Shown here: piece by piece, positions 1-64,000 of the stretch | Numbering within the stretch: position 1 is the first letter of the stretch | How the letters are laid out: each line of letters begins with the position of its first letter | NCBI RefSeq assembly: GCF_002288185.1 | Contig: NZ_CP016776.1 | Location: forward strand, 558,001-622,000 | DNA from: Candidatus Planktophila vernalis | Lineage (GTDB): Bacteria > Actinomycetota > Actinomycetes > Nanopelagicales > Nanopelagicaceae | Reading direction: 5' to 3' | DNA length: 64,000 nt | The notes under the pieces: generated by a model | Database searches by the model: none | What the model was told of the DNA's origin: nothing | The model's input: the letters and a program-made list of their open reading frames with translations, nothing else | Made by a program: the position numbers and the translations under genes

Positions 1-1
1 C

Positions 2-181
2 GTGTTGCTGGGCGTTGCATGCACTAAGGGCTTGGTTTCAATTGCGATGGTTCTGGGCTCACTCTTTCCAATAGCAACTGCGCTTCTCGCATTTAAGTTC
101 TTGCGCGAGCGTTTACAGAGGGTTCAATACATCGGAATTGCCTTAGCTGTTGCAGGCGTGGCGCTTATTTCAGCTTTCTAG
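2..181 (+). CDS. EamA/DMT-family transporter, C-terminal end only
   Basis: An open frame enters from the left edge and stops with TAG at 179-181, giving about 59 residues. They contain two hydrophobic segments separated by a short charged stretch (FLRERLQRVQYIG), the layout of the last two helices of EamA/DMT (10-TMS) permeases: a helix ending in a Phe/Leu-rich face, an RER loop, then a final Gly/Ala-rich helix. The real start lies outside the window. The substrate cannot be told. The stop overlaps by four bases the stop of the convergent RibD-like gene on the other strand. Confidence 0.7.
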   Translation: MLLGVACTKGLVSIAMVLGSLFPIATALLAFKFLRERLQRVQYIGIALAVAGVALISAF

Positions 182-669
182 TTACGGGCAACGTAGAAAT
201 CAGTTCCATCAACATGAGTGTGAGTATGGTTTTCAAATCTATTGAGGAGAGCTTGCCAATCAATAGGATCATCACCACCGGTTACTGGTGTAACACTGAG
301 CTCTAGTTGATCAATTAAACCTTGATCAATAAGTTCAAAAATAATTGATGTTCCCGCTTCTACTAAAATTCTTTCACCAAACTGTGATTTAGCTTTTGCT
401 AGGGCATCTGCAGGAGACATGTTCCATAAATGTGATAAATCATTGCCAACAACTGGATTAATCGTTGATCGCGAAACAATTACTAAAGGTACTGGGCTCT
501 GCTTGTAAGGCTCATGGCGAGCAGTATTTCCACCAATTAATATGCAATCGACTTTGCGTCGCCTAGTTAGAAAAGCTTTTCGATCGGCATCGGATGAAAC
601 TCCGTTAGAACTCTTATCTTTTGATGTGGACCCATCTCGCCCGACCACTAGCGATGCAACTGTGCTCAT
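178..669 (-). CDS. RibD C-terminal/dihydrofolate-reductase-like (pyrimidine reductase) protein
   Basis: The protein resembles the RibD_C domain, the NADPH-dependent reductase fold of riboflavin synthesis, and the standalone actinobacterial pyrimidine-reductase-like proteins. Recognisable blocks are VASLVVGRDGS near the N-terminus, an SSDADRKAF segment, the strand and glycine turn CILIGGNTARHEPY, and late ILVEAGTSII. The usual SLDG substrate-loop motif appears as an altered VVGRDG, so specificity may have changed. I place the start at ATG 669, preceded by AGGA. Family similarity may continue upstream (a segment starting about STYERDLRLR), but the only upstream in-frame ATG codons would overlap the divergent NlpC/P60 gene. 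No other riboflavin gene is nearby. Function beyond a reductase fold is inference. Confidence 0.6.
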   Translation of the reverse strand: MSTVASLVVGRDGSTSKDKSSNGVSSDADRKAFLTRRRKVDCILIGGNTARHEPYKQSPVPLVIVSRSTINPVVGNDLSHLWNMSPADALAKAKSQFGERILVEAGTSIIFELIDQGLIDQLELSVTPVTGGDDPIDWQALLNRFENHTHTHVDGTDFYVARN

Positions 670-749
670 TTGTCCTACTATTGCAGATTCTGTGAGAATT
701 CTCAGGCGTAAATCACGCTCATAAGTTGAGATGTCGCAATAAACCTCGT

Positions 750-755
750 TAGCCT
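750..755 (+). promoter_or_regulatory. -10 element for the NlpC/P60 gene
   Basis: TAGCCT is followed by exactly 6 nt and then ATG 762, and there is no Shine-Dalgarno sequence. This is the spacing of a leaderless start and supports 762 as the true start. Confidence 0.6.
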
Positions 756-761
756 TAAACC

Positions 762-1766
762 ATGTATCGCCGCATTCTTCCTTGCGCACTCGTGGCTTTG
801 GCCATGGCAGTTGGCTTAATGGCCCCTGCCAACGCGGCTCCATCACTTGCCGAGATTCAGGCAAAGGTGCGATATCTAGAAGAAGAAGCAACCACGGCAG
901 CTGAAGGTGCTCAGGAAGCGAAAGTGAAGTTAATTGCCCTGACTCGCACACTCAACGGCATCAAAGCTAAAGCTGCCGTCCAGGGAGAAACTCTTTCAGC
1001 ACTCCAAAAATCTTTAGGAACTATTGCAATCGAGCAATACAAGGCCGGGGGACTCGGTCAATCACTTGAACTTCTCTTTTCTTCAGATCCCACTCTGTAT
1101 TTGTCCTCAGCCGGTGCACTCGATGCAATCAGTCGACGTAAATCTGCCCAACTTCGAAAGTATGAAGCGGCTCAGCAACGCTTAAGTGCAACTACTCTGA
1201 CCGTTAACGACAAGTTGGCGCTAGTAGTTGCAGCTGAAAAGAAATTTAAAGCCCAATCAGCAAAAGCCCAAGAGAAACTGGCAGAGGCTGAGGCTCTACT
1301 TTCAAAGTTAACTAAAGCCGAGCGAGAGCGATTGGCAAAGTTGGCTGCACAAGAAGAAGATGCTGACCAGGCAAATTCTCAGGCAGCAGCACGTGCCTTG
1401 TCTGGGATTTCAGGTCGCGCAGGAATTGCAATCAAGTATGCACTTAAGCAAATTGGTGATCGCTATGTGTTTGGATCGGCTGGTTTAGTCACCTGGGACT
1501 GTTCTGGTCTAACAATGCGTGCATACCAAGCCGCAGGAGTTTCACTTCCACATTCATCTGCTGCCCAATCGCGCCTGGGTAAGCAAGTCTCAACTAAGTC
1601 TCTAAAGCCAGGTGATCTTCTGTTTTATGGTCGTCCAGTTTCACACGTTGGAATGTATATCGGTGGTGGAAAGATGGTTCATGCACCACGTTCAGGATCA
1701 CGTGTGAAAATCACAACGAGTGGTTCTCTTGGAAGAAAGCCTTTAGTTGGAGCACGCCGTTTCTAA
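762..1766 (+). CDS. Secreted NlpC/P60 peptidoglycan endopeptidase
   Basis: A 334-residue exported cell-wall hydrolase. Residues 1-25 are a Sec signal peptide with cleavage likely at ANA-APS. Residues about 28-205 are Lys/Glu/Ala-rich coiled coil, the autoinhibitory or targeting arm typical of actinobacterial RipA-like enzymes. The last 115 residues are the NlpC/P60 domain, with the catalytic Cys in TWDCSGLT, the His in VSHVGMYIG and the third polar residue in MVHAPRSG. The family cleaves the D-Glu-meso-diaminopimelate bond of stem peptides, often at septation. The order NlpC/P60 then pimB matches the mycobacterial Rv2190c-Rv2188c neighbourhood. The 3' end overlaps the pimB start by 20 bases, suggesting co-expression. 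Confidence 0.9.
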   Translation: MYRRILPCALVALAMAVGLMAPANAAPSLAEIQAKVRYLEEEATTAAEGAQEAKVKLIALTRTLNGIKAKAAVQGETLSALQKSLGTIAIEQYKAGGLGQSLELLFSSDPTLYLSSAGALDAISRRKSAQLRKYEAAQQRLSATTLTVNDKLALVVAAEKKFKAQSAKAQEKLAEAEALLSKLTKAERERLAKLAAQEEDADQANSQAAARALSGISGRAGIAIKYALKQIGDRYVFGSAGLVTWDCSGLTMRAYQAAGVSLPHSSAAQSRLGKQVSTKSLKPGDLLFYGRPVSHVGMYIGGGKMVHAPRSGSRVKITTSGSLGRKPLVGARRF

Positions 1767-2898
1767 CAAAACTCTATTTGTAACTAATGATTTTGGCCCA
1801 CGGGCTGGAGGCATAGAAACCTTCATCATTGGTTTGATTGAACGATTACCAAAGTCCAGCATTATTGTTTACACCTCGGCACAAGAAGAAACTGCGCACT
1901 ATGACGCTCAATGGCTGAGCGATTTTGGTGTTGAAGTCATAAGAGATAAAGCAAAAATACTATTGCCGACTCCACGAGTAAATCGCGCAGTTGCCAGAAT
2001 TGTTAGCCAGCGAGGAATCAAAACCGTAGCATTTGGCGCAGCAGCACCTTTAGGTTGGATGTCTTCAACATTGCGCAAAGCGGGAGCACTGCGCATCGTT
2101 GCACTTACTCATGGACATGAAGTCTGGTGGGCCAAGGTTTTTCCATTCAACTTGATTTTGCGGCGCATCGGATCTACTACTGATTCACTCACGTATCTTG
2201 GTGATTTCACTCGAACAGCAATTTCAAAAGCTCTCACAGCTAAGAGTGCATCAGCTATGCAGAAAATTGCTCCTGGCATTGATGTTGAGCATTTCACGGC
2301 AGTAGATGCAACTTCCCTACGTCAATCTCTGGGACTGCGTGAGAAGAAAGTCATTGTTAGCGTGGGCCGCCTTGTGCATCGCAAAGGTCAGGATTTTCTC
2401 ATCGAATCTATGCCACAAATTCTTACTCAAGTTCCAGATGCCCATCTTTTGCTTGTCGGTCAAGGTCCGTATCGCGCTCACTTAGAAAAGCTAGTCACTA
2501 AACATTTGCTACAAGAAAATGTCAGCTTCATTGGACGAATCCAATACAAGGATTTACCGGGCTATATCTGCGTGGGCGATATCTTTGCGATGCCATCGAG
2601 ATCGCGTTTTGGTGGCCTAGAGGTCGAAGGTTTAGGAATTGTTTACCTTGAAGCAAGTGCATGTGGTTTACCAGTTATTGCAGGTGAATCTGGGGGAGCA
2701 CCTGATGCGGTTATAGAAGGTGTAACAGGATTTGTCATTGATGGAACTAACACAGAACAGATTGCACAAAGAGCGATTCAACTTTTGCGTAATGAAAAAC
2801 TGCGCCGGGATATGGGTAGCGCAGGCCGAGCATGGATTGAAAAAGAATGGCGCTGGCAGATCTGGGCCAGCAAGTTTTCTGAACTACTTGCCAGATAA
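1747..2898 (+). CDS. pimB: GDP-mannose:phosphatidylinositol monomannoside mannosyltransferase PimB
   Basis: A GT-B, family 4 glycosyltransferase of 383 residues. The N-terminal TNDFGPRAGGIETF loop, the SVGRLVHRKGQD linker and the donor-site block SRFGGLEVEGLGIVYLEAS followed by GESGGAPDAV are hallmarks of PimB, which adds the second mannose to phosphatidylinositol mannoside at the inner face of the membrane. The start is TTG 1747, inside the previous gene; GGAAGAAAG lies just upstream and no ATG or GTG fits better. The 3' end overlaps the convergent response-regulator gene by 15 bases. PgsA, the PatA-like acyltransferase and PimA lie at 61-63.8 kb. A close GT4 relative with another lipid acceptor cannot be fully excluded. 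Confidence 0.85.
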   Translation: MEHAVSNKTLFVTNDFGPRAGGIETFIIGLIERLPKSSIIVYTSAQEETAHYDAQWLSDFGVEVIRDKAKILLPTPRVNRAVARIVSQRGIKTVAFGAAAPLGWMSSTLRKAGALRIVALTHGHEVWWAKVFPFNLILRRIGSTTDSLTYLGDFTRTAISKALTAKSASAMQKIAPGIDVEHFTAVDATSLRQSLGLREKKVIVSVGRLVHRKGQDFLIESMPQILTQVPDAHLLLVGQGPYRAHLEKLVTKHLLQENVSFIGRIQYKDLPGYICVGDIFAMPSRSRFGGLEVEGLGIVYLEASACGLPVIAGESGGAPDAVIEGVTGFVIDGTNTEQIAQRAIQLLRNEKLRRDMGSAGRAWIEKEWRWQIWASKFSELLAR

Positions 2899-3492
2899 TC
2901 CCTGCTCATGCATGGCATGAATTGCCGCAGTTCTGTTAGTCACTTCCAGCTTTCTATAGATTGAAGCCAAATGAGTTTTAACAGTGGCAGGACTAATAAA
3001 TAGACTCTTAGAAATTTGCGCAGTTGTTTGACCGCGCTCTAACTGAGCCAGAAGATCAAATTCACGGGCCGTAAGAACGTTGTGAGTGTTCTTAAATACT
3101 TTCTCTAATCCCTTGGCACTAAAGCTAAGTGGAGCGACAAGGCTATGTTTAATCGCGGCCACGAGAGAAGGAATGGGTTCAGATTTGCAGACGAAGGCGC
3201 TTGCACCAGCTTTCATGGCAGCACGAATGTAATTCTCATGATCATTGAGTGTTAAGACAACAACTCCCATCTCTTGGGAGATGCTTCTGATCCAGCTCAC
3301 TAATTCAAAGCCGCTACCATCTGGAAGGTTTATATCGATAGTCACAACATCGGGTTGTAGGGCTGCGATAGAGGCACGGGCTTCAAGAACAGATGAGGCT
3401 TCTGTGATGTCACTAAAGCCTTCATGGGTAAGTGCGCGCTTTAATCCCTCACGCACTAGGGCATGATCATCAACGATCAATAACCTGCTCAT
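2884..3492 (-). CDS. NarL/LuxR-family response regulator
   Basis: A 202-residue two-domain regulator. The receiver has the acidic pair D8-D9 (LLIVDDH), phospho-acceptor D53 (TIDINLPDGSG), the Thr of VVVLT and the Lys of FVCKSEP. Residues about 138-200 form a LuxR-type helix-turn-helix (LTAREFDLLAQLERGQT, then SPATVKTHLASIYRKL). The start overlaps the stop of the kinase gene by ATGA at 3489-3492, so the two are a translationally coupled pair. The target genes are unknown. Because fadD is the first gene of the apparent operon, a link to fatty-acid or envelope status is a reasonable guess but no more. Confidence 0.9.
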   Translation of the reverse strand: MSRLLIVDDHALVREGLKRALTHEGFSDITEASSVLEARASIAALQPDVVTIDINLPDGSGFELVSWIRSISQEMGVVVLTLNDHENYIRAAMKAGASAFVCKSEPIPSLVAAIKHSLVAPLSFSAKGLEKVFKNTHNVLTAREFDLLAQLERGQTTAQISKSLFISPATVKTHLASIYRKLEVTNRTAAIHAMHEQGLSGK

Positions 3493-3971
3493 GGAGTAAG
3501 TAAGTCCAATGAAATTGCAACGTTAGTGCCGGTGAAATCAGAGTGAATATCAACATGACCACCTAAAGCCATAATCCGCTCGGAGATCCCTGGTATTCCA
3601 TAATGATTCTCGACCTGTGTAGCTCCACCAATTCCATTATCAATGAATGTCACATCTAGGCGAGTCGCATGCGAATGCTCAGTCACATTGTTGATGATTT
3701 CGCTAAAAACCTTATTGAGCTCATAGGTTAATTCTGGTTGAGAACCAAGAAGCTCTTGCTCGTTGCGTTCTGTGCGAAGTTCTAGAATCTCACTACGTAC
3801 TTTTTCTATCAATGTGTTGATATCAAAGCGCACAGAGCGCAAAGCGGCGCGCTTAGTCTCATCATCTTCTTGAAACAACAAAGAATCCAACCCATAGCCC
3901 AACCCCACGAGATCTTGGGCTATGCCATCGTGGAGCTCTTGTGCGAGTTTTACCCGCTGTGTAAGGCTCAC
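3489..3971 (-). CDS. Minimal soluble HisKA_3 histidine kinase
   Basis: About 160 residues from GTG 3971, which sits 4 nt after the fadD stop. A longer ATG start at 4022 would run into fadD and adds nothing recognisable. The protein begins directly with the dimerisation/phospho-acceptor segment of NarX-type kinases (LAQELHDGIAQDL, His about residue 14), then a compact HATPase domain with an N-box-like EIINNVTEHSHA, a D-box IDNGIGG, GIPGISERI and a terminal GTNVAISL. There is no sensor domain, transmembrane helix, HAMP or GAF. The usual strand between N-box and D-box looks shortened by roughly ten residues. It is coupled to the response regulator. It may be activated by a partner protein or act mainly as a phosphatase. 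Confidence 0.8.
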   Translation of the reverse strand: MSLTQRVKLAQELHDGIAQDLVGLGYGLDSLLFQEDDETKRAALRSVRFDINTLIEKVRSEILELRTERNEQELLGSQPELTYELNKVFSEIINNVTEHSHATRLDVTFIDNGIGGATQVENHYGIPGISERIMALGGHVDIHSDFTGTNVAISLDLLTP

Positions 3972-3975
3972 ATAA

Positions 3976-5766
3976 TTACTTTGTGAAGAGCTGGTCAATC
4001 TCCTTTGCGAATTCCTTCGCAACGACGTGTCGCTTGATTGAGAGTTTCTGAGTTAAGTGCCCACCAGCGATTGTGAAATCTGTTGTAAGAATTGTGAACT
4101 TACGGATTGATTCCGCCTTGCTCACTGCCTTATTTGCATCATCAACTGCAGTTTGGATAACAGCAATCAAATCAGGGTCATTAGCAAGGTCGGCCATTGA
4201 AGCACCTTCCTTCTTGTGATTTGTTACCCAACCCTTAAGTGAATCCTGGTCAATAGTTACAAGTGCGGCAATGAATGGTTGATTATCGCCAACTACCAAG
4301 CACTGGCTCACTAGTGGATGTGCACGCAGGCGATCTTCTAGAACAGCAGGGGCAACGTTTTTTCCACCTGCAGTAACAATAAGTTCCTTTTTGCGGCCGA
4401 CAATGTACAGGAAGCCTTCATCATCGAGCTTTCCTAAGTCACCTGACTTAAACCAACCTTCAGAGTCAAATACTTCAGCGTTTGCAGCATCGTTTTGCCA
4501 GTATCCGCGCATAACAATTGCGCCACGGATAAGAACTTCGCCATCTTCAGCAATCTTGATTGAAGTGCCTGGGATTGGACGTCCAACAGAACCAACGCGG
4601 TGTGCACCAGTTAAGTTCAAAGTCGCACCAGCAGTTGTTTCAGTTAAACCGTAGCCTTCTAAAATTGTTACGCCAGCACCACGATAGAAGTGGCCTAAAC
4701 GCACACCTAGCGGTGCACCACCGGAGATTGCAGCTTCAACGCGTCCACCCATACCCGCGCGAATCTTTGAGTAGACCAACTTGTCAAAGAGTCCATGCTT
4801 GAGTTTAAGGACAGGAGAGATTCTCTTTTTATCCAATGCCTCTGAATAAGCGATTGCTACATCTGCTGCTTTTCTAAAAATCTTTCCCTTACCAGCAGCT
4901 TCAGCGCGAGCTTCAGCTCCGTTATAAATCTTTTCGAAAATACGTGGAACTGCCAAAACAAATGTTGGCTTAAAGGAAGCTAGATCAATTGGGAGACGTC
5001 CAAGTGGGTCACTGCAGTGCGCAAGGTGTAGACCTGAATTAATTGCACCAATTTGAACCATGCGACCAAAGACGTGAGCAACAGGTAGGAAAAGCAAAGT
5101 TGATCCGCCTGGTTTTAGGAATAGATCACTTGCACCCTGCACAACATTTCCGCATTCAGCTAAGAAGTTGCCATGTGTGAGTGAAACACCCTTTGGTTTT
5201 CCAGTTGTACCTGATGTGTAGATAAGTGTTGCCAAAGTATCTGGGCCAAGTGCTGTACGACGACGTTCAATTTCATCATCTGATACTTGAGCACCTGCAT
5301 TGCGAAGCACTGTAAGAACATCCTCAGTCATCACCCAGACATGCTTAGTGTGTGCAGGTTGAACTGTTTGGACTAATTCACGCAGTGCTGGAGTTTCAAC
5401 AATGATGCCAACAGTTGAAGAGTCGTTGAGAATCCAATCAATTTGCTCTGCAGATGATGTGTCATAAATTGGAACTACGACAGCTCCTGCATACCAAATC
5501 GCAAAATCAAGAATGGTCCACTCATAACGAGTACGGGCCATGATTGCCACACGATCACCGATTTGAATACCTGCAGCGATTAAGCCTTTGGCAGTTGCTC
5601 GCACCTCCTCGTCAACTTCACGGGCAGTGACACTTTGCCATCCATCGCCGAGTGGGCGAGACATGGTGATGCGCTCTGGCTCAAACCAGGCGCGTTCAGC
5701 AATCAGATTTGTCAGATTGCCAGCAGTAGCTGAAGGGACGAGGGCGGGTGTTGTGACTTCATTCAT
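3976..5766 (-). CDS. Long-chain fatty-acid-CoA ligase (AMP-binding, FadD15-like)
   Basis: A 596-residue ANL-superfamily enzyme that activates fatty acids to acyl-CoA through an acyl-adenylate. The P-loop-like motif TLIYTSGTTGKPKGVSLTHG, the A5 motif GYGLTETTAG, the A7/A8 block FKSGDLGKLDDEGFLYIVGR and the hinge KKELIVTAGGKN are all intact. The bacterial FadD15 type is full length at around 600 residues. It has no signal peptide, so it should be cytosolic or peripheral. It heads the fadD-kinase-regulator unit and diverges from the SRPBCC gene. The pairing with an SRPBCC protein and nearby pimB recalls the Rv2185c-Rv2188c region. The chain length preferred cannot be read from sequence. Confidence 0.88.
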   Translation of the reverse strand: MNEVTTPALVPSATAGNLTNLIAERAWFEPERITMSRPLGDGWQSVTAREVDEEVRATAKGLIAAGIQIGDRVAIMARTRYEWTILDFAIWYAGAVVVPIYDTSSAEQIDWILNDSSTVGIIVETPALRELVQTVQPAHTKHVWVMTEDVLTVLRNAGAQVSDDEIERRRTALGPDTLATLIYTSGTTGKPKGVSLTHGNFLAECGNVVQGASDLFLKPGGSTLLFLPVAHVFGRMVQIGAINSGLHLAHCSDPLGRLPIDLASFKPTFVLAVPRIFEKIYNGAEARAEAAGKGKIFRKAADVAIAYSEALDKKRISPVLKLKHGLFDKLVYSKIRAGMGGRVEAAISGGAPLGVRLGHFYRGAGVTILEGYGLTETTAGATLNLTGAHRVGSVGRPIPGTSIKIAEDGEVLIRGAIVMRGYWQNDAANAEVFDSEGWFKSGDLGKLDDEGFLYIVGRKKELIVTAGGKNVAPAVLEDRLRAHPLVSQCLVVGDNQPFIAALVTIDQDSLKGWVTNHKKEGASMADLANDPDLIAVIQTAVDDANKAVSKAESIRKFTILTTDFTIAGGHLTQKLSIKRHVVAKEFAKEIDQLFTK

Positions 5767-5773
5767 GGGGCTA

Positions 5774-5779
5774 ACGCTA
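5774..5779 (-). promoter_or_regulatory. -10 element for fadD
   Basis: Reading the minus strand, TAGCGT lies 7 nt before ATG 5766, compatible with a leaderless transcript. Confidence 0.5.
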
Positions 5780-5808
5780 GCGTGAGAAATATGAAATACG
5801 GAAGAGGG

Positions 5809-5814
5809 TAACCT
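5809..5814 (+). promoter_or_regulatory. -10 element for the SRPBCC gene
   Basis: TAACCT is followed by 6 nt and ATG 5821. It lies about 30 nt from the fadD -10 on the other strand, so the two promoters share one short divergent region. Confidence 0.55.
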
Positions 5815-5820
5815 TGTCCC

Positions 5821-6258
5821 ATGAGCGATTTGAGCAGTTCAACAATCACGATCGATGCCCCATTAGCCGATGTTCAAGGAGCCCTTTTTGCCCTTGGCCA
5901 ATATCCAACCTGGTCGAGTGCGATTAAGTCCAGCGAGGTCGTTGAAAGTGATGACCAGGGCCGGGCCACCAAGGTGAAAATGACTATTGATGCAGGAATG
6001 ATGAAAGACCGTGTGATTTTAGATTACGACTGGAGCAAAGCACCTGGTCAACTTACTTTCTCACTCGATGATGCAGATTTACTCACTGGAATGGATGGTT
6101 CTTATTCCATTAAGGCAATCGATGAAGATACGACCCAAGTTACCTATGAGTTGGGTGTTTCACTCTCAATGCCAATCCCAGCGATGATGCGTCAAAAGGC
6201 TGAGAAGGCGACAATTGATCAAGCACTTGCACAACTTAAAGCTGCGCTAGAAGCTTAA
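5821..6258 (+). CDS. SRPBCC (START-like/polyketide cyclase) family protein
   Basis: A 145-residue single-domain protein that starts with the typical first strand (STITIDAPLADVQGALF) and keeps the alternating strand pattern and C-terminal long helix (KAEKATIDQALAQLKAAL) of the SRPBCC ligand-binding fold. Small actinobacterial members beside fadD15 (TB16.3/Rv2185c type) are conserved but uncharacterised; binding a lipid or other hydrophobic ligand is the usual suggestion. It is divergent from fadD and followed after 10 nt by the ROK kinase gene on the same strand. No signal peptide. Confidence 0.75.
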   Translation: MSDLSSSTITIDAPLADVQGALFALGQYPTWSSAIKSSEVVESDDQGRATKVKMTIDAGMMKDRVILDYDWSKAPGQLTFSLDDADLLTGMDGSYSIKAIDEDTTQVTYELGVSLSMPIPAMMRQKAEKATIDQALAQLKAALEA

Positions 6259-6268
6259 TCAAACGTTA

Positions 6269-7213
6269 ATGTCATTAACAATTGGTATCGATGTTGGTGG
6301 AACTAAGGTTCTGGGCGGCGTTGTTGATGAAGCTGGAAAAGTTCTCACTACTGCAAGAAAAGACACGCCTCGTCAAGGTGGAAGTGCGCTAACACAAACG
6401 ATTGCCGATGTAGCAAAAGAATTACTCGCACAACATTCAGTCGCATCTGTTGGAGTTTCTGCTGCAGGTTTTGTTTCCTCTGATCGAAAAACCATGCTGG
6501 CAACCCCCAATATTGCTGATTGGAATGGTGTTGATTTAGATAATCAACTTACTAAACTCATCGGTCTTCCTGTTGTCATTGAAAATGATGCAAATGCAGC
6601 AGCGTGGGGTGAAGCAAAGTTTGGTGCAGGCAAGAATCAAGATCACATGATGATGCTTACAGTTGGAACTGGAATTGGTGGAGGCATTGTTGTCAATGGT
6701 GCGCTCTACCGAGGCGCATTTGGAATTGCAGCAGAGTTTGGACACATGCGCGTAGTTCCAGAAGGACATATCTGTGGCTGTGGTGCTCGTGGTTGTTTTG
6801 AGCAATATGCCTCAGGAAATGCATTACTTCGCCATGCACGAGAAGCTATTAACGCCAGTCCTGAAATTGCACGAAACTTGCTCTCTCGCGGAGATGGCAC
6901 TGTTGCAGGCTTAACCGGCCAAGCTATTACTGATGCTGCGCGCGATGGTGATCCTGTGGCGTTGGCTGCTTTTAATACAACTGGGCAGTGGTTAGGCGCC
7001 GGTATTGCATCACTTGCAGTTCTTCTAGACCCTGCATGCGTTGTTATTGGTGGGGGAGTAATTGATGCAGGTGAGATTCTTCTAAAGCCAACACGTGAAT
7101 CACTAGAGCGCAATATGCCATTTGCTGGCAAACATCCTTATCCGCAGATAATTGCTGCGCAGTTAGGCAATGAAGCTGGACTTGTTGGAGTTGCTGACTT
7201 AGCTAGAAGTTAA
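6269..7213 (+). CDS. ROK-family sugar kinase (probable glucokinase)
   Basis: A 314-residue ROK protein. The ATP-binding DIGGTK-type motif is GIDVGGTKVLG at the N-terminus, the sugar/catalytic region is VIENDANAAAWGEAKFGAG with the catalytic Asp, the phosphate-2 region is TVGTGIGGGIV, and the ROK zinc site is HICGCGARGCFEQYASG. Actinobacterial proteins of this length and motif set are usually ATP- or polyphosphate-dependent glucokinases feeding glycolysis; other hexoses or N-acetyl sugars remain possible. Start ATG 6269 is 10 nt after the SRPBCC stop. The gene ends in a TTAA shared with the convergent oxidoreductase gene. Confidence 0.85.
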   Translation: MSLTIGIDVGGTKVLGGVVDEAGKVLTTARKDTPRQGGSALTQTIADVAKELLAQHSVASVGVSAAGFVSSDRKTMLATPNIADWNGVDLDNQLTKLIGLPVVIENDANAAAWGEAKFGAGKNQDHMMMLTVGTGIGGGIVVNGALYRGAFGIAAEFGHMRVVPEGHICGCGARGCFEQYASGNALLRHAREAINASPEIARNLLSRGDGTVAGLTGQAITDAARDGDPVALAAFNTTGQWLGAGIASLAVLLDPACVVIGGGVIDAGEILLKPTRESLERNMPFAGKHPYPQIIAAQLGNEAGLVGVADLARS

Positions 7214-8193
7214 TTCTCAAATGGGTATTTCAACCCGATTTGAGAGCGCACGGTATCCATAATCTCCATAATTGCGATGGTGTCTGCCCATGTGAGAATC
7301 GGGGATTCTTTAGCTCCGCTTTTAACTACACGGGCAAATTCAACCGCTTGTTCGCGCAATCCATGGCCTTTGTAATCAGATGGATAGTCGGTAATGGTTC
7401 CATCAAAGAGTGTGAGGCGCATAGATGTTGGGTTATAGAAGGTTCGGTTAACTTCTAAATATCCATTGAGCCCTGCAATAACTGCTGTGCAGGGTGTCTG
7501 CACAATCATTGTCGTATTGAGTACGGCTTGTGCTCCGTTGGAGTAATCAAAAATCATAGAGCTTTGCGCATCAACACCTTTGTCGGTGAAGACTGCAGTG
7601 GAGGTTATTGATTGTGGAACTCCTAAAATCATGTGGGCAAATGAAATTGGATAGATTCCAAGATCAAGTAATGCCCCTCCAGCAAGAGAGGGCTCAACAA
7701 GGCGCGCAATGTTTTGATCAGCTAAGCGCTGCCCGTGATCAGCATGAATAGTTGTGAGCTGTCCTAAAACTCCACTTGCAACAATTTCGCGAATCTTTGC
7801 ATAGTGAGGTAAAAAGCGTGCCCACATCGCTTCCATCAATGCCACGTTATTTGCCTTAGCCGCTGCCACCATTTCTTTTGCCTCTGCAGCATTTACAGCA
7901 AATGGTTTCTCGCACAGAACCGGCTTACCTGCATTAAGAGTTGCAATCACATTTTCTTTATGGGAGGGGTGCGGGGTTGCAACATAAATGGCATCGATGT
8001 GTGAATCGTTTAATAGTGCGTCATAGCTTCCATAGGCCTTTGCACCCGGAACACTCTTAATAAAGCTTTCTGCTTTTTCTAAACTTCTAGATCCAACTGC
8101 AGCCACGACGTGATCACCAAGAAGTGCAATGTCAGTTGCAAAAGCACGAGCAATGCCGCCCGTACCAATGATTCCCCATTTAAATTGACTCAC
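7210..8193 (-). CDS. Gfo/Idh/MocA-family NAD(P)-dependent oxidoreductase
   Basis: A 327-residue protein with an N-terminal Rossmann fold (KWGIIGTGGIARAFATD), the family signature PVLCEKPFAVNAAEAKEM containing the conserved EKP lysine, and a C-terminal alpha/beta domain with a GGALLDLGIYPI block that supplies the substrate pocket. Members oxidise or reduce sugars, inositols and related diols (the trans-1,2-dihydrobenzene-1,2-diol dehydrogenase-like subgroup is closest by motif). The substrate is unknown. It overlaps the preceding small ORF by ATGA, and its stop shares TTAA with the ROK kinase stop, so translation of both neighbours abuts it on each side. Confidence 0.85.
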   Translation of the reverse strand: MSQFKWGIIGTGGIARAFATDIALLGDHVVAAVGSRSLEKAESFIKSVPGAKAYGSYDALLNDSHIDAIYVATPHPSHKENVIATLNAGKPVLCEKPFAVNAAEAKEMVAAAKANNVALMEAMWARFLPHYAKIREIVASGVLGQLTTIHADHGQRLADQNIARLVEPSLAGGALLDLGIYPISFAHMILGVPQSITSTAVFTDKGVDAQSSMIFDYSNGAQAVLNTTMIVQTPCTAVIAGLNGYLEVNRTFYNPTSMRLTLFDGTITDYPSDYKGHGLREQAVEFARVVKSGAKESPILTWADTIAIMEIMDTVRSQIGLKYPFEN

Positions 8194-8456
8194 AACGTTG
8201 CTCCATCATCTTCGTGATATCCGCGATGAAACCAACGCTTCACTGCGCGCTTAACTGCCTGCCACATTGCACGTGGTGATTGTCGTGGGGGATTGGGTGG
8301 AATAAATCGATTTGAATCTTGTATCGCATCAAGATCATCTAAATATGTTGTGGGTGCTGATTCATCCAGGGACAGGCCAGAGACGATGGAATCAAATTCG
8401 CTACGAATAAGTTCCTCTTCATCGAACTCATCAGGGCCTGGACGGGGATTGTTCAC
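8190..8456 (-). CDS. Small hypothetical protein, acidic N-half and basic amphipathic C-half
   Basis: An 88-residue ORF from GTG 8456 that overlaps the oxidoreductase start by four bases, so it is very likely translated. The first 50 residues are strongly acidic (EFDEEELIRSEFD). A central RFIPPNPPR motif resembles the FVPPEPPP stretch that precedes membrane segments in several actinobacterial hypothetical proteins. The end is a basic, tryptophan-containing helix (AVKRAVKRWFHRGYHEDD). There is no membrane helix. I do not recognise the family. Peripheral membrane association through the basic helix is only a suggestion. Confidence 0.6.
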   Translation of the reverse strand: MNNPRPGPDEFDEEELIRSEFDSIVSGLSLDESAPTTYLDDLDAIQDSNRFIPPNPPRQSPRAMWQAVKRAVKRWFHRGYHEDDGATL

Positions 8457-8488
8457 CCTCAGATAGTGTCATATCTGGCAATAGCGAC

Positions 8489-8494
8489 TAAATT
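8489..8494 (+). promoter_or_regulatory. -10 element for the PlsC-like gene
   Basis: TAAATT, then 6 nt, then GTG 8501. This selects the GTG as start of a leaderless message. Confidence 0.55.
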
Positions 8495-8500
8495 AGACCC

Positions 8501-9202
8501 GTGCTCAACAACCTGCCGTATGGAACTTTGCGTGCGTTCCTGACGCCTTTCTTGATGGCAGGCTTTCGTCCCAAAGTTAAAGGGCTTCGAAATGTTCCGG
8601 CAAAAGGCCCAGTGATCATCGCGTCTAACCATCTATCTTTTAGCGATTCCATCTTTATGCCATTGGTAGTCCCACGAAAAGTTACCTTCTTAGCAAAGAG
8701 CGAATACTTCACCTCACCTGGACCTAAGGGATTGCTCAAGAAGTTAACTTTCATAGCCCTAGGCCAAGTCCCGGTTGATCGCTCAGGCGGGCGCCGAAGT
8801 GAAGCAGCCCTGATTACTGGATTAAAAGTTTTGGCAGAAGGTGATTGTCTAGGAATTTATCCAGAAGGAACACGCTCACCAGATGGGCGCCTTTATAAAG
8901 GTCGCACAGGAATTGCCCGTTTAGCAATTGAATCAGGGGCACCAGTTATACCTGTTGCAATGTCCAACACGGACAAGATTCAACCCACAGGAAAAGTGAT
9001 CCCTAATCTTCATCGCGTAGGAATGCAATTTGGAAAGCCCATGTATTTTGATGGTGACTCCACAGATTTGCTCTATCTGCGCGATGTGACCGATCAAATC
9101 ATGAATGTCATTCAAGCTATGTCAGGCCAAGAATATGTTGATACATATGCGCCTAAGAAATCAAAGCCAGATGATATTAATGTTGCTGGCGAGGAAGACT
9201 AG
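8501..9202 (+). CDS. 1-acyl-sn-glycerol-3-phosphate acyltransferase (PlsC family)
   Basis: A 233-residue LPLAT-superfamily enzyme for phospholipid synthesis. Block I is SNHLSFSDS (HX4D catalytic motif), block II is around GQVPVDRSGG, block III is IYPEGTRSPDGRLYKG (glycerol-phosphate binding), and block IV is VIPVAMSNTDKI. The protein is expected at the inner membrane face, transferring acyl groups to lysophosphatidate or a related lysolipid. An Rv2182c-like acyltransferase occupies a similar place near pimB in mycobacteria, which fits the local lipid theme. Its stop shares CTAG with the convergent nuclease-like gene. A second acyltransferase of this superfamily lies at 21.4-22.1 kb. Confidence 0.85.
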   Translation: MLNNLPYGTLRAFLTPFLMAGFRPKVKGLRNVPAKGPVIIASNHLSFSDSIFMPLVVPRKVTFLAKSEYFTSPGPKGLLKKLTFIALGQVPVDRSGGRRSEAALITGLKVLAEGDCLGIYPEGTRSPDGRLYKGRTGIARLAIESGAPVIPVAMSNTDKIQPTGKVIPNLHRVGMQFGKPMYFDGDSTDLLYLRDVTDQIMNVIQAMSGQEYVDTYAPKKSKPDDINVAGEED

Positions 9203-9882
9203 AGAAGATCTAAACCATTTCTTGTAGTTAAGAATTGGCATGTGGTGCAGGTTGGACCAGCTTCTGGTATTTCACCTTCTAGAACTTGAATGAAATCTCC
9301 AATCACTCTCATGAAGTTATCGTGATCACGTTCAACTGCCACATACTTTTGATAGACACCAAAGCCACTGTTATCTGGATTATCACCAACGGTGTGGGTT
9401 GGTTTCCACACAAGCAAGCCCATGGATGCAACTTCAACAGCCTTGCCAGCAGCTGGGTTTTCTAAGGCAAAGGCATATGCCTCTAACTGAGGTGAGTAGA
9501 AAGCCCCGCTATCTCGCTCTGAATCAGAGACTTTGCAATCGATTAATCCGACGGTGCCATCATCATTAGTTGATACAAGATCGTATTTTCCTAGTATGCG
9601 CCAGCGTGTGTCCTGGCCATTGATTTGAATGGGCTTGCTCTTAACGAATTCGCCCCATTTTGTAACAGTTCCAGGGCGAAGTGATGGATCGATAGTTGGC
9701 ATATCTGCGCGCTGAAAGTACTCCTCTTGCAGTGAAGATAATGTGCCAACAAGTGGCATGGTCATAGGAGCGGTGACTTTGTACCAGTACTTAACCCATA
9801 AGCAACGTTTGCATGTTGATAGTCCAAAAGTTAAATCCGAAGGGGAGATGTTTTCGCGCGCTGGCTTTATAGGTTTTTTCAT
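9199..9882 (-). CDS. RecB/Cas4-like PD-(D/E)XK nuclease with four cysteines
   Basis: A 227-residue protein. The core reads ILGKYDLVS, a turn, then GLIDCKVS (Asp, then the D-x-K pair) and SPQLEAYAFALE (Gln/Tyr motif IV), the order of RecB-type PD-(D/E)XK nucleases. Cysteines occur as C24-x2-C27 (STCKRCLW) near the N-terminus and C212-x2-C215 (GPTCTTCQF) at the C-terminus, an arrangement like the iron-sulfur clasp of AddB, Cas4 and Dna2, though those families use a 1+3 split. No cas, recBCD or addAB gene is nearby. A DNA repair or nucleic-acid processing role is inferred; a Zn ribbon in place of Fe-S is possible. Start ATG 9882. Confidence 0.7.
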   Translation of the reverse strand: MKKPIKPARENISPSDLTFGLSTCKRCLWVKYWYKVTAPMTMPLVGTLSSLQEEYFQRADMPTIDPSLRPGTVTKWGEFVKSKPIQINGQDTRWRILGKYDLVSTNDDGTVGLIDCKVSDSERDSGAFYSPQLEAYAFALENPAAGKAVEVASMGLLVWKPTHTVGDNPDNSGFGVYQKYVAVERDHDNFMRVIGDFIQVLEGEIPEAGPTCTTCQFLTTRNGLDLL

Positions 9883-9897
9883 ATGCCTATTGTGTCT

Positions 9898-10542
9898 CTA
9901 GCCACCGACAATTGCTAAGTACAAAACCGACAGACCTAGAAGGATCATGATGCTTCCCCCAGTTGCGCGTAGTTTTTCCAGGCGGCTGGAGTCTTTAGCT
10001 AGCCATGCACGGGCCGTGCCCGCTAATAATCCCCAGGTGCCATCAGAGAAGAAGGCAAGAATGGAAAAAATTGCGCCGAGCAAAATCAACTGTGAGGTGA
10101 TCTGCCCTTTCTCACGATCGATGAACTGAGGAAGAACGGCTGCATAGAAAACTATCGCTTTGGGGTTCAGTGCTCCAACCCAAAACCCATCTCGCATGGA
10201 GCGAAGGGCAGTAGGAGAGACATCTCCCTGATTGGTCATATCCGATGCATGAGCTTTGCGTTGCCTGATTGCATCAATACCTAAATAGATTAAGTAAAGG
10301 CCGCCGCCCCATTGCACTGCGATGTATGCAAGATCTGATCTTTGCAAGATAGGGCCAAGACCAAGAGCCACAAATACTGATAAAACAAAAGAACCGGAGA
10401 CATTGCCTGCAACGGTGAAAACTGCAACTTTGCGACCCCAGGCGATGGCCCGAGCGATTACGAATAAAACGCTCGGGCCAGGCGCCAAGATAATAATCAT
10501 CGCGGCAACGATGTACTCAGCTAAGCGCGAAGGAATTACCAC
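9898..10542 (-). CDS. LysE/RhtB-family exporter
   Basis: A 214-residue integral membrane protein with about six helices and the family pattern: an N-terminal LAPGPSVLFVIARAIAWGRK (the conserved PGP segment), GGGLYLIYLGIDAIR in the third helix, and a loop-then-helix FWVGALNPKAIVFYAAVLPQF (the N-P-K-A motif). Members export amino acids such as lysine, homoserine or leucine, or small related solutes. The start is GTG 10542, chosen because TACTAT lies 7 nt upstream. The gene runs away from the PadR-ino1 unit. The substrate is not predictable. Confidence 0.85.
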   Translation of the reverse strand: MVIPSRLAEYIVAAMIIILAPGPSVLFVIARAIAWGRKVAVFTVAGNVSGSFVLSVFVALGLGPILQRSDLAYIAVQWGGGLYLIYLGIDAIRQRKAHASDMTNQGDVSPTALRSMRDGFWVGALNPKAIVFYAAVLPQFIDREKGQITSQLILLGAIFSILAFFSDGTWGLLAGTARAWLAKDSSRLEKLRATGGSIMILLGLSVLYLAIVGG

Positions 10543-10549
10543 AGGTCAG

Positions 10550-10555
10550 ATAGTA
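10550..10555 (-). promoter_or_regulatory. -10 element for the LysE-type exporter
   Basis: On the minus strand TACTAT is 7 nt before GTG 10542. The next gene in the other direction starts at 10753. Apart from this promoter and the PadR-side dyads, I see nothing in 10556-10680. Confidence 0.5.
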
Positions 10556-10680
10556 GTTAGAGTCGCTACTCAGCGGGCAGTGAGGGCTCAAGTGCCACGT
10601 CTGGATCGCTGGCGTGGCCTTTTCTACACCTTTGCCCTAGGGGAGATCTGAGCGTGAGCGTGTTGGAAGTTGCGCCTGCC

Positions 10681-10738
10681 TACCTATCCCAATAGATTAC
10701 GGCTGTATATATCGAATGGATACATAGCCCGATAGGTA
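10681..10738. promoter_or_regulatory. Nested inverted repeats upstream of padR-ino1, candidate PadR operator/promoter
   Basis: TACCTATC (10681-10688) and GATAGGTA (10731-10738) are perfect inverted repeats. Inside them TGTAT (10704-10708) and ATACA (10720-10724) form a second dyad, TGTAT-N11-ATACA, flanked by GGC and GCC-type bases. PadR regulators bind ATGT/ACAT-type palindromes near their own promoters, so the inner dyad is a good autoregulatory operator candidate. The AT-rich TATATAT inside it could supply a -10 element. Binding is inferred. Confidence 0.55.
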
Positions 10739-10752
10739 GAAAGGAGTAAGCG

Positions 10753-11283
10753 ATGCGCTCACGCAGTGAATCACTTGAGTTCGCCCTCCTTGGTCTTTTA
10801 TCCCAGACCCCGCTTCATGGCTATGAGCTTCGAAAGCGCATGGGCACAATCTTTGGACCCTTCCGCGCACTCTCCTTTTCAGTTCTCTACCCACAGCTGC
10901 GCAGAATGTTGGAAGCCGGCCTTATTGAAGAGAGCGTGGTGGATTCTCCATCTCGGCGCTCGCGAATCGTTTATGACATTACAGATAAAGGTCAGGCTCG
11001 CTTTGAGAACCTGACAGAGACCGTTAGCCCTGAAACATGGGAAGACGAAGGATTTGAAATCCGCTTTGCATTTTTCTCTCCAACATCTTCAAAGAACAGA
11101 GTAAGAATTCTTGAGGGACGCCATCGTCGCCTTAAGGAGAAAGCAGAGATTCTGCGCGGTGAACTCGAGAAGTCACCGATTGGAATCGATAAATATCTGG
11201 AGGAGTGGCGACGTCACTCACTGGACTCAGCTGACCGAGAGATTGCTTGGCTGGAAAAAATGATCAAAACCGAGAGGAAATAG
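10753..11283 (+). CDS. PadR-family transcriptional regulator, ino1-linked
   Basis: A 176-residue winged-helix regulator: N-terminal PadR domain ([24 protein letters not shown], then [21 protein letters not shown] and the wing [16 protein letters not shown]), followed by a charged helical C-terminal dimerisation region (residues about 115-176). A good Shine-Dalgarno (AAAGGAG) precedes ATG 10753. The gene is one base from ino1, and a PadR gene next to inositol-phosphate synthase is a conserved actinobacterial pair (Rv0047c-Rv0046c in M. tuberculosis). Control of ino1 and of itself is the natural inference. The effector is unknown. Confidence 0.88.
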
Positions 11284-11284
11284 A

Positions 11285-12382
11285 GTGAACATAACAACCG
11301 GTAAAGGCGACATCCGTGTTGCAATCGTTGGCGTAGGAAACTGTGCCAACTCTTTAGTTCAAGGCGTTACTTATTATAGGGATGCCGCCCTTGATCAAGA
11401 GATCCCAGGTCTTATGCATGCAACAGTTGGGGCGTATCACATTTCAAATGTGAAGTTCGTAGCAGCCTTTGACGTTGATGCAAAGAAGGTCGGTCTAGAT
11501 CTAGCTGATGCCATTTGGGCCAGCGAGAACAACACCATCAAGTTCACTGACGTAGCAAAGACTGGTGTCCCAGTTCTACGAGGTGTAACAAATGATGGTC
11601 TTGGAAAGTACTACCGCGAGACAATCAAAGAATCCGATGCCCCTGCAGTGGACGTCGTTGCAACGTTGAAGGCAGAGCAAGTAGATGTTTTAATCTGCTA
11701 CCTACCAGTGGGATCAGAAGTTGCCGCTAAGTACTATGCACAGTGCGCAATTGATGCAGGATGTGCCTTTGTTAACGCACTTCCAGTCTTTATCGCATCA
11801 GATCCAGTATGGGAAAAGAAGTTTGCTGATGCTGGTCTTCCAATCGTGGGAGATGACATCAAGAGCCAGGTGGGTGCAACAATTACTCACCGCATCATGG
11901 CTAAGTTGTTCCAAGATCGCGGTGTTCACCTCGATCGCACATACCAATTAAACGTTGGTGGAAATATGGACTTCAAGAACATGCTCGAGCGTGATCGCCT
12001 TGAATCCAAGAAGATTTCAAAGACTAACTCTGTAACATCACAGTTAGAGCATGACTTGGGTGAGAAGAATGTCCACATCGGACCTTCTGACTACATTCCA
12101 TGGCTAGATGATCGCAAGTGGGCCTACGTTCGCCTCGAAGGCCGCGCTTTTGGCGATGTTCCTCTTAACTTGGAATACAAGTTAGAAGTATGGGATTCAC
12201 CTAACTCTGCTGGTGTAATCATCGATGCACTACGTTGCGCCAAGATCGGCCTTGATCGCAAGATTGGTGGAGCTCTGCTCTCACCTTCTAGCTACTTCAT
12301 GAAGACACCACCTGTTCAGTACACAGATGAGCAGGCACATGTTAAGACTGAAGATTTCATCAACGGAAAGATTGAGCGCTAA
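11285..12382 (+). CDS. ino1: Myo-inositol-3-phosphate synthase
   Basis: A 365-residue actinobacterial-type MIPS that converts glucose 6-phosphate to myo-inositol 3-phosphate using NAD. The NAD-binding Rossmann motif is [15 protein letters not shown] near the N-terminus. The family blocks [33 protein letters not shown] and [12 protein letters not shown] are intact, as are the catalytic-lysine regions [10 protein letters not shown] and [13 protein letters not shown]. Start GTG 11285 lies one base after the PadR stop. The product feeds phosphatidylinositol and PIM synthesis (pgsA, pimA, pimB in this window) and possibly mycothiol. A strong terminator follows. Confidence 0.95.
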
Positions 12383-12402
12383 AGAAAAAAGAAGTAGAAA
12401 TG

Positions 12403-12436
12403 AAAAGGCCCCCCGGTATTAACCAGGGGGCCTTTT
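12403..12436 (+). terminator. Rho-independent terminator after ino1
   Basis: A perfect 11-bp stem pairs 12403-12413 (AAAAGGCCCCC) with 12426-12436 (GGGGGCCTTTT), with a short loop. The left arm is A-rich and the right arm ends in T residues, so it could act in both directions and also serve the convergent gene ending at 12462. Confidence 0.85.
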
Positions 12437-12461
12437 CTAACCCCTCACGGAGAGTTGAGGG

Positions 12462-13040
12462 TTAAATCGTCGCATCCTCAGGAGTGCGACGAATGTGCAT
12501 TAACCCGGCGATACCTAGCAAGAGGAATAGAACTCCGCCAACTAAAGATGCGATAGCTGCATATCCTGCAATGACACCCAGAGTTCCAAATGCATACGCC
12601 TCAAGGAGCATGCCACGAAGAGTGTTACCCATGAAAAGTGTTTGGCGAAGATCCCCATACTGCTTAATCTTTTCTACGTCAGTGCTTCCACCACGCACAA
12701 GGCCCATGTAAACACCTGAGACCTCAGAGTAAGTAGCTGGCTTACCCATTACTGCAATTGCAGAGCCTTTCATGTGCTCCCAGATGTATAGGTCTGAGTA
12801 ATCTCTAGCCATTTCTCCTGTAACTACTTTCATGCCAGCCCACTTGGCTAGTTGATCCTTAGTTTCACTTGGCATTGCATCTTCAGCTGGGAAGGAAATG
12901 TTTTGATTTTCCAACTGGCTTGCAACAGAATCGTTAGCAAAGTTTGCTCCGAAGTTAAGTAAGCCTGCAAATATCAATAGAAGTGCTGCTAGGCCAAGAC
13001 CTACGAAAGAAACCAGCTTGTCAAAAGTTCTACGTTTCAT
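12462..13040 (-). CDS. Conserved actinobacterial membrane protein of unknown function
   Basis: A 192-residue protein with an N-terminal transmembrane helix (residues about 8-33), an extracytoplasmic middle domain of about 105 residues, a second hydrophobic stretch of one or two helices (about 147-182) and a short basic tail. The middle contains KVVTGEMARDYSDLYIWEHM and LRQTLFMGNTLRGMLLEAYAF, blocks I associate with a widespread uncharacterised actinobacterial family. A strong Shine-Dalgarno (AAGGAGAG) precedes ATG 13040. It lies downstream of a small LuxR-type gene on the same strand, with two tandem dyads between them. No enzyme motif is visible. Confidence 0.7.
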   Translation of the reverse strand: MKRRTFDKLVSFVGLGLAALLLIFAGLLNFGANFANDSVASQLENQNISFPAEDAMPSETKDQLAKWAGMKVVTGEMARDYSDLYIWEHMKGSAIAVMGKPATYSEVSGVYMGLVRGGSTDVEKIKQYGDLRQTLFMGNTLRGMLLEAYAFGTLGVIAGYAAIASLVGGVLFLLLGIAGLMHIRRTPEDATI

Positions 13041-13059
13041 TTAATTACTCTCCTTTTAG

Positions 13060-13105
13060 GCATCATGTGTATTGATGCACTTCATAGTTAACTCTTCTAA
13101 CTATG
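13060..13105. repeat. Two tandem dyads, each with a 7-nt spacer, upstream of the membrane-protein gene
   Basis: GCATCA (13060-13065) pairs with TGATGC (13073-13078), and CATAGTTA (13083-13090) pairs with TAACTATG (13098-13105). Both have exactly 7 nt between arms. No T-run follows, so operator sites or a structured leader are likelier than termination. The remaining intergenic sequence to 13202 shows nothing else I can name. Confidence 0.5.
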
Positions 13106-13202
13106 TGTGAGAGTTCGAAAGTGCGAGGGTCACCACTCGATGACTTGAAAAAATGAATCTGAGAGAGTTAGCCCTCAGAAACTGTGATTCAACAGACAGG
13201 AA

Positions 13203-13523
13203 TTAATCAACGTGACGGTTGCACATAGCCTTGCCGTCTGGTCCAACTTCCAGATGCGCACAAGGCACATTTAATTCATCAAAAGCTTTATCTCCATAAT
13301 GCGCTCTGAATGCAAGTGCAAGAAGAACTCTCAAATTAGTTTCGCTATCAGATTTAATTCCAAATACCTGGGCACTTCGGCTGACAGTATTTTCAATAAC
13401 TTTTTCAGTATGCGCTGTTTCATTAGCGATAGCGGAGTTGGATTTACCCTCACATAAAAGATTGAGGACTAACTGTTCAAAAGGGGATAGTTCTCGTGAT
13501 GCAATAGTTATGTCTCTTGCCAT
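13203..13523 (-). CDS. Small standalone LuxR-type HTH protein with Cys/His tail
   Basis: A 106-residue protein. Residues about 12-75 form a GerE/LuxR helix-turn-helix (LSPFEQLVLNLLCEGKSNSAIA, then TEKVIENTVSRSAQVFGI), with no receiver or ligand domain in front. The last 20 residues carry PCAHLEVGPDGKAMCNRHVD, a C-x-H ... C-x2-H pattern that could bind a metal. A Shine-Dalgarno (GAGAGGTGG) sits before ATG 13523. It is transcribed toward the membrane-protein gene. It resembles single-domain LuxR proteins of actinobacteria but the target and signal are unknown. Confidence 0.72.
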   Translation of the reverse strand: MARDITIASRELSPFEQLVLNLLCEGKSNSAIANETAHTEKVIENTVSRSAQVFGIKSDSETNLRVLLALAFRAHYGDKAFDELNVPCAHLEVGPDGKAMCNRHVD

Positions 13524-13586
13524 CGTAAATGACCACCTCTCCGCGGTGTTTCCATTGTCCTACTTTGTTCAAGGGAATATCACCCC

Positions 13587-13592
13587 TAAGAT
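13587..13592 (+). promoter_or_regulatory. -10 element for the crotonase gene
   Basis: TAAGAT, 6 nt, ATG 13599. Confidence 0.55.
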
Positions 13593-13598
13593 GGGCCA

Positions 13599-14345
13599 AT
13601 GAGTGAAATCTTGACCACCCAGTCAGGCTCAATCCTGACTCTGTCCTTCAATAGGCCCGCAAAGATGAACGCTCTTACGCGGGCGATGTATGCCAGCTTA
13701 GCTAAAGGTCTCAATGATGCCGCTGGAGATTTTGGTATCCGTGCGGTCATTCTTACAAGTGAAGGTGATCATTTCACTGCAGGAAATGACATCGTCGATT
13801 TTATGGACAATCCACCCACAAGTGATTCATCAGAGGTTGCCCAATTCTTAGCAGCGTTACTTAACTTTCCTAAACCACTCATTGGTGCAGTTAAAGGTAA
13901 TGCAGTTGGGGTTGGCACAACGATGCTTTTGCATTGCGATGTTGTCGTTGCCGCACCTTCTGCCAACTTCTCTATGCCTTTTGCATCTTTAGGTTTGGTG
14001 CCTGAAGCAGGTTCAAGTTTCCTCTTTCCTGCATTAGTGGGATATCAAAGAGCTGCCAAGATTTTCTTTACCGGTGAATCTTTTGGCGCAGATGCAGCAC
14101 TTGAAATGGGCCTGATCGCCGAAATTGATTCAGATGCATTGGCCGGTGCAACAAAGATTGCCCAGCACATCGCCGAGCAACCACCTCAAGCAATTATTAA
14201 CACCAAAGCACTGCTCAAGGCGCGCAACCACGAATCAGTGGCAGCAGTGATGAAGGCAGAGTTTGAAATCTTTGCCATGGCTTTGCAATCAGATGAAGCA
14301 ATGGAAGCGTTTATGAAGTTTATGGCTAAGAAGGGGAAATCATGA
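13599..14345 (+). CDS. Enoyl-CoA hydratase/isomerase (crotonase) family protein
   Basis: A 248-residue crotonase. The oxyanion-hole segments are present as FTAGNDIVDFM (first) and AVKGNAVGVGTTMLLHCD (second), with the SMPFASLGLVPEAGSSFLFP region that carries one of the usual catalytic acids. Proteins of this length act on acyl-CoA esters in beta-oxidation or degradation of branched or aromatic acids. It overlaps the following SDR gene by ATGA, so the two probably act in the same pathway. Exact substrate unknown. Confidence 0.82.
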   Translation: MSEILTTQSGSILTLSFNRPAKMNALTRAMYASLAKGLNDAAGDFGIRAVILTSEGDHFTAGNDIVDFMDNPPTSDSSEVAQFLAALLNFPKPLIGAVKGNAVGVGTTMLLHCDVVVAAPSANFSMPFASLGLVPEAGSSFLFPALVGYQRAAKIFFTGESFGADAALEMGLIAEIDSDALAGATKIAQHIAEQPPQAIINTKALLKARNHESVAAVMKAEFEIFAMALQSDEAMEAFMKFMAKKGKS

Positions 14346-15172
14346 CACTTGCAGGAAAGCGCATATTCATCACAGGAGGATCTCGCGGTATTGGCTTAGC
14401 GATTGCATTGCGCGCCGCAGCCGATGGTGCATCCGTAGCAATTGCGGCAAAAACCTCAGACCCTAATCCAAAACTTCCAGGAACTATTCACACAGCAGCT
14501 GCAGAAATTGAAGCCGCAGGTGGAAAGGCCCTTGCAATTCAATGTGATCTTCGGGATGAACTCCAGATTGAGGCCGCAGTTAATCAAGCCGCAGAAGCCT
14601 TTGGTGGAATAGATATTCTGGTCAATAATGCCAGTGCCATTAATTTGACGCCTACAGATGCAACACCAGCTAAGCGCTTTGATCTCATGTTTGATGTGAA
14701 CGTGCGCGGTACTTTTCTAACTTCTCAGGCTGCTTTGCCACATCTTCGCAAATCAGCTGCCGATGGTCGTAATCCTCATATTTTGAATCTGTCACCACCG
14801 CTATCGATGAAGCCAGTGTGGTTTAAAAACCATGTTGCTTACACAATGGCTAAATACGGCATGAGTATGTGCGTATTGGGAATGGCTGAAGAGTTCAAGC
14901 GTGATGGAATTGCTGTGAATGCGCTGTGGCCACGAACTGTTATCGATACTGCTGCTCTTCAAATGATTCCAGGCATTGATGCCCTAGCTGGTCGCACACC
15001 TGAAATCTTGGCAGATGCTGCATATGTCATCTTTAATCGCAAAGCAGCAGATTGCACTGGCAATTTCTTTGTAGATGATGAGTTATTGGCATCAGAAGGA
15101 ATTACTGATCTAGAGAAGTATTCTGTTACTCCAGGGACAAAGGATTTCCTTCTCGACTTCTTTCTTGACTAA
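14342..15172 (+). CDS. Short-chain dehydrogenase/reductase (HSDL2/citronellal-dehydrogenase-like)
   Basis: A 276-residue SDR with the cofactor motif ITGGSRGIGLAIALRAA, the structural NNAS motif (DILVNNASAINLT), the serine region LNLSPPLS, and the catalytic YTMAKYGMSM (Y-x3-K). The tail after the core (VDDELLASEGITDLEKYSV) is typical of the HSDL2-like group, which acts on fatty or terpenoid alcohols or acyl-CoA. ATG 14342 overlaps the crotonase stop, implying translational coupling. Together they suggest a small lipid or isoprenoid oxidation module. Confidence 0.82.
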   Translation: MTLAGKRIFITGGSRGIGLAIALRAAADGASVAIAAKTSDPNPKLPGTIHTAAAEIEAAGGKALAIQCDLRDELQIEAAVNQAAEAFGGIDILVNNASAINLTPTDATPAKRFDLMFDVNVRGTFLTSQAALPHLRKSAADGRNPHILNLSPPLSMKPVWFKNHVAYTMAKYGMSMCVLGMAEEFKRDGIAVNALWPRTVIDTAALQMIPGIDALAGRTPEILADAAYVIFNRKAADCTGNFFVDDELLASEGITDLEKYSVTPGTKDFLLDFFLD

Positions 15173-15175
15173 GAT
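15170..15175 (+). promoter_or_regulatory. -10 element for copC
   Basis: TAAGAT, 6 nt, ATG 15182. The hexamer overlaps the stop codon of the SDR gene. Confidence 0.55.
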
Positions 15176-15181
15176 GGCTAA

Positions 15182-15691
15182 ATGATCAAGAAAATTCTTG
15201 TACTTGCTATTGCCTCTCTGTTTGCCTTTCCTATTGCCGCTTTTGCCCACGGAGAAATGGTCCAAGCAACTCCGGCAGTAGATTCAAATGTGCTCACAGC
15301 ACCCACAGAGGTTTCAATTGAATTTGATGGAAAGCTTCAAATCATTGGAAACACCAACGTAAATTCAATTGAAGTAACTGATAATCAAGGTCAAATAATT
15401 TCATCTCCAACTTCAGTAGTTGAAGGCAACAAGATTTCAACAAAATTGCAGTTAACCGATATTACTGGCCTGGTTTCAGTGCACTATCGAATAGTTTCTG
15501 AAGACGGACATCCTGTTGAAGGCGATTACAGCTTCACTGTTGGTGAAACGCCAGTGGCTATTAGTGCGCAAAGTGAAGAAAGCGCTGGAGAAGAAGTTGC
15601 AGAAAGTGGCAGTAATTTACTTGTGAACGGAATCGGAATTTTGACTCTAGTTAGCATTGCTTTCCTCGTTGTAAGGCGCATCAAGAAGTAG
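15182..15691 (+). CDS. copC: CopC-domain copper-binding protein, membrane-anchored
   Basis: A 169-residue exported protein. The signal peptide (residues 1-22) ends at AFA, leaving the mature N-terminus HGEM, whose His is the N-terminal copper ligand of CopC/YobA domains. The beta-sandwich continues through LTAPTEVSIEFD to VHYRIVSEDGHPVEGDYSFTVG, which carries the second conserved His. An acidic linker precedes a C-terminal helix (about 148-164) and a basic stop-transfer tail. CopC proteins bind copper outside the membrane and often hand it to CopD; no CopD domain is present here. A supply role for the cytochrome oxidase encoded at 41.7-49.8 kb is conceivable. Confidence 0.85.
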   Translation: MIKKILVLAIASLFAFPIAAFAHGEMVQATPAVDSNVLTAPTEVSIEFDGKLQIIGNTNVNSIEVTDNQGQIISSPTSVVEGNKISTKLQLTDITGLVSVHYRIVSEDGHPVEGDYSFTVGETPVAISAQSEESAGEEVAESGSNLLVNGIGILTLVSIAFLVVRRIKK

Positions 15692-15694
15692 ACT
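15689..15694 (+). promoter_or_regulatory. -10 element for the NCS1 permease
   Basis: TAGACT, 6 nt, ATG 15701. It begins inside the copC stop codon. Confidence 0.55.
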
Positions 15695-15700
15695 GCCCCA

Positions 15701-17122
15701 ATGCCTATTTTTGAATTAGAACTCAATGGTCCCAACCTGATTCAAGAATCAGAACGACGGGGATCGGCGCGCTCATTGTTCTGGCCGTGGGCTGGAGCAA
15801 ATGTCTCACTCCTAGCGCTGTCTTATGGTTCCTTCTTCTTAGGATTTGGCATCTCATTTAGGCAAGCCACATGGGCTGCAATCATCGGCACGATTTGTTC
15901 CTTTTTCTTAGTCGGTATTAGTTCTTTAGCTGGCAAGCGTTCAAATGCACCAACAATGGTGTTAGCTCGAGCTTCCTTTGGAGTTAAGGGCAGCATCGTT
16001 CCTGGATTCCTTTCATATTTTATCTTCGTCGGATGGGAAACAGTTTTAGTCTCTCTAGCAACTCTGGCAACAGGAACGGTTTTTTCTAGAATTGGCGGAG
16101 TAGACCAGAACCTTGCTTTGATTCTTGGATTTGTAATAGCGGTCTCACTCACCGTTTTTGGTGGAGTTCTGGGACTTGGCGTCATTATGAAGTTACAGAA
16201 AATATTGACGGTAATTACCGTTGTGATGACCGTTGTTTATATCGCACTAACAATCGACACCATTAATTGGAGTGCGGTAACTGCCATTAAGGATGGTTCA
16301 ACTCAAGGTTTCATAGGTGCACTAATTTTCGGTGTGACTGGAATTGGACTTGGTTGGGTTAATTGCGCAGCAGATTATTCGCGTTATCTTCCTAGATCTG
16401 TTTCTAGCAAAGCAGTTGTGGGATGGACTGTCTTTGGGGCCTCGATTGTGCCCATCATTTTGGTTATCTATGGTGCAGCCCTGTCTGCTAGCAGCAAAGA
16501 TCTCAGCCAAGCAATTGCTATGGATCCAATCGGTGCATTGACTTCGCTATTGCCAACATGGTTCTTAATTCCATTTGCTCTTGTTGCAATTTTAGGATTA
16601 GTTGGTGGAGCAATTCTTGACCTTTACTCTTCAGGGCTAGCCCTTGTCTCAATCGGCGTTCCAATCAAACGACATCAAGCGGCCATCATCGATGCATTTA
16701 TCATGCTTGCTGGGTCTATCTATATCGTCTGGGTCGCCGATAATTTCTTCTATCCGTTCCAAGGATTTCTCATCACACTGGGTGTTCCTGTTGCAGTGTG
16801 GTCAGCAATCTTTGTTGCAGATGTAATTATGCGAAAGAAGGCATATAGCGAGAGGGACCTATACGACCCACAAGGGATGTATGGGTCAATCAACAAGGGA
16901 TCCATCATTTTGATGATTATTGGAACAATTGTTGGTTGGGGATTAGTTACAAATACTTTTGCTTCATGGCTATCGTGGCAGGGTTATTTGCTATTTCTCA
17001 TTGGTGGCAAAGAAGGTGCTTGGGCATATGCCAACGTGGGAGTTATTGCAGCGTTGGTAATCGGATTCACAGGACACATTCTCTTATCGAGAAAAGCTAT
17101 AAGGGCGCAGGAGTCGGTCTAA
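15701..17122 (+). CDS. NCS1-family nucleobase/cytosine permease
   Basis: A 473-residue membrane protein with about twelve helices. Features of nucleobase:cation symporter-1 proteins are the cytoplasmic start ending in SARSLFWPWAGANVSLLALSY (helix 1 with the conserved W-x-GAN), the SNAPTMVLARASFGVKGS loop, TGIGLGWVNCAADYSRYLP (helix 6 with D-Y-S-R-Y) and DLYSSGLALVSIG. These transporters import cytosine, purines, allantoin or related compounds with Na+ or H+. The last 26 bases overlap the convergent nhaA-like gene. The substrate is unknown; uptake of dissolved nucleobases would suit an aquatic oligotroph. Confidence 0.85.
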   Translation: MPIFELELNGPNLIQESERRGSARSLFWPWAGANVSLLALSYGSFFLGFGISFRQATWAAIIGTICSFFLVGISSLAGKRSNAPTMVLARASFGVKGSIVPGFLSYFIFVGWETVLVSLATLATGTVFSRIGGVDQNLALILGFVIAVSLTVFGGVLGLGVIMKLQKILTVITVVMTVVYIALTIDTINWSAVTAIKDGSTQGFIGALIFGVTGIGLGWVNCAADYSRYLPRSVSSKAVVGWTVFGASIVPIILVIYGAALSASSKDLSQAIAMDPIGALTSLLPTWFLIPFALVAILGLVGGAILDLYSSGLALVSIGVPIKRHQAAIIDAFIMLAGSIYIVWVADNFFYPFQGFLITLGVPVAVWSAIFVADVIMRKKAYSERDLYDPQGMYGSINKGSIILMIIGTIVGWGLVTNTFASWLSWQGYLLFLIGGKEGAWAYANVGVIAALVIGFTGHILLSRKAIRAQESV

Positions 17123-17894
17123 GCCAGATGTATCCAGCTAGCCCGGAGATAATCGCTGAAACAAATAACCCTAAACGCACTTGATCTAACTCCACCTCAG
17201 AGCGTGCAGCGATATCTGCAATTACTAAAGCAACTGTTAACCCCATACCGGCCAAGGTTGCAATGCCAGTGATCTCCTTCATACCAATATTTGCATGACC
17301 GCCAATTCTTAAAGCTACCCAAGCAAAAAGGGTGATGCCGATGATTTTTCCAATTGACCTGGCGATGATGATGGCGATGGTTGTTTGTGAAGTGAAGGCG
17401 CTGATATTGATATCAAGGGGAATATTGACAATCACAATAACGGGCACGATGAAATAGGTTGACACTGGCGTTAAAACCTTGATTACTTTGTGGAGTGCAT
17501 GAGTGCGTAGCGGCAGTAGGAATCCGATTGTGGCTGCAACTAAAGTAGTGAGGGCCTTTATCGGCTCTAAATCATCACCATAGAAGATTGCAAGAACAAT
17601 GAGAGAAAATAAGTCATCAGCTATTGCAAGAGTTAATAGGAACAATCGGACGTGAGGGTTAACACGCTTACCAAGTAACGAGAGCACACCCAAAGCAAGG
17701 GCTATATCTGTTGGCATAGATGCGGCCCACACATGCGAGCCCGGGTTAAGAAGTAGATAGATGCTGGCCGGAACAATCATGCCGCCCAAAGCTGCAACAA
17801 TTGGAACAACAGCGGTTTTTAAATCCTTGATGCCATTCTTAATTTCAAGGCCAACTAGAAAGAAGAAGATAGCGATTAAGGCATCTAGGTACAT
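17097..17894 (-). CDS. Short NhaA-type Na+/H+ antiporter lacking the first helix
   Basis: A 265-residue NhaA homologue against about 388 in E. coli. It begins inside the equivalent of helix 2 (YLDALIAIFFFLVGLEIK) and lacks roughly the first 65 residues. The transport core is kept: SMPTDIALALGVLSLLG (Thr-Asp of helix 4), LLTLAIADDLFSLIVLAIFY (the paired ion-binding aspartates of helix 5) and ARSIGKIIGITLF (helix 10 lysine). An in-frame TAG lies immediately upstream of ATG 17894, and a TANNNT promoter sits exactly 6 nt before it, so the short form looks intended. Either a compact active antiporter or a decayed one is possible. Confidence 0.8.
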   Translation of the reverse strand: MYLDALIAIFFFLVGLEIKNGIKDLKTAVVPIVAALGGMIVPASIYLLLNPGSHVWAASMPTDIALALGVLSLLGKRVNPHVRLFLLTLAIADDLFSLIVLAIFYGDDLEPIKALTTLVAATIGFLLPLRTHALHKVIKVLTPVSTYFIVPVIVIVNIPLDINISAFTSQTTIAIIIARSIGKIIGITLFAWVALRIGGHANIGMKEITGIATLAGMGLTVALVIADIAARSEVELDQVRLGLFVSAIISGLAGYIWLRPTPAPL

Positions 17895-17900
17895 GGTCTA

Positions 17901-17906
17901 AATCTA
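17901..17906 (-). promoter_or_regulatory. -10 element fixing the short nhaA start
   Basis: On the minus strand TAGATT is followed by 6 nt (TAGACC) and ATG 17894. Confidence 0.6.
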
Positions 17907-17921
17907 CTATGACAGCAAACA

Positions 17922-17953
17922 ACAAAGCCCGTACCAATCGGCACGGGCTTTGT
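17922..17953 (-). terminator. Rho-independent terminator after glnA
   Basis: A perfect 11-bp stem pairs 17922-17932 (ACAAAGCCCGT) with 17943-17953 (ACGGGCTTTGT), 13 bp beyond the glnA stop. On the minus strand it is followed by a T-rich stretch. It lies just upstream of the nhaA promoter on the same strand, insulating nhaA from glnA. Confidence 0.8.
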
Positions 17954-17966
17954 CTTAAAGCGGTTT

Positions 17967-19397
17967 TTAGATGTCGAAATACAGCTCAAACTCAGCTGGA
18001 TGTGGACGCAAACGAACATAATCAACTTCTTGCTTGCGCTTGAATTCAATCCATGTCTCGATGAGATCCTTTGTAAATACTCCACCCTTGAGCAAGAACT
18101 CGTGATCGCGCTCTAGGTTGTTGAGTACTTCATCTAGTGATCCTGGAACTTGTGGAATAGCTGCCGCTTCATCGCCAGTTAATTCATACAAATCTTTATC
18201 TACTGGGGCAGGTGGTTCGATCTTATTGATGATTCCATCAAGACCGGCCATCAACATCGCAGCAAATGCTAGATATGGATTTGATGATGGATCTGGGCAA
18301 CGGAACTCAATGCGCTTTGCCTTTGGATTGGATCCTGTAATTGGGATACGGATACAAGCTGAACGGTTACGCGCTGAGTAAACAAGGTTTACTGGTGCTT
18401 CATAACCTGGGACTAAGCGACGGTATGAGTTAACAGTTGGGTTAGTGAAGGCAAGCAATGACGGTGCGTGCTTTAGAAGGCCACCGACATAGTGGCGGGC
18501 CAGGTCTGAAAGATCACCGTATCCATCACCAAAGAACAATGGCTTGCCATCTTTCCAGAGTGATTGGTGAACGTGCATACCTGAACCGTTATCACCAAAG
18601 AGTGGCTTTGGCATAAATGTTGCAGTCTTGCCGCCCTGCCATGCAGTGTTGCGAATGACGTACTTAAACTTCATTACATCATCACCTGCAGTCAAAATAT
18701 CTGTGAAGCGGTAGTTAATTTCCATTTGACCTGCTGTACCAACTTCGTGGTGTGAGCGCTCAACTAGAAGGCCAACTTTTCCAAGTTGCATAACCATCTC
18801 ATCGCGAAGATCAGCAAATTGATCTGTTGGTGATACTGGGAAATATCCACCCTTGACGCGTGTGCGGTATCCACGGTTAGGAGTTCCATCAGCATCTTCC
18901 TTAATTCCTGTGTTCCAAGCACCTTCATAAGAATCAATCTCATGATAAGCAGTGTTGATATCAGTCTTAAAGCGAACGCGATCGAAAACATAGAATTCTG
19001 CTTCTGGTGCAAAGAACGCTGTGTCAGCAATTCCTTGTGCACGCATGAAGTCAACTGCCTTTGCAACAACACCACGCGGGTCGCGACTATAAGCAGAGTT
19101 ATCAACTGGATTGTGAACAGAAAAGATAATGATCAGAGTCTTCTCTTTGCGGTATGGGTCAAGGTATGCAGATTCTGGAACTGGTAACAGCTTCATATCT
19201 GATTCATGGATTGACTGGAAACCGCGAATTGATGAACCATCAAACATCAGACCATCTGTAAAGACGGCCTCATCAAATGATTCAACAGGAACGTTGAAGT
19301 GGTGCTGGATACCTGGAAGATCTGTAAAGCGCACGTCAACGAGCTTTATGTCTTCCTTCTTGATATATGCAAAAATTTCTGCAGAGTTCTTAAACAT
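17967..19397 (-). CDS. glnA: Glutamine synthetase type I
   Basis: A 476-residue GSI-beta enzyme making glutamine from glutamate, ammonia and ATP as a dodecamer. Visible blocks are [13 protein letters not shown] (N-terminal), the catalytic-core [10 protein letters not shown] and [56 protein letters not shown], and the adenylylation loop DKDLYELTG, whose Tyr is the GlnE target. A Shine-Dalgarno (GGGAGA) precedes ATG 19397. The glnA-RDD and lipA/lipB neighbourhood is the actinobacterial glnA1 locus. Upstream dyads and GTnAC-type half sites may be nitrogen-control sites. Confidence 0.97.
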
Positions 19398-19416
19398 GCT
19401 TCTCCCAATTCACATG

Positions 19417-19435
19417 GATACATAGATGGTGTATC
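19417..19435. promoter_or_regulatory. Inverted repeat in the glnA leader
   Basis: GATACA (19417-19422) and TGTATC (19430-19435) form a perfect dyad with a 7-nt spacer, 20-38 nt upstream of the glnA start codon. It could be an operator or a leader hairpin over the ribosome-binding region. Confidence 0.4.
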
Positions 19436-19505
19436 AGTGCAGATTTTCTCGACTTTGAGCTCTCTGCTTCGTGGCCCAAGAATAAGTCGCAAAAGGCAAA
19501 ATGGC

Positions 19506-19532
19506 CTAACCGCCCTGTTACATCCATGTTAA
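19506..19532. promoter_or_regulatory. GlnR-like half-site array between glnA and the RDD gene
   Basis: CTAAC, GTTAC and GTTAA occur with exactly 6 nt between neighbours, so 11-bp phasing. GlnR boxes of actinobacteria are GTnAC-n6-GAAAC repeats. The GTnAC half matches well, while the GAAAC half is poor, so this is a weak candidate for nitrogen control of glnA. Confidence 0.3.
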
Positions 19533-19547
19533 GAATTTTCGGGGCGA

Positions 19548-19553
19548 TAGGCT
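19548..19553 (+). promoter_or_regulatory. -10 element for the RDD gene
   Basis: TAGGCT, 6 nt, ATG 19560. Confidence 0.55.
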
Positions 19554-19559
19554 TAGCCC

Positions 19560-19931
19560 ATGAGCTACCCATTCATCCGAACCACCTATGGACGCCGCAT
19601 GGGCGCCCTGGCCCTTGATTGGTTGGCGTGCATGTCAATTGTTGGGGCCTTTTCTGGAGGTTTGTTTGCGGTGGACCCGCTTAGACCCCTCTGGATCTTC
19701 CTATTGTTTTTTGCGCAGATGTGGATTTTCACCGCTTTGAAAGGTGGAACTCTCGGTCATCACCTCTTTGGAATGAAGGTTGTTCGATTTGAGGATGGTG
19801 GGCCACTCTCTATTCGACAGGCTCTGATTAGAACAATTCTGGTGATGCTTGTTGTCACTGCAGTTACTTTTGATGAGAACGGCCGTGGAATCCATGAGCG
19901 CTTGAGTGGATCGGTGCTTACAAGAAGCTAG
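19560..19931 (+). CDS. RDD-family small membrane protein
   Basis: A 123-residue protein with the RDD signature: Arg and Asp at the start of helix 1 (YGRRMGALALDWLACMSI), a second helix ending in MWIFTALKGGTLGHHLFGMKVV, and a third after SIRQALIRTILV. RDD proteins are widespread; some are implicated in Na+/H+ exchange or compatible-solute transport, but this short type next to glnA (Rv2219A-like) is uncharacterised. It is divergent from glnA across a 162-bp region that carries the sites described above. Confidence 0.8.
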   Translation: MSYPFIRTTYGRRMGALALDWLACMSIVGAFSGGLFAVDPLRPLWIFLLFFAQMWIFTALKGGTLGHHLFGMKVVRFEDGGPLSIRQALIRTILVMLVVTAVTFDENGRGIHERLSGSVLTRS

Positions 19932-19963
19932 ATCAATTTTGAATCAATCAAGTTAACTCCGCT

Positions 19964-19969
19964 TACACT
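19964..19969 (+). promoter_or_regulatory. -10 element for the S51-like peptidase gene
   Basis: TACACT, 6 nt, ATG 19976. Confidence 0.55.
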
Positions 19970-19975
19970 TACCGA

Positions 19976-20701
19976 ATGAACGGCTCACTGGCACTTGTTG
20001 GTTCAGGTGAATATCTACCTGCCATGGCAGAGTTTGAAAAATCACTTGTTCACGACGGTGTTAAGAACGGCAAAGAAGCCAGATATGTTCAAATCCCAAC
20101 GGCTGCTGGGCGAGAAAGTACTGATCGTTTGGAATACTGGAAACAACTGGGCCTGACACAAGCAAAAGCGATTGGTGTTGAGGCAACTTATCTTCCCATC
20201 TACACACGTGAAGATGCCTTCAATCAGAAATATGTTGATGCAGTAGCAAATAGCGCCCTGATGTATATGTCTGGGGGAGACCCGCATCATTTAGCTGAAG
20301 TTTTGAGTGACACTCCCTTGTGGTCGGCAATTGTTGAGAATTGGAAAACGGGAGCATCACTTGCAGGATGTAGCGCTGGTGCCATGGTCCTGAGCGCGCA
20401 TATCCCTAACTTTCGATTGCTCAAGAAAACGGCAACGCAAGGTCTTAATCTGCTGCCAGAGATTCGTGTGATTCCACACTTTAATAAGTTCTTTAAGTGG
20501 ATCCCAGAGAGTGCGGCAAAGGTATTGCTGCATGTGCCAGATAACTCTATTTTGATAGGCGTTGATGAACTGACAGCTATTGTGAAGCGATCAGGGGATA
20601 CGGAATGGGTTGTAGTGGGTGAGGCAAAAGTGCACGTATTAAAAGGCCTGCCTGATCAACAACTTCACGACGGGGAGAGAATTAAACTTCCTACCCCTTA
20701 A
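19976..20701 (+). CDS. Peptidase S51/cyanophycinase-like (class I glutamine amidotransferase-like) protein
   Basis: A 241-residue protein. It keeps ALVGSGEYLPAM at the start (GSGE motif), the MSGGDPHHLAEVL loop, and the nucleophile elbow LAGCSAGAMVLS with the catalytic Ser, the pattern of dipeptidase E and cyanophycinase-like serine peptidases. Later IRVIPHFNKFF could supply the His. It has no signal peptide, so it should be cytoplasmic. The likely role is hydrolysis of Asp- or acyl-linked dipeptides. A link with nitrogen reserve turnover next to glnA is speculative, and no cyanophycin synthetase is visible. Confidence 0.75.
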   Translation: MNGSLALVGSGEYLPAMAEFEKSLVHDGVKNGKEARYVQIPTAAGRESTDRLEYWKQLGLTQAKAIGVEATYLPIYTREDAFNQKYVDAVANSALMYMSGGDPHHLAEVLSDTPLWSAIVENWKTGASLAGCSAGAMVLSAHIPNFRLLKKTATQGLNLLPEIRVIPHFNKFFKWIPESAAKVLLHVPDNSILIGVDELTAIVKRSGDTEWVVVGEAKVHVLKGLPDQQLHDGERIKLPTP

Positions 20702-20711
20702 TTGATAAGTG

Positions 20712-21389
20712 TTAGCGAACCTTTGGTGCGCGAGTTGGCATCGGACCCTTAGGAATTGGCATAGATAAACCACCAACTGCCTTAAGGCGAGCACGAACTT
20801 CGCGCATTTGATGGGCAGTTAATTTCTTAGGTTGTTTTTGTAAATGCTTTTGTAGTTTACGAAGAGAAACTTGGCCTTCTCCATCACCAACAATTACTTC
20901 AATGACTGGAACTCCTGGAGCAAAGCGTTCGGTCTTCTTGTGCTCATCTTGGAGCAGTTGGCGAAGAGTGCTGGGTGAACCTTCACCGGTGAGAACAATT
21001 CCCGCACGTCCAACACTTCGGTGGACCATGTCTTGGTTGCGTGAGACTGCAACGGCTGGGGTTGTCGTCCATCCTTTGCGGATTGCCATCAAAACGCTTG
21101 CGCCCGCGCCCATCTGACCTTCAATGGATGAATATGCCGCACGACCTGCAACTCGAGTGAAGAAAAGAAGAGTGGCAAGAAAAGAAAGTGGAGTAAAGAT
21201 AAAGCCAACATAGAAAGGATGATCAACTGCAATTCCAATGCCAATTCCTATTGAGAGTGTTACTAGGAAGATTGCAACAAGTGCAATGCCAATCCAAGGC
21301 TTGACTTGCTTGGTGACTGCGTAGGCATCACGGAAAGTTTGAAAGCGTGGAGTCTTGATCTTCTTTTCTTTAGCTTTTCTCTTGAACAT
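20712..21389 (-). CDS. DUF4191 membrane protein
   Basis: A 225-residue actinobacterial membrane protein beside lipA/lipB. A basic N-terminus with AYAVTKQVKPWIG precedes two helices (residues about 34-55 and 61-80). The cytosolic C-terminal domain has the family blocks SIEGQMGAGASVLMAIRKGW, VSRNQDMVHRSVGRAGIVL and EVIVGDGEGQVSLRKLQKHL, and ends in a Pro/Lys-rich tail. This family (Rv2219-like) travels with lipA and glnA across actinobacteria but has no assigned role. Expected at the inner membrane. The stop lies 10 bp from the convergent S51 gene. Confidence 0.8.
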   Translation of the reverse strand: MFKRKAKEKKIKTPRFQTFRDAYAVTKQVKPWIGIALVAIFLVTLSIGIGIGIAVDHPFYVGFIFTPLSFLATLLFFTRVAGRAAYSSIEGQMGAGASVLMAIRKGWTTTPAVAVSRNQDMVHRSVGRAGIVLTGEGSPSTLRQLLQDEHKKTERFAPGVPVIEVIVGDGEGQVSLRKLQKHLQKQPKKLTAHQMREVRARLKAVGGLSMPIPKGPMPTRAPKVR

Positions 21390-21393
21390 GGCT

Positions 21394-22092
21394 TTAGTTT
21401 AGTGGGGCAGGGGCAGTTCCACCAAGGCGGGCTGGAGCCCAACGTTGGCCCACATGGCTATCAGGGTAGTTCTCTTGCACCTGATACAACATGGCCAGCA
21501 AAGTTTGCCGCAGATGTAACTCTGATTTCTCAACATCTGCACCGCGCTCATAGAAAATCGGCTCACCAAAAACAACAGTGACGGGGAAGTTATTGCGTTT
21601 GAGGTTTCGCTTAACCCCTTTAGTCCAAATCCTCTGACTTCCCCAAATGATTGTTGGGATAATTGGAACACCGGCACCCATCGCTAATCTGACAGCTCCG
21701 GATTTAAGTTCTTTGATCTCAAAAGAGGTGGAGGTCGTTCCCTCAGGGAAGATGCCGATAATCTCGCCAGATTTAAGAGCGCGCAAAGCTGCAACAAAAG
21801 ATGCTGAGCCGTTGCTGCGATCCACATTGATGTGGTGCATACCGCGCATCAATGGCCCCGCAACTTTGTGATCGAAGATTTCTTTTTTAGCCATAAAGCG
21901 CACTAACCGCCCAGCTGGCAGGGCGGCAGTTCCAGTTATTGCAAAATCCAAATAGCTCACATGATTAATGGCAAGAATTGCGCCGTCTTTTCGTGGAATG
22001 TTTTCTTCTCCGCTGAAATCAAACTTGAGACCAAGATATTTCCATAGGGTCTTTATAACTACGATAACTGGGGGATAGACGAGATCAGCCAC
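21394..22092 (-). CDS. Lysophospholipid acyltransferase (PlsC superfamily)
   Basis: A 232-residue LPLAT protein: catalytic [13 protein letters not shown] (HX4D), [20 protein letters not shown], substrate motif [13 protein letters not shown], and [16 protein letters not shown] start it at GTG 22092, which overlaps the lipA stop by 8 bases (GTGGCTGA); the longer ATG 22164 would lie inside lipA. It follows lipB-lipA in the same direction and may be coupled to them. The reaction is probably acylation of a lysophosphatidic or similar lipid. It differs from the 8.5 kb paralogue, which keeps PEGTRSPDG in block III. Confidence 0.82.
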
Positions 22093-23023
22093 GAGCTGCC
22101 TTTGCATCGATTGCCTGCTTATAGAGGCGACCTGCGCGATAGCTAGAGCGGACGAGTGGACCACTCATTACGCCGAGGAATCCAATATCGGTAGCCTCTT
22201 TTGAAAGCTCAACAAACTCTTCGGGTTTAACCCAACGCTCAACTGGATGGTGGCGATTTGTTGGACGCAGGTACTGAGTAATGGTGATTAAGTCACAGCC
22301 TGCATCGTGTAAATCGACGAGTGCTTGAGTAACTTCTTCTCGAGTCTCGCCCAAACCAAGGATGAGATTTGACTTAGTAACTAAACCAAAATCGCGTGCC
22401 ATGGATATAACAGTTAGGGACTTTTCATAAGTGAACGCTGGGCGAATTCGTTTGAAAATGCGGGGGACAGTTTCCAAGTTATGGGCAAAGACCTCTGGGC
22501 GAGTTTCAAAGATTTCATTGAGCAGGTGTACTTTTGCATGAAAATCAGGAGCTAGCATTTCAACGCCAGTACCTGGATTTAACTCGTGGACCTTTCGAAT
22601 AGTTTCGGCATAGAGCCAAGCACCTTCATCAGGTAGATCATCGCGTGTAACACCAGTGATGGTCGCGTACTTAAGTCCCATTGCTTTAACAGATTCTGCA
22701 ACCTTGCGTGGCTCTTCACGATCTAGAGCATCAGGTTTGCCGGTATCAATATTGCAAAAATCGCAACGACGGGTGCACTTATCGCCACCAATTAAAAATG
22801 TCGCTTCTTTATCTTCCCAGCACTCAAAGATATTTGGGCAAGCTGCTTCTTGGCAGACTGTGTGGAGACCTTCTGATTTAACAAGGCTTTGTAAACGTGT
22901 GTACTCAGGGCCCATGTGTGCCTTGGTCTTAATCCATTCAGGCTTTCGCTCAATAGGGACCTCGGCATTGCGTGCTTCAATGCGAATGAGTTTGCGACCT
23001 TCTGGGGCAAGTGTCATGCGCAC
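22085..23023 (-). CDS. lipA: Lipoyl synthase
   Basis: A 312-residue radical-SAM enzyme that inserts two sulfurs into octanoyl chains on lipoyl domains. The auxiliary cluster ligands are in [15 protein letters not shown] (C-x4-C-x5-C), the radical-SAM cluster is [10 protein letters not shown] (C-x3-C-x2-C), and the C-terminal [10 protein letters not shown] supplies the serine ligand. The start overlaps the end of lipB by 10 bases. Its targets in this window are SucB; the glycine-cleavage H protein would be another elsewhere in the genome. Confidence 0.97.
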
Positions 23024-23670
23024 ACCTTCTTTAAGGATTCAAAAATATGTCTCTCAACCAATGGAGAAACCTCTTCGATGCTTATGTTACGGCCAAGCTC
23101 TCTAGAAATAGAAGTGACATCAGCATCTGAAATTCCGCAGGGAATGATCTGATTAAAGGCGCTTAAATCTGGGCATACGTTGAGTGCAAACCCATGCATT
23201 GTCACGCCCTTGCTCACGCGAATTCCAATGGCAGCTATTTTGCGATCGACCTTTTCATCTATTACCCAAACTCCTGAGCGACCAGAAACGCACGTTGCTT
23301 TAATCCCTAAATCTTCACAGACATTTATCAGCCCGCGTTCAATTTCGCGAACAAAGCCAACAAGTTCATGAGGTTGAGAAAGTTTTACGATTGGGTATCC
23401 AACAAGTTGTCCTGGCCCGTGCCAAGTAATTTTTCCGCCGCGATCAACTTCAATAACAGGGGTTCCATCCTGAGGTTTTTCTGAATCTAAAGTTCTGCGA
23501 CCTGCGGTGTAAACAGATGGGTGCTCAAGTAATAACAAAGTGTTGGGACGTATTCCCTCAGAAACTTCTAAGTGAATTGTTCGCTGGACTTGCCAAGCCT
23601 TTTCATAATCAATCAGGCCATGGCGGGTGAGGGCAATCGCACTTTGGCTTGGAGTGGTTACGACGGGCAC
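23014..23670 (-). CDS. lipB: Octanoyl-[ACP]:protein N-octanoyltransferase
   Basis: A 218-residue LipB. The signature is [13 protein letters not shown], then [20 protein letters not shown], the active-site lysine region [20 protein letters not shown], and NQIIPCGI with the catalytic Cys. It transfers octanoate from ACP to lipoyl-domain lysines before LipA acts. GTG 23670 is selected by a TAGGCT hexamer 6 nt upstream. It opens the lipB-lipA-acyltransferase-DUF4191 run. Confidence 0.95.
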
Positions 23671-23676
23671 ATCGCT

Positions 23677-23682
23677 AGCCTA
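23677..23682 (-). promoter_or_regulatory. -10 element for lipB
   Basis: Minus-strand TAGGCT, 6 nt (AGCGAT), GTG 23670. Confidence 0.6.
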
Positions 23683-23746
23683 AAGGTAGGCTTGCCTCCT
23701 TACCAATTGAAGCCAAATCAGACCCATAGGAAAGGCCTCCTTCATT

Positions 23747-25894
23747 ATGTCCACGCAGTCAATTCAAAAAACCCGTAAACCCTTCGCCATCGCACTCTTG
23801 GTAGTAATTGTTTGGTTTGGCATAACAGGTGTCATGGGTCCTCTGTTTGGCAAGCTTTCTTCGGTTCAAGAGAACAACAACTCTTCTTTCTTGCCTAAGG
23901 GTGCTGAAGCAACGAAAGCTTCAGATGTAATTGCTACTTTCTCTGATGAGAAGACCTTCAATTTTCCTACGTTAATTTTATTTGAAGGCACATCAACACC
24001 AGAGACATTTGCTGCAATTAATGCCCACATCTCAAAAGTTGGTGCGCTAACACTGGATGGAACAAGCGCAAAGATCTCTGACTTCTTAGCTCCTGGTGCG
24101 CAGATAAGTGTCTTTCCATCCCAAGATGGAAAAGCGATTTTGGCAAACATTCCATTAGATGGAAATTCACTCACCAAAGTTCTGCCCAACGATAAGCCAG
24201 TCCTACCTGAACTCATCGCAGCGCTTCGCGCAGATATAGGACCAATTGCCAAAGCCAATGGTCTAGAACCTTATGTAACAGGTCCAGGTGGTTTGCTGGG
24301 CGATCTCTTTGGCGCTTTTGGAGATATTGATTCTAAATTGCTTTTGACCACTCTTGCAGTTGTTGCAATCATTTTGATTTTCGTTTATCGCTCTCCAGTT
24401 TTGTGGATAATTCCACTCTTGTCTTCACTGTTTGCATTATCTACAGCAGGTGGAATTGTTTATCTCTTAGCAAAAAATGACATCATCGATGTTGATGGAC
24501 AATCCCAAGGTATTCTCTCGGTATTGGTTATCGGTGCTGCCACCGACTACGCACTTCTACTTATCGCTCGATATCGCGAAGAGCTACATCTTCATGAAAG
24601 CCGTTTCGATGCGATGAAGAGTGCTTACAAAGGCGTCTGGGAACCAATTCTTGCTTCAGGTTCAACAGTTTCCATCTCATTACTTGTTTTGCTTTTTAGT
24701 CAGTTAACAAACACCGCAGGACTTGGTCCAGTTGGAGCAATCGGAATTGTTTGCGCAATGCTCACAATTTTGACCTTACTACCAGCTCTTCTTCTGCTCT
24801 TTGGCCGCTGGATATTCTGGCCACGACGACCTCTCTTTGATGGCGATGATCATGTGATGACTGGTGGATGGTCAAAGCTTGCAAATGGAATTGGACGCAA
24901 TCCTCGCAAGGCGTGGGTTGTTACAGGTTCAGTCCTACTGCTTTTTGCTTTCGCATCAACAACACTTAAAGCTGATGGAATCGGAACAGTCGACACATTC
25001 ACTGGTAATCCTGAATCAGTTGTTGGACAAAAGCTTCTTGTTACCCACTTCCCAGGGGGAGAGGGTGATCCAACTCAGATTGTTGTGGCCGTCGATAAAA
25101 TTGATGCGGTAACAGCAGCTGTTAAGAATGCACCTGGTGTAACAGGAATCGTTCCTTTTGTTGATCCAATGACTAAGGTAATGAAGGTTGTTAATAACAA
25201 AGCTATTTTAAATGTGACGCTGGATAAGGCTCCAGATAGCGTGGAAGCATCAAATGACATTCCTAAGATTCGCGAACTGGCCCAAGCTGCTGATGAGACC
25301 TCATTAGTTGGTGGCACAAGTGCGGTCTATTACGACGTTCGAAAAGCCAATGACAGAGATAACAAGACGATTATCCCAATCATCTTGCTCGTGATCACAA
25401 TCATCCTTGGATTGCTGCTGCGCAGTATTTTGAGCGCAATAGTTCTTCTCGGAACTGTACTTCTTTCTTATTTTGCAACTCTGGGAGTATGTGCGCTGGT
25501 CTTTAATAATGTATTCGGCTTTGCCGGAGGTGATAATTCATTCCCACTCTTTGCCTTCATCTTCTTGGTGGCACTTGGAATTGATTACAACATCTTCCTT
25601 ATGACTAGAGTGCGCGAAGAAAGTGCCAAGATTGGTACGCGTGCAGGAATCATTAAGGGCGTGACAGTAACTGGTTCAGTTATTACATCTGCCGGAGTGG
25701 TTCTAGCAGCAACCTTTGCTGTTCTCGGACTGTTGCCATTGGTGCCGCTAGCTCAGCTTGGCTTTGCAGTGGCCTTTGGAGTTCTCCTAGACACCATCAT
25801 TGTTCGTTCAATCTTGGTACCAGCAATGGTTCATGAGATCGGTCCAAAGATCTGGTGGCCTTCAAAACTTCAGCATGAAGATATAAAGAGCTAA
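23747..25894 (+). CDS. MMPL/RND-family transporter
   Basis: A 715-residue polytopic protein with the two-fold repeat of MMPL transporters: helix 1 after a short cytoplasmic start, an extracytoplasmic domain, then a six-helix bundle, all repeated. The proton-relay helix motifs appear twice as GAATDYALLLIARYREE and ALGIDYNIFLMTRVREE. Family members export lipids, siderophores or drugs; YdfJ-like proteins of this length are generic. The upstream CCTCCTTCATT does not give a convincing Shine-Dalgarno. The gene overlaps the next one by one base, so it heads a three-gene plus-strand operon. Envelope-lipid export is plausible but unproven. Confidence 0.88.
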   Translation: MSTQSIQKTRKPFAIALLVVIVWFGITGVMGPLFGKLSSVQENNNSSFLPKGAEATKASDVIATFSDEKTFNFPTLILFEGTSTPETFAAINAHISKVGALTLDGTSAKISDFLAPGAQISVFPSQDGKAILANIPLDGNSLTKVLPNDKPVLPELIAALRADIGPIAKANGLEPYVTGPGGLLGDLFGAFGDIDSKLLLTTLAVVAIILIFVYRSPVLWIIPLLSSLFALSTAGGIVYLLAKNDIIDVDGQSQGILSVLVIGAATDYALLLIARYREELHLHESRFDAMKSAYKGVWEPILASGSTVSISLLVLLFSQLTNTAGLGPVGAIGIVCAMLTILTLLPALLLLFGRWIFWPRRPLFDGDDHVMTGGWSKLANGIGRNPRKAWVVTGSVLLLFAFASTTLKADGIGTVDTFTGNPESVVGQKLLVTHFPGGEGDPTQIVVAVDKIDAVTAAVKNAPGVTGIVPFVDPMTKVMKVVNNKAILNVTLDKAPDSVEASNDIPKIRELAQAADETSLVGGTSAVYYDVRKANDRDNKTIIPIILLVITIILGLLLRSILSAIVLLGTVLLSYFATLGVCALVFNNVFGFAGGDNSFPLFAFIFLVALGIDYNIFLMTRVREESAKIGTRAGIIKGVTVTGSVITSAGVVLAATFAVLGLLPLVPLAQLGFAVAFGVLLDTIIVRSILVPAMVHEIGPKIWWPSKLQHEDIKS

Positions 25895-26904
25895 TGCGCG
25901 TAGGCATTGCTGGATATGGATTAGCAGGCCGATATTTCCACGCACCTTTGCTTAAAGGGTGTGGGTATGAAGTTGTTGCGATTCAGACCAGTAATGCCGA
26001 ACGAGCAGGACATGCCGTTGCAGACTTTCCAGATGTCAATGTTGTTGCAACTATTGAAGAGTTAGTTGCTCACAAACTTGATCTAGTCGTTGTTGCCTCT
26101 GCAAATCTTGTCCACGCCGAGCATGCATTTGCTGCAATTAATGCTGGAATTCCAGTCGTCGTCGATAAGCCTATGGGGCGCACATTTGCTGAAACTGCAG
26201 AGATTATCTCTGCAGGAGAGCGTGCAGGTGTTCCAGTATCAACTTTCTTTAATCGCCGTTGGGATAGTGATGCGCTAACAATTAAGAAAGTTTTAGCATC
26301 CGGAGTACTTGGAACTATTCATCGAATGGATTCACGCTTTGAGCGCTTTCGCCCAGAACTCAATAAAGCTTCTTGGCGTGAGAACATGAGCGCTGCCGAT
26401 GGTGGGGGACAGTTACTAGATTTGCAACCACATCTGATCTCAACTGCTATTGATTGGTTCGGTAAAGCCGAGTTAGTTACATCCACAGTTCGCACCATTC
26501 GTGGAGGCGCTGATGATGACGCCGTGTTAGTTCTAAAGCACGATTCAGGTGTTCTTTCAATTCTTTCTGCAAGTGTTGTTGTGGGTGCACCAGGTCCTCG
26601 TATCCGTATATTGGGTAGCAAAGGTGCTTTGGTTATCAATGATTTAGATCCTCAAGAGGCCCTACTCAAAGCGGGCAAAATCCCAATGGGTGGTAAATGG
26701 GATGTCCCTACGAAATCAAAGACTTTTATCCATCGCGGCGATAGCGTGGAAGAAATAGTTGGCGAAGATGGCAACTACGCCACTTTCTACACTTTGGTAG
26801 CTGGGGCAATTGCTGGCACAAACCCATGGCCAATTTCTAATGATGATGCGCTATTAGTTGCTCAAATTATTGACCAGGCACGAAACAACGCACTTCATGT
26901 CTAA
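25894..26904 (+). CDS. Gfo/Idh/MocA-family oxidoreductase (second copy)
   Basis: A 336-residue protein of the same superfamily as the 7.2 kb gene but a different subgroup. The N-terminal cofactor motif is GIAGYGLAGRYFHAPLL, the signature is PVVVDKPMGRTFAETAE (DKP in place of EKP), and the C-terminal domain carries SAADGGGQLLDLQPHLISTA. YdgJ/YvaA-type scyllo-inositol dehydrogenases share the RYFHAPLL start, so an inositol or related polyol is a possible substrate. ATG 25894 overlaps the MMPL stop by one base. Confidence 0.83.
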   Translation: MRVGIAGYGLAGRYFHAPLLKGCGYEVVAIQTSNAERAGHAVADFPDVNVVATIEELVAHKLDLVVVASANLVHAEHAFAAINAGIPVVVDKPMGRTFAETAEIISAGERAGVPVSTFFNRRWDSDALTIKKVLASGVLGTIHRMDSRFERFRPELNKASWRENMSAADGGGQLLDLQPHLISTAIDWFGKAELVTSTVRTIRGGADDDAVLVLKHDSGVLSILSASVVVGAPGPRIRILGSKGALVINDLDPQEALLKAGKIPMGGKWDVPTKSKTFIHRGDSVEEIVGEDGNYATFYTLVAGAIAGTNPWPISNDDALLVAQIIDQARNNALHV

Positions 26905-28066
26905 AAGCAGTGATGTCCTCATTGTTGGTGCTGGTCTAGCTGGGCTCAACGCCGCCATCCAACTCCAAGCTGCGGGGCGTTCTGTAACGGTTATTGAGGC
27001 AAGTGATCGCGCAGGTGGACGTGTAGCAAGTGATCACATTGATGGATACATCTGTGATCGTGGTTTCCAACTCATTAATTCTAAGTATCCAGCACTTATG
27101 GAACTCGATGTGATCGATGAGATTGATTTCATCCCTGCACCTCGAGTAATTGAAGTCAGTTTAGGAACGGAGCGAATTGCACTAGGTGATCCACGCAAAG
27201 CACCATTTTCAGCCCTGCATCGTGGAACCGGTTCCCTAAATGAGAAAGTGAATTTTGCCCGCATTATTTTCTCTAAGTTAAAGGGTGAACAATCACTGGG
27301 CCAAGCGCTGCGAAAAGCTGGTTGTGGAACAACATATGAGCGAGTGCTACGTCCATTCTTGCAAGGCGTGTTTTTAGCAGATCCAGACAAAGTTGATGCG
27401 CACTATGGGCAAATAGTCATTCGCTCATTTGTGACTGGATCACCTGGTATTCCTAAGTTTGGTGTTGGCCAACTATCACAAGCACTTGCATCTCGGATTG
27501 TAGATTTACAACTCAATGTGCGGGCTGAGCGCATTGTGGGTAACACCGTGCAGACATCTGCTGGAGATTTTGCTGCAAAAGATATTTTGATAGCAACGGA
27601 TGCGACAACTGCGACGCAGTTATTAGAGCTAGGTGAAGTGTGCCGAATGCAAGGCTGTGTGACTTGGTATCACGCAACTGACCAGAATCCATCGGGGACT
27701 GGACGCTTGCTTATCGACGGGCAAAAGCGTGGACCGGTCTTTAACTCCCTTGTTATTTCCGATATTTCAAAGGCTTATGCACCTAACGGTATGCATCTGA
27801 TTTCAAGTACAACCGAGCTTGGAACAACTGATTCAGAAGTGCGCCGTCATCTTTCAACAATGTGGGGCGTTGAAACCCGTGATTGGCAGTTGATCGCAAA
27901 GTATGAGATTCCTTCAGCGTTGTCACTTCATGAAGTTGGAAAAGCACTTACACAACCAACGAAGATTTCAGATCATCTCTATGTTGCAGGAGATCACCGA
28001 ACAGTTCCATCACAGCAAGGCGCCCTCTTTAGTGGCAGCCTGGCTGCGCAATTAATCTTGAACTAG
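26897..28066 (+). CDS. FAD-dependent amine-oxidase/phytoene-desaturase-like oxidoreductase
   Basis: A 389-residue flavoprotein. The dinucleotide-binding fold is at the very N-terminus (VLIVGAGLAGLNAAIQLQAA, then VIEASDRAGGRVASD), as in the NAD(P)-binding_8/amino-oxidase superfamily, and the C-terminal FAD motif is around HLYVAGDHRTVPSQQGALFSG. I start at ATG 26897, 8 bases before the previous stop, instead of the longer TTG-type start at 26858, which adds 13 non-family residues. Candidate substrates are carotenoid- or protoporphyrinogen-like compounds; none is shown. It converges on the TIGR01777 gene with a 15-base overlap. Confidence 0.78.
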   Translation: MSKSSDVLIVGAGLAGLNAAIQLQAAGRSVTVIEASDRAGGRVASDHIDGYICDRGFQLINSKYPALMELDVIDEIDFIPAPRVIEVSLGTERIALGDPRKAPFSALHRGTGSLNEKVNFARIIFSKLKGEQSLGQALRKAGCGTTYERVLRPFLQGVFLADPDKVDAHYGQIVIRSFVTGSPGIPKFGVGQLSQALASRIVDLQLNVRAERIVGNTVQTSAGDFAAKDILIATDATTATQLLELGEVCRMQGCVTWYHATDQNPSGTGRLLIDGQKRGPVFNSLVISDISKAYAPNGMHLISSTTELGTTDSEVRRHLSTMWGVETRDWQLIAKYEIPSALSLHEVGKALTQPTKISDHLYVAGDHRTVPSQQGALFSGSLAAQLILN

Positions 28067-28942
28067 TTGGTTGAGCGCTTCAGTAATGTGGGGATAGTCC
28101 CAAGTAAACCCTGCTTCTTGTAATACATGGGGGATCACTTTCTTAGAACCCAGCACTTCAGAGGAAAAACCACCGAGTGCGATCTTTAGTGCAATAGCTG
28201 GAGCTGGAAAGAGGGCGGGACGGTGAAGTGCACGCGCTAGGGCTGATGTGAATTCTTGATTAGTAACTGGATTAGGCGAGGTCACGTTCACAGGACCTGA
28301 AATTGGATTTTCTAATGCAAAAACGATTGCGCGGATTTGATCATGCAATGTAATCCACGACCACCACTGCTTACCTGAACCAAGTTTTCCACCAAAACCT
28401 AAGCGAAAGAGTGGCAACATCTTTCCTAGCGCTCCGCCTGTTGGATCAAGCACTAGTCCTGTGCGAATCTTTACAGTGCGAACATCTGCGGCTAAATCAG
28501 CTGCACTTTCCCATTCGCGGCAAACGGCAGCAAGAAAATCATCGCCCACGCGATCTGTTTCAACTACTGCGCGGTTTCCACTCTCTCCATACCAACCAAT
28601 TGCACTTGCTGAGATAAAGACTTGAGGCTTAAGTTCTGCAACAGCTTTAGCAATAGTTGTAGTTCCGAGTAGACGAGAATTGAGAATTTCAGACTTGTAT
28701 CTCTTCGTCCAGCGCTTATCGCCAACTCCCACACCAGCCAAGTGAATGATTGCATCCACACCAGCAAGAGGAGCTAAATCAACAAAACCTGTCTTTGGAT
28801 CCCACTGCACTTCATCGGCTGCAACAGGTGCACGACGAACTAGACGTTGAACTGTGTGGCCTTCAGATTTTAAATGGCCAACGAGGGCAGTACCAATAAG
28901 GCCGGAGGAACCGCTAATTGCGATTCTTTGAGGGACGCGCAT
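28052..28942 (-). CDS. TIGR01777-type SDR epimerase (YfcH/SulA-like)
   Basis: A 296-residue extended SDR. The N-terminal motif is AISGSSGLIGTALVGHLKSE, the Y-x3-K-equivalent region lies near SASAIGWYGESG, and the C-terminal DUF1731 tail contains ALKIALGGFSSEVLGSKKV and AGFTWDYPHI. The family is annotated as a nucleoside-diphosphate-sugar epimerase or cell-division-inhibitor homologue without a proven reaction. Next to sucB/lpd/pepA it is part of a conserved actinobacterial order. It follows sucB with 6 nt between, so probably the last gene of the lpd-sucB transcript. Confidence 0.85.
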   Translation of the reverse strand: MRVPQRIAISGSSGLIGTALVGHLKSEGHTVQRLVRRAPVAADEVQWDPKTGFVDLAPLAGVDAIIHLAGVGVGDKRWTKRYKSEILNSRLLGTTTIAKAVAELKPQVFISASAIGWYGESGNRAVVETDRVGDDFLAAVCREWESAADLAADVRTVKIRTGLVLDPTGGALGKMLPLFRLGFGGKLGSGKQWWSWITLHDQIRAIVFALENPISGPVNVTSPNPVTNQEFTSALARALHRPALFPAPAIALKIALGGFSSEVLGSKKVIPHVLQEAGFTWDYPHITEALNQLVQD

Positions 28943-28948
28943 TACTAC

Positions 28949-30619
28949 TTAGAGTCCCAAATCTGATTCGAAAGCGCCGCCTTCTAGACGTTCTTTCAAC
29001 GTAACAAGGAATCGGGCTGCATCTGCGCCATCGACTACACGGTGATCGTATGAAAGACCTAGGTAAACCATTGAGCGGATAGCAATAGTCTCTCCGCCAT
29101 CTTCACCGCGAACAACCATTGGACGCTTAACAACTGCGCCTAAGCCAAGGATTGCTACCTGCGGTTGATTAATAATTGGTGTGTCAAAGAGTGCTCCGCG
29201 GCTACCAGTATTTGTGAGTGTGAAAGTTCCGCCACCTAATTCATCTGGAGTTACCTTGTTATCGCGTGTACGAGCAGCAAGATCTGAAATCTTGCGTGCG
29301 ATGCCGCCCATATTCAAATCACCAGCGTTTGCAATAACAGGAACTAGGAGTCCGCGCTCTGTATCAACAGCAACTCCTAGGTGTTCTGCTCCGTGATAAG
29401 TAATTTGATCGCCCTCAACGGATGAGTTAAGAACTGGGTGTTGCTTGAGTGCTTCACATACTGCAACTGCAAAGAATGGAAGGAAGGAAAGCTTGACGCC
29501 TTCACGGGCTTCAAATGATGCCTTTGCCTTATCGCGCAGACGAGAAATCTTTGTTACATCAACTTCCACAACAGTTGTTAGCTGGGCACTTACCTGAAGT
29601 GATTCAACCATTCTGGCTGCAATAACTTTGCGAAGTCGAGACATTGTCACAGTTGTTCCACGAAGTGGAGAGACTGCAACTGCAGCTGGCTTAGCAGCAG
29701 AAGGTGCTGGAGCAGTTGGTGCAGGTGCTGAATATGAAGGAGTTGCAGGCTTTGCTAGAAATTCAACATCTTCACGTCGAATACGTCCACCGATTCCAGT
29801 TCCCTTAACGTTTGCAAGATTTACGCCAAGTTCATTTGCAAGCTTTCGAACTAGGGGAGTCACATATGCATCAATAGGTTGTGTAACAGGTGCTGCCGCA
29901 ACTGGAGCAGGTGCAGAGACAACAGGTGCTGCTGCAACTGGCGCAGCGACCACAGGTGCTGCAACGACTGGCGCAGGTTTTGGAGCAGCAGGTGCTGCTA
30001 CTGGCGTTGCTCCGCTAGTACCAATTAATCCAAGACGTGCTCCAACTGGAACAGTTGTATCAACGGCAACATCAATAGCCAATAGAGTTCCTGCAACTGG
30101 TGAAGGAATCTCAGTATCAACTTTGTCTGTTGAAACCTCTAGTAATGCTTCATCTACGGCAACAGAGTCACCAATGTTTTTTAGCCAACGAGTAACAGTT
30201 CCTTCGCTCACGCTCTCACCCAATGCAGGCATTGTGATTACTGTGCCGGCTCCTGCTGCAGCAGGTGCTGCAGCTACTGGTGCAACGGGTGCAGGTGCAG
30301 CAGCAACTGGGGCTGCTGGCGGTGGAGTTACAGGTGCTGCAGGAGCAGCAGCTACTGGCGCAGATGGAGCAGGTGCAGCAGCGCCATCAGCAATGATTGC
30401 TAACTCTGCGCCAACTGGAACTGTCTGATCAACTTGAACAACAATTTTTGTAAGAGTTCCAGCAACAGGTGAAGGAATCTCGGTATCTACTTTGTCAGTT
30501 GATACTTCAAGAAGTGGTTCATCAACATTGACATGGTCGCCTTCGGACTTTAACCAACGTGTAACTGTTCCTTCGCTAACACTTTCACCAAGTGCCGGCA
30601 TCGTTACGGAAAATGTCAT
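28949..30619 (-). CDS. sucB: Dihydrolipoamide acyl/succinyltransferase (2-oxoacid dehydrogenase E2)
   Basis: A 556-residue E2 chain. Two lipoyl domains (residues about 1-80 and 127-205), each with the lipoyl-lysine site [13 protein letters not shown], are joined by long Ala/Pro linkers, then comes a peripheral-subunit-binding domain ([21 protein letters not shown]) and a C-terminal catalytic domain ending [17 protein letters not shown] with the catalytic His. ATG 30619 has a Shine-Dalgarno (GGAGAGAAA) in front; the longer frame to 30715 runs into lpd. Actinobacterial E2 proteins of this type serve pyruvate dehydrogenase and often both complexes. LipA and LipB from this window modify it. Confidence 0.92.
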
Positions 30620-30635
30620 TATTTTCTCTCCTTGG

Positions 30636-32003
30636 TTATCCGTGTGCGTGAAGCGGTTTGCCTGCAAGAGCCATATGAGCTTCGCCCATTGCCTCAGACA
30701 GTGTTGGGTGTGCATGGATCAGGGATGCAACATCGGTTGCACGTGCTTCCCAGTTAAAGATTAACTCTGCTTCAGCCAAAAGTTCGCCGACACGAGCGCC
30801 GACCATGTGCACTCCAAGAATTGGGCCATCTTTTTCACCAACAAGTTTGATTGAACCAGCAGTTCCCAGAATCTGAGCCTTACCATTTCCAGCCAAGTCA
30901 TAACTAAGTTCGACAACATCATGACCGCGCTTTTTAGCCTCTGCAGTTGTTAAACCAACGGAGGCAACTTCTGGATCTGAGTAAGTAACGCGTGGAATTC
31001 CATCGTAGTTAATTGGACGGGGATTTAATCCTGCGATTTCCTCAGCAACGAGCATGCCTTCAGCAAAACCAACGTGTGCCAATTGCAGCGTTGGAATTAA
31101 ATCTCCAACAGCCCAGATGCCTGGAACATTGGTACGGCACTTGTTATCAACGATCACATAACCACGATCCATTGTGATTCCCTGCTCTTCATAGCCAAGG
31201 TTTGCAGATACTGGACCACGACCAACAGAGACCATCAAAAGATCTGCGGTGAATTCTTTGCCATCTTCTAAAGTAATTGTTACGCCTTTTTTGCTCTTGG
31301 CAGCAGATTTGAATTTAACGCCAAGTTCAAAGTTAATTCCACGCTTGCGGAAAGCACGCTCTAACTGCTTGCTTGAGCTCTCATCCTCTAGTGCAATCAG
31401 ATGAGGAAGGCCTTCAATAATTGTTACTTCTGAACCAAAAGATTTCCAGACAGATGCAAACTCGCAACCAATCACTCCGCCGCCAAGAACGATGACTGAC
31501 TTTGGAACATAATCCATCTTTGTTCCATGATCGGATGTAATGATCTGCTTGCCATCAATTTCAAGGCCAGGCAAAGTGCGCGCATATGAGCCAGTTGCAA
31601 GGATGATGTTCTTGCCGGTGTAGCGCTGTCCGTTTACTTCAACCGTGTCTTTAGAAACTAACTTTCCATGACCTTCGATGTATGTGATGTTTCGTGACTT
31701 CACTAAACCTTGTAGACCTTTGTGAAGACGGGAGATAACACCGTCCTTGTATGAATTAACGCCATCCATATCGATGCCATTAAATGTGGACTTCACGCCG
31801 AACTTAGAACCTTCGCGGGCACCATCTGCGATTTCAGCTGAGTGCAAAAGCGCTTTCGTCGGGATGCAGCCCTTATGTAGACAGGTTCCACCAACTTTGT
31901 CGGCTTCGATTAAAGCAACTGAGAGGCCAAGCTGCGCACCGCGCAAAGCGCAGGCATAGCCACCGCTTCCGCCACCCAGAATTACTAAATCAAATTGCGA
32001 CAC
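30636..32003 (-). CDS. lpd: Dihydrolipoamide dehydrogenase
   Basis: A 455-residue flavin disulfide reductase. The FAD motif is [19 protein letters not shown], the redox disulfide is [20 protein letters not shown] (C-x4-C), the NAD fold is [18 protein letters not shown], the second FAD block is [18 protein letters not shown], and the C-terminal interface carries the catalytic pair [13 protein letters not shown]. It reoxidises dihydrolipoamide on SucB and on the glycine-cleavage H protein. GTG 32003 is preceded by a purine-rich AAAAGGGG. sucB follows after 16 nt. Confidence 0.95.
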
Positions 32004-32049
32004 TGCGCTACCCCTTTTACCTCGAGCTCAGGGCTCTATCCTGCCGTAC

Positions 32050-33540
32050 CTACGCCTGTTCGACCAATCTCACGAGTGAGCGCATGCTCACACCTGTTCC
32101 ACCGACTGGCGTGTATCCGTGGGGCTTACCCTCATTAAAGGCCGGACCTGCAATATCAAGGTGTAACCATGGAAGATCATCACTTACAAACTCTTTTAAA
32201 AATAGGCCAGCAACCATCATGCCGCCGTTCTTATCGCCTCGGTTAGCGATATCTGCAACTGGAGAATCAAGAGAGGCTCGAAGCTCGACAGGTAAAGGCA
32301 TGGGCCAGAACTGCTCGCCTGTCTCTTTTGCAATTGCGATAAATGAATCACTAAAGCTTTGGTTGTTTGTCATGACTGCGCCAGTGCGAGTACCCAGCGC
32401 AACAACTTGGGCTCCAGTTAAAGTGGCTACATCAATCATGCCATCTAGCTTATTTTTGCCAGATTGAGCTTTCACCATTGCATCGGCAAGAACTAAGCGA
32501 CCTTCAGCATCAGGGTTGAGAACCTCAACAGTTTTTCCGCCAAAGATGGTGATGACATCACTTGGACGCGTGGCAGTATCACTTGGCATATTTTCAGCAA
32601 GTGGTGCCCAGCAATCAATTGCCACAGGTAGTGCAAGTTCTGCGATAGCCAACGTTGCAGCACATACCGCTGCCGCACCGCTCATATCGCACTTCATTGC
32701 TTCCATACCAAAACCTGGCTTGAGATTGAGACCGCCTGTGTCAAAGGTGATTCCTTTGCCAACAAGTGCAAAGCGCTTAACATTTTTAGCTTTTGGTGTG
32801 TAAGAGATATAGAGCAGGCGTGGGGGATTAGCAGATCCCTGTCCCACACCAATGATGCCGCCAAAGCCTTGAGATTTGAGTTGCTTCTCATCCCAGATAG
32901 TTATCTTCAAGCCAGCTTTAGCACCGCCGGCCGCTTTAAAGCTTGCAGCAAGTTTTTTAGTAAATGAGTCAGGGGTTAAGTGGCTAGGAGGTGTGTTGAT
33001 CAGATCACGCACAAGGTGTGTGTACTTAGCAATTATCGATGCACGATTTGTAATCTCTTTAGCTTCACTTTTGCCCGCTAGCTTTGAGAAGATCGTTGCT
33101 GACTTCAATGCACTCTTATGGCTATCTTTTGAAGATCCGCGGAAATCATTGAAAACGTAAGCACCAAGGGCCGCGCCTTCTGCAACAGCGCTCACACCTG
33201 CTAGATCGCGAGTCGGTAGGGCAAAAGTTGCTCCACTATTTCCTGCCAGCGCTCTAGATGCACTACCTGCTGCTCTGCGCAAAACTTCATGAGAGTAAGT
33301 AGAAGATTTAGGACCAAGACCTGTGAAGACCATCAGCCGTGCTGGTCCACCAGGCATCTTTGTTACTTCATCGGCTTTTCCAGTTGCACCCATCTCAAGT
33401 AAAGAGGCCAGAAGAGATTTTGAATCAAGGGCTAAATCACCTGATTCGATGGCGATGCCACCTTTTGTGTTGGTGCTAACCAGACCCACAACAAGGAGAT
33501 CATCTTTAACGAGGCCATCTGAGATTTTGAGTGTTGTCAT
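32050..33540 (-). CDS. pepA: Leucyl aminopeptidase (M17)
   Basis: A 496-residue cytosolic dizinc/manganese aminopeptidase. The metal and catalytic region is ALVGKGITFDTGGLNLKPG (Lys and Asp ligands), MKCDMSGAAAV, and VLNPDAEGRLVLADAM. The family signature is NTDAEGRL; here Thr is replaced by Pro while the Asp and Glu ligands and catalytic Arg remain. The N-terminal regulatory domain (about 1-170) is typical in length. pepA-lpd-sucB is a conserved order, probably housekeeping. Confidence 0.92.
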   Translation of the reverse strand: MTTLKISDGLVKDDLLVVGLVSTNTKGGIAIESGDLALDSKSLLASLLEMGATGKADEVTKMPGGPARLMVFTGLGPKSSTYSHEVLRRAAGSASRALAGNSGATFALPTRDLAGVSAVAEGAALGAYVFNDFRGSSKDSHKSALKSATIFSKLAGKSEAKEITNRASIIAKYTHLVRDLINTPPSHLTPDSFTKKLAASFKAAGGAKAGLKITIWDEKQLKSQGFGGIIGVGQGSANPPRLLYISYTPKAKNVKRFALVGKGITFDTGGLNLKPGFGMEAMKCDMSGAAAVCAATLAIAELALPVAIDCWAPLAENMPSDTATRPSDVITIFGGKTVEVLNPDAEGRLVLADAMVKAQSGKNKLDGMIDVATLTGAQVVALGTRTGAVMTNNQSFSDSFIAIAKETGEQFWPMPLPVELRASLDSPVADIANRGDKNGGMMVAGLFLKEFVSDDLPWLHLDIAGPAFNEGKPHGYTPVGGTGVSMRSLVRLVEQA

Positions 33541-33547
33541 AGGTGCC

Positions 33548-33553
33548 AGCGTA
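33548..33553 (-). promoter_or_regulatory. -10 element for pepA
   Basis: Minus-strand TACGCT, 7 nt, ATG 33540. Confidence 0.5.
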
Positions 33554-33566
33554 ATAGATGTATTGG

Positions 33567-33572
33567 TAGGTT
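33567..33572 (+). promoter_or_regulatory. -10 element for gcvT
   Basis: TAGGTT, 6 nt, ATG 33579. With the pepA element only 13 nt away on the other strand, two leaderless promoters share a 38-bp gap. Confidence 0.55.
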
Positions 33573-33578
33573 CACACT

Positions 33579-34667
33579 ATGAAGCACTCACCTTTACACG
33601 ATAAGCATCTAGCCCGAAATGCCAAGATGGCCGATTTCGGTGGTTGGCTGATGCCTATCGAGTATCCAGGGGCAGGAGTTCTAGCCGAGCATGGCGCGGT
33701 CCGCGAAAAGGTGGGCATTTTCGATGTCTCGCATTTAGGCAAAGCCAGTGTGACTGGAAAAGGTGCTCTTGAGTTCCTCAATTCAATGTTTACCAACGAC
33801 CTTGGTCGAATTGGAAATGGCTTTGCCCAATACACCCTGCTGTGTAATGAAAAGGGAGGGGTCATTGATGACCTTATTGCATATCGAAATAGTGAAGAAG
33901 ATTTCTTTTTAGTCCCAAATGCATCAAATACCACTGATGTTGTTGCAACTTTAAATGCTCATGTCCCAGCGGGAATTACTGTGACAAATCTACATACTGA
34001 GTATGCAGTAATTGCTGTGCAGGGCCCACTGGCACCAGCAGTGATGCAATCACTTGGGGTTAATACCGCCATTGATTACATGGCATTTGAAAAAGTAAGC
34101 ATCGGGGGAGCAGACGTAATTTTGTGCCGTACCGGTTACACAGGCGAACTCGGTTATGAACTTCTACCTAAGACTGCAGATGCCTCCAAAGTCTGGGATG
34201 CAATCGTTGCAGCGATAGAACCTGTGGGTGGATTAGTGTGTGGCCTCGGAGCGCGTGACACATTGCGCACTGAAATGGGTTACCCACTACACGGCCATGA
34301 ACTCTCACTAGAGATCACTCCGGTGGAAGCAAGTGCCACATGGGCCATTGGTTGGGACAAGAGTGGGTTTCTTGGCTCAGAGGTTTTGAAATCACAAAAG
34401 GCTCAAGGTGCAAAGCGCCGAAGCGTTGCAATTAAATCTTTGGACCGTGGAATTCCACGTGGTGGAATGAGTGTGAAAACAAAGGATGGCGCAGCCCTAG
34501 GTGAAGTGACGAGCGGGACCTTTTCCCCATCACTTAAAGTGGGGATAGGAATCGCGCTCCTTGATGCATCTGTGAAAATCGGTGATCAGTTAGTTATTGA
34601 TGTGCGAGGCCGGGACTCAATGGTGGAAGTTGTAAAACTTCCCTTTATGCCTTCACACGTTCGTTAA
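33579..34667 (+). CDS. gcvT: Aminomethyltransferase (glycine cleavage T protein)
   Basis: A 362-residue T protein. Conserved segments are PLHDKHLARNAKMADFGGWL, HGAVREKVGIFDVSHLGK, LTNDL-type FTNDLGRIGNG (folate and catalytic Asp region), TGYTGELGYEL, and GLGARDTLRTEMGYPLHGHE. It releases ammonia and 5,10-methylene-tetrahydrofolate from the aminomethyl group on lipoylated H protein. The gcvH and gcvP genes are not in the window. The last 23 bases overlap the convergent ECF S-component gene. Confidence 0.93.
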   Translation: MKHSPLHDKHLARNAKMADFGGWLMPIEYPGAGVLAEHGAVREKVGIFDVSHLGKASVTGKGALEFLNSMFTNDLGRIGNGFAQYTLLCNEKGGVIDDLIAYRNSEEDFFLVPNASNTTDVVATLNAHVPAGITVTNLHTEYAVIAVQGPLAPAVMQSLGVNTAIDYMAFEKVSIGGADVILCRTGYTGELGYELLPKTADASKVWDAIVAAIEPVGGLVCGLGARDTLRTEMGYPLHGHELSLEITPVEASATWAIGWDKSGFLGSEVLKSQKAQGAKRRSVAIKSLDRGIPRGGMSVKTKDGAALGEVTSGTFSPSLKVGIGIALLDASVKIGDQLVIDVRGRDSMVEVVKLPFMPSHVR

Positions 34668-35448
34668 ATTCAATCGGCTCTAAAAATGCAGCGCGGGTCT
34701 TAGTTCTACGCAGCGCTGATAAAACAGCCTTACCTGAAAACACCAAGAGAATCGTCGTAAAGACTGCCCGGGGGATATCCCAGGCCATTGCTGTGGCAAA
34801 GTGAAAAGTGATGAAACGAGAGAGGTTTTCACTTATTGCGCCATTGGCGATGTAAGACAATTGTGTGTCAGCACCCAGCGCCCAAGGCCAAAACTGTAGA
34901 TCCATCAAGATTCCAAATACCTGTGCAGCGATGATGCCAAAGAAAATCAGAAGCAACATTTCTTTCCAGCCTCTAAGTTTTTTACCGCCAAGCATTCCTG
35001 CAGCCATTCCAATCCAAGCTGCTGCAAATGCTTGGTAACCCAGCCATGGACCAACACCACCGGTAAGTAGGGCTGAAACAAACATTGATGTAAGTCCCAA
35101 AATAAATCCAAAAGAGGGACCAAAGACACGAGCGCTCAGAATCAAAATAAACCACATGGGTTCAATTCCAACGGCTCCTGCACCTAGCGGGCGAAGAGCT
35201 GCAATGAGTGCCGATAAAACACCTAGGAGGGCAACTGATTTTGCATCTAACGCTGAGTTAGAAATTTGAACGATTACTAAAATGAATGCAACGGTGAGTG
35301 CTGCCCAAAAGAAAAGCTGCGTGCGTGGAAGTGATTGTCCATTATAGAAAAATGGCCAGAGAAATCCAGCAGCAGAAATCAAGGAAGCTAATGCAAGTAC
35401 TGATGTACCAATGGGAGAAAATCTCACAACATCATTAGTGCGCATCAT
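34645..35448 (-). CDS. ECF transporter S component, probable cobalamin/corrinoid binder
   Basis: A 267-residue membrane protein with about six or seven helices and short loops, as expected for the substrate-binding S component of an energy-coupling-factor transporter. A glycine-rich LRPLGAGAVGIEPMWFILIL segment and the helix end AFAAAWIGMAAGMLG are typical of the group seen beside EcfA/EcfT in Streptomyces SCO2321-2325-like loci. The operon is preceded by a cobalamin riboswitch, which makes vitamin B12 or a precursor the best substrate guess. ATG 35448 overlaps the ATPase stop by ATGA. The 3' end overlaps gcvT by 23 bases. Confidence 0.8.
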   Translation of the reverse strand: MMRTNDVVRFSPIGTSVLALASLISAAGFLWPFFYNGQSLPRTQLFFWAALTVAFILVIVQISNSALDAKSVALLGVLSALIAALRPLGAGAVGIEPMWFILILSARVFGPSFGFILGLTSMFVSALLTGGVGPWLGYQAFAAAWIGMAAGMLGGKKLRGWKEMLLLIFFGIIAAQVFGILMDLQFWPWALGADTQLSYIANGAISENLSRFITFHFATAMAWDIPRAVFTTILLVFSGKAVLSALRRTKTRAAFLEPIEFNERVKA

Positions 35449-37052
35449 TTATCCGCCTCAATAGCTCGGACCACATCGGCCACCGTTAACCAAGGTTGCG
35501 GCGCCATGATCTTTGAAACTTGCGGTGCAAAAGCTGGAGAAGATAGGAGAACATCAATGGTTGGTCCATCTGCAACGATGTCACCATCTGCAACAAAGAT
35601 TGTTCGGGTGGCTAATTCAGCTACTAACTCAACATCGTGGGTAGCGATAATGACGCTTCGATTAAAGACTCGAGCAAAATCAATAAGCATCTTGGTCAAT
35701 ACTCGTTTGGCCTGATAATCCAAACCTCGAGTTGGCTCATCCAGGATAAGAAGGCGCGGATTAGCCGATAGAACCACGCTCAAAGCTAAACCTAAGCGCT
35801 GTCCTTCAGAGAGATCGCGGGGATGGGTATGGGTCGAAATTCCAGGAACAAGTTGGGAAAGAAGTGTGAAAGTTGTCCCAGCATCAATTTGATTATCTGA
35901 ATCGGCTTGCTTGCACTCTTCAGCAACACTTTGCCCATAGAGCAGATCACTTGGCTCTTGTGGAATATAGCCAACGTTTTCTCGCCTTTGCTTACTGTGC
36001 AGTTTCTGCGAATCAATACCGTTCACGATTACTTGACCAGCTGCGTTATCGCTTACCCCAGCAATGGCACGTAGCAGTGAGCTCTTGCCGGCTCCGTTGC
36101 GACCCATAATCGCAACAATCTCATTTTCATAGATAGTTGCTGAAAGAGAATTCACTGCATTCTTGCCACTATAGGAAATAGTGAGGTCTTTAATGTTTAC
36201 ACATGGCTTGGAAGAGATACTCGCGGTTTCTTGTTGAGTGACTTCGTGTGAGTCTCTAAACTCTTGCGTCATTCGGCGCATTTCGCGAACAGAAACACCA
36301 ATCTCTTTTAACCCGAGTGTTCTCGCCAACTCAACTATTGGTGGGGCAATGGGGGAGTTCATCAGGATTTCTTCAGGGGTTCCAACAACGGCAGTTCCTG
36401 CACCATTAATGTGAACAATGCGATCAGCAAACTGAATTACTCGCTCTAACTTATGTTCTGCGATAACAACTGTCAGGCTCAAATCGTGGACTAGGCGGTG
36501 AAGAATTGAGAGCACTTCTTCTGCAGCAATTGGATCGAGTGCACTTGTTGGTTCATCTAGAACTAAGACTTTTGGATGGGCAACCAAGGCACTTGCTATA
36601 GCAACGCGTTGTTGTTCTCCTCCACTTAATGTTGCAATCGTGCGATTTCGAAGGGCAGCCAATGACATTAAATCCAATACTTCTTCCACGCGCTTTCGCA
36701 TAGTTTCATTGGAAAGATTTAAGGCCTCCATGCCAAATACGAGTTCTTCTTCAACCGTATCTGCCACAAAGCCATTAATGGGGTTTTGTCCCACAATTCC
36801 AATCAAATGCGCCAGGCCACCAGGCTTTACTTCTGCAGTTGATATTCCATCTACTTCAATACTTCCAGCCAAGATGCCGCCGGTGTGGTGGGGAACAAGG
36901 CCATTGATGAGGCGTAGCAATGATGATTTACCTGAACCTGTTGGTCCAATAACTAGAACTAACTCTCCTTCAGCGATTTGAAGGTTGAGATCTTCAATAA
37001 CTGTTGTTGTGGAGTTTGGGTAGATAAGTGAAACGTTAGAAAACTTAATCAT
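35445..37052 (-). CDS. ECF transporter ATPase, two fused ABC domains
   Basis: A 535-residue protein with two complete nucleotide-binding domains. Domain 1: Walker A VIGPTGSGKSSLLRLING, signature TLSGGEQQRVAIASAL, Walker B VLVLDEPTSALDP. Domain 2: Walker A IMGRNGAGKSSLLRAIAG, signature DLSEGQRLGLALSV (SEGQ in place of SGGQ) and Walker B LLILDEPTRGLDY. This is an EcfA-EcfA' fusion that drives the T and S components. Start ATG 37052 overlaps the ecfT stop by four bases, so the chain EcfT-EcfA-S is translationally coupled. Confidence 0.92.
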   Translation of the reverse strand: MIKFSNVSLIYPNSTTTVIEDLNLQIAEGELVLVIGPTGSGKSSLLRLINGLVPHHTGGILAGSIEVDGISTAEVKPGGLAHLIGIVGQNPINGFVADTVEEELVFGMEALNLSNETMRKRVEEVLDLMSLAALRNRTIATLSGGEQQRVAIASALVAHPKVLVLDEPTSALDPIAAEEVLSILHRLVHDLSLTVVIAEHKLERVIQFADRIVHINGAGTAVVGTPEEILMNSPIAPPIVELARTLGLKEIGVSVREMRRMTQEFRDSHEVTQQETASISSKPCVNIKDLTISYSGKNAVNSLSATIYENEIVAIMGRNGAGKSSLLRAIAGVSDNAAGQVIVNGIDSQKLHSKQRRENVGYIPQEPSDLLYGQSVAEECKQADSDNQIDAGTTFTLLSQLVPGISTHTHPRDLSEGQRLGLALSVVLSANPRLLILDEPTRGLDYQAKRVLTKMLIDFARVFNRSVIIATHDVELVAELATRTIFVADGDIVADGPTIDVLLSSPAFAPQVSKIMAPQPWLTVADVVRAIEADK

Positions 37053-37795
37053 GAAAGACCCACAACCGCTAAGCCGGCAATGACAACGGCCACATCAATT
37101 CGTGCCCATTTGATCGGGCGATACTTAGATCTCTTTTTGCTAATTCCGTACCCACGTGAATCCATGGCTGCAGCTAAATCAAGTGATCTAGCTAAGGACT
37201 CTTCAAGTAATGGAAGAGCAATACGTTTGAAGGATTTAACCCCGTGGGTCTTCTGACCACGCAAACGCTGTGCCATACGAATACGAGAGACAGCTGAAAC
37301 TAATTGTGGAAGCACTGAAGTGGCAATAACAACGCTAATTCCAAATTCATAGACATAGACAGGCAAAACGCGCAGCAAGCGGTGTGGACTTGTCAGTGAT
37401 GCAGCTGCGCCAAAAACCACAAGGATTGCGCAGATGATGATTCCTTCAGAAACCGATGAAGTTAAGCGCTCTAAGGTCACGGCGCCACCAATTCGAATAC
37501 CGGGCATCCAACTAGGCAGTGGCAGACGAGGGATAGTGAAAAGGGTTGTTCCTGGGATTGGAACACCAATGAGCACGCCAATAATCGCTCGAATTGAGAT
37601 GATCCAAAGGGATAGCTTCAAAGTTGCGTTAAATGATCGTCCCCATGGGGCGTCATCTCGTTGCGTAAAGACAATCACTGACATAACACCCACTGCCGCG
37701 ATGGCAAAGACTGGAGAGTTCACTCGGGTTATTGCAAAGGCAACGGCCCCCGAGAAAATCCACCACGTCAGTGGGTGAAATGAAAGTTTTTTCAT
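37049..37795 (-). CDS. ECF transporter transmembrane T component
   Basis: A 248-residue EcfT (CbiQ-like) protein with about five helices and the paired cytoplasmic coupling motifs expected for contact with the ATPases: RIRMAQRLRGQKTHG and AMDSRGYGISKKRS (A-R-G and S-R-G type elements). It anchors the module in the membrane. It lies 7 nt after the secreted SCO2322-like gene and is coupled to the fused ATPase gene. Confidence 0.88.
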   Translation of the reverse strand: MKKLSFHPLTWWIFSGAVAFAITRVNSPVFAIAAVGVMSVIVFTQRDDAPWGRSFNATLKLSLWIISIRAIIGVLIGVPIPGTTLFTIPRLPLPSWMPGIRIGGAVTLERLTSSVSEGIIICAILVVFGAAASLTSPHRLLRVLPVYVYEFGISVVIATSVLPQLVSAVSRIRMAQRLRGQKTHGVKSFKRIALPLLEESLARSLDLAAAMDSRGYGISKKRSKYRPIKWARIDVAVVIAGLAVVGLS

Positions 37796-37802
37796 TAAGG
37801 AA

Positions 37803-38336
37803 TTACTTGGTCTTAATCAAAGATTTAGGTGTTGGGATTTCAACACCGCATTCCTTTGCTGGGTAGCCACCAAGGCCGCAGATCAAGCCAGAGGAAGCAG
37901 CACGGATCTTTGTGACCTGACCAAGAACATCAATTCCCTGTGAAGTTTTTGCCGTGCGAACGCAGGTAGTGATTGTTTTCTTTGGAGATTCACCTTTGGG
38001 TGCCCAGGCTTTTGAACCAAACTCAATGACTAGTCCGATTCGCTTAGTGTCTGTGTCACCTTTAACACCAGCACAGATCTTTGCAAAGCTAGGTTTTACT
38101 GCGGGCGCAAGAGAAGGGATATCGTCAGCGCCAAATACAAATGACCAACCTTCAACTGCGCCATCTGCGATATCAACTGTCGGTCCTGTCATTGCAGCAG
38201 TCCACTTTGTTGCACCTGGAGCTGCTTGGAAATAACCCCAGTAGCGCCAGCCTTTGCCAGCAGCCTGTGATTGGGGGATAAAGAGAACTGATGTGGAAAG
38301 AATGAGTAGTGAAATAAGTAATGCTTTAATCTTCAT
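37803..38336 (-). CDS. SCO2322-family secreted protein of the ECF operon
   Basis: A 177-residue exported protein. Start ATG 38336 gives a clean signal peptide (MKIKALLISLLILSTSVLFI, cleavage near SQA); a longer frame to 38438 would run through the riboswitch hairpin. The mature part contains RYWGYFQAAPGATKW, ADGAVEGWSFVFG and a C-terminal Cys-containing GLICGLGGYPAKECG, with four Cys likely in disulfides. This matches my memory of the SCO2322 family found first in the same ECF operon of Streptomyces. No lipobox or carboxyl anchor is visible. An accessory capture role for the transporter is inferred from the operon only. Confidence 0.78.
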   Translation of the reverse strand: MKIKALLISLLILSTSVLFIPQSQAAGKGWRYWGYFQAAPGATKWTAAMTGPTVDIADGAVEGWSFVFGADDIPSLAPAVKPSFAKICAGVKGDTDTKRIGLVIEFGSKAWAPKGESPKKTITTCVRTAKTSQGIDVLGQVTKIRAASSGLICGLGGYPAKECGVEIPTPKSLIKTK

Positions 38337-38427
38337 TGCTGTGGGGCCTCTCGATTGTGAAAGAGTCTCACAGGGAGCAGTGCCGCGCGAATAAGAGATA
38401 AATAAAAATCTCAAAGACATGTGGACC

Positions 38428-38452
38428 ACACCCCGCAAACCTCGGCGGGTGT
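38428..38452 (-). promoter_or_regulatory. Hairpin between riboswitch and ORF, likely expression platform
   Basis: On the minus strand ACACCCGC (38452-38445) pairs with GCGGGGTGT (38436-38428), with one bulge. No T-run follows directly, so it may act on translation or as an antiterminator partner. About 90 nt of leader remain to the start at 38336. Confidence 0.45.
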
Positions 38453-38459
38453 TTGTCTA

Positions 38460-38579
38460 AAACCAATCATTAGGTAATCCGACTATACGGTTGCGGGTCA
38501 GCGTCGGAATTTCACCGAACTTCCCCTAATGAAGGGCGTATTAAGTTGTGTGCGTAGGAAAGCACATAGTGATTGGTTT
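38460..38579 (-). ncRNA. Cobalamin riboswitch upstream of the ECF operon
   Basis: Read on the minus strand. A perfect 10-bp P1 pairs 38579-38570 (AAACCAATCA) with 38469-38460 (TGATTGGTTT). Inside it are the conserved core pieces of cobalamin aptamers in order: GGGGAA (38526-38521), GGTGAAATTCC (38516-38506), GCTGACCCGCAACCGTA (38502-38486, the actinobacterial form of the CCCGCCACTGT block) and AGTCGGATTACC (38484-38473, B12-box-like). The element is compact at 120 nt. It should repress the SCO2322-like/EcfT/EcfA/S genes when cobalamin is plentiful. Confidence 0.88.
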
Positions 38580-38601
38580 GGCAACAAGGCGCGCAAGGAC
38601 T

Positions 38602-38607
38602 TAGAGT
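38602..38607 (+). promoter_or_regulatory. -10 element for the aldo/keto reductase gene
   Basis: TAGAGT, 7 nt, ATG 38615. This rules out the upstream TTG-type start at 38573, which lies inside the riboswitch. Confidence 0.5.
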
Positions 38608-38614
38608 TCTAGGC

Positions 38615-39616
38615 ATGGAATATCGTCGCCTTGGCAGTACTGGAATGTATGTATCCGAGATTTCTTATGGAAACTGGATTACTCACGGCTCACAAGTTGA
38701 AGCCGACTCTGCAATCAAATGTGTGAAGACCGCACTTGATTGTGGAATCACAACTTTTGATACTGCCGATGTTTATGCAGGTACGCGCGCCGAGAAAGTA
38801 CTTGGTAAAGCGCTCAAAGGTGTTCGTCGTGAGTCATATGAGCTGTTTACTAAGGTCTACTGGCCAACAGGCCCAGGCAAAAACGATCGCGGCCTTTCTC
38901 GCAAGCACATTATTGAATCCTGTAACGCATCCCTCAAGCGCCTGCAAACAGATCACATTGATCTCTATCAAATGCACCGCTTTGATTTTGAGACTCCATT
39001 GGAAGAATCACTCAGTGCCTTTGATGACTTGATTCGTGCTGGCAAAGTTCACTACATCGGATTCTCAGAATGGACTGCTAGCCAAATCGCTGCAGCTTTA
39101 AAGATTCAAGATGCAAAAGGCTATAACCGCTTTGTTTCAAGCCAGCCTCAATACTCAGCGCTATGGCGCGTGATTGAAGCAGAAGTAGTTCCGCTTTCTC
39201 AAAAGGAAGGCATTGGCCAAATTGTTTGGTCGCCCATGGCACAAGGTGTTTTAACTGGAAAGTATTTGCCAGGGAAGAAACCACCTGCCGGCTCACGTGC
39301 TACCGATAAAAAGGGTGGCGCTGGAATGATTTCTAAGTGGATGAAGGATGATGTTTTAACGGCCGTTCAAAACCTTAAGCCAATTGCAGATCAAGCAGGG
39401 TTAACAATGTCTCAGCTCTCTGTTGCTTGGGTTTTGCAAAATCCAAATGTCTCAAGTGCAATTGTGGGTGCTACCAAGCCATCTCAGGTTAAGGAAAACG
39501 TGAAGGCTGCTGGAGTAAAACTAGATGCAGAGACCATGAGAGCCATTGATAAAGCTTTAGGCAATCTTCCTGAGAAGGATCCAGCTCAAAACATCAGCCC
39601 TAATCCAAGAGCTTAA
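38615..39616 (+). CDS. Aldo/keto reductase (YajO/Kv-beta-like)
   Basis: A 333-residue (alpha/beta)8 NADPH-dependent reductase. The catalytic tetrad is visible: Asp and Tyr in TFDTADVYAGTRAEKVLG, Lys in LFTKVYWPTGPG, His in LYQMHRFDFETP. Later LSVAWVLQNPNVSSAIVGAT is the cofactor-binding end. The group resembles the potassium-channel beta subunit-like bacterial reductases that act on carbonyls such as methylglyoxal or sugars. Divergent from the cobalamin-regulated operon. The stop shares TTAA with the convergent DUF3043 gene. Confidence 0.87.
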   Translation: MEYRRLGSTGMYVSEISYGNWITHGSQVEADSAIKCVKTALDCGITTFDTADVYAGTRAEKVLGKALKGVRRESYELFTKVYWPTGPGKNDRGLSRKHIIESCNASLKRLQTDHIDLYQMHRFDFETPLEESLSAFDDLIRAGKVHYIGFSEWTASQIAAALKIQDAKGYNRFVSSQPQYSALWRVIEAEVVPLSQKEGIGQIVWSPMAQGVLTGKYLPGKKPPAGSRATDKKGGAGMISKWMKDDVLTAVQNLKPIADQAGLTMSQLSVAWVLQNPNVSSAIVGATKPSQVKENVKAAGVKLDAETMRAIDKALGNLPEKDPAQNISPNPRA

Positions 39617-40143
39617 TTAACTACGTCGCCCACTTTGGTTTGTGGGTGAGGAGCACGAAGACGACGCATCTGTGTTGAGCGAAGCCATGCATACATTGCT
39701 AGGCCCTTTGTACTAGAAGTTGGGTATTTGGAGTTAATGATGCGCTTAATTTTGCGTCCCAAGAAAACTCCATCAATGATTGCAACAAGCAGAACTGCAT
39801 ACATCAGAGCAATTGCTGCAAATTGAACTGCAGGCACTTGAATCAAAGTCAGTACTAAGACTATGAAAATAATTGGCAGGAAGTATTCACCGATTGAGCG
39901 ACGAGCATCAACGTAGTTACGGACAAAACGGCGCTCTGGGCCTCTATCTCGTAGTGGCATCGCACTCTCGTCACCGCGCAAATATGCAGCTCGCGAGTTA
40001 ACGCGATCTTGTCTGGAAGCCAACTTCTGGGCGCGCTTTTGCTCCTTGGTGACAACAGGGGATAGGGATGAAACCTTCACCTTTGCCTGGGCATCTTTGC
40101 GCTTTGGGGTTGGACGGCCTTTGCCAGTTGAGTCAGTAGTCAT
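39613..40143 (-). CDS. DUF3043 membrane protein
   Basis: A 176-residue actinobacterial protein. A basic cytosolic N-terminal half has the family motifs GKGRPTPKRKDAQAK and MPLRDRGPERRFVRNYVDAR, then two helices (about residues 95-118 and 122-142), and a cytosolic tail with TKGLAMYAWLRSTQMRRLR. Start ATG 40143 is chosen by a TATAGT 7 nt upstream. DUF3043 proteins sit beside ctaC, ErpA and sugar kinase genes in many actinobacteria, with no known role; the basic N-half suggests contact with RNA or lipids. Confidence 0.85.
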   Translation of the reverse strand: MTTDSTGKGRPTPKRKDAQAKVKVSSLSPVVTKEQKRAQKLASRQDRVNSRAAYLRGDESAMPLRDRGPERRFVRNYVDARRSIGEYFLPIIFIVLVLTLIQVPAVQFAAIALMYAVLLVAIIDGVFLGRKIKRIINSKYPTSSTKGLAMYAWLRSTQMRRLRAPHPQTKVGDVVN

Positions 40144-40150
40144 AGGGAGA

Positions 40151-40156
40151 ACTATA
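40151..40156 (-). promoter_or_regulatory. -10 element for the DUF3043 gene
   Basis: Minus-strand TATAGT, 7 nt, ATG 40143, favouring this start over the ORF's upstream extension. Confidence 0.5.
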
Positions 40157-40249
40157 GAAGGGTGGGGCAAAACCACAAATATTCACGGTACGTCACAACT
40201 CGCGCCAGGGGAGAGGGAAAGGTAGGCTTGGAGCAAACAAGGAGAGAAA

Positions 40250-40594
40250 ATGACTACAGAAGTTACAACCACTGGTCTTGCCCTAACCGATGTTGCTGCT
40301 GCAAAGGTAGCTGCGCTTTTGGCGCAAGAAGGTCGCGATGATTTGAATCTTCGTGTTGCTGTTCAACCTGGTGGATGCTCTGGTCTTCGTTATCAGCTCT
40401 ACTTTGATGATCGCAATCAAGATGGCGACATCGTCCGCGAATTTGGTTCAGTAAAGGTCATCGTAGACAAGATGAGTGATCCTTACTTGATGGGTGCAAC
40501 TGTTGATTTCGTTGACACCATCGAGAAGCAAGGCTTCACAATTGATAACCCAAATGCAGCAGGTTCTTGCGCATGCGGCGATTCATTTAACTAA
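40250..40594 (+). CDS. erpA: A-type iron-sulfur carrier (IscA/ErpA/HesB family)
   Basis: A 114-residue A-type carrier. The three cluster ligands are present: Cys in QPGGCSGLRYQLYF and the C-x-C pair in AGSCACGDSF at the C-terminus. It delivers Fe-S clusters to apo-proteins; candidates here are LipA, QcrA and possibly the Cys-bearing nuclease. A strong Shine-Dalgarno (AAGGAGAG) precedes ATG 40250, in contrast with most neighbours. The symbol is by family; IscA versus ErpA cannot be separated from sequence alone. Confidence 0.88.
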   Translation: MTTEVTTTGLALTDVAAAKVAALLAQEGRDDLNLRVAVQPGGCSGLRYQLYFDDRNQDGDIVREFGSVKVIVDKMSDPYLMGATVDFVDTIEKQGFTIDNPNAAGSCACGDSFN

Positions 40595-40613
40595 TAAAAC
40601 CTAAAAAAGGCCC

Positions 40614-40619
40614 TAGTAT
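40614..40619 (+). promoter_or_regulatory. -10 element for the adenosine kinase gene
   Basis: TAGTAT, 6 nt, ATG 40626. Confidence 0.55.
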
Positions 40620-40625
40620 CGCCAC

Positions 40626-41603
40626 ATGAAAATCGGCGTAGCGGGATCAGTTGGCTTAGATCACTTGATGACTTTCTCCGGAAAGTTCACTGATTCATTT
40701 GTCGCAGGTTCATTAGAAAAAGTCTCACTCTCATTTTTAGTAGATAGTTTGGATGTTCGCCGTGGAGGATGTGCGGCCAATATCTGTTATGGCATGGGTG
40801 TCCTTGGTTTAAATCCAGTACTCATTGCCGCTGTTGGTAAAGACTGGGCAGATTATGAAGCCTGGCTTTCACGCCACGGTGTGGACACATCACACGCACT
40901 TGTTTCAACTTCTTTGTATACCGCCCACTTTATGGTCACAACTGATGATGACCTGAATCAGATCGCATCCTTTTTCCCAGGTGCGATGAGTGAGGCCCGC
41001 AATATTGAATTAGGACCCATTATGGAAAAAACCGGCCGCTTCGACATGGTCGTGATTTCACCAGATGATCCTCAAGCGATGTTGCATCACTCTGATGTCT
41101 GCCGCAAAGAAGGCATCCCATTTGCTGCAGATCCTTCCCAGCAAATGGCACGAATGTCAGGTGAGGAAATCAAACTTCTCATCGATGGCGCTTCTTATCT
41201 TTTCCTGAATGAATACGAACTTGCCCTAGCCATGCAAAAGACGGGCTGGAGTGATCGTGAGATTTTGGAGCATGTGAAGATCCGTGTGGTGACCTTGGGA
41301 TCAAAGGGTGCCAAAGTTGAAAGTGCAGCTGGGGAGTTCGTTCAAGTAGGAGTGCCCAAGGAGAAATCAAAGACAGATCCAACAGGTGTTGGAGATTCAT
41401 TTAGATCAGGCTTTATCGCCGGCCTTGCTTGGGGTTTGAGCCATGAGAGATGCGCCCAGTTGGGATCTTTGATTGCCACCTACGTGATAGAGACGATGGG
41501 AACCCAGGAATATCGCTTTAGTAGTGATGAGTTCTTAGCCCGCTTTGAAGCTGCTTATGGGGCAGAAGCGGCCTCGCAAATAGCGCCACACCTTAGTTTT
41601 TAA
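40626..41603 (+). CDS. PfkB-family kinase, probable adenosine kinase
   Basis: A 325-residue ribokinase-fold enzyme. N-terminal GVAGSVGLDHLMTFSG, the substrate motif RRGGCAANICYGMGVLGL, and the anion-hole/catalytic TDPTGVGDSFRSGFIAGL with the general-base Asp are intact. The position next to ctaC matches mycobacterial adoK (Rv2202c), so adenosine is the best guess: salvage to AMP. Other nucleosides or sugars are possible. Cytosolic. Confidence 0.85.
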   Translation: MKIGVAGSVGLDHLMTFSGKFTDSFVAGSLEKVSLSFLVDSLDVRRGGCAANICYGMGVLGLNPVLIAAVGKDWADYEAWLSRHGVDTSHALVSTSLYTAHFMVTTDDDLNQIASFFPGAMSEARNIELGPIMEKTGRFDMVVISPDDPQAMLHHSDVCRKEGIPFAADPSQQMARMSGEEIKLLIDGASYLFLNEYELALAMQKTGWSDREILEHVKIRVVTLGSKGAKVESAAGEFVQVGVPKEKSKTDPTGVGDSFRSGFIAGLAWGLSHERCAQLGSLIATYVIETMGTQEYRFSSDEFLARFEAAYGAEAASQIAPHLSF

Positions 41604-41676
41604 GGCCTAAGAATCTGTGACACGAACCACGAGGGTGGCCCCTTAAGCCGATGCCACGCAAGCGCGCTTTGCGCTC

Positions 41677-41682
41677 TATCCT
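41677..41682 (+). promoter_or_regulatory. -10 element for ctaC
   Basis: TATCCT, 7 nt, ATG 41690. It picks the second of two in-frame ATGs, which also gives a cleaner signal peptide. Confidence 0.5.
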
Positions 41683-41689
41683 TACCCCT

Positions 41690-42439
41690 ATGCCGTTAAA
41701 AGCGCTTAAATTCCTACGAGGCCTTCTCCTTCTGAGCCCGGCGTTCTTGCTCACGGGTTGCTCAAAAGTTTCAGGCCTTGGCTTTGAAGAGGGATTATCT
41801 AGTGTTAACGATCAATCATTATCGCTATGGCAAGGCGCATGGATAGCTGCAGGTGTTGTTGGAGTCTTCACATTAATTTTAATTTTATGGCCAGCGTTTT
41901 TTCATCGCCTTAAAAATGACAGCCCAGAGTTTCCCAAGCAAACTCAGTACAACATTCCAGTTGAAGTTCTCTACACAATTATCCCATTTATTATCGTTGC
42001 AGTTCTTTTCTATTTCACTGCTCAGAAGCAAACTGTTATTACAGCTAAGACCGATACGTACAAGCATGAGATTACAGTCGAAGGTATTCAGTGGTCATGG
42101 CAATTTGGTTACCCAGAAGCAGGTCCTGATGCCGTAGTTACTGGCACACCTGCCCAGCCACCTGTTCTCTATGTTCCACTGGGCGAGCGAGTGCGCTACA
42201 CAATTACTGCAAACGATGTTATTCATGGATTCTGGATTCCAGCTTTCATGATTCAAATGCAGAACATTCCAGGAGTTACTAATTATTTGGAATTTACAGC
42301 CAACAAGCTCGGTGATTTTCCAGGACGTTGCAACATCTTGTGTGGACGAAATCACTCACAAATGCTTTTCACGGTTCGCGTAGTAACACCAGCGCAGTAC
42401 CAGGCTTATCTTGAAACGATTAAGGGGAATGGCGCATGA
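41690..42439 (+). CDS. ctaC: Cytochrome c oxidase subunit II
   Basis: A 249-residue membrane-anchored subunit carrying CuA. Starting at ATG 41690, the first hydrophobic segment ends in the lipobox LLTGC, so a lipoprotein is likely. Two helices follow (about 45-67 and 92-114), then a cupredoxin domain with a first CuA His in [12 protein letters not shown] and the C-x3-C-x3-H-x2-M cluster [12 protein letters not shown]. It accepts electrons from the diheme QcrC in the bc1-aa3 supercomplex. It overlaps ctaD by four bases. Confidence 0.93.
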
Positions 42440-44088
42440 CAACTTACGCAGAACGCCCAACGATTTCTGACTTGCCACCACTACCGGCCAAAAAAGGTAG
42501 AGCATTCGTAAAGTGGGTTACTTCTACTGATCACAAGACCATCGGATATCTATATCTGATGACATCTTTTGCATGGTTTCTTATTGGTGGAGTTTTAGCG
42601 CTCCTGCTTCGCTCAGAGCTTGCCCGCCCAGGAATGCAGTTCTTGAGCGCGGAGCAGTACAACCAGATTTTCACCATGCACGGAACGATTATGTTGCTCA
42701 TGTTTGCAACACCATTGTTCGTTGGCTTTGCAAACGTGATTATGCCGTTGCAAATCGGCGCAGCTGATGTGGCTTTCCCTCGTTTGAACATGCTCTCTTA
42801 TTGGCTCTACCTCTTTGGTGGCCTCATGGCATTTGCTGGCTTCCTATCACCTGGAGGAGCAGCATCATTTGGTTGGACTGTTTACGTTCCACTCTCAAAT
42901 GCACAGTATTCACCGGGTATCGGTGCAGACCTGTGGTTACTAGGTCTTGCAGTGAGCGGTATCGGAACAATTCTTGGTGGCGTTAACTTCATTACAACTA
43001 TTTTCACAATGCGCGCTCCTGGTATGACGATGTTTCGCATGTCGATCTTCTCTTGGAACGTATTGCTGACATCAATCCTTGTTCTTCTAGCTTTCCCTCC
43101 ACTTGCTGCAGCCCTACTTGGTCTGGAGTCAGATCGCATTTATGGCACGCATCTTTTTGATCCGGCAAATGGTGGGGCGATGTTGTTTCAGCACTTGTTC
43201 TGGTTCTTTGGACACCCCGAGGTTTATATCTTGGCACTTCCATTCTTTGGAATTGCAACAGAGATTTTGCCAGTCTTTAGTCGCAAGCCAATCTTTGGTT
43301 ATAAAGGTTTGATTGCCGCAACTATCGCAATTGCGGCCTTATCTGTTGCAGTGTGGGCACACCATATGTTTGCAACTGGACAAGTCCTCTTGCCGTTCTT
43401 CTCGTTTATGACTTTCCTTATCGGTGTTCCAACTGGTGTGAAGTTCTTCAACTGGATCGGAACGATGTGGCGCGGTCACGTTACTTTTGAAACTCCAATG
43501 CTCTGGGTTATGGGCTTCCTTGTTACTTTCCTTTTCGGAGGATTAACAGGAATTATCTTGGCTTCACCTCCACTAGATTTTGCAGTTTCTGCTAGTTACT
43601 TCGTCGTTGCTCACTTCCACTATGTTCTATTTGGAACTGTGGTCTTTGCGATGTTTGCAGGCTTCTACTTCTGGTGGCCAAAGATGACTGGTCGCATGCT
43701 TAACGAGCGTCTAGGAAAGATTCACTTCTGGACAACTTTCTTCGGCTTCCACCTAACATTCCTTATCCAGCACTGGCTAGGAATTAAGGGCTTCCCTCGT
43801 CGTTATGCCGATTACCTACCAACTGATGGCTTTACATTTATGAATGAAGTTTCAACAATCGGTTCATTCTTACTTGCGTTCTCAATGATTCCATTTATGG
43901 TCAACATCTGGATTACCCGCAAGGCACCACTAGTTGGTGTTGATGATCCTTGGGGTTATGGAGCATCACTTGAGTGGGCAACAACATGTCCACCACCTCG
44001 CCACAATTTCTTAACTATGCCTCGCATCTCATCAGAGCGTCCAGCATTTGATCTGCACTATCCACACGTTAAGACAGAAGGGCACTAA
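42436..44088 (+). CDS. ctaD: Cytochrome c oxidase subunit I
   Basis: A 550-residue haem-copper oxidase core with twelve helices. The low-spin haem ligand His is in [18 protein letters not shown], the CuB His and cross-linked Tyr are in [18 protein letters not shown] (H-P-E-V-Y, A1-type K-channel), paired CuB His in WAHHMFATG, and the haem a/a3 ligands in [10 protein letters not shown]. The D-channel Asn/Asp region lies upstream. This is the aa3 catalytic subunit pumping protons. ATG 42436 overlaps the ctaC stop. Confidence 0.97.
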
Positions 44089-44094
44089 TAAACT

Positions 44095-44499
44095 ATGAAG
44101 GTTTCTTGGCAGCTATTTATCGGTCTGGCGTTGTTCTATGTTTTGATGACAGTGATTTATTGGCAAGTGGGCGGTGAGCCAGTAGGAATTGGCGGCATGT
44201 TACTTGCTGCAGCACTTGCTGGAATGGTTGGTTTTTATGTGTGGTTCACACAACGCCGTATTGGACAGATTCTTCCGGAAGATAATCTCACCGCATTAAT
44301 CTCTGATGGCGCAGGAGAACTTGGTTTCTATAGCCCGCACTCATGGTGGCCATTACCAGTTGCATTGAGTATGTGTGCGTTGACGCTCTCGTTGATCATT
44401 GGTTGGTGGCTAACTGTCATCTCACTAGGTGCTCTAGTTATCTCCATCATCGGAATGGTGACTGAGTATGAGAAGCCGATTGCGGTTTCAGCTCACTAA
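44095..44499 (+). CDS. ctaF: Actinobacterial cytochrome c oxidase subunit IV
   Basis: A 134-residue membrane protein with four helices. The order after ctaD, the loop VWFTQRRIGQILPEDN and the FYSPHSWWPLPVALS segment identify the actinobacterial CtaF family. It stabilises the aa3 oxidase. It starts 6 nt after ctaD and overlaps the next gene by one base. Confidence 0.88.
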   Translation: MKVSWQLFIGLALFYVLMTVIYWQVGGEPVGIGGMLLAAALAGMVGFYVWFTQRRIGQILPEDNLTALISDGAGELGFYSPHSWWPLPVALSMCALTLSLIIGWWLTVISLGALVISIIGMVTEYEKPIAVSAH

Positions 44500-44972
44500 T
44501 GTCAAAAGTACGTGCAGAGATTTTGGATGTTGATTATCCAAATACGGCTGCTGCACGAATCGTAATAAATGCACCAGCTTCAAAGATATTTGAACTATTA
44601 GCTAATCCTCGTGCCCATGCATCTTTTGACGGTTCAGGCAGTATTAAAAAGAGTATTTCGGGACCAGTTCGTCTTCATCAAGGTGCAAAATTTGGAATGG
44701 CGATGAATATTAAGGTGCCATATCGCATAACAAACACCGTTGTGGCTTTTGAAGAGAACAAGAAAATTACCTGGTGTCACCTCATGAAGTGGACCTGGTC
44801 ATATGAACTCCACGATTTGGGTAATTCAACAACTCAAGTTACTGAAATCTTCGATGGCCATTCAATTCCAGCTTTTTCTCGTTGGTGGCTAAAGAAGACT
44901 GGAGCTGTGGTTAGAAATCCAAAGTCTATGGCTAAGAGTTTGGTGCAACTAAAAGCGTTGTGTGAAGGTTGA
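44499..44972 (+). CDS. SRPBCC-family protein (second copy)
   Basis: A 157-residue START-like protein (ARIVINAPASKIFELLANPR at the first strand and helix; KKITWCHLMKWTWSYELHDL in the sheet). It may bind a hydrophobic ligand. It overlaps ctaF by one base and the following transporter by four, so it is co-translated with the oxidase genes; whether it assists the oxidase or lipids is not known. It is not closely like the 5.8 kb SRPBCC gene beyond the fold. Confidence 0.75.
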   Translation: MSKVRAEILDVDYPNTAAARIVINAPASKIFELLANPRAHASFDGSGSIKKSISGPVRLHQGAKFGMAMNIKVPYRITNTVVAFEENKKITWCHLMKWTWSYELHDLGNSTTQVTEIFDGHSIPAFSRWWLKKTGAVVRNPKSMAKSLVQLKALCEG

Positions 44973-45829
44973 AAACCGCTCGTTTAGCCCCCTTTCTTTT
45001 TGTCTTCCTGTGGAGCACTGGCTTTGTAGGAGCTAAGTACGGCCTTCCCTATGCAGATCCCTTCATCTTCTTATCGGTGCGCATATTTATTGCCGCTGGC
45101 ATTCTCTTCATCGCAGCCCGCTTCATGCACGCACAGATTGCACTGTCTCGAAGTGAAATAAATAAATCTGCACTCATTGGATTGTTCTTGCATGCGTTTT
45201 ATCTTGGGGGAGTCTTCTTTGCAATCTCCAAAGGTGTCTCTGCTGGAGTGGCAGCAGTGATTACTAGTTTGCAGCCAGTCTTTGTTTCAATCTTGGCTGT
45301 GAAAGTTCTAGGTGAGAAGTTGCGCTGGAGCCAGTTTGCAGGATTAGTAACAGGATTGATTGGCGTTGTGTTAGTTCTAGGTCCGAGCTTTGATAGTTCA
45401 GTCTCCACTGTAGGAATTGCCGCAGTCTTTGTTGCACTCCTAGGAAGCACCACAGCAACCCTGATGCAAAAGAAATTTGGTGCTGGCATTCCTATGTTGG
45501 CTGGAACTGCCTATCAATACCTAGCAGCAGGTCTAGTCCTTGGCATCGCAGCTATTGCAACGGGTGGGACACGCATTGATCTCACGCCCAAGTTTGCTGG
45601 CGCAATGATCTGGCTAATTTTTGCCCTATCTGTGGGCGCAGTTCTTCTTCTGCTTCGACTACTCAACAACGGCAGCGCCGCTTCGGTCTCATCGCTGTTC
45701 TATTTAGTTCCACCAGCAACAGCCATTGAGGCATATGTCTTATTTGGCGAAAAAGTAAACACCCAAGGCTTCCTTGGAATAGGAATTACCGCCCTGGGTG
45801 TTTGGCTTGTAATACGCAGAACCAACTAG
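44969..45829 (+). CDS. EamA/DMT-family transporter
   Basis: A 286-residue ten-helix permease with the duplicated EamA domain: first half LFVFLWSTGFVGAKYGLPYA to VITSLQPVFVSILAVKVLGE, second half after VSTVGIAAVFVALLGS to YLVPPATAIEAYVLFGE. Exporters or importers of metabolites; substrate unknown. The start is TTG 44969 overlapping the SRPBCC stop. The stop shares CTAG with the convergent qcrB gene. The 3' partial gene at the window start belongs to the same superfamily. Confidence 0.83.
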   Translation: MKTARLAPFLFVFLWSTGFVGAKYGLPYADPFIFLSVRIFIAAGILFIAARFMHAQIALSRSEINKSALIGLFLHAFYLGGVFFAISKGVSAGVAAVITSLQPVFVSILAVKVLGEKLRWSQFAGLVTGLIGVVLVLGPSFDSSVSTVGIAAVFVALLGSTTATLMQKKFGAGIPMLAGTAYQYLAAGLVLGIAAIATGGTRIDLTPKFAGAMIWLIFALSVGAVLLLLRLLNNGSAASVSSLFYLVPPATAIEAYVLFGEKVNTQGFLGIGITALGVWLVIRRTN

Positions 45830-47412
45830 TGGTTTTCGATCTCCTTTAATTCTTGCTCAGTTACCTTAGGAACAGAGACTGCATGCGCCTTGCTCAAACG
45901 GCGTTGAATCTTGTTCTTTATTGCACCGGGTCTGCGAACACCACGAGCATCAACATCCTCAATCTCAAGCGGTACTAACTGCTCGTGAGATTGCAATAGG
46001 TAAGCCTTCTCTGGAGAGATAGGCGCGTGAACTTCTACGAACTCACCGTGTGGCAAGCGAAGTAGGCGACCAGTCTCTGCTCCGTGAAGGAGAAGTTCGC
46101 GATCTGCACGTTGCAATGACAAACACAGACGCTTTGTGATGATGAAAGCTAGCGGTGGAAGAATAAAGATTCCTATGCGAGAGAACCACATGATTTGGTT
46201 AATCGATAGATCAAAATTCGTCGCGATAATGTCATTTCCACCGTTGATAAGTGAAATCATTACAAAGGTAATTGACATGACACCAAGTGCGGTGCGGTTT
46301 GGCACGTTGCGTGGTCGATCTAGTAAGTGATGCTCACGCTTATCGCCAGTAATCCAACTCTCGATGAATGGATAGAGCGCCATACCTGTGAAGATAATTC
46401 CAGGAACAATTACTGCTGGAATTAAAATATTCCAGGAAATGGTGTGACCGAATGCGTGAGTTTCTAATGGGGGAGCCATTCGCACAAGACCATCGAGCCA
46501 GCCCATGTACCAGTCAGGTTGCGAACCTGCTGAAATTTGTCCAGGAGTGTATGGACCATAGAGCCAGATCGGGTTAATGGAGGCAACGGCTGATATGAAT
46601 GCGGTGATTCCAAATACTACGAAGAAGAATCCACCAGCTTTAGCCATGTAGACCGGCAAAATTGGGTGACCAACAACGTTGTTTTCTGTGCGACCAACAC
46701 CTGGGAACTGTGTGTGCTTCTGGTACCAAACCAACATCACGTGAATCGTGATGACAGCTAAGAAGATTCCAGGAATGATCAAAATATGCAGGGTAAAGAT
46801 GCGCGGGATAAAGTCGGTTCCCGGGAATTCTCCACCGAATAAAAAGAATGCAGCGTATGTGCCAACTACTGGAATAGCTTGAATAATCGCTGAAGTAATA
46901 CGTAATCCAGTTCCAGAGAGCAAGTCATCAGGAAGTGAATAACCAAGAAGTCCCTCTACTAGACCAAGAGTGAGTAGGAGAATTCCAAGGATCCAGTTGA
47001 ACTCACGTGGCTTTCTAAATGCGCCAGTGAAGAACACGCGCAAAAGGTGGGCAACGATTGCAGCCATGAAGATGTTTGCGGCCCAGTGGTGAATTTGGCG
47101 CATTAAGAGACCGCCGCGAACTTCAAATGAGATATTTAAAGTTGAGGCATATGCAGCCGACATCTTTAGACCTTGGAGTGGCTCATAAGAGCCGTTATAA
47201 ACAATTTCCTTTTGGGAAGGATCAAACCAGAATGTTAAGAAAGTTCCTGAGAGCAACAAAATGATAAATGAATACATACACACTTCACCGAACATGAACG
47301 TCCAGTGATCAGGGAAGACCTTGTTCAGGGACTTCTTAACCCACTTGGCAGCACCAAGGCGCTCATCAACAAAGTTAGCTGCGGTGCCGATCTTCTTTTC
47401 AGTAGTTGTCAT
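45826..47412 (-). CDS. qcrB: Menaquinol-cytochrome c reductase cytochrome b subunit
   Basis: A 528-residue actinobacterial cytochrome b with eight core helices. Haem-ligating His pairs occur around RQIHHWAANIFMAAIVAHLL and in the fourth helix near FTLHILIIPGIFLAVITIHV; the quinol-site loop includes LPDDLLSGTGLR and the WYMGWLDGLVRM region. The C-terminal extension beyond the last helix is typical of this phylum. Operon order on this strand is ctaE-qcrC-qcrA-qcrB. It overlaps the end of qcrA by four bases. Confidence 0.95.
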   Translation of the reverse strand: MTTTEKKIGTAANFVDERLGAAKWVKKSLNKVFPDHWTFMFGEVCMYSFIILLLSGTFLTFWFDPSQKEIVYNGSYEPLQGLKMSAAYASTLNISFEVRGGLLMRQIHHWAANIFMAAIVAHLLRVFFTGAFRKPREFNWILGILLLTLGLVEGLLGYSLPDDLLSGTGLRITSAIIQAIPVVGTYAAFFLFGGEFPGTDFIPRIFTLHILIIPGIFLAVITIHVMLVWYQKHTQFPGVGRTENNVVGHPILPVYMAKAGGFFFVVFGITAFISAVASINPIWLYGPYTPGQISAGSQPDWYMGWLDGLVRMAPPLETHAFGHTISWNILIPAVIVPGIIFTGMALYPFIESWITGDKREHHLLDRPRNVPNRTALGVMSITFVMISLINGGNDIIATNFDLSINQIMWFSRIGIFILPPLAFIITKRLCLSLQRADRELLLHGAETGRLLRLPHGEFVEVHAPISPEKAYLLQSHEQLVPLEIEDVDARGVRRPGAIKNKIQRRLSKAHAVSVPKVTEQELKEIENH

Positions 47413-48404
47413 TGTGAGTTTCGCTCCCAGAAACTAGGTCCGACTGCTTCATTAAATGGTGCACGTGCTACTAAATAACCTTCAGCATCGACTGTGATGT
47501 CGAGTTGAGGCAATGGTCTAGCTGCGGGTCCAAAGATGACCTTGGCAGCGCGAGTCACATCAAATGTTGATTGGTGACATGGACACAAGAGGTGTTTTGT
47601 TGTTTGTTCATAGAGTGCAACTGCGCATCCCATATGTGAACAAATCTTTGAAAAGGCGATAATTCCTTCATGGGTCATCGCAAGGCGATCTGGCTCTAAC
47701 TGGAACTCTTCTGGTCGCAAACGAATCAGGAGAACAGGATCTTTTGCGATATCACTCAATGGACGATGTTCCATGTCAGCAACAGCGGGCAAAACCTGAA
47801 CTACAGAGCCAACTTCAAGGTCTGAGGCCAAGATAGGACGGTTGCCCGGATCAGTGAGCAGGCGAGTTCCTGCTTTCCAGTTCGTCATCTCCAACTTTTT
47901 TCCAGGTAGTGGACCAAGATCGCGAAGGAGTAGAACAGGAGGAAGAGCAAAGAGGCCAACGGCTGCGCCAAGTGAGCGCTTGATTAACTTACGGCGACCG
48001 AGTTGAACTCCAGCCACACCCTCTTTAACAGTTTGAACTAACTCTGCACGATCTTCATCACTTGAACGAAATTCGTGGCGGTGATTAACAATCTCTTTAT
48101 CTGGCATCAAAGTTTTGGCCCAGTGAATTGCAGCGATGCCAATAAAGAACAGCGACATAGCCATACCAATACCGATTCCTAATTGCTGAGCGTTCTGATT
48201 GCCCATAATCGGAATGAAGATGAATACAGTGTCTTTAACAAAGATGTAGGAATAAATCAGAAGAAGCGAACCAAAACCAGAGAGACCAAAGAGAATCGCT
48301 ACTTGTTGCTCTGCACGCTTTTCGGATGCAGGATGTACATCTGTCGCACGTGGTGCATGTTGAGGCAGTGCTGAGTCATCAATAGGAGTTAATTCATTAG
48401 ACAC
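47409..48404 (-). CDS. qcrA: Rieske iron-sulfur subunit of the bc1 complex
   Basis: A 331-residue protein with an actinobacterial layout: two helices near residues 32-55 and 72-92, a cytosolic loop with QLGRRKLIKRSLGAAVG, a third helix, then the Rieske domain. Cluster ligands are CSHMGC (C-x-H-x2-C) and CPCHQSTFDV (C-x2-H pattern), with the stabilising disulfide. GTG start 48404. It transfers electrons from menaquinol to the diheme cytochrome c. Confidence 0.95.
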   Translation of the reverse strand: MSNELTPIDDSALPQHAPRATDVHPASEKRAEQQVAILFGLSGFGSLLLIYSYIFVKDTVFIFIPIMGNQNAQQLGIGIGMAMSLFFIGIAAIHWAKTLMPDKEIVNHRHEFRSSDEDRAELVQTVKEGVAGVQLGRRKLIKRSLGAAVGLFALPPVLLLRDLGPLPGKKLEMTNWKAGTRLLTDPGNRPILASDLEVGSVVQVLPAVADMEHRPLSDIAKDPVLLIRLRPEEFQLEPDRLAMTHEGIIAFSKICSHMGCAVALYEQTTKHLLCPCHQSTFDVTRAAKVIFGPAARPLPQLDITVDAEGYLVARAPFNEAVGPSFWERNSQ

Positions 48405-48411
48405 GATGCGC

Positions 48412-49203
48412 CTACCTTGCTCTCGTAGTTAGCCAGACTGCAATACCAATGAGCAGTCCTAGCCCTAATACCCAAGCCAACAAACCTTCTGTAACAGGTC
48501 CAATGCGGCCCATTGTTGCACCGCCTAGATTTGGTTCAGCTTCAGCGGCCTTGATCCACTTGATCATGGAAAGTTTTTCTTCAGGTGTAATTGTTTTATC
48601 ACTAAAGACTGGCATTGATTGTGGGCCAGTAATCATTGCTTCATAAATATGTTTTGGTTCAACACCCATAAGTGTTGGTGCGTACTTACCTTGCGATAGC
48701 GCACCACCTTGACCAGCAAAGTTGTGACACATTGCGCAGTTATTTCTAAATAGCTCGCCACCTTCGGCGGAGTTTCCATCTCGCTCATAATTAAGTTCAG
48801 ATTCACCTGGAATAGCAGGACCAGGAGCTAACGAAGCAACGTAGGCAGCTAGGGCTGCAGTCTCTTCCTCGTTATAGACACGGGGTTTGCGCATGGCCTG
48901 TGTGCTCATATCAGCCATTGGCATACGGCCTGTTCCAACTTGGAAATCAACAGAAGCTGCGCCAACTCCAATTAAAGATGGCGCGATAGATGCACCTTCA
49001 GCGTTGAGTCCGTGACAAGAAGAACAACCCTTAAGGAATATTTGCTTTCCTTCTTCAATAGATGCCGAGCGATCTAAAACGCTCTGGGTCTCTGTAACAG
49101 TTGCACTTGCAACAGAGAAAGTAGTTCCTATCGCAAGGAGAGCAAAAATTAGAAGCATTGGGCCAGCGGCCTTATGTCGACGGTAACGCGATAAACGCTT
49201 CAC
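48412..49203 (-). CDS. qcrC: Diheme cytochrome c subunit of the bc1 complex
   Basis: A 263-residue protein from GTG 49203. Two covalent haem sites are GCSSCHG and CAMCHNFAGQG (both C-x2-C-H), followed by axial Met regions VGTGRMPMADM and SMPVFSDK. An N-terminal signal/anchor (about 15-35) and a C-terminal helix (about 235-258) hold it at the membrane. The longer ATG at 49377 would run through ctaE and is rejected. In actinobacteria this subunit replaces free cytochrome c, bridging to CtaC. Confidence 0.93.
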   Translation of the reverse strand: MKRLSRYRRHKAAGPMLLIFALLAIGTTFSVASATVTETQSVLDRSASIEEGKQIFLKGCSSCHGLNAEGASIAPSLIGVGAASVDFQVGTGRMPMADMSTQAMRKPRVYNEEETAALAAYVASLAPGPAIPGESELNYERDGNSAEGGELFRNNCAMCHNFAGQGGALSQGKYAPTLMGVEPKHIYEAMITGPQSMPVFSDKTITPEEKLSMIKWIKAAEAEPNLGGATMGRIGPVTEGLLAWVLGLGLLIGIAVWLTTRAR

Positions 49204-49219
49204 GAAGTTTTTGTGCCCC

Positions 49220-49849
49220 TTACTTAATGAGGTAGATCGCTGAGAAGAGGGCGATCCACACGACGTCGACGAAGTGCCAGTAATACGAAACAACAATTGC
49301 AGTTGTAGCTTGTTCGTGTGTAAAGCGACGGGCCTTAGAAACACGGATGAGCACAATAAGAAAAGCAAGAAGTCCACCGGTTACGTGCAAACCGTGGAAA
49401 CCTGTTGCGATGAAAAAGATAGAACCATAGGCAGATGAAGAAAGTGTTAAGCCTTCTTCCACAAGAGCGGCATACTCATAAATTTGTCCACCAATAAAGA
49501 AAGAACCCATGAGGAAAGTCAGCGCAAACCATTCACGCATTCCCCATTTGTTGAGCTGGAAGATTGAACCTGTGCGGTGGTTTTGGAATCGCTCTGCAGC
49601 AAATACTCCGAACTGACATGTAACAGATGAGAGAACAAGAATTGTTGTGTTCAACGCTGCAAATGGAATATTGAGAATCTCGCCTGCCTCTGTCCAAATC
49701 GCTGGACCCTGCACTGCGCGAGTAGTGAAATAAATAGCAAAGAGTGCGGCAAAGAACATCAACTCACTTGATAGCCACACGATTGTGCCAACCGCAACGG
49801 CGTTGGGGCGGGTAATCTTGTGGTGGGCAGCTACTGATGTACTCGACAT
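49220..49849 (-). CDS. ctaE: Cytochrome c oxidase subunit III
   Basis: A 209-residue five-helix subunit. Segments typical of the actinobacterial CtaE are [63 protein letters not shown] and [20 protein letters not shown], which include the conserved His-rich GFHGLHV and the WHFVDVVW end. It precedes qcrC by 16 nt. Start ATG 49849; the upstream 150-bp region to 50000 is divergent from the receiver-like gene. Confidence 0.94.
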
Positions 49850-49942
49850 GGGGATGATTATTCCCGAAAAACACGCCTGCGTCTTACGGGAGACCCCTCA
49901 TATGCAGGTTATTCACCCGGTTCTGGAGTGAAACAGCCCACA

Positions 49943-49962
49943 GATTTTTCGAGGTAAAAATC
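49943..49962. promoter_or_regulatory. Dyad in the ctaE/receiver-gene divergent region
   Basis: GATTTTT (49943-49949) and AAAAATC (49956-49962) are perfect inverted repeats with a 6-nt spacer. They lie 26 nt upstream of the -10 element at 49988. Confidence 0.35.
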
Positions 49963-49987
49963 AGCTCGCACACCCTTTCCAGGAGCT

Positions 49988-49993
49988 TAGACT
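49988..49993 (+). promoter_or_regulatory. -10 element for the receiver-like gene
   Basis: TAGACT, 6 nt, ATG 50000. Confidence 0.55.
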
Positions 49994-49999
49994 TAGGCC

Positions 50000-50401
50000 A
50001 TGGCAAAGAAGCAGATTCTGGTTTATGCAGATGATTCAACTGTACGAAAGGCTGTCATTGACGCCTTGGGTACCAGAACGGCCAGCGATATAGCAGAGCA
50101 CCAGATCCATGAGTTTGCCACGGCTGCAGCCCTTCGCTCTTATGTCGATAACAACACAAACATTGATTTATTCATCCTCGATGGTGAAGCTGTTCCAGAA
50201 GGCGGTCTGGGAGTTGCCCGTCAACTCAAAGACGAAGTTTTCAACTGCCCTCCAGTACTAGTCATAACAGGGCGCAAGGAAGATGCATGGCTTGCCGCAT
50301 GGTCGATGGCGGAAGCATCAATAGTTCACCCAATTGATCCATTCACTCTTGCCAGAAGTGCTGCCGAACTTCTACGCGGCACAGCACCTGCTGTAGTTTA
50401 A
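50000..50401 (+). CDS. Degenerate response-regulator receiver-like protein
   Basis: A 133-residue single-domain protein with the CheY-like order: ILVYADDSTVRKAV (acidic pair), IDLFILDGEAVPEGG (phospho-acceptor Asp in the expected strand), VLVITGRKED (Thr) and SIVHPIDPFTLARSAAELL. The invariant Lys before the cis-Pro (normally K-P) is replaced by His (H-P). It has no output domain. It is 2 nt upstream of trpD, a place where actinobacteria often keep such a protein between ctaE and trpD. It may be phosphorylation-independent. Confidence 0.72.
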   Translation: MAKKQILVYADDSTVRKAVIDALGTRTASDIAEHQIHEFATAAALRSYVDNNTNIDLFILDGEAVPEGGLGVARQLKDEVFNCPPVLVITGRKEDAWLAAWSMAEASIVHPIDPFTLARSAAELLRGTAPAVV

Positions 50402-50403
50402 AA

Positions 50404-51450
50404 ATGTCGAAAGAGTTGTGGGATCGTTATTTCTCAATTCTTGAAAGTGGGCTGGATTTAGAGCCAGCCGATGTTGCCTGGTGCATGAATCAGATTCTTG
50501 AGGGAAAAGCCGATAACGAGTTAATTAAAAAGTTTTTGCTTTCTCTAAAGGCAAAAGGTGAGACAAGTGAAGAAGTGGGTGCGCTAGTTGCCCAGATGTA
50601 TGAGCATTCTGCGCCAATCTCCATTACAGAGCGCGCGGTCGACACAGTTGGAACCGGTGGCGATGGCGCGCACACTATTAACATCTCAACCACCGCTGCA
50701 ATTATCGCTGCAGCTGCTGGAGCAAAAGTTGTAAAGCATGGAAACCGCGCAGCATCATCGAAATCAGGAGCAGCAGATTTATTGGAGGCGCTAGGTGTTG
50801 CAGTAACGCTAGATGGCAAAGGCGTTGAAACCACTTTTTCACAGCTTGGAATTGGCTTTTGTTTCGCCCCTGTTTTTCATCCAGCAATGCGCTTTGCTGC
50901 CCCTGCCCGTAAAGAGTTAGGCGTGCCAACAGTTTTTAATATCTTGGGCCCGCTATCTAATCCAGCTAAACCGAAGGCTGCAGCGATTGGCGTTGCCAAT
51001 GATCGAATGCATTTAGTGATGGCCCAGGTATTGGCAGATAAGGGCGTAGATGGCTTCGTTTTCCGGGGCGATGATGGCCTTGATGAAATAACTCTTGCAA
51101 CAACTACTTCTGTTTTAACTTTAGGTAATGGGCAAATAGCTAGTGATTTATTAGACCCACTTGATTTTGGAATTGCTAGAGCCCCGATTTCAGCCCTTGC
51201 TGGGGGAGATGCAACTGAAAATGCCAGAATAACTAGCGCTATTTTTGCTGGCGAAAAAGGTGCACCGCGTGATGCTGTTGTATTAAATGCAGCGGCTGCA
51301 ATTGCAGCCTATGAAGGTGAGATGGAATTGAGCCTTCATGATCGAATCCAGAAGGGTGTTGAACGAGCCACCATGGCTATTGATAGTGGTGCTGCAGCAA
51401 AGCTACTTTCACAGTGGGCAGCACTTAGCCAGAAACTAGCCGCTTCTTAA
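50404..51450 (+). CDS. trpD: Anthranilate phosphoribosyltransferase
   Basis: A 348-residue PRT that joins anthranilate to PRPP in tryptophan synthesis. The PRPP/Mg motif is VGTGGDGAHTINISTTAA, followed by VKHGNRAASSKSGAADLLEALG, FAPVFHPAMRFAAPARKELG and the second metal site FVFRGDDGLDEITLA. Other trp genes are not in the window. The 3' end overlaps the convergent exonuclease gene by 26 bases. Confidence 0.95.
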   Translation: MSKELWDRYFSILESGLDLEPADVAWCMNQILEGKADNELIKKFLLSLKAKGETSEEVGALVAQMYEHSAPISITERAVDTVGTGGDGAHTINISTTAAIIAAAAGAKVVKHGNRAASSKSGAADLLEALGVAVTLDGKGVETTFSQLGIGFCFAPVFHPAMRFAAPARKELGVPTVFNILGPLSNPAKPKAAAIGVANDRMHLVMAQVLADKGVDGFVFRGDDGLDEITLATTTSVLTLGNGQIASDLLDPLDFGIARAPISALAGGDATENARITSAIFAGEKGAPRDAVVLNAAAAIAAYEGEMELSLHDRIQKGVERATMAIDSGAAAKLLSQWAALSQKLAAS

Positions 51451-52021
51451 CTTTTTTGAATTGTGGCAAAGTCGTAATTCCAAAACTTCCCAGTCTTTCG
51501 ATAATTCCATGCAAAACATCTACCGTGGCACGGGCATCATCTAGGGCGCGGTGCGTGGGGGAAGTAGTTGCTCCAAAGAACTCTGCCAAGGTGGCTAATT
51601 TGCAGTTGATGACATCATCTTTGGTCAATACATATCTAGCTAATCTGGCAGTGTCAGTGACATGGTGATTGGGCCATGGGTAATCAAGATGCGCAGCAGC
51701 AGCCTTTAGGAATCCCACATCAAAAGGAGCGTTGTGTGCAACTAATACATTTTCACTCTCTGGCCCCAAGAACTCAATAAATGAGGGAAATACTTGAGCG
51801 ATCGTCGGAGCGTTGGAAAGCATTTGATCTGTAATCCCAGTGAGTTGTGTGATGAATTCTGAAATCTGAACACCCGGATTTACAAAGGTTTCAAACTCAC
51901 CAATCACTACGCCGCCGCGCACTTTAACTGCGCCAATCTCTGTTATTCCTGCGCCAGTTGAAGGGGCAGCGCCTGAGGTTTCTAAATCCACAACCACAAA
52001 GGTGGCTTCCGATAGGTGCAT
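51425..52021 (-). CDS. DEDDh 3'-5' exonuclease (DnaQ/epsilon-like)
   Basis: A 198-residue exonuclease. DEDDh motifs: Exo I VVVDLETSG (D, E), Exo II LVAHNAPFDVGFL (D), Exo III THRALDDARATV (H and D). Proteins of this size act as proofreading subunit, RNase T-like nuclease or standalone repair nuclease; no polymerase-binding extension is visible. Start ATG 52021 is chosen because TACTAT lies 7 nt upstream; longer frames to 52138 invade the divergent esterase gene. It converges on trpD. Confidence 0.85.
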   Translation of the reverse strand: MHLSEATFVVVDLETSGAAPSTGAGITEIGAVKVRGGVVIGEFETFVNPGVQISEFITQLTGITDQMLSNAPTIAQVFPSFIEFLGPESENVLVAHNAPFDVGFLKAAAAHLDYPWPNHHVTDTARLARYVLTKDDVINCKLATLAEFFGATTSPTHRALDDARATVDVLHGIIERLGSFGITTLPQFKKVKKRLVSG

Positions 52022-52028
52022 AGTGGCG

Positions 52029-52034
52029 ATAGTA
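52029..52034 (-). promoter_or_regulatory. -10 element for the DEDDh exonuclease
   Basis: Minus-strand TACTAT, 7 nt, ATG 52021. Confidence 0.5.
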
Positions 52035-52044
52035 AATGATTGCA

Positions 52045-52057
52045 CTGTCATTGACAG
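52045..52057. promoter_or_regulatory. Palindrome CTGTCA-T-TGACAG between divergent genes
   Basis: Six-base arms with a one-base centre, placed symmetrically between the two divergent -10 elements at 52029 and 52064. It could be a shared operator. Confidence 0.35.
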
Positions 52058-52063
52058 CACGCG

Positions 52064-52069
52064 TATGGT
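52064..52069 (+). promoter_or_regulatory. -10 element for the esterase gene
   Basis: TATGGT, 7 nt, ATG 52077. Confidence 0.45.
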
Positions 52070-52076
52070 GTTCACC

Positions 52077-52865
52077 ATGGCAGTTGAAACAGCACCCCCA
52101 GGTTGGATGCAAGATTGGTCGGCGCAAGGCTCAGGCAAAAACGCTCGCGTTGGAGTCTTACTTGTTCATGGATTTACTGGAGCCCCACCATCAATGCGTC
52201 CATGGGGCGAATTCCTGCACTCCAAGGGTTACACCGTTCGAGTCCCATTACTTCCGGGACATGGAACGAAACCTGAGGATCTCAATAAAGTGAAATGGCA
52301 AGAGTGGCCAGCAAAAGTTCAATCTGAATTGGATCAGTTGTTCAAAAGCTGTGATCAAGTATTCGTGGCTGGTTTATCAATGGGTGGTGCAACCACCCTC
52401 TTTGTTGCAGCTGAGAACAACAATCGCTTGAGTGGCCTCATTCTTGTTAACCCAATGATCAATCGTTCATCTGCTGTTTTATCGCGTCTTCCTCTGTGGG
52501 CAAAATATCTCCTAACCTTCACAGTCAAACTACGGGCCAGTGTTGGAAATGATATTAAGCGACCTGGGATTACCGAGCATGGATACGATGCAACTGCATC
52601 AAAGGGTGCCTATGAATTGTTTAGAATGCTGAAAGTAACTCGTCCAAAGCTGAGCAAAGTCACCATTCCCGTTCAGCTTTTTCATAGTATCAACGACCAC
52701 ACCCTTCCAGTCTGTAACACTGAAATCATTATGGATGAACTTGGATCGACAAATAAGGTCCGCATTGAACTCATCAACAGTTATCACGTTGCCACCCTTG
52801 ATTACGACCAGGAGCTGATTTTCCAGAACTCACTAACTTTTATCCAAGGGCTCACTCGCCCCTGA
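52077..52865 (+). CDS. Alpha/beta-hydrolase, carboxylesterase/monoacylglycerol-lipase-like
   Basis: A 262-residue serine hydrolase. Oxyanion-hole loop LLVHGFTGAPPSM, nucleophile elbow VFVAGLSMGGATTLF (Ser), acid HSINDHTLPVCN (Asp), and SYHVATLDYDQE (His) make the triad, in the order of EstA/Est30-type carboxylesterases. No signal peptide, so cytosolic. Start ATG 52077 follows from the promoter and gives an ordinary N-terminus; two upstream in-frame ATGs fall in the divergent region. It may act on short acyl esters or monoglycerides. Confidence 0.85.
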   Translation: MAVETAPPGWMQDWSAQGSGKNARVGVLLVHGFTGAPPSMRPWGEFLHSKGYTVRVPLLPGHGTKPEDLNKVKWQEWPAKVQSELDQLFKSCDQVFVAGLSMGGATTLFVAAENNNRLSGLILVNPMINRSSAVLSRLPLWAKYLLTFTVKLRASVGNDIKRPGITEHGYDATASKGAYELFRMLKVTRPKLSKVTIPVQLFHSINDHTLPVCNTEIIMDELGSTNKVRIELINSYHVATLDYDQELIFQNSLTFIQGLTRP

Positions 52866-52867
52866 AA

Positions 52868-54103
52868 TTAAGCGTTAATGCCAAACCAGAGAAGTGCCAA
52901 AACGCAGGTTGCTACTAAAGAGATGATGGCACCATAAACAACGCGCATGCGAGTACTTGATGCGTACTCACCCATTAAGCGCTCATCCTTTGAGATTCCA
53001 AACATGAAAAGCAGAAGTGGCAGGAGCAAGATTGCGTTAAGAATCTGAGTGAAAACCAGAACTTTAATCAGTGGTAATCCAGGAATAAGAATGAGCCCTG
53101 AAGCCAAAACTGTCATGACACCAAATGTGGCATAAAACAAGGGTGCCTCTTTTGGTCCATCATCGAGTGCTGCAGGTTGCCCGGTGAGATCTCCAACAGA
53201 ATAGGCAGTTGATAAAGGCAAAATCGAAGCAGCTAGTAGTGCTGCACCTACTAATCCGATTGCAAAGAGAGCTTTTGCTAGTGATCCAGCTAATGGCTCA
53301 AGGGCCTGGGCCGCTTGGGAAGCATCAGTGATGTCTGTGATGCCTTGTTTGTTCAAAGTTGCGGCACAGGTGATGACTACAAAGAAACCTATAATTCCTG
53401 TGAGCAGTGAACCCGTCCACACATCAATGCGAAGTAGTTTCAAATCATCGCGAGTTAAGCGCTTATCAACGGCGTAGCTTTGAATGAAGGCAAGTCCCCA
53501 AGGGGCAAGGGTTGTTCCAAGGGTTGCAGTTGCTAGATAAATAGCATCTTGTGTGAATGGCATCGATGGCACAAAAACACCGCGCGCAGCTTGTCCCCAG
53601 TCTGGATTAGCCATGAAACCGGCGACGATGTATGAAATAAAGATTGCAGAGAGTGCAAAGAAAACCTTTTCTACGTTTGCAAAGGAGCCACGCAGCACAA
53701 GGGCTGAGACAACTAAAGCCCCTGCGGGAACTGTTATGAAACGTGAGATTCCAAAGAGCTCTCCAGCCACAGCAATACCTGCAAATTCAGCTGTGAGAGT
53801 TCCAAAGTTAGCAATAATCAAAGCACTTGCACTAAGAGTTCCAGAGCGAGCACCATACTTTTGACGAACTAATCCAATGAGTCCTTGACGTGTAACAACA
53901 CCGATGCGAGCACCTAAGTCTTGGAAGATAACTAATGCCAAAGTGGAGAGAACGAGCACCCACAGCATTTGATAACCAAATTTGGCACCGAGCTGTGAAT
54001 AGGTCGTGATGCCGGCTGGATCATCATCTGAAAGCCCAGCAATGATTCCAGGACCCATGACTGAAAGAAGTGCAGCTAAACGAATCTTGCGCGTTGTTGT
54101 CAT
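52868..54103 (-). CDS. Nramp-related divalent metal transporter, possible Mg2+ type
   Basis: A 411-residue LeuT-fold transporter of about eleven helices. Helix 1 reads IIAGLSDDDPAGITTYSQLG where classical Nramp proteins have DPGN. Helix 6 reads TLGTTLAPWGLAFIQSYAV where classical proteins have the metal-selecting Met in MPH. Loss of the Asn and the Met ligand matches Nramp-related magnesium transporters as I recall them. It overlaps the start by ATGA with the end of a soluble MgtE-like regulatory gene, which strongly suggests Mg2+. Mn2+ cannot be excluded. Confidence 0.8.
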   Translation of the reverse strand: MTTTRKIRLAALLSVMGPGIIAGLSDDDPAGITTYSQLGAKFGYQMLWVLVLSTLALVIFQDLGARIGVVTRQGLIGLVRQKYGARSGTLSASALIIANFGTLTAEFAGIAVAGELFGISRFITVPAGALVVSALVLRGSFANVEKVFFALSAIFISYIVAGFMANPDWGQAARGVFVPSMPFTQDAIYLATATLGTTLAPWGLAFIQSYAVDKRLTRDDLKLLRIDVWTGSLLTGIIGFFVVITCAATLNKQGITDITDASQAAQALEPLAGSLAKALFAIGLVGAALLAASILPLSTAYSVGDLTGQPAALDDGPKEAPLFYATFGVMTVLASGLILIPGLPLIKVLVFTQILNAILLLPLLLFMFGISKDERLMGEYASSTRMRVVYGAIISLVATCVLALLWFGINA

Positions 54104-55446
54104 GAGAGCGCACCTGTTCCTTTAGATAAACCATGTTGTTCTTCTGGCTTAAGTGCATCCACCAAGTCATCAGCCAAAATTCGTCCTACAGGCTTTCCTT
54201 TTTCATCAATTACAACGATGGATGCCCCTCGGTTGTTTGAAAACTCTTCGATTACTTCTTCCAGTGGAGAATCAATTTGGACAGATGTTGGGTAAGGAGG
54301 TCCGATAAGAGTGCTCAAAAGCGCGGTGGATTTAGCGGCCACCAACTCAATAATTTGGATGTGATCAACTAACTTGCCTTTGCTATCAACGATAACAACG
54401 CCATCAGAAATATCGCGATCTCTGTTTTCAACAAGGCGGGCAAGAGCCGCACCACACGTGTCGTTTTCTTGGGCAAAGACCATGTGAGTGGTCATGATTC
54501 CACCGGCGAGGGTCTCATCGAAAGCAATGAGCTGACGCAACTGCTTAGCCATCTTGACATCCATTGCTTTCAAAATATCTTCACGGTGCTCATCACTTAA
54601 ATCGCGCAGTACTTCAGCAGACTCATCTGGTTCCATGCGACTTAGAAGTTCGGCGGCTCGCTCTTCACTCAAACCACGAAGAAGGCCTTGCAATTCTTCA
54701 TCTTCCATTTCTTCCAGTGCATCGGCAGCCAACTCTGGATCCAACATTTCAATCAATGCACTTTGTTCACGTCCAGCTAAATCTTCGATCAAATCTGCCA
54801 AGTCAGCAGGGCGCAGTTGTGAAAGTGCGGTTTTAGAACCAGAGGTTTTAACAACTCCGGAAGTGTCGGCAAGGGATGCAACTGTTGCCCAGTCCAGAAC
54901 GTGTTGAGGTGTTGCACGACGACCAAGTGCACCAGGAAAGATGCGGCGAAGGAAAGTAACAAAAGAGATATCCACGCCAACTACGCGAATCTCTTTATCT
55001 AGAGGCGCTAAGTAAAGATCTGAGGAACGCACAACTCGTAGCCCATTCACATCCACAATCTGGTGATCAAGAACATCGGCATCTAACAATGATTCATCGC
55101 TGCGGCGCTTGTAGTCAGTCAAATTAATTGTTGTGGAAGAGAGCTTGATTTGATGGCGCTCTAGCTTTGCAATACGGGCTCCATCAATAAATGATCGACG
55201 CAAACCTACTTTTACGATCAATCCTGAGACTGGTGGATAAGCATCTTGGCCATGCTTAACGACAACATCTACTAAACGACCTATCTCACGGCCATCTTCA
55301 TTGGTAACTGGACAGCCCAATAATCCTGCAAGTGAAACAACAGAATCGCGAACACCTTTGCGTGCCAACACCAGATCACGGCGCCCCACGGCGCGCTCAA
55401 CGGTATTGACCACACGGGCAATAGGCTTTTTGGTTGGGGCTTTCAT
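54100..55446 (-). CDS. Soluble MgtE-like protein: PRC-barrel, MgtE N-domain, CBS pair, no channel
   Basis: About 448 residues from ATG 55446. A PRC-barrel-like part (LLGCPVTNEDGREIGRLVDV, then VNGLRVVRSSDLYLAP) is followed by the MgtE N superhelix repeats (RPADLADLIEDLAGREQ, LLSRMEPDESAEVLRDLSDE) and a CBS pair (AGGIMTTHMVFAQEND ... GASIVVIDEKGKPVGRIL). The five-helix MgtE pore is absent. Rv1232c-like proteins have this architecture. In MgtE the N and CBS domains sense cytosolic Mg2+ and gate the pore; here the partner is the translationally overlapping Nramp-related transporter, so a split sensor-transporter is inferred. Start chosen by TACAAT 7 nt upstream. Confidence 0.83.
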   Translation of the reverse strand: MKAPTKKPIARVVNTVERAVGRRDLVLARKGVRDSVVSLAGLLGCPVTNEDGREIGRLVDVVVKHGQDAYPPVSGLIVKVGLRRSFIDGARIAKLERHQIKLSSTTINLTDYKRRSDESLLDADVLDHQIVDVNGLRVVRSSDLYLAPLDKEIRVVGVDISFVTFLRRIFPGALGRRATPQHVLDWATVASLADTSGVVKTSGSKTALSQLRPADLADLIEDLAGREQSALIEMLDPELAADALEEMEDEELQGLLRGLSEERAAELLSRMEPDESAEVLRDLSDEHREDILKAMDVKMAKQLRQLIAFDETLAGGIMTTHMVFAQENDTCGAALARLVENRDRDISDGVVIVDSKGKLVDHIQIIELVAAKSTALLSTLIGPPYPTSVQIDSPLEEVIEEFSNNRGASIVVIDEKGKPVGRILADDLVDALKPEEQHGLSKGTGALS

Positions 55447-55453
55447 AAGCGAA

Positions 55454-55459
55454 ATTGTA
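55454..55459 (-). promoter_or_regulatory. -10 element for the MgtE-like/Nramp-related operon
   Basis: Minus-strand TACAAT, 7 nt, ATG 55446. It lies 60 nt downstream of the tRNA-Val 3' end. Confidence 0.5.
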
Positions 55460-55518
55460 TCGGCTGACATTGCACGCATTCCGATAGTTTTCTCTGCGTC
55501 TAGATGAACTTACTGAAG

Positions 55519-55590
55519 TGGACCGTACTGGGATCGAACCAGTGACCCCCACAATGTCAATGTGGTGCTCTACCGCTGAGCCAACGATCC
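55519..55590 (-). tRNA. tRNA-Val (anticodon GAC)
   Basis: A full cloverleaf on the minus strand: acceptor GGATCGT pairs with ACGGTCC (one G-T), D-arm GGCTCAGCGGTAGAGC, anticodon stem CCACA/TGTGG with loop TTGACAT (GAC), T-arm with GGTTCGATCC. Discriminator is A. No CCA is encoded. Confidence 0.93.
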
Positions 55591-55632
55591 TTGCTTGAGT
55601 GAGAAATGATACCTCACGAAAATAAGTGGTGC

Positions 55633-55971
55633 TTATCGGTTGTAGTCATCCTCGATACGCTCAATATCATCTTCACCAAAGTATGAACCGCTCTGGACCT
55701 CAATAAAAATAACAGGCTCACTACCGATGTTTGCTAAACGGTGAAGCTCGCCTTGGGCGATATCAATCGAGTCTCCAGCTGACATTTCAAATTCAAGGCC
55801 TTCATGAGTGACCTTTGCATTGCCGCTGACGATGAACCAATGTTCAGAGCGATGTTGATGGCGTTGGTAAGAAAAACGAGCGCCAGCATTAACAACAATT
55901 CGCTTTACTTTGTGATCTGAACTTTCAGACAAGATTTCATAGCGACCCCACGGTCTGACGTCTTCGTCCAT
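55633..55971 (-). CDS. Phosphomannose-isomerase type II-like cupin, standalone domain
   Basis: A 112-residue single cupin. It starts with RPWGRYEIL and has RFSYQRHQHRSEHWFIVSG (metal His pair and Glu), SAGDSIDIAQGELHRL (third His) and FIEVQSGSYFGEDDIERIED, matching the C-terminal isomerase domain of ManC-type mannose-6-phosphate isomerase/GDP-mannose pyrophosphorylases. It should interconvert fructose 6-phosphate and mannose 6-phosphate, feeding GDP-mannose for PimA and PimB. A Shine-Dalgarno (GGAAGAG) precedes ATG 55971. It lies between two tRNA genes on the same strand. Confidence 0.8.
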   Translation of the reverse strand: MDEDVRPWGRYEILSESSDHKVKRIVVNAGARFSYQRHQHRSEHWFIVSGNAKVTHEGLEFEMSAGDSIDIAQGELHRLANIGSEPVIFIEVQSGSYFGEDDIERIEDDYNR

Positions 55972-55999
55972 GAACTCTTCCTTTTACTCGTTCTACTAA

Positions 56000-56073
56000 T
56001 GGAGGTCGGAACGGGATTTGAACCCGTGTAGAGGGATTTGCAGTCCCTTGCCTCGCCTCTCGGCCATCCGACC
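56000..56073 (-). tRNA. tRNA-Cys (anticodon GCA), CCA encoded
   Basis: Minus-strand acceptor GGTCGGA/TCCGACC, anticodon stem GGGA/TCCC around CTGCAAA (GCA), T-arm GGGTTCAAATCCC, discriminator T (U73, the Cys identity base) and an encoded CCA at 56000-56002. The mature part is 56003-56073. A terminator-like T-run directly precedes the 5' end. Confidence 0.95.
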
Positions 56074-56109
56074 AAAAACGAACGCCGTTCATTTTTTACG
56101 TGAACGGCG
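56074..56109 (-). terminator. Hairpin plus T-run between tRNA-Gly and tRNA-Cys
   Basis: On the minus strand CGCCGTTCA (56109-56101) pairs perfectly with TGAACGGCG (56091-56083), followed by TTCGTTTTT, which ends at the first base of tRNA-Cys. It has the form of a rho-independent terminator for tRNA-Gly; it may instead be a processing structure. Confidence 0.65.
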
Positions 56110-56121
56110 ATCAGTTTTGAG

Positions 56122-56194
56122 AGCGGACGACCGGGTTCGAACCGGCGACCTGAACCTTGGCAAGGTTCCGCGCTACCAACTGCGCTACGTCCGC
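56122..56194 (-). tRNA. tRNA-Gly (anticodon GCC)
   Basis: Minus-strand acceptor GCGGACG/CGTCCGC, D-arm GCGCAGTTGGTAGCGC, anticodon stem GAACC/GGTTC around TTGCCAA (GCC), T-arm CCGGTTCGAACCCGG. Discriminator T, no CCA encoded. Confidence 0.94.
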
Positions 56195-56263
56195 GAGGAG
56201 GGCAAATCTATCGTAGGTGAGGCCATAGCGCCAAAGTGGGAATTCAATGACTACCGTTACCTT

Positions 56264-57253
56264 GTGAGTTCATCGAAGAATGCGCCTGTTTTTTGGATGA
56301 ATGGGCGGTTGGCAACTGGCCTTTCGCAGGTTTCAAATGATCCATCGTGTTTAGCCGATGGGGGATTCTGGGCGCTCTCAACAACTTTTGAAGGAGATTT
56401 TCAAGCTTTCAAATTTGATCATGTTATTGAAGCAAGTTTTCCAACATCACCATGGCAGAAAATAGAAGGCCAATGGTCAAGTAGTTTGAATGAAAGTCAA
56501 TACGTAACATATGTGAAGAAAGTGCAAGAGCACATTGCACAAGGCTGGGTCTATCAAGTTAATGCCTGCAGAGAAATCTCTATCCATGTTGATGTTGAGG
56601 ATCTGCGTGGACTGTTTTCTAAGATTCTTGAAGGTAACCCAGCGCCATGGGCTTCCTATTTAGAAGCACCAGGAATCAACATCGCTTCAGCATCACCCGA
56701 GTTATTCCTTAAGCGCGATGGAGGACGAATTCGCACTTCGCCTATCAAGGGCACAGCACCAGCTGGCACAGTTGATTTTGGCGTGAAGGACAAAGCCGAG
56801 AACGTAATGATTGTTGATCTCATGCGAAATGATTTAGGGCAGATTTGTAAGAGCGGAAGTGTCACTGTCCCTCGTTTGCTTTCAACCGAGTCCCATCCTG
56901 GCCTTGTGCATTTGGTGTCAGATATTGAAGGCGAACTCAAAGATGAGATTACTTGGACAGAGATCTTCAATCGCTTGAGTCCACCAGGATCCATTAGTGG
57001 TGCTCCAAAGTCATCTGCCGTCTCTGTCATTAAAGACAATGAAGGAAAGCGCGGGCCGTATTGCGGTGCGCTGGGTTGGGTGCAAGGGGATAAGTGTGAA
57101 CTTTCAGTTGCAATCCGAATCTTCTATAAAGATGACAAGTTGCGATTTGGTACAGGTGCTGGAATTACGTGGGCCAGCGTGGCAGAAGATGAGTGGGAAG
57201 AGACTCAACTCAAAGCAAGACGTTTAGTTTCACTTGCCGGTGGTCAGTTATGA
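56264..57253 (+). CDS. pabB: Aminodeoxychorismate synthase component I / chorismate-binding enzyme
   Basis: About 329 residues from GTG 56264. A longer open frame to 56018 runs through tRNA-Cys and tRNA-Gly and is not real; ATG 56297 is an alternative. It has a short N-terminal part (RLATGLSQVSNDP, GGFWALSTTFEG) and the chorismate-binding core: EHIAQGWVYQVNACREI, SASPELFLKRDGGRIRT followed by SPIKGTAP, VDLMRNDLGQICKSGSV, and SPPGSISGAPKSSAV. It makes 4-amino-4-deoxychorismate for folate with a PabA partner that is elsewhere. It overlaps pabC by ATGA. Confidence 0.87.
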   Translation: MSSSKNAPVFWMNGRLATGLSQVSNDPSCLADGGFWALSTTFEGDFQAFKFDHVIEASFPTSPWQKIEGQWSSSLNESQYVTYVKKVQEHIAQGWVYQVNACREISIHVDVEDLRGLFSKILEGNPAPWASYLEAPGINIASASPELFLKRDGGRIRTSPIKGTAPAGTVDFGVKDKAENVMIVDLMRNDLGQICKSGSVTVPRLLSTESHPGLVHLVSDIEGELKDEITWTEIFNRLSPPGSISGAPKSSAVSVIKDNEGKRGPYCGALGWVQGDKCELSVAIRIFYKDDKLRFGTGAGITWASVAEDEWEETQLKARRLVSLAGGQL

Positions 57254-58002
57254 GAGTGATCTATAACGGTGAAGTAAGAGGTATTGATGATGTGCCAGCA
57301 ACTAGCTCTGGGTGGCTAGAAGGTGAAGGAATCTTTGAAACGATCAAAAGCGTTGGGAACAAGCCATTGTCTTTATCTCGCCATATAGCCAGGGCACAGA
57401 GCAGCGCAGTAGCTCTCGGGATCACCATCCCAAACTCAGATCAGATTTCACAAAGTGTGACTGATTTGTTTGCCGCTGTTCCACAAGGTTTAGGAATGCT
57501 GCGGATTTCATTTGATAATCAAGGTAACTGGTTGGCAGTTCACATGCCTTATGCAGAGCAAGAGAAAAGCTGTGATGTGAGATTGCATCCAGATGCTGTT
57601 ACAGGTGATGTTCATAAAAAATTTCCTTATACCAATCGATTAGCAATTCTTGAGCAGGCCCGCCTGGCTGGCTTTGATGATGCAGTCGTCGTTAATAGCC
57701 AAGGCAATATCTGTGAGGGCTCAGTTACTAATCTGATTGCAAACATTGATGGTCGTTGGGTGACACCACCAACTACTGATGTTGTTCTGCCCGGAATTAT
57801 TCGTCAGATTCTGATTGAGAATGAGTTAGTTGCCATCGAGAGCATCCCAGCAGATCGGCTAGCGGAAATCACCTCTGCCTTCTTTATTAGTAGTTTGCGT
57901 TTATCTCACGCTATTTCATCGATTGATTCACGGCCGTTGCATCTTTCACACGCCTTCGGAGAAGAAATAAAGGCGTTGGCTCATAAGTATTCGGTAGGCT
58001 AG
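57250..58002 (+). CDS. pabC: Aminotransferase class IV, probable 4-amino-4-deoxychorismate lyase
   Basis: A 250-residue fold-type IV PLP enzyme. Start ATG 57250 overlaps the pabB stop; the longer frame to 57193 is inside pabB. Motifs: substrate region [18 protein letters not shown] lysine in [22 protein letters not shown]-equivalent [18 protein letters not shown] and a C-terminal glycine-rich [12 protein letters not shown]. Next to pabB, aminodeoxychorismate lyase is the best call; a branched-chain or D-amino-acid aminotransferase is less likely by context. Confidence 0.83.
57995..58000 (+). promoter_or_regulatory. -10 element for thrS
   Basis: TAGGCT, 6 nt, ATG 58007. The hexamer overlaps the pabC stop. 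Confidence 0.55.
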
Positions 58003-58006
58003 CCTC

Positions 58007-59989
58007 ATGATTCAGGTAACCGTTGATGGTGCATCACGCTCCATAGAGGCAGATCAACGCCCTACCCACCTCTTTGCAGATAATAAAGAGGTAGTCGTTT
58101 GCCGTATCAATGGAGCTCTCAAAGATTTGTGGACCGACCTGCACGAAGGCGATGTCGTTGAATCTGTTCTCATCAATTCTCCTGATGGTCTCTTTGTCCT
58201 TCGCCACTCAACTGCCCACGTTATGGCACAGGCTGTGCAAGAGGTTTTCGCTGATACAAAGCTTGGAATTGGACCACCGATCAAAGATGGTTTCTATTAC
58301 GACTTTGATCCAAAGACTCCTTTTAATCCAGATGATTTAACAAAGATTGAAAGCGTTATGCGCAAGATTGTTAAAGATGGCCAGCGCTTTCGCCGCCGTG
58401 TTGTTACCGAAAAAGAAGCGCTAGCTGAACTTTCCCACGAGCCATATAAGTGCGAACTCATTGGCATAAAAGGCCCAGCAGGCGAAGAGGCAAGTGTTGA
58501 AGTTGGTGGAGCAGAGCTCACCATCTATGACAATTTAGGTAGAGATGGAAACCCAGTGTGGGGAGATCTTTGTAGAGGTCCTCACCTTCCATCAACAAAA
58601 CACATTCCTGCATTTAAGTTGATGCGAAGTGCTGCTGCGTATTGGCGTGGATCTGAAAAAAATCCCATGCTCCAGCGCATCTATGGCACAGCGTGGCCAT
58701 CGCAAGATGAACTCAATGCTCACTTGGAATTACTAGCCGAGGCTGAAAAGCGCGATCACCGCCGACTTGGAACTGAACTTGATCTCTTTTCATTTCCAGA
58801 AGAAATTGGTTCAGGTTTAGCAGTCTTTCATCCCAAGGGCGGAATCATTCGCCGTGCGATGGAAGATTACTCACGCAAGCGCCATGAAGAAGAAGATTAT
58901 GAGTTTGTTTATTCGCCTCACTTAACCAAAGCTGCCCTGTTTGAAAAATCAGGACACTTGGATTGGTACTCAGAGGGAATGTATCCACCGATGATCATGG
59001 ATGAAGAGCTCCATGCCGATGGAACGATTAAAAAGCCTGGCCAGCAGTACTACATGAAGCCAATGAACTGCCCGTTCCACAACCTTATTTTCCAAGCCCG
59101 TCAGCGCTCCTATCGTGAACTTCCACTTCGACTCTTTGAATTCGGAACTGTTTATCGTTATGAAAAATCTGGTGTGCTACACGGCATCACTCGTGCTCGT
59201 GGCTTTACGCAAGATGATGCCCACATCTATTGCACAAAAGAGCAGATGGCAGATGAATTAGATTCACTGTTAACTTTCGTACTCAATCTTTTGCGCGATT
59301 ACGGTCTCAATGACTTCTATCTAGAACTATCAACCAAGAACCCTGAAAAGTTTGTGGGCGCAGATGCTGATTGGGAAGAGGCAACTGAGACATTGCGCAA
59401 AGCAGCTGTTGCTCAAAAACTAGAGTTAGTTCTAGATGAGGGCGGCGCAGCGTTCTACGGACCAAAGATTTCCGTGCAAGCAAAAGATGCCATCGGTCGC
59501 ACATGGCAGATGTCCACGATTCAAGTAGACTTCCAACTTCCACAACGCTTTGAACTTGAATATTCAGCAGCCGACGGATCACGCCAGCGCCCAGTAATGA
59601 TTCACCGCGCTCTCTTTGGTTCTATTGAAAGATTCTTTGGTGTTCTAACAGAGCATTACTCAGGTGCTTTCCCACCATGGCTTGCACCGGTTCAAGTGGT
59701 TGGTATTCCTGTTGCTGAAGCGTTTGCAGATTATTTGGCTGATGTCATTAAGCAGATGAAGAAAGCTGGCATTCGTGCAGAGCTAGATGCATCCGATGAT
59801 CGCATGCAGAAGAAGGTTCGTAATGCACAGATGCAAAAGGTGCCATTTATGGTTATTGCAGGTGAGGAAGATATGGCAGCAGGTGCTGTCTCATTCCGCT
59901 ATCGCAATGGCGAACAGAAGAACGGAATTCCTATTAAGGATGCAATTGCCGAAATTCAAAAAGTAGTAGCAGAGCGCACTCAGGTTTAA
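58007..59989 (+). CDS. thrS: Threonyl-tRNA synthetase
   Basis: A 660-residue class II synthetase. N-terminal TGS domain, then the editing domain with [12 protein letters not shown] (H-x3-H) and later the Cys-His of [11 protein letters not shown]. The catalytic core has motif 2 as [21 protein letters not shown] and zinc ligands in MKPMNCPFH; motif 3 is [12 protein letters not shown]. The C-terminal anticodon-binding domain ends the protein. The order thrS-HIT-pgsA-acyltransferase-pimA is the mycobacterial Rv2614c-Rv2610c order with an extra gene inserted here. Confidence 0.97.
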
Positions 59990-59991
59990 CA

Positions 59992-60513
59992 ATGCATATT
60001 GATGGCGCAGGAATGCCTGATGGGTGGCAACGTTTATGGGCGCCTCATCGTCTTGAATACTTACGGGGAGAAAACCGCCCATTAGAGGGCAATGAAGTTG
60101 AATGTCCGTTCTGCCGTATTCCTAAATTAACTGATGAAGAAGGCCTCATTGTTCATAGGGGCGCAACGGCCTATGTCGTCATGAATTTATATCCCTATAA
60201 CCCAGGACACTTATTAGTCTGCGCTAACAGACACGTTGCAGATCTAACTGACTTAAGTGAGCAAGAGCGCAACGAGATTTCATCTCTTACTGCTCATGCG
60301 ATGAAAACTATTCGAAAAGTTTCATCCCCTGCAGGCTTTAACTTAGGAATGAATCAAGGTGCTATTTCAGGTGCGGGGGTGGCAGAACACATCCACCAAC
60401 ACATCGTTCCTCGTTGGAGCGGTGATGCAAACTTCATGCCAATTATTGGAAAAACAAAGGTGCTTCCACAGTTACTTACTTTGACCAGAGAAGAGATTGC
60501 TGCTGCTTGGTAG
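59992..60513 (+). CDS. HIT-family Ap4A phosphorylase-like protein
   Basis: A 173-residue histidine-triad hydrolase. Motifs: zinc-like ECPFCRIPKLTDEEGLIVHRG, MNLYPYNPGHLLVCANRHV, and the triad EHIHQHIVPRWSGDANFMPI, then GKTKVLPQLL. This is the Rv2613c-like subgroup, which phosphorolyses Ap4A to ATP and ADP. It starts 2 nt after thrS, which is a main producer of Ap4A as a side product, so the pairing makes functional sense. Confidence 0.9.
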   Translation: MHIDGAGMPDGWQRLWAPHRLEYLRGENRPLEGNEVECPFCRIPKLTDEEGLIVHRGATAYVVMNLYPYNPGHLLVCANRHVADLTDLSEQERNEISSLTAHAMKTIRKVSSPAGFNLGMNQGAISGAGVAEHIHQHIVPRWSGDANFMPIIGKTKVLPQLLTLTREEIAAAW

Positions 60514-60515
60514 CA

Positions 60516-61097
60516 CTAGTTGAGTTCAGCGAGATATTTCTTTATAACATCAAGGCCAATTCCCTTTTCCATCACAAGTGGAATTGCTGGAAATAGAACA
60601 CCTGCGGCGAAAGCACCTTCACCCATTGATGTGACAAGCTCTAGATATTCATCACGAAACTCTTGAACTAAAGTTTCATGCTCTGGCTCGCAGGGATTTT
60701 TAGTTGGGGGAGTGGTGGAGTAATCGGTGATGACCATGTCCGAGAGTGAGATAAGAGCTCTAGGTGATCCATCATCATCATGGAGAACTAAGTAAGGCGT
60801 GGCAATTTGATCAAAGACTCGGTTAGCCAACATGACTGCATCATCAAAGTCAGCATTGTTTCCATCCAACTGTGTAACAACAATCATGCGAGGTGTGAGG
60901 AACTCATCAAAGGATTGCCATTGATCAATAGTTGCCTGGTCGATTCCGGTGTTGGGGTTAACAACAAAGAGTGCGCAGGAAATATCACCAGTGGCTTGAG
61001 TTCCAACTGATGCCCCGAGCGCCGTGGCAACTTCACCAGGGTTGGCTGAAGGGTGGCCAAAGACGCAGAGATTGAGAGGCGATGTGGGATTCTGCAC
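60516..61097 (-). CDS. EF-G G-domain-like protein with degenerate GTP sites
   Basis: A 193-residue protein. Its middle follows the EF-G/translational GTPase domain: GDISCALFVVNPNTGIDQATI (the G3-following strand), RMIVVTQLDGNNADFDDAVML (G4 region, TQLD in place of NKMD), PYLVLHDDDGSPRALISLSD, and a late DEYLELVTSMGEGAFAAGVLFP like the EF-G Glu-rich loop. The G1 loop at the start is FGHPSANPGEV in place of GHxGxGKT, so GTP binding is unlikely. It is inserted between HIT and pgsA but on the other strand. GTG 61097 is fixed by a leaderless promoter. Pseudo-GTPase of unknown role. Confidence 0.65.
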   Translation of the reverse strand: MQNPTSPLNLCVFGHPSANPGEVATALGASVGTQATGDISCALFVVNPNTGIDQATIDQWQSFDEFLTPRMIVVTQLDGNNADFDDAVMLANRVFDQIATPYLVLHDDDGSPRALISLSDMVITDYSTTPPTKNPCEPEHETLVQEFRDEYLELVTSMGEGAFAAGVLFPAIPLVMEKGIGLDVIKKYLAELN

Positions 61098-61103
61098 TGG
61101 GTC

Positions 61104-61109
61104 AGCCTA
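61104..61109 (-). promoter_or_regulatory. -10 element for the EF-G-like gene
   Basis: Minus-strand TAGGCT, 6 nt, GTG 61097. Two of its bases (61108-61109) are shared with the plus-strand element for pgsA. Confidence 0.55.
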
Positions 61110-61113
61110 CGAT
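61108..61113 (+). promoter_or_regulatory. -10 element for pgsA
   Basis: TACGAT, 8 nt, ATG 61122. Spacing is slightly longer than elsewhere. Confidence 0.4.
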
Positions 61114-61121
61114 GTGCAGTG

Positions 61122-61718
61122 ATGCTAAGTCGCTCTTTAAAACCTGCGGTTACGAGATTAATAACACCCGTAGCCGCGTCTGCCCTGCGTATTGGGATAA
61201 CACCCAATGCAGTCACATGGGTGGGAGCTGTGGGAGTAATTGCATCAGCGTTGTTTTTCTATCCTCGTGGAGATTTCTTTCTCGGCACAGCAGTCATTGC
61301 CTTCTTTGCCCTAAGTGATCTCTTTGATGGCACGATGGCTCGCATCTCTAAAGCCGGAGCAAGTAAATGGGGAAGCTTCCTAGATTCCACAATCGATCGC
61401 GTAACAGATTCAGCGATTCTTCTAGGTGTGAGTATTTACTTGATCAACGATGATGACCAGTTAAGTTTTGTCGTAATCGCAACTTTAGTAACAGGAATGC
61501 TTGTTCCATACATTCGGGCCAAAGCCGAAAGTTTTGGCGTTGAATGCAGTGGGGGAATAGCAGAGCGCACCGAGCGGTTAATCATGGCAATGTCTGCAAT
61601 TGCACTTGATGGCCTTGGGGTTCCATATGTATTGGCCGGTGGAATGTGGTTACTCGCAGGGCTTGGAGCAGTAACGGTTGTGCAACGTATGTTGATAGTT
61701 CGCAAGGCATTTAAATAA
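61122..61718 (+). CDS. pgsA: CDP-alcohol phosphatidyltransferase, phosphatidylinositol phosphate synthase
   Basis: A 198-residue enzyme of six helices. The CDP-alcohol signature is complete as DLFDGTMARISKAGASKWG followed by SFLDSTIDRVTD (D-G-x2-A-R-x8-G-x3-D-x3-D). In this cluster, as PgsA1 of mycobacteria, it makes phosphatidylinositol phosphate from CDP-diacylglycerol and inositol phosphate. Start ATG 61122; the frame to 61053 overlaps the EF-G-like gene. It overlaps the next gene by one base. Ino1 at 11.3 kb supplies inositol 3-phosphate. Confidence 0.9.
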   Translation: MLSRSLKPAVTRLITPVAASALRIGITPNAVTWVGAVGVIASALFFYPRGDFFLGTAVIAFFALSDLFDGTMARISKAGASKWGSFLDSTIDRVTDSAILLGVSIYLINDDDQLSFVVIATLVTGMLVPYIRAKAESFGVECSGGIAERTERLIMAMSAIALDGLGVPYVLAGGMWLLAGLGAVTVVQRMLIVRKAFK

Positions 61719-62602
61719 TGATTCAAACTGTGAGTGCGTGGGGTTACTTTGCTGCATGGCGTATTTTGCGTTGGCTACCTGAGAATTTTGTTTATGCCAG
61801 AGCTAATGCCGTAGCTGACTATTTAGTGAAGCGAAATGGAAAGAGCATTGCCAGACTTCGCTCCAACCTTGCTCGCACCCAACCCAACATCACGGCCCTT
61901 GATTTAGATTTACTTGTTTATTCCGGAATGCGCTCAGCCCTCCGGTATTGGTGTGACACATTTAGATTTCCTGATTGGTCCAGGGAGCGAATTCTCGGCA
62001 CCGTCACATTTAATGATGAAAGCATTTTGATGGACGCTGTTGCTGCCGGAAATGGAGCAATTGTCACCTTGCCGCACTGTGGTAACTACGATCACGCAGC
62101 AGCTTATTTCTGTGCTCGTGGAGCCAAGATTGTCACGGTTGCTGAGCATTTAAAGCCGGAGAAGTTGTTTAAGAAGTTCATGCAATATCGCTCAGATTTT
62201 GGGATGGAATCACTGCCACTAGATGGTCGCGTGATTCCCACATTGATGCAGCGCATTAGAACAGGTTGCGTTATTGCATTAGCTGCCGATCGCGATCTCT
62301 CCAAATCTGGAATAGATGTGAATTTCTTCGGTGGGCCAGCCAGAATGCCGGCAGGTCCTGCACTACTTGCAATTCGCACAGGTGCACCGTTAATTAGTGC
62401 ATATGTTTCTTACACTCCAACTGGAATTCATATTGATTTCACTCGGATGCAAATACCAACCGAGGGAACAGAGACTCAGCGGGTTGCTGCACTCGTCCAG
62501 AAAAGCGCCGATTTATTTGCAGAAGGTATTGCCAAGTACCCACAAGATTGGCACATGATGCAACGCATCTGGATTGATGGCGATTTCAAGGATCGTGACT
62601 AA
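61718..62602 (+). CDS. Phosphatidylinositol mannoside acyltransferase (PatA/LpxL-like)
   Basis: A 294-residue LABLAT-family acyltransferase. The HX4D site is IVTLPHCGNYDHAAAYF, with later ALAADRDLSKSGIDVNFFGG and ARMPAGPALLAIRTGAPLI (the conserved E/D-R region). It begins with a membrane-proximal helix. The order pgsA-this-pimA equals Rv2612c-Rv2611c-Rv2610c, where Rv2611c acylates PIM1/PIM2. A one-base overlap with both neighbours shows tight coupling. Confidence 0.88.
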   Translation: MIQTVSAWGYFAAWRILRWLPENFVYARANAVADYLVKRNGKSIARLRSNLARTQPNITALDLDLLVYSGMRSALRYWCDTFRFPDWSRERILGTVTFNDESILMDAVAAGNGAIVTLPHCGNYDHAAAYFCARGAKIVTVAEHLKPEKLFKKFMQYRSDFGMESLPLDGRVIPTLMQRIRTGCVIALAADRDLSKSGIDVNFFGGPARMPAGPALLAIRTGAPLISAYVSYTPTGIHIDFTRMQIPTEGTETQRVAALVQKSADLFAEGIAKYPQDWHMMQRIWIDGDFKDRD

Positions 62603-63786
62603 TGCTTACTAAGAAACTCAAAATTGGAATTGTTTGCCCTTATGGTTGGGACACACCGGGCGGCGTGCAAAACCATGTGCGGGATTTAGCTGAGTTTCTC
62701 ATCGCTGCTGGACATAAGGTTTCAGTCTTAGCACCAGCCATTGATGAGGAGCAATTACCTGACTATGTCGTAAGTGCAGGTAAGCCAATTTCTATTCCAT
62801 ATAACGGCGCAGTTGCTCGTGTTCTATTCGGTCCAATTGCATATGCGCGTGTACGCCAATGGATTGGCAGCGGTGAGTTTGATCTATTGCATCTGCACGA
62901 GCCAGCAATTCCATCAATCTCACTTCTTGCCTGCTGGGCAGCAGAAGGTCCAATGGTGGGAACTTTTCATGCTGCGGCAAAGCGACAGAAAGTAATTTTT
63001 GCTATCGGCCCGATTCTAGAACCTGCAATTGAGAAACTCTCAGCTCGTATCGCAGTATCAGAAGCTGCGCGCTTAACTCTTACCGATCACCTTGAAACTG
63101 ATGCAATAGTTGTTCCCAATGGAATTTATGCCAAGCGCTATTCGGCTGGTAATTTCCAGGAGAAATGGGCTGGAAACACCATTGGTTTTATTGGTCGCTT
63201 TGAGGAACCGCGTAAGGGTCTACAAGTACTTGTCGATGCACTTCCCATCATCGCTCGCTTTGCACCGGATGTGAAAGTGTTTGTTGCTGGCCCCGGAGAT
63301 CCAAAAGAGTTTGAAAAGGTAATTGACCCACAACTTCGTGATCGTTTCGAATTTCTAGGAAGAATTTCTGAACAGGAGAAAGCTGACTTTATGTCATCGG
63401 TCTCACTCTATGTTGCTCCCAACACGGGCGGTGAGTCATTTGGAATTATCTTGGCTGAGGCGTTAGCCGGTGGTGCATGCGTAGTTGCAAGTGATATTCC
63501 AGCATTTGATTCTCTGCTGGGAGGGGGAGAGTTTGGTGCTCTCTTTGAATCTGAGAATTCAACAGATTTAGCAAAGGTAATTATCGATCTATTGCGTGAT
63601 GAGAATAAGCGTAAAGAATTGGCTAGCGCCGGCAAAAAGCATGCACAAGTTTTTGATTGGGATGTAGTTGCTGAACAAATCTTTTCAATCTATGAAATGG
63701 CAATAGTCGGAGGCAAAGGGGTTTCTCTTAGCTCTGATGGACGTGCTTGGGGCCGATTCCTCTCAAGAGATGAGGAAAAGAAATGA
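62602..63786 (+). CDS. pimA: Phosphatidylinositol alpha-mannosyltransferase
   Basis: A 394-residue GT-B family 4 enzyme adding the first mannose to phosphatidylinositol on the cytosolic membrane face. N-terminal glycine-rich loop VCPYGWDTPGGVQNHVRDL, the LLHLHEPAIPSISLLACW region, donor site FIGRFEEPRKGLQVLVDALP, and the E-x7-E motif in GGESFGIILAEALAGGACVVAS. A C-terminal tail (about 15 residues, KGVSLSSDGRAWGRFLSRDE) follows the GT4 fold. It overlaps the next ORF by ATGA. Confidence 0.93.
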   Translation: MLTKKLKIGIVCPYGWDTPGGVQNHVRDLAEFLIAAGHKVSVLAPAIDEEQLPDYVVSAGKPISIPYNGAVARVLFGPIAYARVRQWIGSGEFDLLHLHEPAIPSISLLACWAAEGPMVGTFHAAAKRQKVIFAIGPILEPAIEKLSARIAVSEAARLTLTDHLETDAIVVPNGIYAKRYSAGNFQEKWAGNTIGFIGRFEEPRKGLQVLVDALPIIARFAPDVKVFVAGPGDPKEFEKVIDPQLRDRFEFLGRISEQEKADFMSSVSLYVAPNTGGESFGIILAEALAGGACVVASDIPAFDSLLGGGEFGALFESENSTDLAKVIIDLLRDENKRKELASAGKKHAQVFDWDVVAEQIFSIYEMAIVGGKGVSLSSDGRAWGRFLSRDEEKK

Positions 63787-64000
63787 AGGTTTTACTAGCC
63801 TCTGGATTTCTACTTTTAGTTGGTCTTTGGTACTTATCTTTCTCGGCTACCCGACTAGATCGCTTGCACCATAGAGTTGAAACTAGTTGGGCCAACCTTG
63901 ATGTCTTACTGCAAAAGAGAGCAGCAATAGCCCTTGAAATAGCACATAGTGATCTAGCCGATCCAGCATCATCAATGTTGTTAACTGGGGCTGCATATCA
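63783..64000 (+). CDS. Membrane-anchored protein following pimA, cut by the window end
   Basis: The frame opens at ATG 63783, overlapping the pimA stop, and runs off the right edge after about 72 residues. A signal-anchor (VLLASGFLLLVGLWYLSF) is followed by the helical segment SATRLDRLHHRVETSWANLDVLLQKRAAIALE. A LemA-like helix of this kind precedes a NUDIX domain in the actinobacterial gene that follows pimA (Rv2609c-like). Whether a NUDIX domain follows cannot be seen. Confidence 0.6.
   Translation, partial: MKVLLASGFLLLVGLWYLSFSATRLDRLHHRVETSWANLDVLLQKRAAIALEIAHSDLADPASSMLLTGAAY

Follow-up and report, generated by a model that had tools for sequence, protein, structure and literature searches.

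The locus raises two questions: what does an ECF importer under a cobalamin riboswitch carry, and what does a secreted protein do in its operon? The four genes concerned lie in a 64,000-nucleotide stretch of the genome of Candidatus Planktophila vernalis, called here as a whole the window (Table 1).

A complete ECF importer set with a secreted protein

The secreted protein matches the profile of the SCO2322 family (NF040672; 144.6 bits, cut-off 85), EcfT that of CbiQ (PF02361; 33.7 bits, cut-off 25) and the S component PF12822 (32.9 bits, cut-off 30.7). With EcfT, a pair of ATPase domains and an S component encoded together, the importer set is complete. Intergenic distances, in operon order, are +7, -4 and -4 nt. 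As read from the sequence, the start of the secreted protein is likely the ATG at 38336 and not the TTG at 38438.

Table 1. Features of the operon and its upstream region, in positions of the window.
Feature	Position	Strand	Evidence
Cobalamin riboswitch aptamer, Rfam RF01689 AdoCbl-II	38467..38532	-	Covariance-model match; compensatory pairs
Conserved core GACCCGCAACCG	38488..38499	-	Exact in 74 of the 75 relatives that have 400 nt or more upstream
Conserved hairpin ACACCCGC...GCGGGGTGT, 3' of the aptamer	38428..38452	-	Read in the sequence; paired alignment columns between 176 and 200
Outer 10-bp helix, 38570-38579 with 38460-38469	38460..38579	-	Read in the sequence; lineage-specific or chance
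Secreted SCO2322-family protein, 177 aa, signal peptide and probable permuted beta domain	37803..38336	-	NF040672; AlphaFold2; permutation tests
EcfT transmembrane protein, CbiQ family	37049..37795	-	PF02361
Fused EcfA-EcfA ATPase	35445..37052	-	PF00005 in two stretches
ECF S component, putative remote relative of CbrT	34645..35448	-	PF12822; profile match to 6fnp; S-component fold

The operon follows a cobalamin riboswitch

The initial annotation had placed a cobalamin riboswitch before the four genes, and the Rfam covariance model RF01689 (AdoCbl-II) bears this out, scoring the site at 41.2 bits (gathering score 36.5; E = 2e-6). The same site scores 22.3 bits with RF00174, under the cut-off of that model, and it is the sole site in the genome above the cut-off for either model among the 150 of 172 first-look candidates that were scored. 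The relatives in which the core was compared were drawn from the best 80, which we retained, of at least 545 confirmed relatives; the single exception to the exact core (L056) differs by one base. In an alignment of 50 sequences (49 of the 80 loci plus the window, after removal of five cut-off loci and of near-copies), 15 of the 29 predicted pairs show compensatory changes. Several of these pairs belong to the conserved closing helix, which is the inner TCATTAGG/CCTAATGA (38525-38532 paired with 38467-38474). The perfect 10-bp P1 described earlier does exist in the window as an outer helix, but we rejected it as a conserved feature of the riboswitch: in a crude duplex test, pairing was better than in 95 of 100 shuffles for the window alone, and the other 75 of the 76 sequences fell outside the best 5%. 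The hairpin 3' of the aptamer is presumably the regulatory P13-like hairpin. The AdoCbl-II riboswitch would control the expression of the operon in response to cobalamin.

The operon is conserved in relatives and across the phylum. All loci were collected via the secreted protein, and the counts cover operons that include its gene. Of the 80 loci, 64 extend for 3600 nt or more downstream, 16 being truncated by contig ends, and all 64 keep the order EcfT-EcfA-S component. In the relatives examined, the secreted gene sits between the riboswitch and EcfT. We also fetched 20 regions (19 genomes) out of 49 listed places in the phylum: all 20 encode the three importer components, and 17 have a cobalamin riboswitch on the operon strand, the remaining three having no riboswitch at E values up to 1. 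A riboswitch of another type, e.g., for thiamine or riboflavin, would have pointed to a different substrate, and no other Rfam family was found at these 20 operons. The earlier proposal, in which cobalamin controls an ECF importer and the secreted protein regularly accompanies it, is thus supported. This regularity also bears on whether the secreted protein merely shares the transcript as an unrelated hitch-hiker. The function of SCO2322 rests on prediction, and our literature search found no published work on the family, which leaves room for such a reading; yet EcfT, EcfA and the S component follow in every phylum region and in every relative with enough sequence, which makes it very improbable. 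Within the order, 74 of 201 genomes (incomplete ones included) have no SCO2322 match, as is the case for 40 of the 108 better ones. In viral contigs, 47 pattern matches included no relative.

S component and gene content: a probable corrinoid importer

The S component appears to be a distant relative of the B12 carrier CbrT. Searched against solved structures, its profile has the CbrT complex (6fnp) as top match (E = 0.0014; next match E = 4.2). Its structural model (alignment from 49 of 65 S components) falls in the S-component fold, which occupies the first 23 Foldseek matches (best E = 0.01) and gives VIA Z scores of up to 13.8. The VIA matches listed include BtuM with cyanocobalamin (Z = 8.8) and lack CbrT, and structures of CbiM are also among the fold matches.

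The genome has uses for the vitamin: it encodes NrdJ (611.6 bits, cut-off 400), PduO (205 bits) and a protein with a B12-binding domain (at C1:946590). Like the SCO2322 system proposed here, the B12 ABC importer BtuCDF includes an extracytoplasmic binder. We ruled BtuCDF out for this genome, which has no match to a FecCD (BtuC-type) permease in a search that found one in 13 of 14 control genomes. Together, riboswitch, S component and gene content make corrinoid uptake by the operon well supported by sequence comparison.

Instead of intact cobalamin, the operon could import cobinamide or another corrinoid precursor, or else cobalt. Cobalt transporters are likewise under cobalamin riboswitches, and EcfT belongs to the CbiQ (cobalt transport) family. 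The ECF-CbrT importer of Lactobacillus delbrueckii takes up cobalamin and a precursor, according to the accessible part of its description (PMC5997447). Against this, the best solved match of the S-component profile is CbrT, and acI bacteria are reported, in the available text of Kang et al. 2017 (PMC5301498), to lack cobalamin biosynthesis, so that cobalt alone would be of little use. We consider either substrate less likely than cobalamin, and on balance improbable.

The secreted protein is very likely a circular permutation

The relatives of SCO2322 include domains with another strand order (hereafter natural-order domains). A profile of the latter matches all nine SCO2322 proteins searched (L031-L039) in two halves, the order of which is swapped, the second half alone being weak in this search (i-E from 0.0017 to 0.2). 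We rotated 66 of 72 domains, the six without the cut motif being left out. The best single-domain score improved in all 66, its mean going from 25.2 to 46.9 bits, and shuffled sequences gave -2.9. The profile comparison with hhalign concurs (99.5% over 101 columns when rotated, 97.7% over 38 when native). For the protein of the window, the summed score is nearly equal in both orders (43.0 bits native, 46.5 rotated) and the gain lies in having one continuous match.

The natural-order domains in turn match DUF4430, the transcobalamin beta domain, at 87% with a score of 37.1, the best of 60 column shuffles reaching 15.1 (DUF4430 profile built from 28 of 30 loci, without L157 and L163). The DUF4430 link rests on these natural-order relatives because DUF4430 against rotated SCO2322 gives 17%, and many other rotation cut points score equally. 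One locus (L045) has a Pfam DUF4430 match adjoining the same operon type and a toroid protein; among 20 DUF4430 loci scanned with short flanks (of 30), one has a cobalamin riboswitch. Pfam gives no family for the SCO2322 protein of the window or for 13 natural-order domains at E values up to 10, and DUF4430 (PF14478) has no match anywhere in the genome. SCO2322 is very likely, as judged from profiles, a circularly permuted version of a DUF4430-related domain, with its halves swapped relative to the natural-order relatives and unlike DUF4430 and transcobalamin beta. This permutation appears to be new: among the papers listed by a literature search, none links SCO2322 to transcobalamin (subscription papers were mostly outside its coverage).

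Structural comparison gives a fainter signal. The AlphaFold2 model of the secreted protein (pLDDT 92.9; alignment from 66 of the 80 loci) has no significant Foldseek match (best E = 1.2), and sequence searches of solved structures with the secreted domains returned chance-like matches only, transcobalamin not among them. When the model was realigned to 925 chains, the best four were transcobalamin (three of them titled human), with Z scores of 2.6-2.7 and an rmsd of 2.4-2.5. The match is weak and covers half of the domain (59 residues, model 69-141 on 308-374 of 5np4), and an unrelated deaminase is effectively tied with it (Z = 2.5).

A possible toroid partner in several relatives

In several relatives, a gene for an alpha/alpha toroid protein adjoins the beta gene. 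Rfam found no match at gathering level in the 1.5-kb flanks of nine loci; riboswitch matches appeared once the flanks were lengthened and the threshold relaxed, often with the toroid gene between the riboswitch and the beta gene. The toroid is missing in five genomes of this lineage, namely that of the window and those of four relatives (reached through L053, L073, L087 and L099), and it is matched in eight of the nine other genomes of the same search (the exception being G062). Against solved structures, the best 60 of 97 toroid matches contain no transcobalamin and are mostly squalene or other terpene cyclases and complement proteins; single L043 and L042 proteins used as queries gave the same picture. 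We infer that the toroid of the relatives would complete a split transcobalamin, and that the lineage of the window seems to do without one.

These data also bear on whether the secreted protein binds the ligand at all. The operon might be the B12 importer published for acI, with a non-binding assembly factor or structural lid whose resemblance to transcobalamin comes from a shared fold or from chance. The partial and tied structural match and the missing toroid are in line with this. The protein of the window has no C-terminal anchor, and a C-terminal hydrophobic segment occurs in only 9 of 79 relatives, which also fits. The placement of the secreted gene between riboswitch and EcfT, its pairing with the toroid in operons elsewhere and the similarity of the natural-order relatives to DUF4430 argue against it, and we regard it as unlikely, if less so than uptake of a precursor or cobalt. 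The reading that we favour, and hold to be probable, is that of a feedback-controlled importer of corrinoids (vitamin B12), in which the exported protein would be a permuted relative of transcobalamin beta that would pass corrinoid to the S component.

Discussion

Cobalamin riboswitches generally act by feedback shut-off, and plentiful cobalamin would here shut off the message. When the operon is expressed, the exported protein may catch the corrinoid outside the membrane, or cover the S component as a lid, and pass the ligand to it. The S component would then bring the corrinoid in at the expense of ATP. PduO would adenosylate the vitamin, for use by NrdJ and probably also by a corrinoid methyltransferase system. 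Many other Actinomycetota export a further protein, the alpha/alpha toroid, which would complete a transcobalamin-like pair. A broader scenario may tentatively be put forward: a split transcobalamin (toroid and beta) of Actinomycetota would serve the ECF importer, both halves would have become circularly permuted in the SCO2322 branch, and the freshwater lineage of the window would have lost the toroid, leaving a lone permuted beta domain as the extracytoplasmic corrinoid-binding subunit.

Parts of this picture have precedents, and two novelties suggested in the initial annotation are not supported. The substrate assignment was preceded by Kang et al. 2017 (PMC5301498), whose accessible text reports for acI an ECF module led by cobalamin riboswitches; the lineage is by inference the same and the operon very likely so, and that text does not mention the secreted protein. 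A secreted partner of an ECF system had in turn been predicted by Burroughs et al. 2007 (PMC1796856): as far as the available part of that paper goes, secreted transcobalamin-like domains are encoded with CbiO and CbiQ and predicted to scavenge B12 or its precursors. These transcobalamin-type SLBB proteins share with SCO2322 the secretion and the ECF-type neighbours, often come with an alpha/alpha toroid, and are attributed there to low-GC Gram-positives, planctomycetes and, less often, euryarchaea. SCO2322 differs from them in its swapped halves, in being missed by the Pfam model, and in lacking a toroid in the genome of the window. ECF-CbrT of L. delbrueckii is also an ECF cobalamin importer, and its S component appears distantly alike; however, its ECF module is common to eight predicted S components and the accessible description mentions no secreted partner (PMC5997447). 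Human transcobalamin aligns weakly, through its beta domain, with half of the SCO2322 model, and the relatives add a toroid; the human protein is one fused chain with another strand order.

If the proposal is true, human B12 carriers would be tied to a partner of an ECF importer that Pfam overlooks on account of its swapped halves, and SCO2322, a family without assigned function, gains a testable one. The operon suggests a supply route for the B12-dependent ribonucleotide reductase and, more generally, how such freshwater bacteria may catch vitamin B12.

A cobalamin riboswitch precedes a conserved ECF operon

Read at the sequence level, the operon comprises a riboswitch and four tightly packed genes that encode a secreted SCO2322-family protein with an export signal, EcfT, a fused pair of ATPase domains and an ECF S component. 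The riboswitch in front of the operon is real. The cobalamin aptamer proposed in the initial annotation was recovered by the Rfam covariance model, and it is the single site of the genome above the RF01689 cut-off (150 of 172 candidate sites scored); with RF00174 at E <=1, the same site is the sole genome match, with a score under the cut-off. A sub-threshold RF01689 match about 0.9 kb past the end of the NrdJ match is probably due to chance.

Coordinates of the features discussed (C1, contig of the genome; L, fetched loci)
Feature	Position	Strand	Remark
Cobalamin riboswitch	window 38467-38532	minus	RF01689, 41.2 bits (gathering 36.5)
Most likely start codon of secreted protein, ATG	window 38336	minus	177 residues
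Listed start codon, TTG	window 38438	minus	
S-component gene end/convergent gcvT	window 34645-34667		23-base overlap
Sub-threshold RF01689 match	C1:884613-884651 (L183)		21.1 bits
B12-binding-domain protein	C1:946590 (L132)		
RF00174 matches	L044 4172-15898	three on one, one on the opposite	four matches
Toroid	L031 10839-12230		106.5 to 156.6 bits on rotation
Toroid	L032 8049-9404		111.8 to 159.1 bits on rotation
Exported fusion	L043 6396-9281		
Exported fusion	L050 8119-10575		
Weak NF040672 match and Pfam DUF4430 match	genome G040, contig C203, 2309-2497 and 4034-4207		

We compared the best 80 of 545 confirmed related loci, labelled mostly as Actinobacteria MAGs and several as Ca. Planktophila or Nanopelagicaceae. 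Among the 75 that extend 400 nt or more upstream, 74 carry the exact riboswitch core and one has a single base change in it; 15 of 29 predicted pairs show compensatory changes (alignment of 50 sequences). The perfect 10-bp P1 noted earlier exists in the window, but this outer stem pairs better than 95 of 100 shuffles in one of 76 sequences, that of the window itself. EcfT, EcfA and EcfS follow in order in all 64 loci with at least 3600 nt downstream, and the other 16 agree up to the points where they stop. All loci were collected via the secreted protein, and these regularities describe operons containing its gene. The ATG is most likely its start codon, giving a predicted signal peptide; as read from the sequence, the listed TTG would extend the coding region into the hairpin behind the aptamer. 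At the other end, the S-component gene overlaps gcvT.

Within the order, 127 of 201 genomes have an NF040672 match. The phylum-wide figure is 44 of 296, of which 10, the window's genome among them, exceed the cut-off. Several near-complete genomes of the same family lack an SCO2322 match in two genus groups (G306, G309 and G317 in g201; G316 and G322 in g202), unlike G419 of g201. In all 20 fetched phylum regions (19 genomes), EcfT, EcfA and EcfS are encoded beside the NF040672 match. The suggested survey upstream of these operons yielded a cobalamin riboswitch on the operon's strand in 17 of the 20, no match to other Rfam families in any, and no riboswitch at E <=1 in three from one genus group (L135, L136, L138). 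Eight regions have a gathering-level match; in one of them (L045) it lies on the opposite strand and the operon's own riboswitch is weaker (26.9 bits). The remaining operon riboswitches score under gathering, with E up to 0.037. In region L044, four RF00174 matches cluster in a 12-kb stretch surrounding a single operon that has two toroid proteins.

The secreted domain is very likely a circular permutation

The SCO2322 protein has no Pfam match. Following weak NF040672 matches in other members of the phylum, we reached longer exported proteins at the equivalent operon position. Their domain shares the two conserved halves but arranges them the other way round (hereafter natural order). In each of nine SCO2322 proteins tested, a profile of 13 such domains matches two segments whose order is exchanged; the match is clear for the first segment (i-E at most 1e-7) and weak for the second taken alone (0.0017 to 0.2). 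Rotating the SCO2322 domain raised the mean best single-domain score from 25.2 to 46.9 bits, with a rise in 66 of 66 (shuffled copies, -2.9; reversed copies, -0.4), and scores were high for cut points from about residue 42 to 96, linker included. In the window protein, rotation took the best domain from 24.1 to 44.9 bits but left the summed score almost unchanged (43.0 versus 46.5), the pattern expected when two halves stay the same and only their order changes. Profile-profile comparison with the natural-order domains gave 99.5% over 101 columns rotated and 97.7% over 38 columns unrotated. Taken together, these results make it very likely that the SCO2322 domain is circularly permuted relative to its neighbouring families. 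In the literature searched, chiefly openly accessible papers, SCO2322 is nowhere described as a transcobalamin-like domain in permuted form.

The fold was approached through DUF4430, which PMC4350170 places in the C-terminal part of transcobalamin-type proteins. Natural-order domains match DUF4430 domains of the same phylum at 87% over 75 columns (score 37.1; best of 60 column shuffles, 15.1). Rotated SCO2322 reaches 17% (25.1 versus 16.4 shuffled), about equally at many cut points, and the native order 5.5%, with two of 60 shuffles as good. The AlphaFold2 model of the secreted protein is confident (pLDDT 92.9); Foldseek found no significant match to it (best E 1.2). Structural realignment against 925 chains gave five at Z 2 or above. 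In the first four, all transcobalamin, residues 308-374 align with model residues 69-141 (Z 2.6-2.7, rmsd 2.4-2.5, 59 residues); the fifth, an unrelated deaminase (Z 2.5), is tied with them. A half-domain match is what permutation predicts, and a transcobalamin-like fold is likely, at moderate confidence.

A proposed toroid partner

An exported alpha/alpha toroid protein is encoded beside the beta gene, i.e., that of the secreted protein, in the Streptomyces-like operons and in several others; in three genomes (G134, G284, G102) the toroid match lies away from the operon. In two loci (L043, L050), a large exported protein joins a toroid to one or two beta domains and to CWB2 repeats that bind the cell wall; in L045, a single locus contains beta, EcfT, EcfA, EcfS and toroid together with a Pfam DUF4430 match. 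In genome G040, NF040672 and DUF4430 matches likewise lie less than 2 kb apart. Among 14 genomes searched with the toroid profile, eight have toroids, and the window's genome, four relatives and G062 have no match. By their scores on rotation, two Streptomyces-like toroids (L031, L032) have an exchanged order of halves compared with other toroids of these operons; permutation thus seems to have affected both members of the split pair.

A corrinoid as the probable substrate

The organism needs vitamin B12. Its genome encodes an AdoCbl-dependent ribonucleotide reductase (NrdJ, 611.6 bits; cut-off 400), a PduO-type adenosyltransferase and a B12-binding-domain protein, whose adjoining reading frames, MttB-like and MetF-like by reading, suggest a corrinoid methyltransferase pathway. 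The search for a FecCD permease (BtuC kind), which gave matches in 13 of 14 control genomes, gave none in this genome. The operon's S component has the S-component fold, and among solved structures its profile best matches CbrT, an S component for B12 (6fnp, E 0.0014; the runner-up has E 4.2). We infer, on strong grounds, that the substrate is a corrinoid.

The initial annotation regarded the cobalamin assignment and the secreted ECF partner as new, and both claims fall in light of earlier work. Kang et al. 2017 (PMC5301498) assigned cobalamin to the ECF module that follows a riboswitch in acI, and Burroughs et al. 2007 (PMC1796856) predicted a B12-scavenging role for secreted domains of transcobalamin-like type whose genes accompany those of CbiO and CbiQ. 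Hamilton et al. 2017 (PMC5574706) predicted AdoCbl auxotrophy for clade acI-B and, for acI-A, a putative cobalamin transporter that was not expressed.

According to its entry title, PDB 5np4 shows the beta domain of transcobalamin in isolation with cyanocobalamin bound. A beta domain on its own can therefore bind B12, which makes a toroid-free version plausible. The secreted protein is a putative corrinoid binder that may hand the corrinoid over to the S component.
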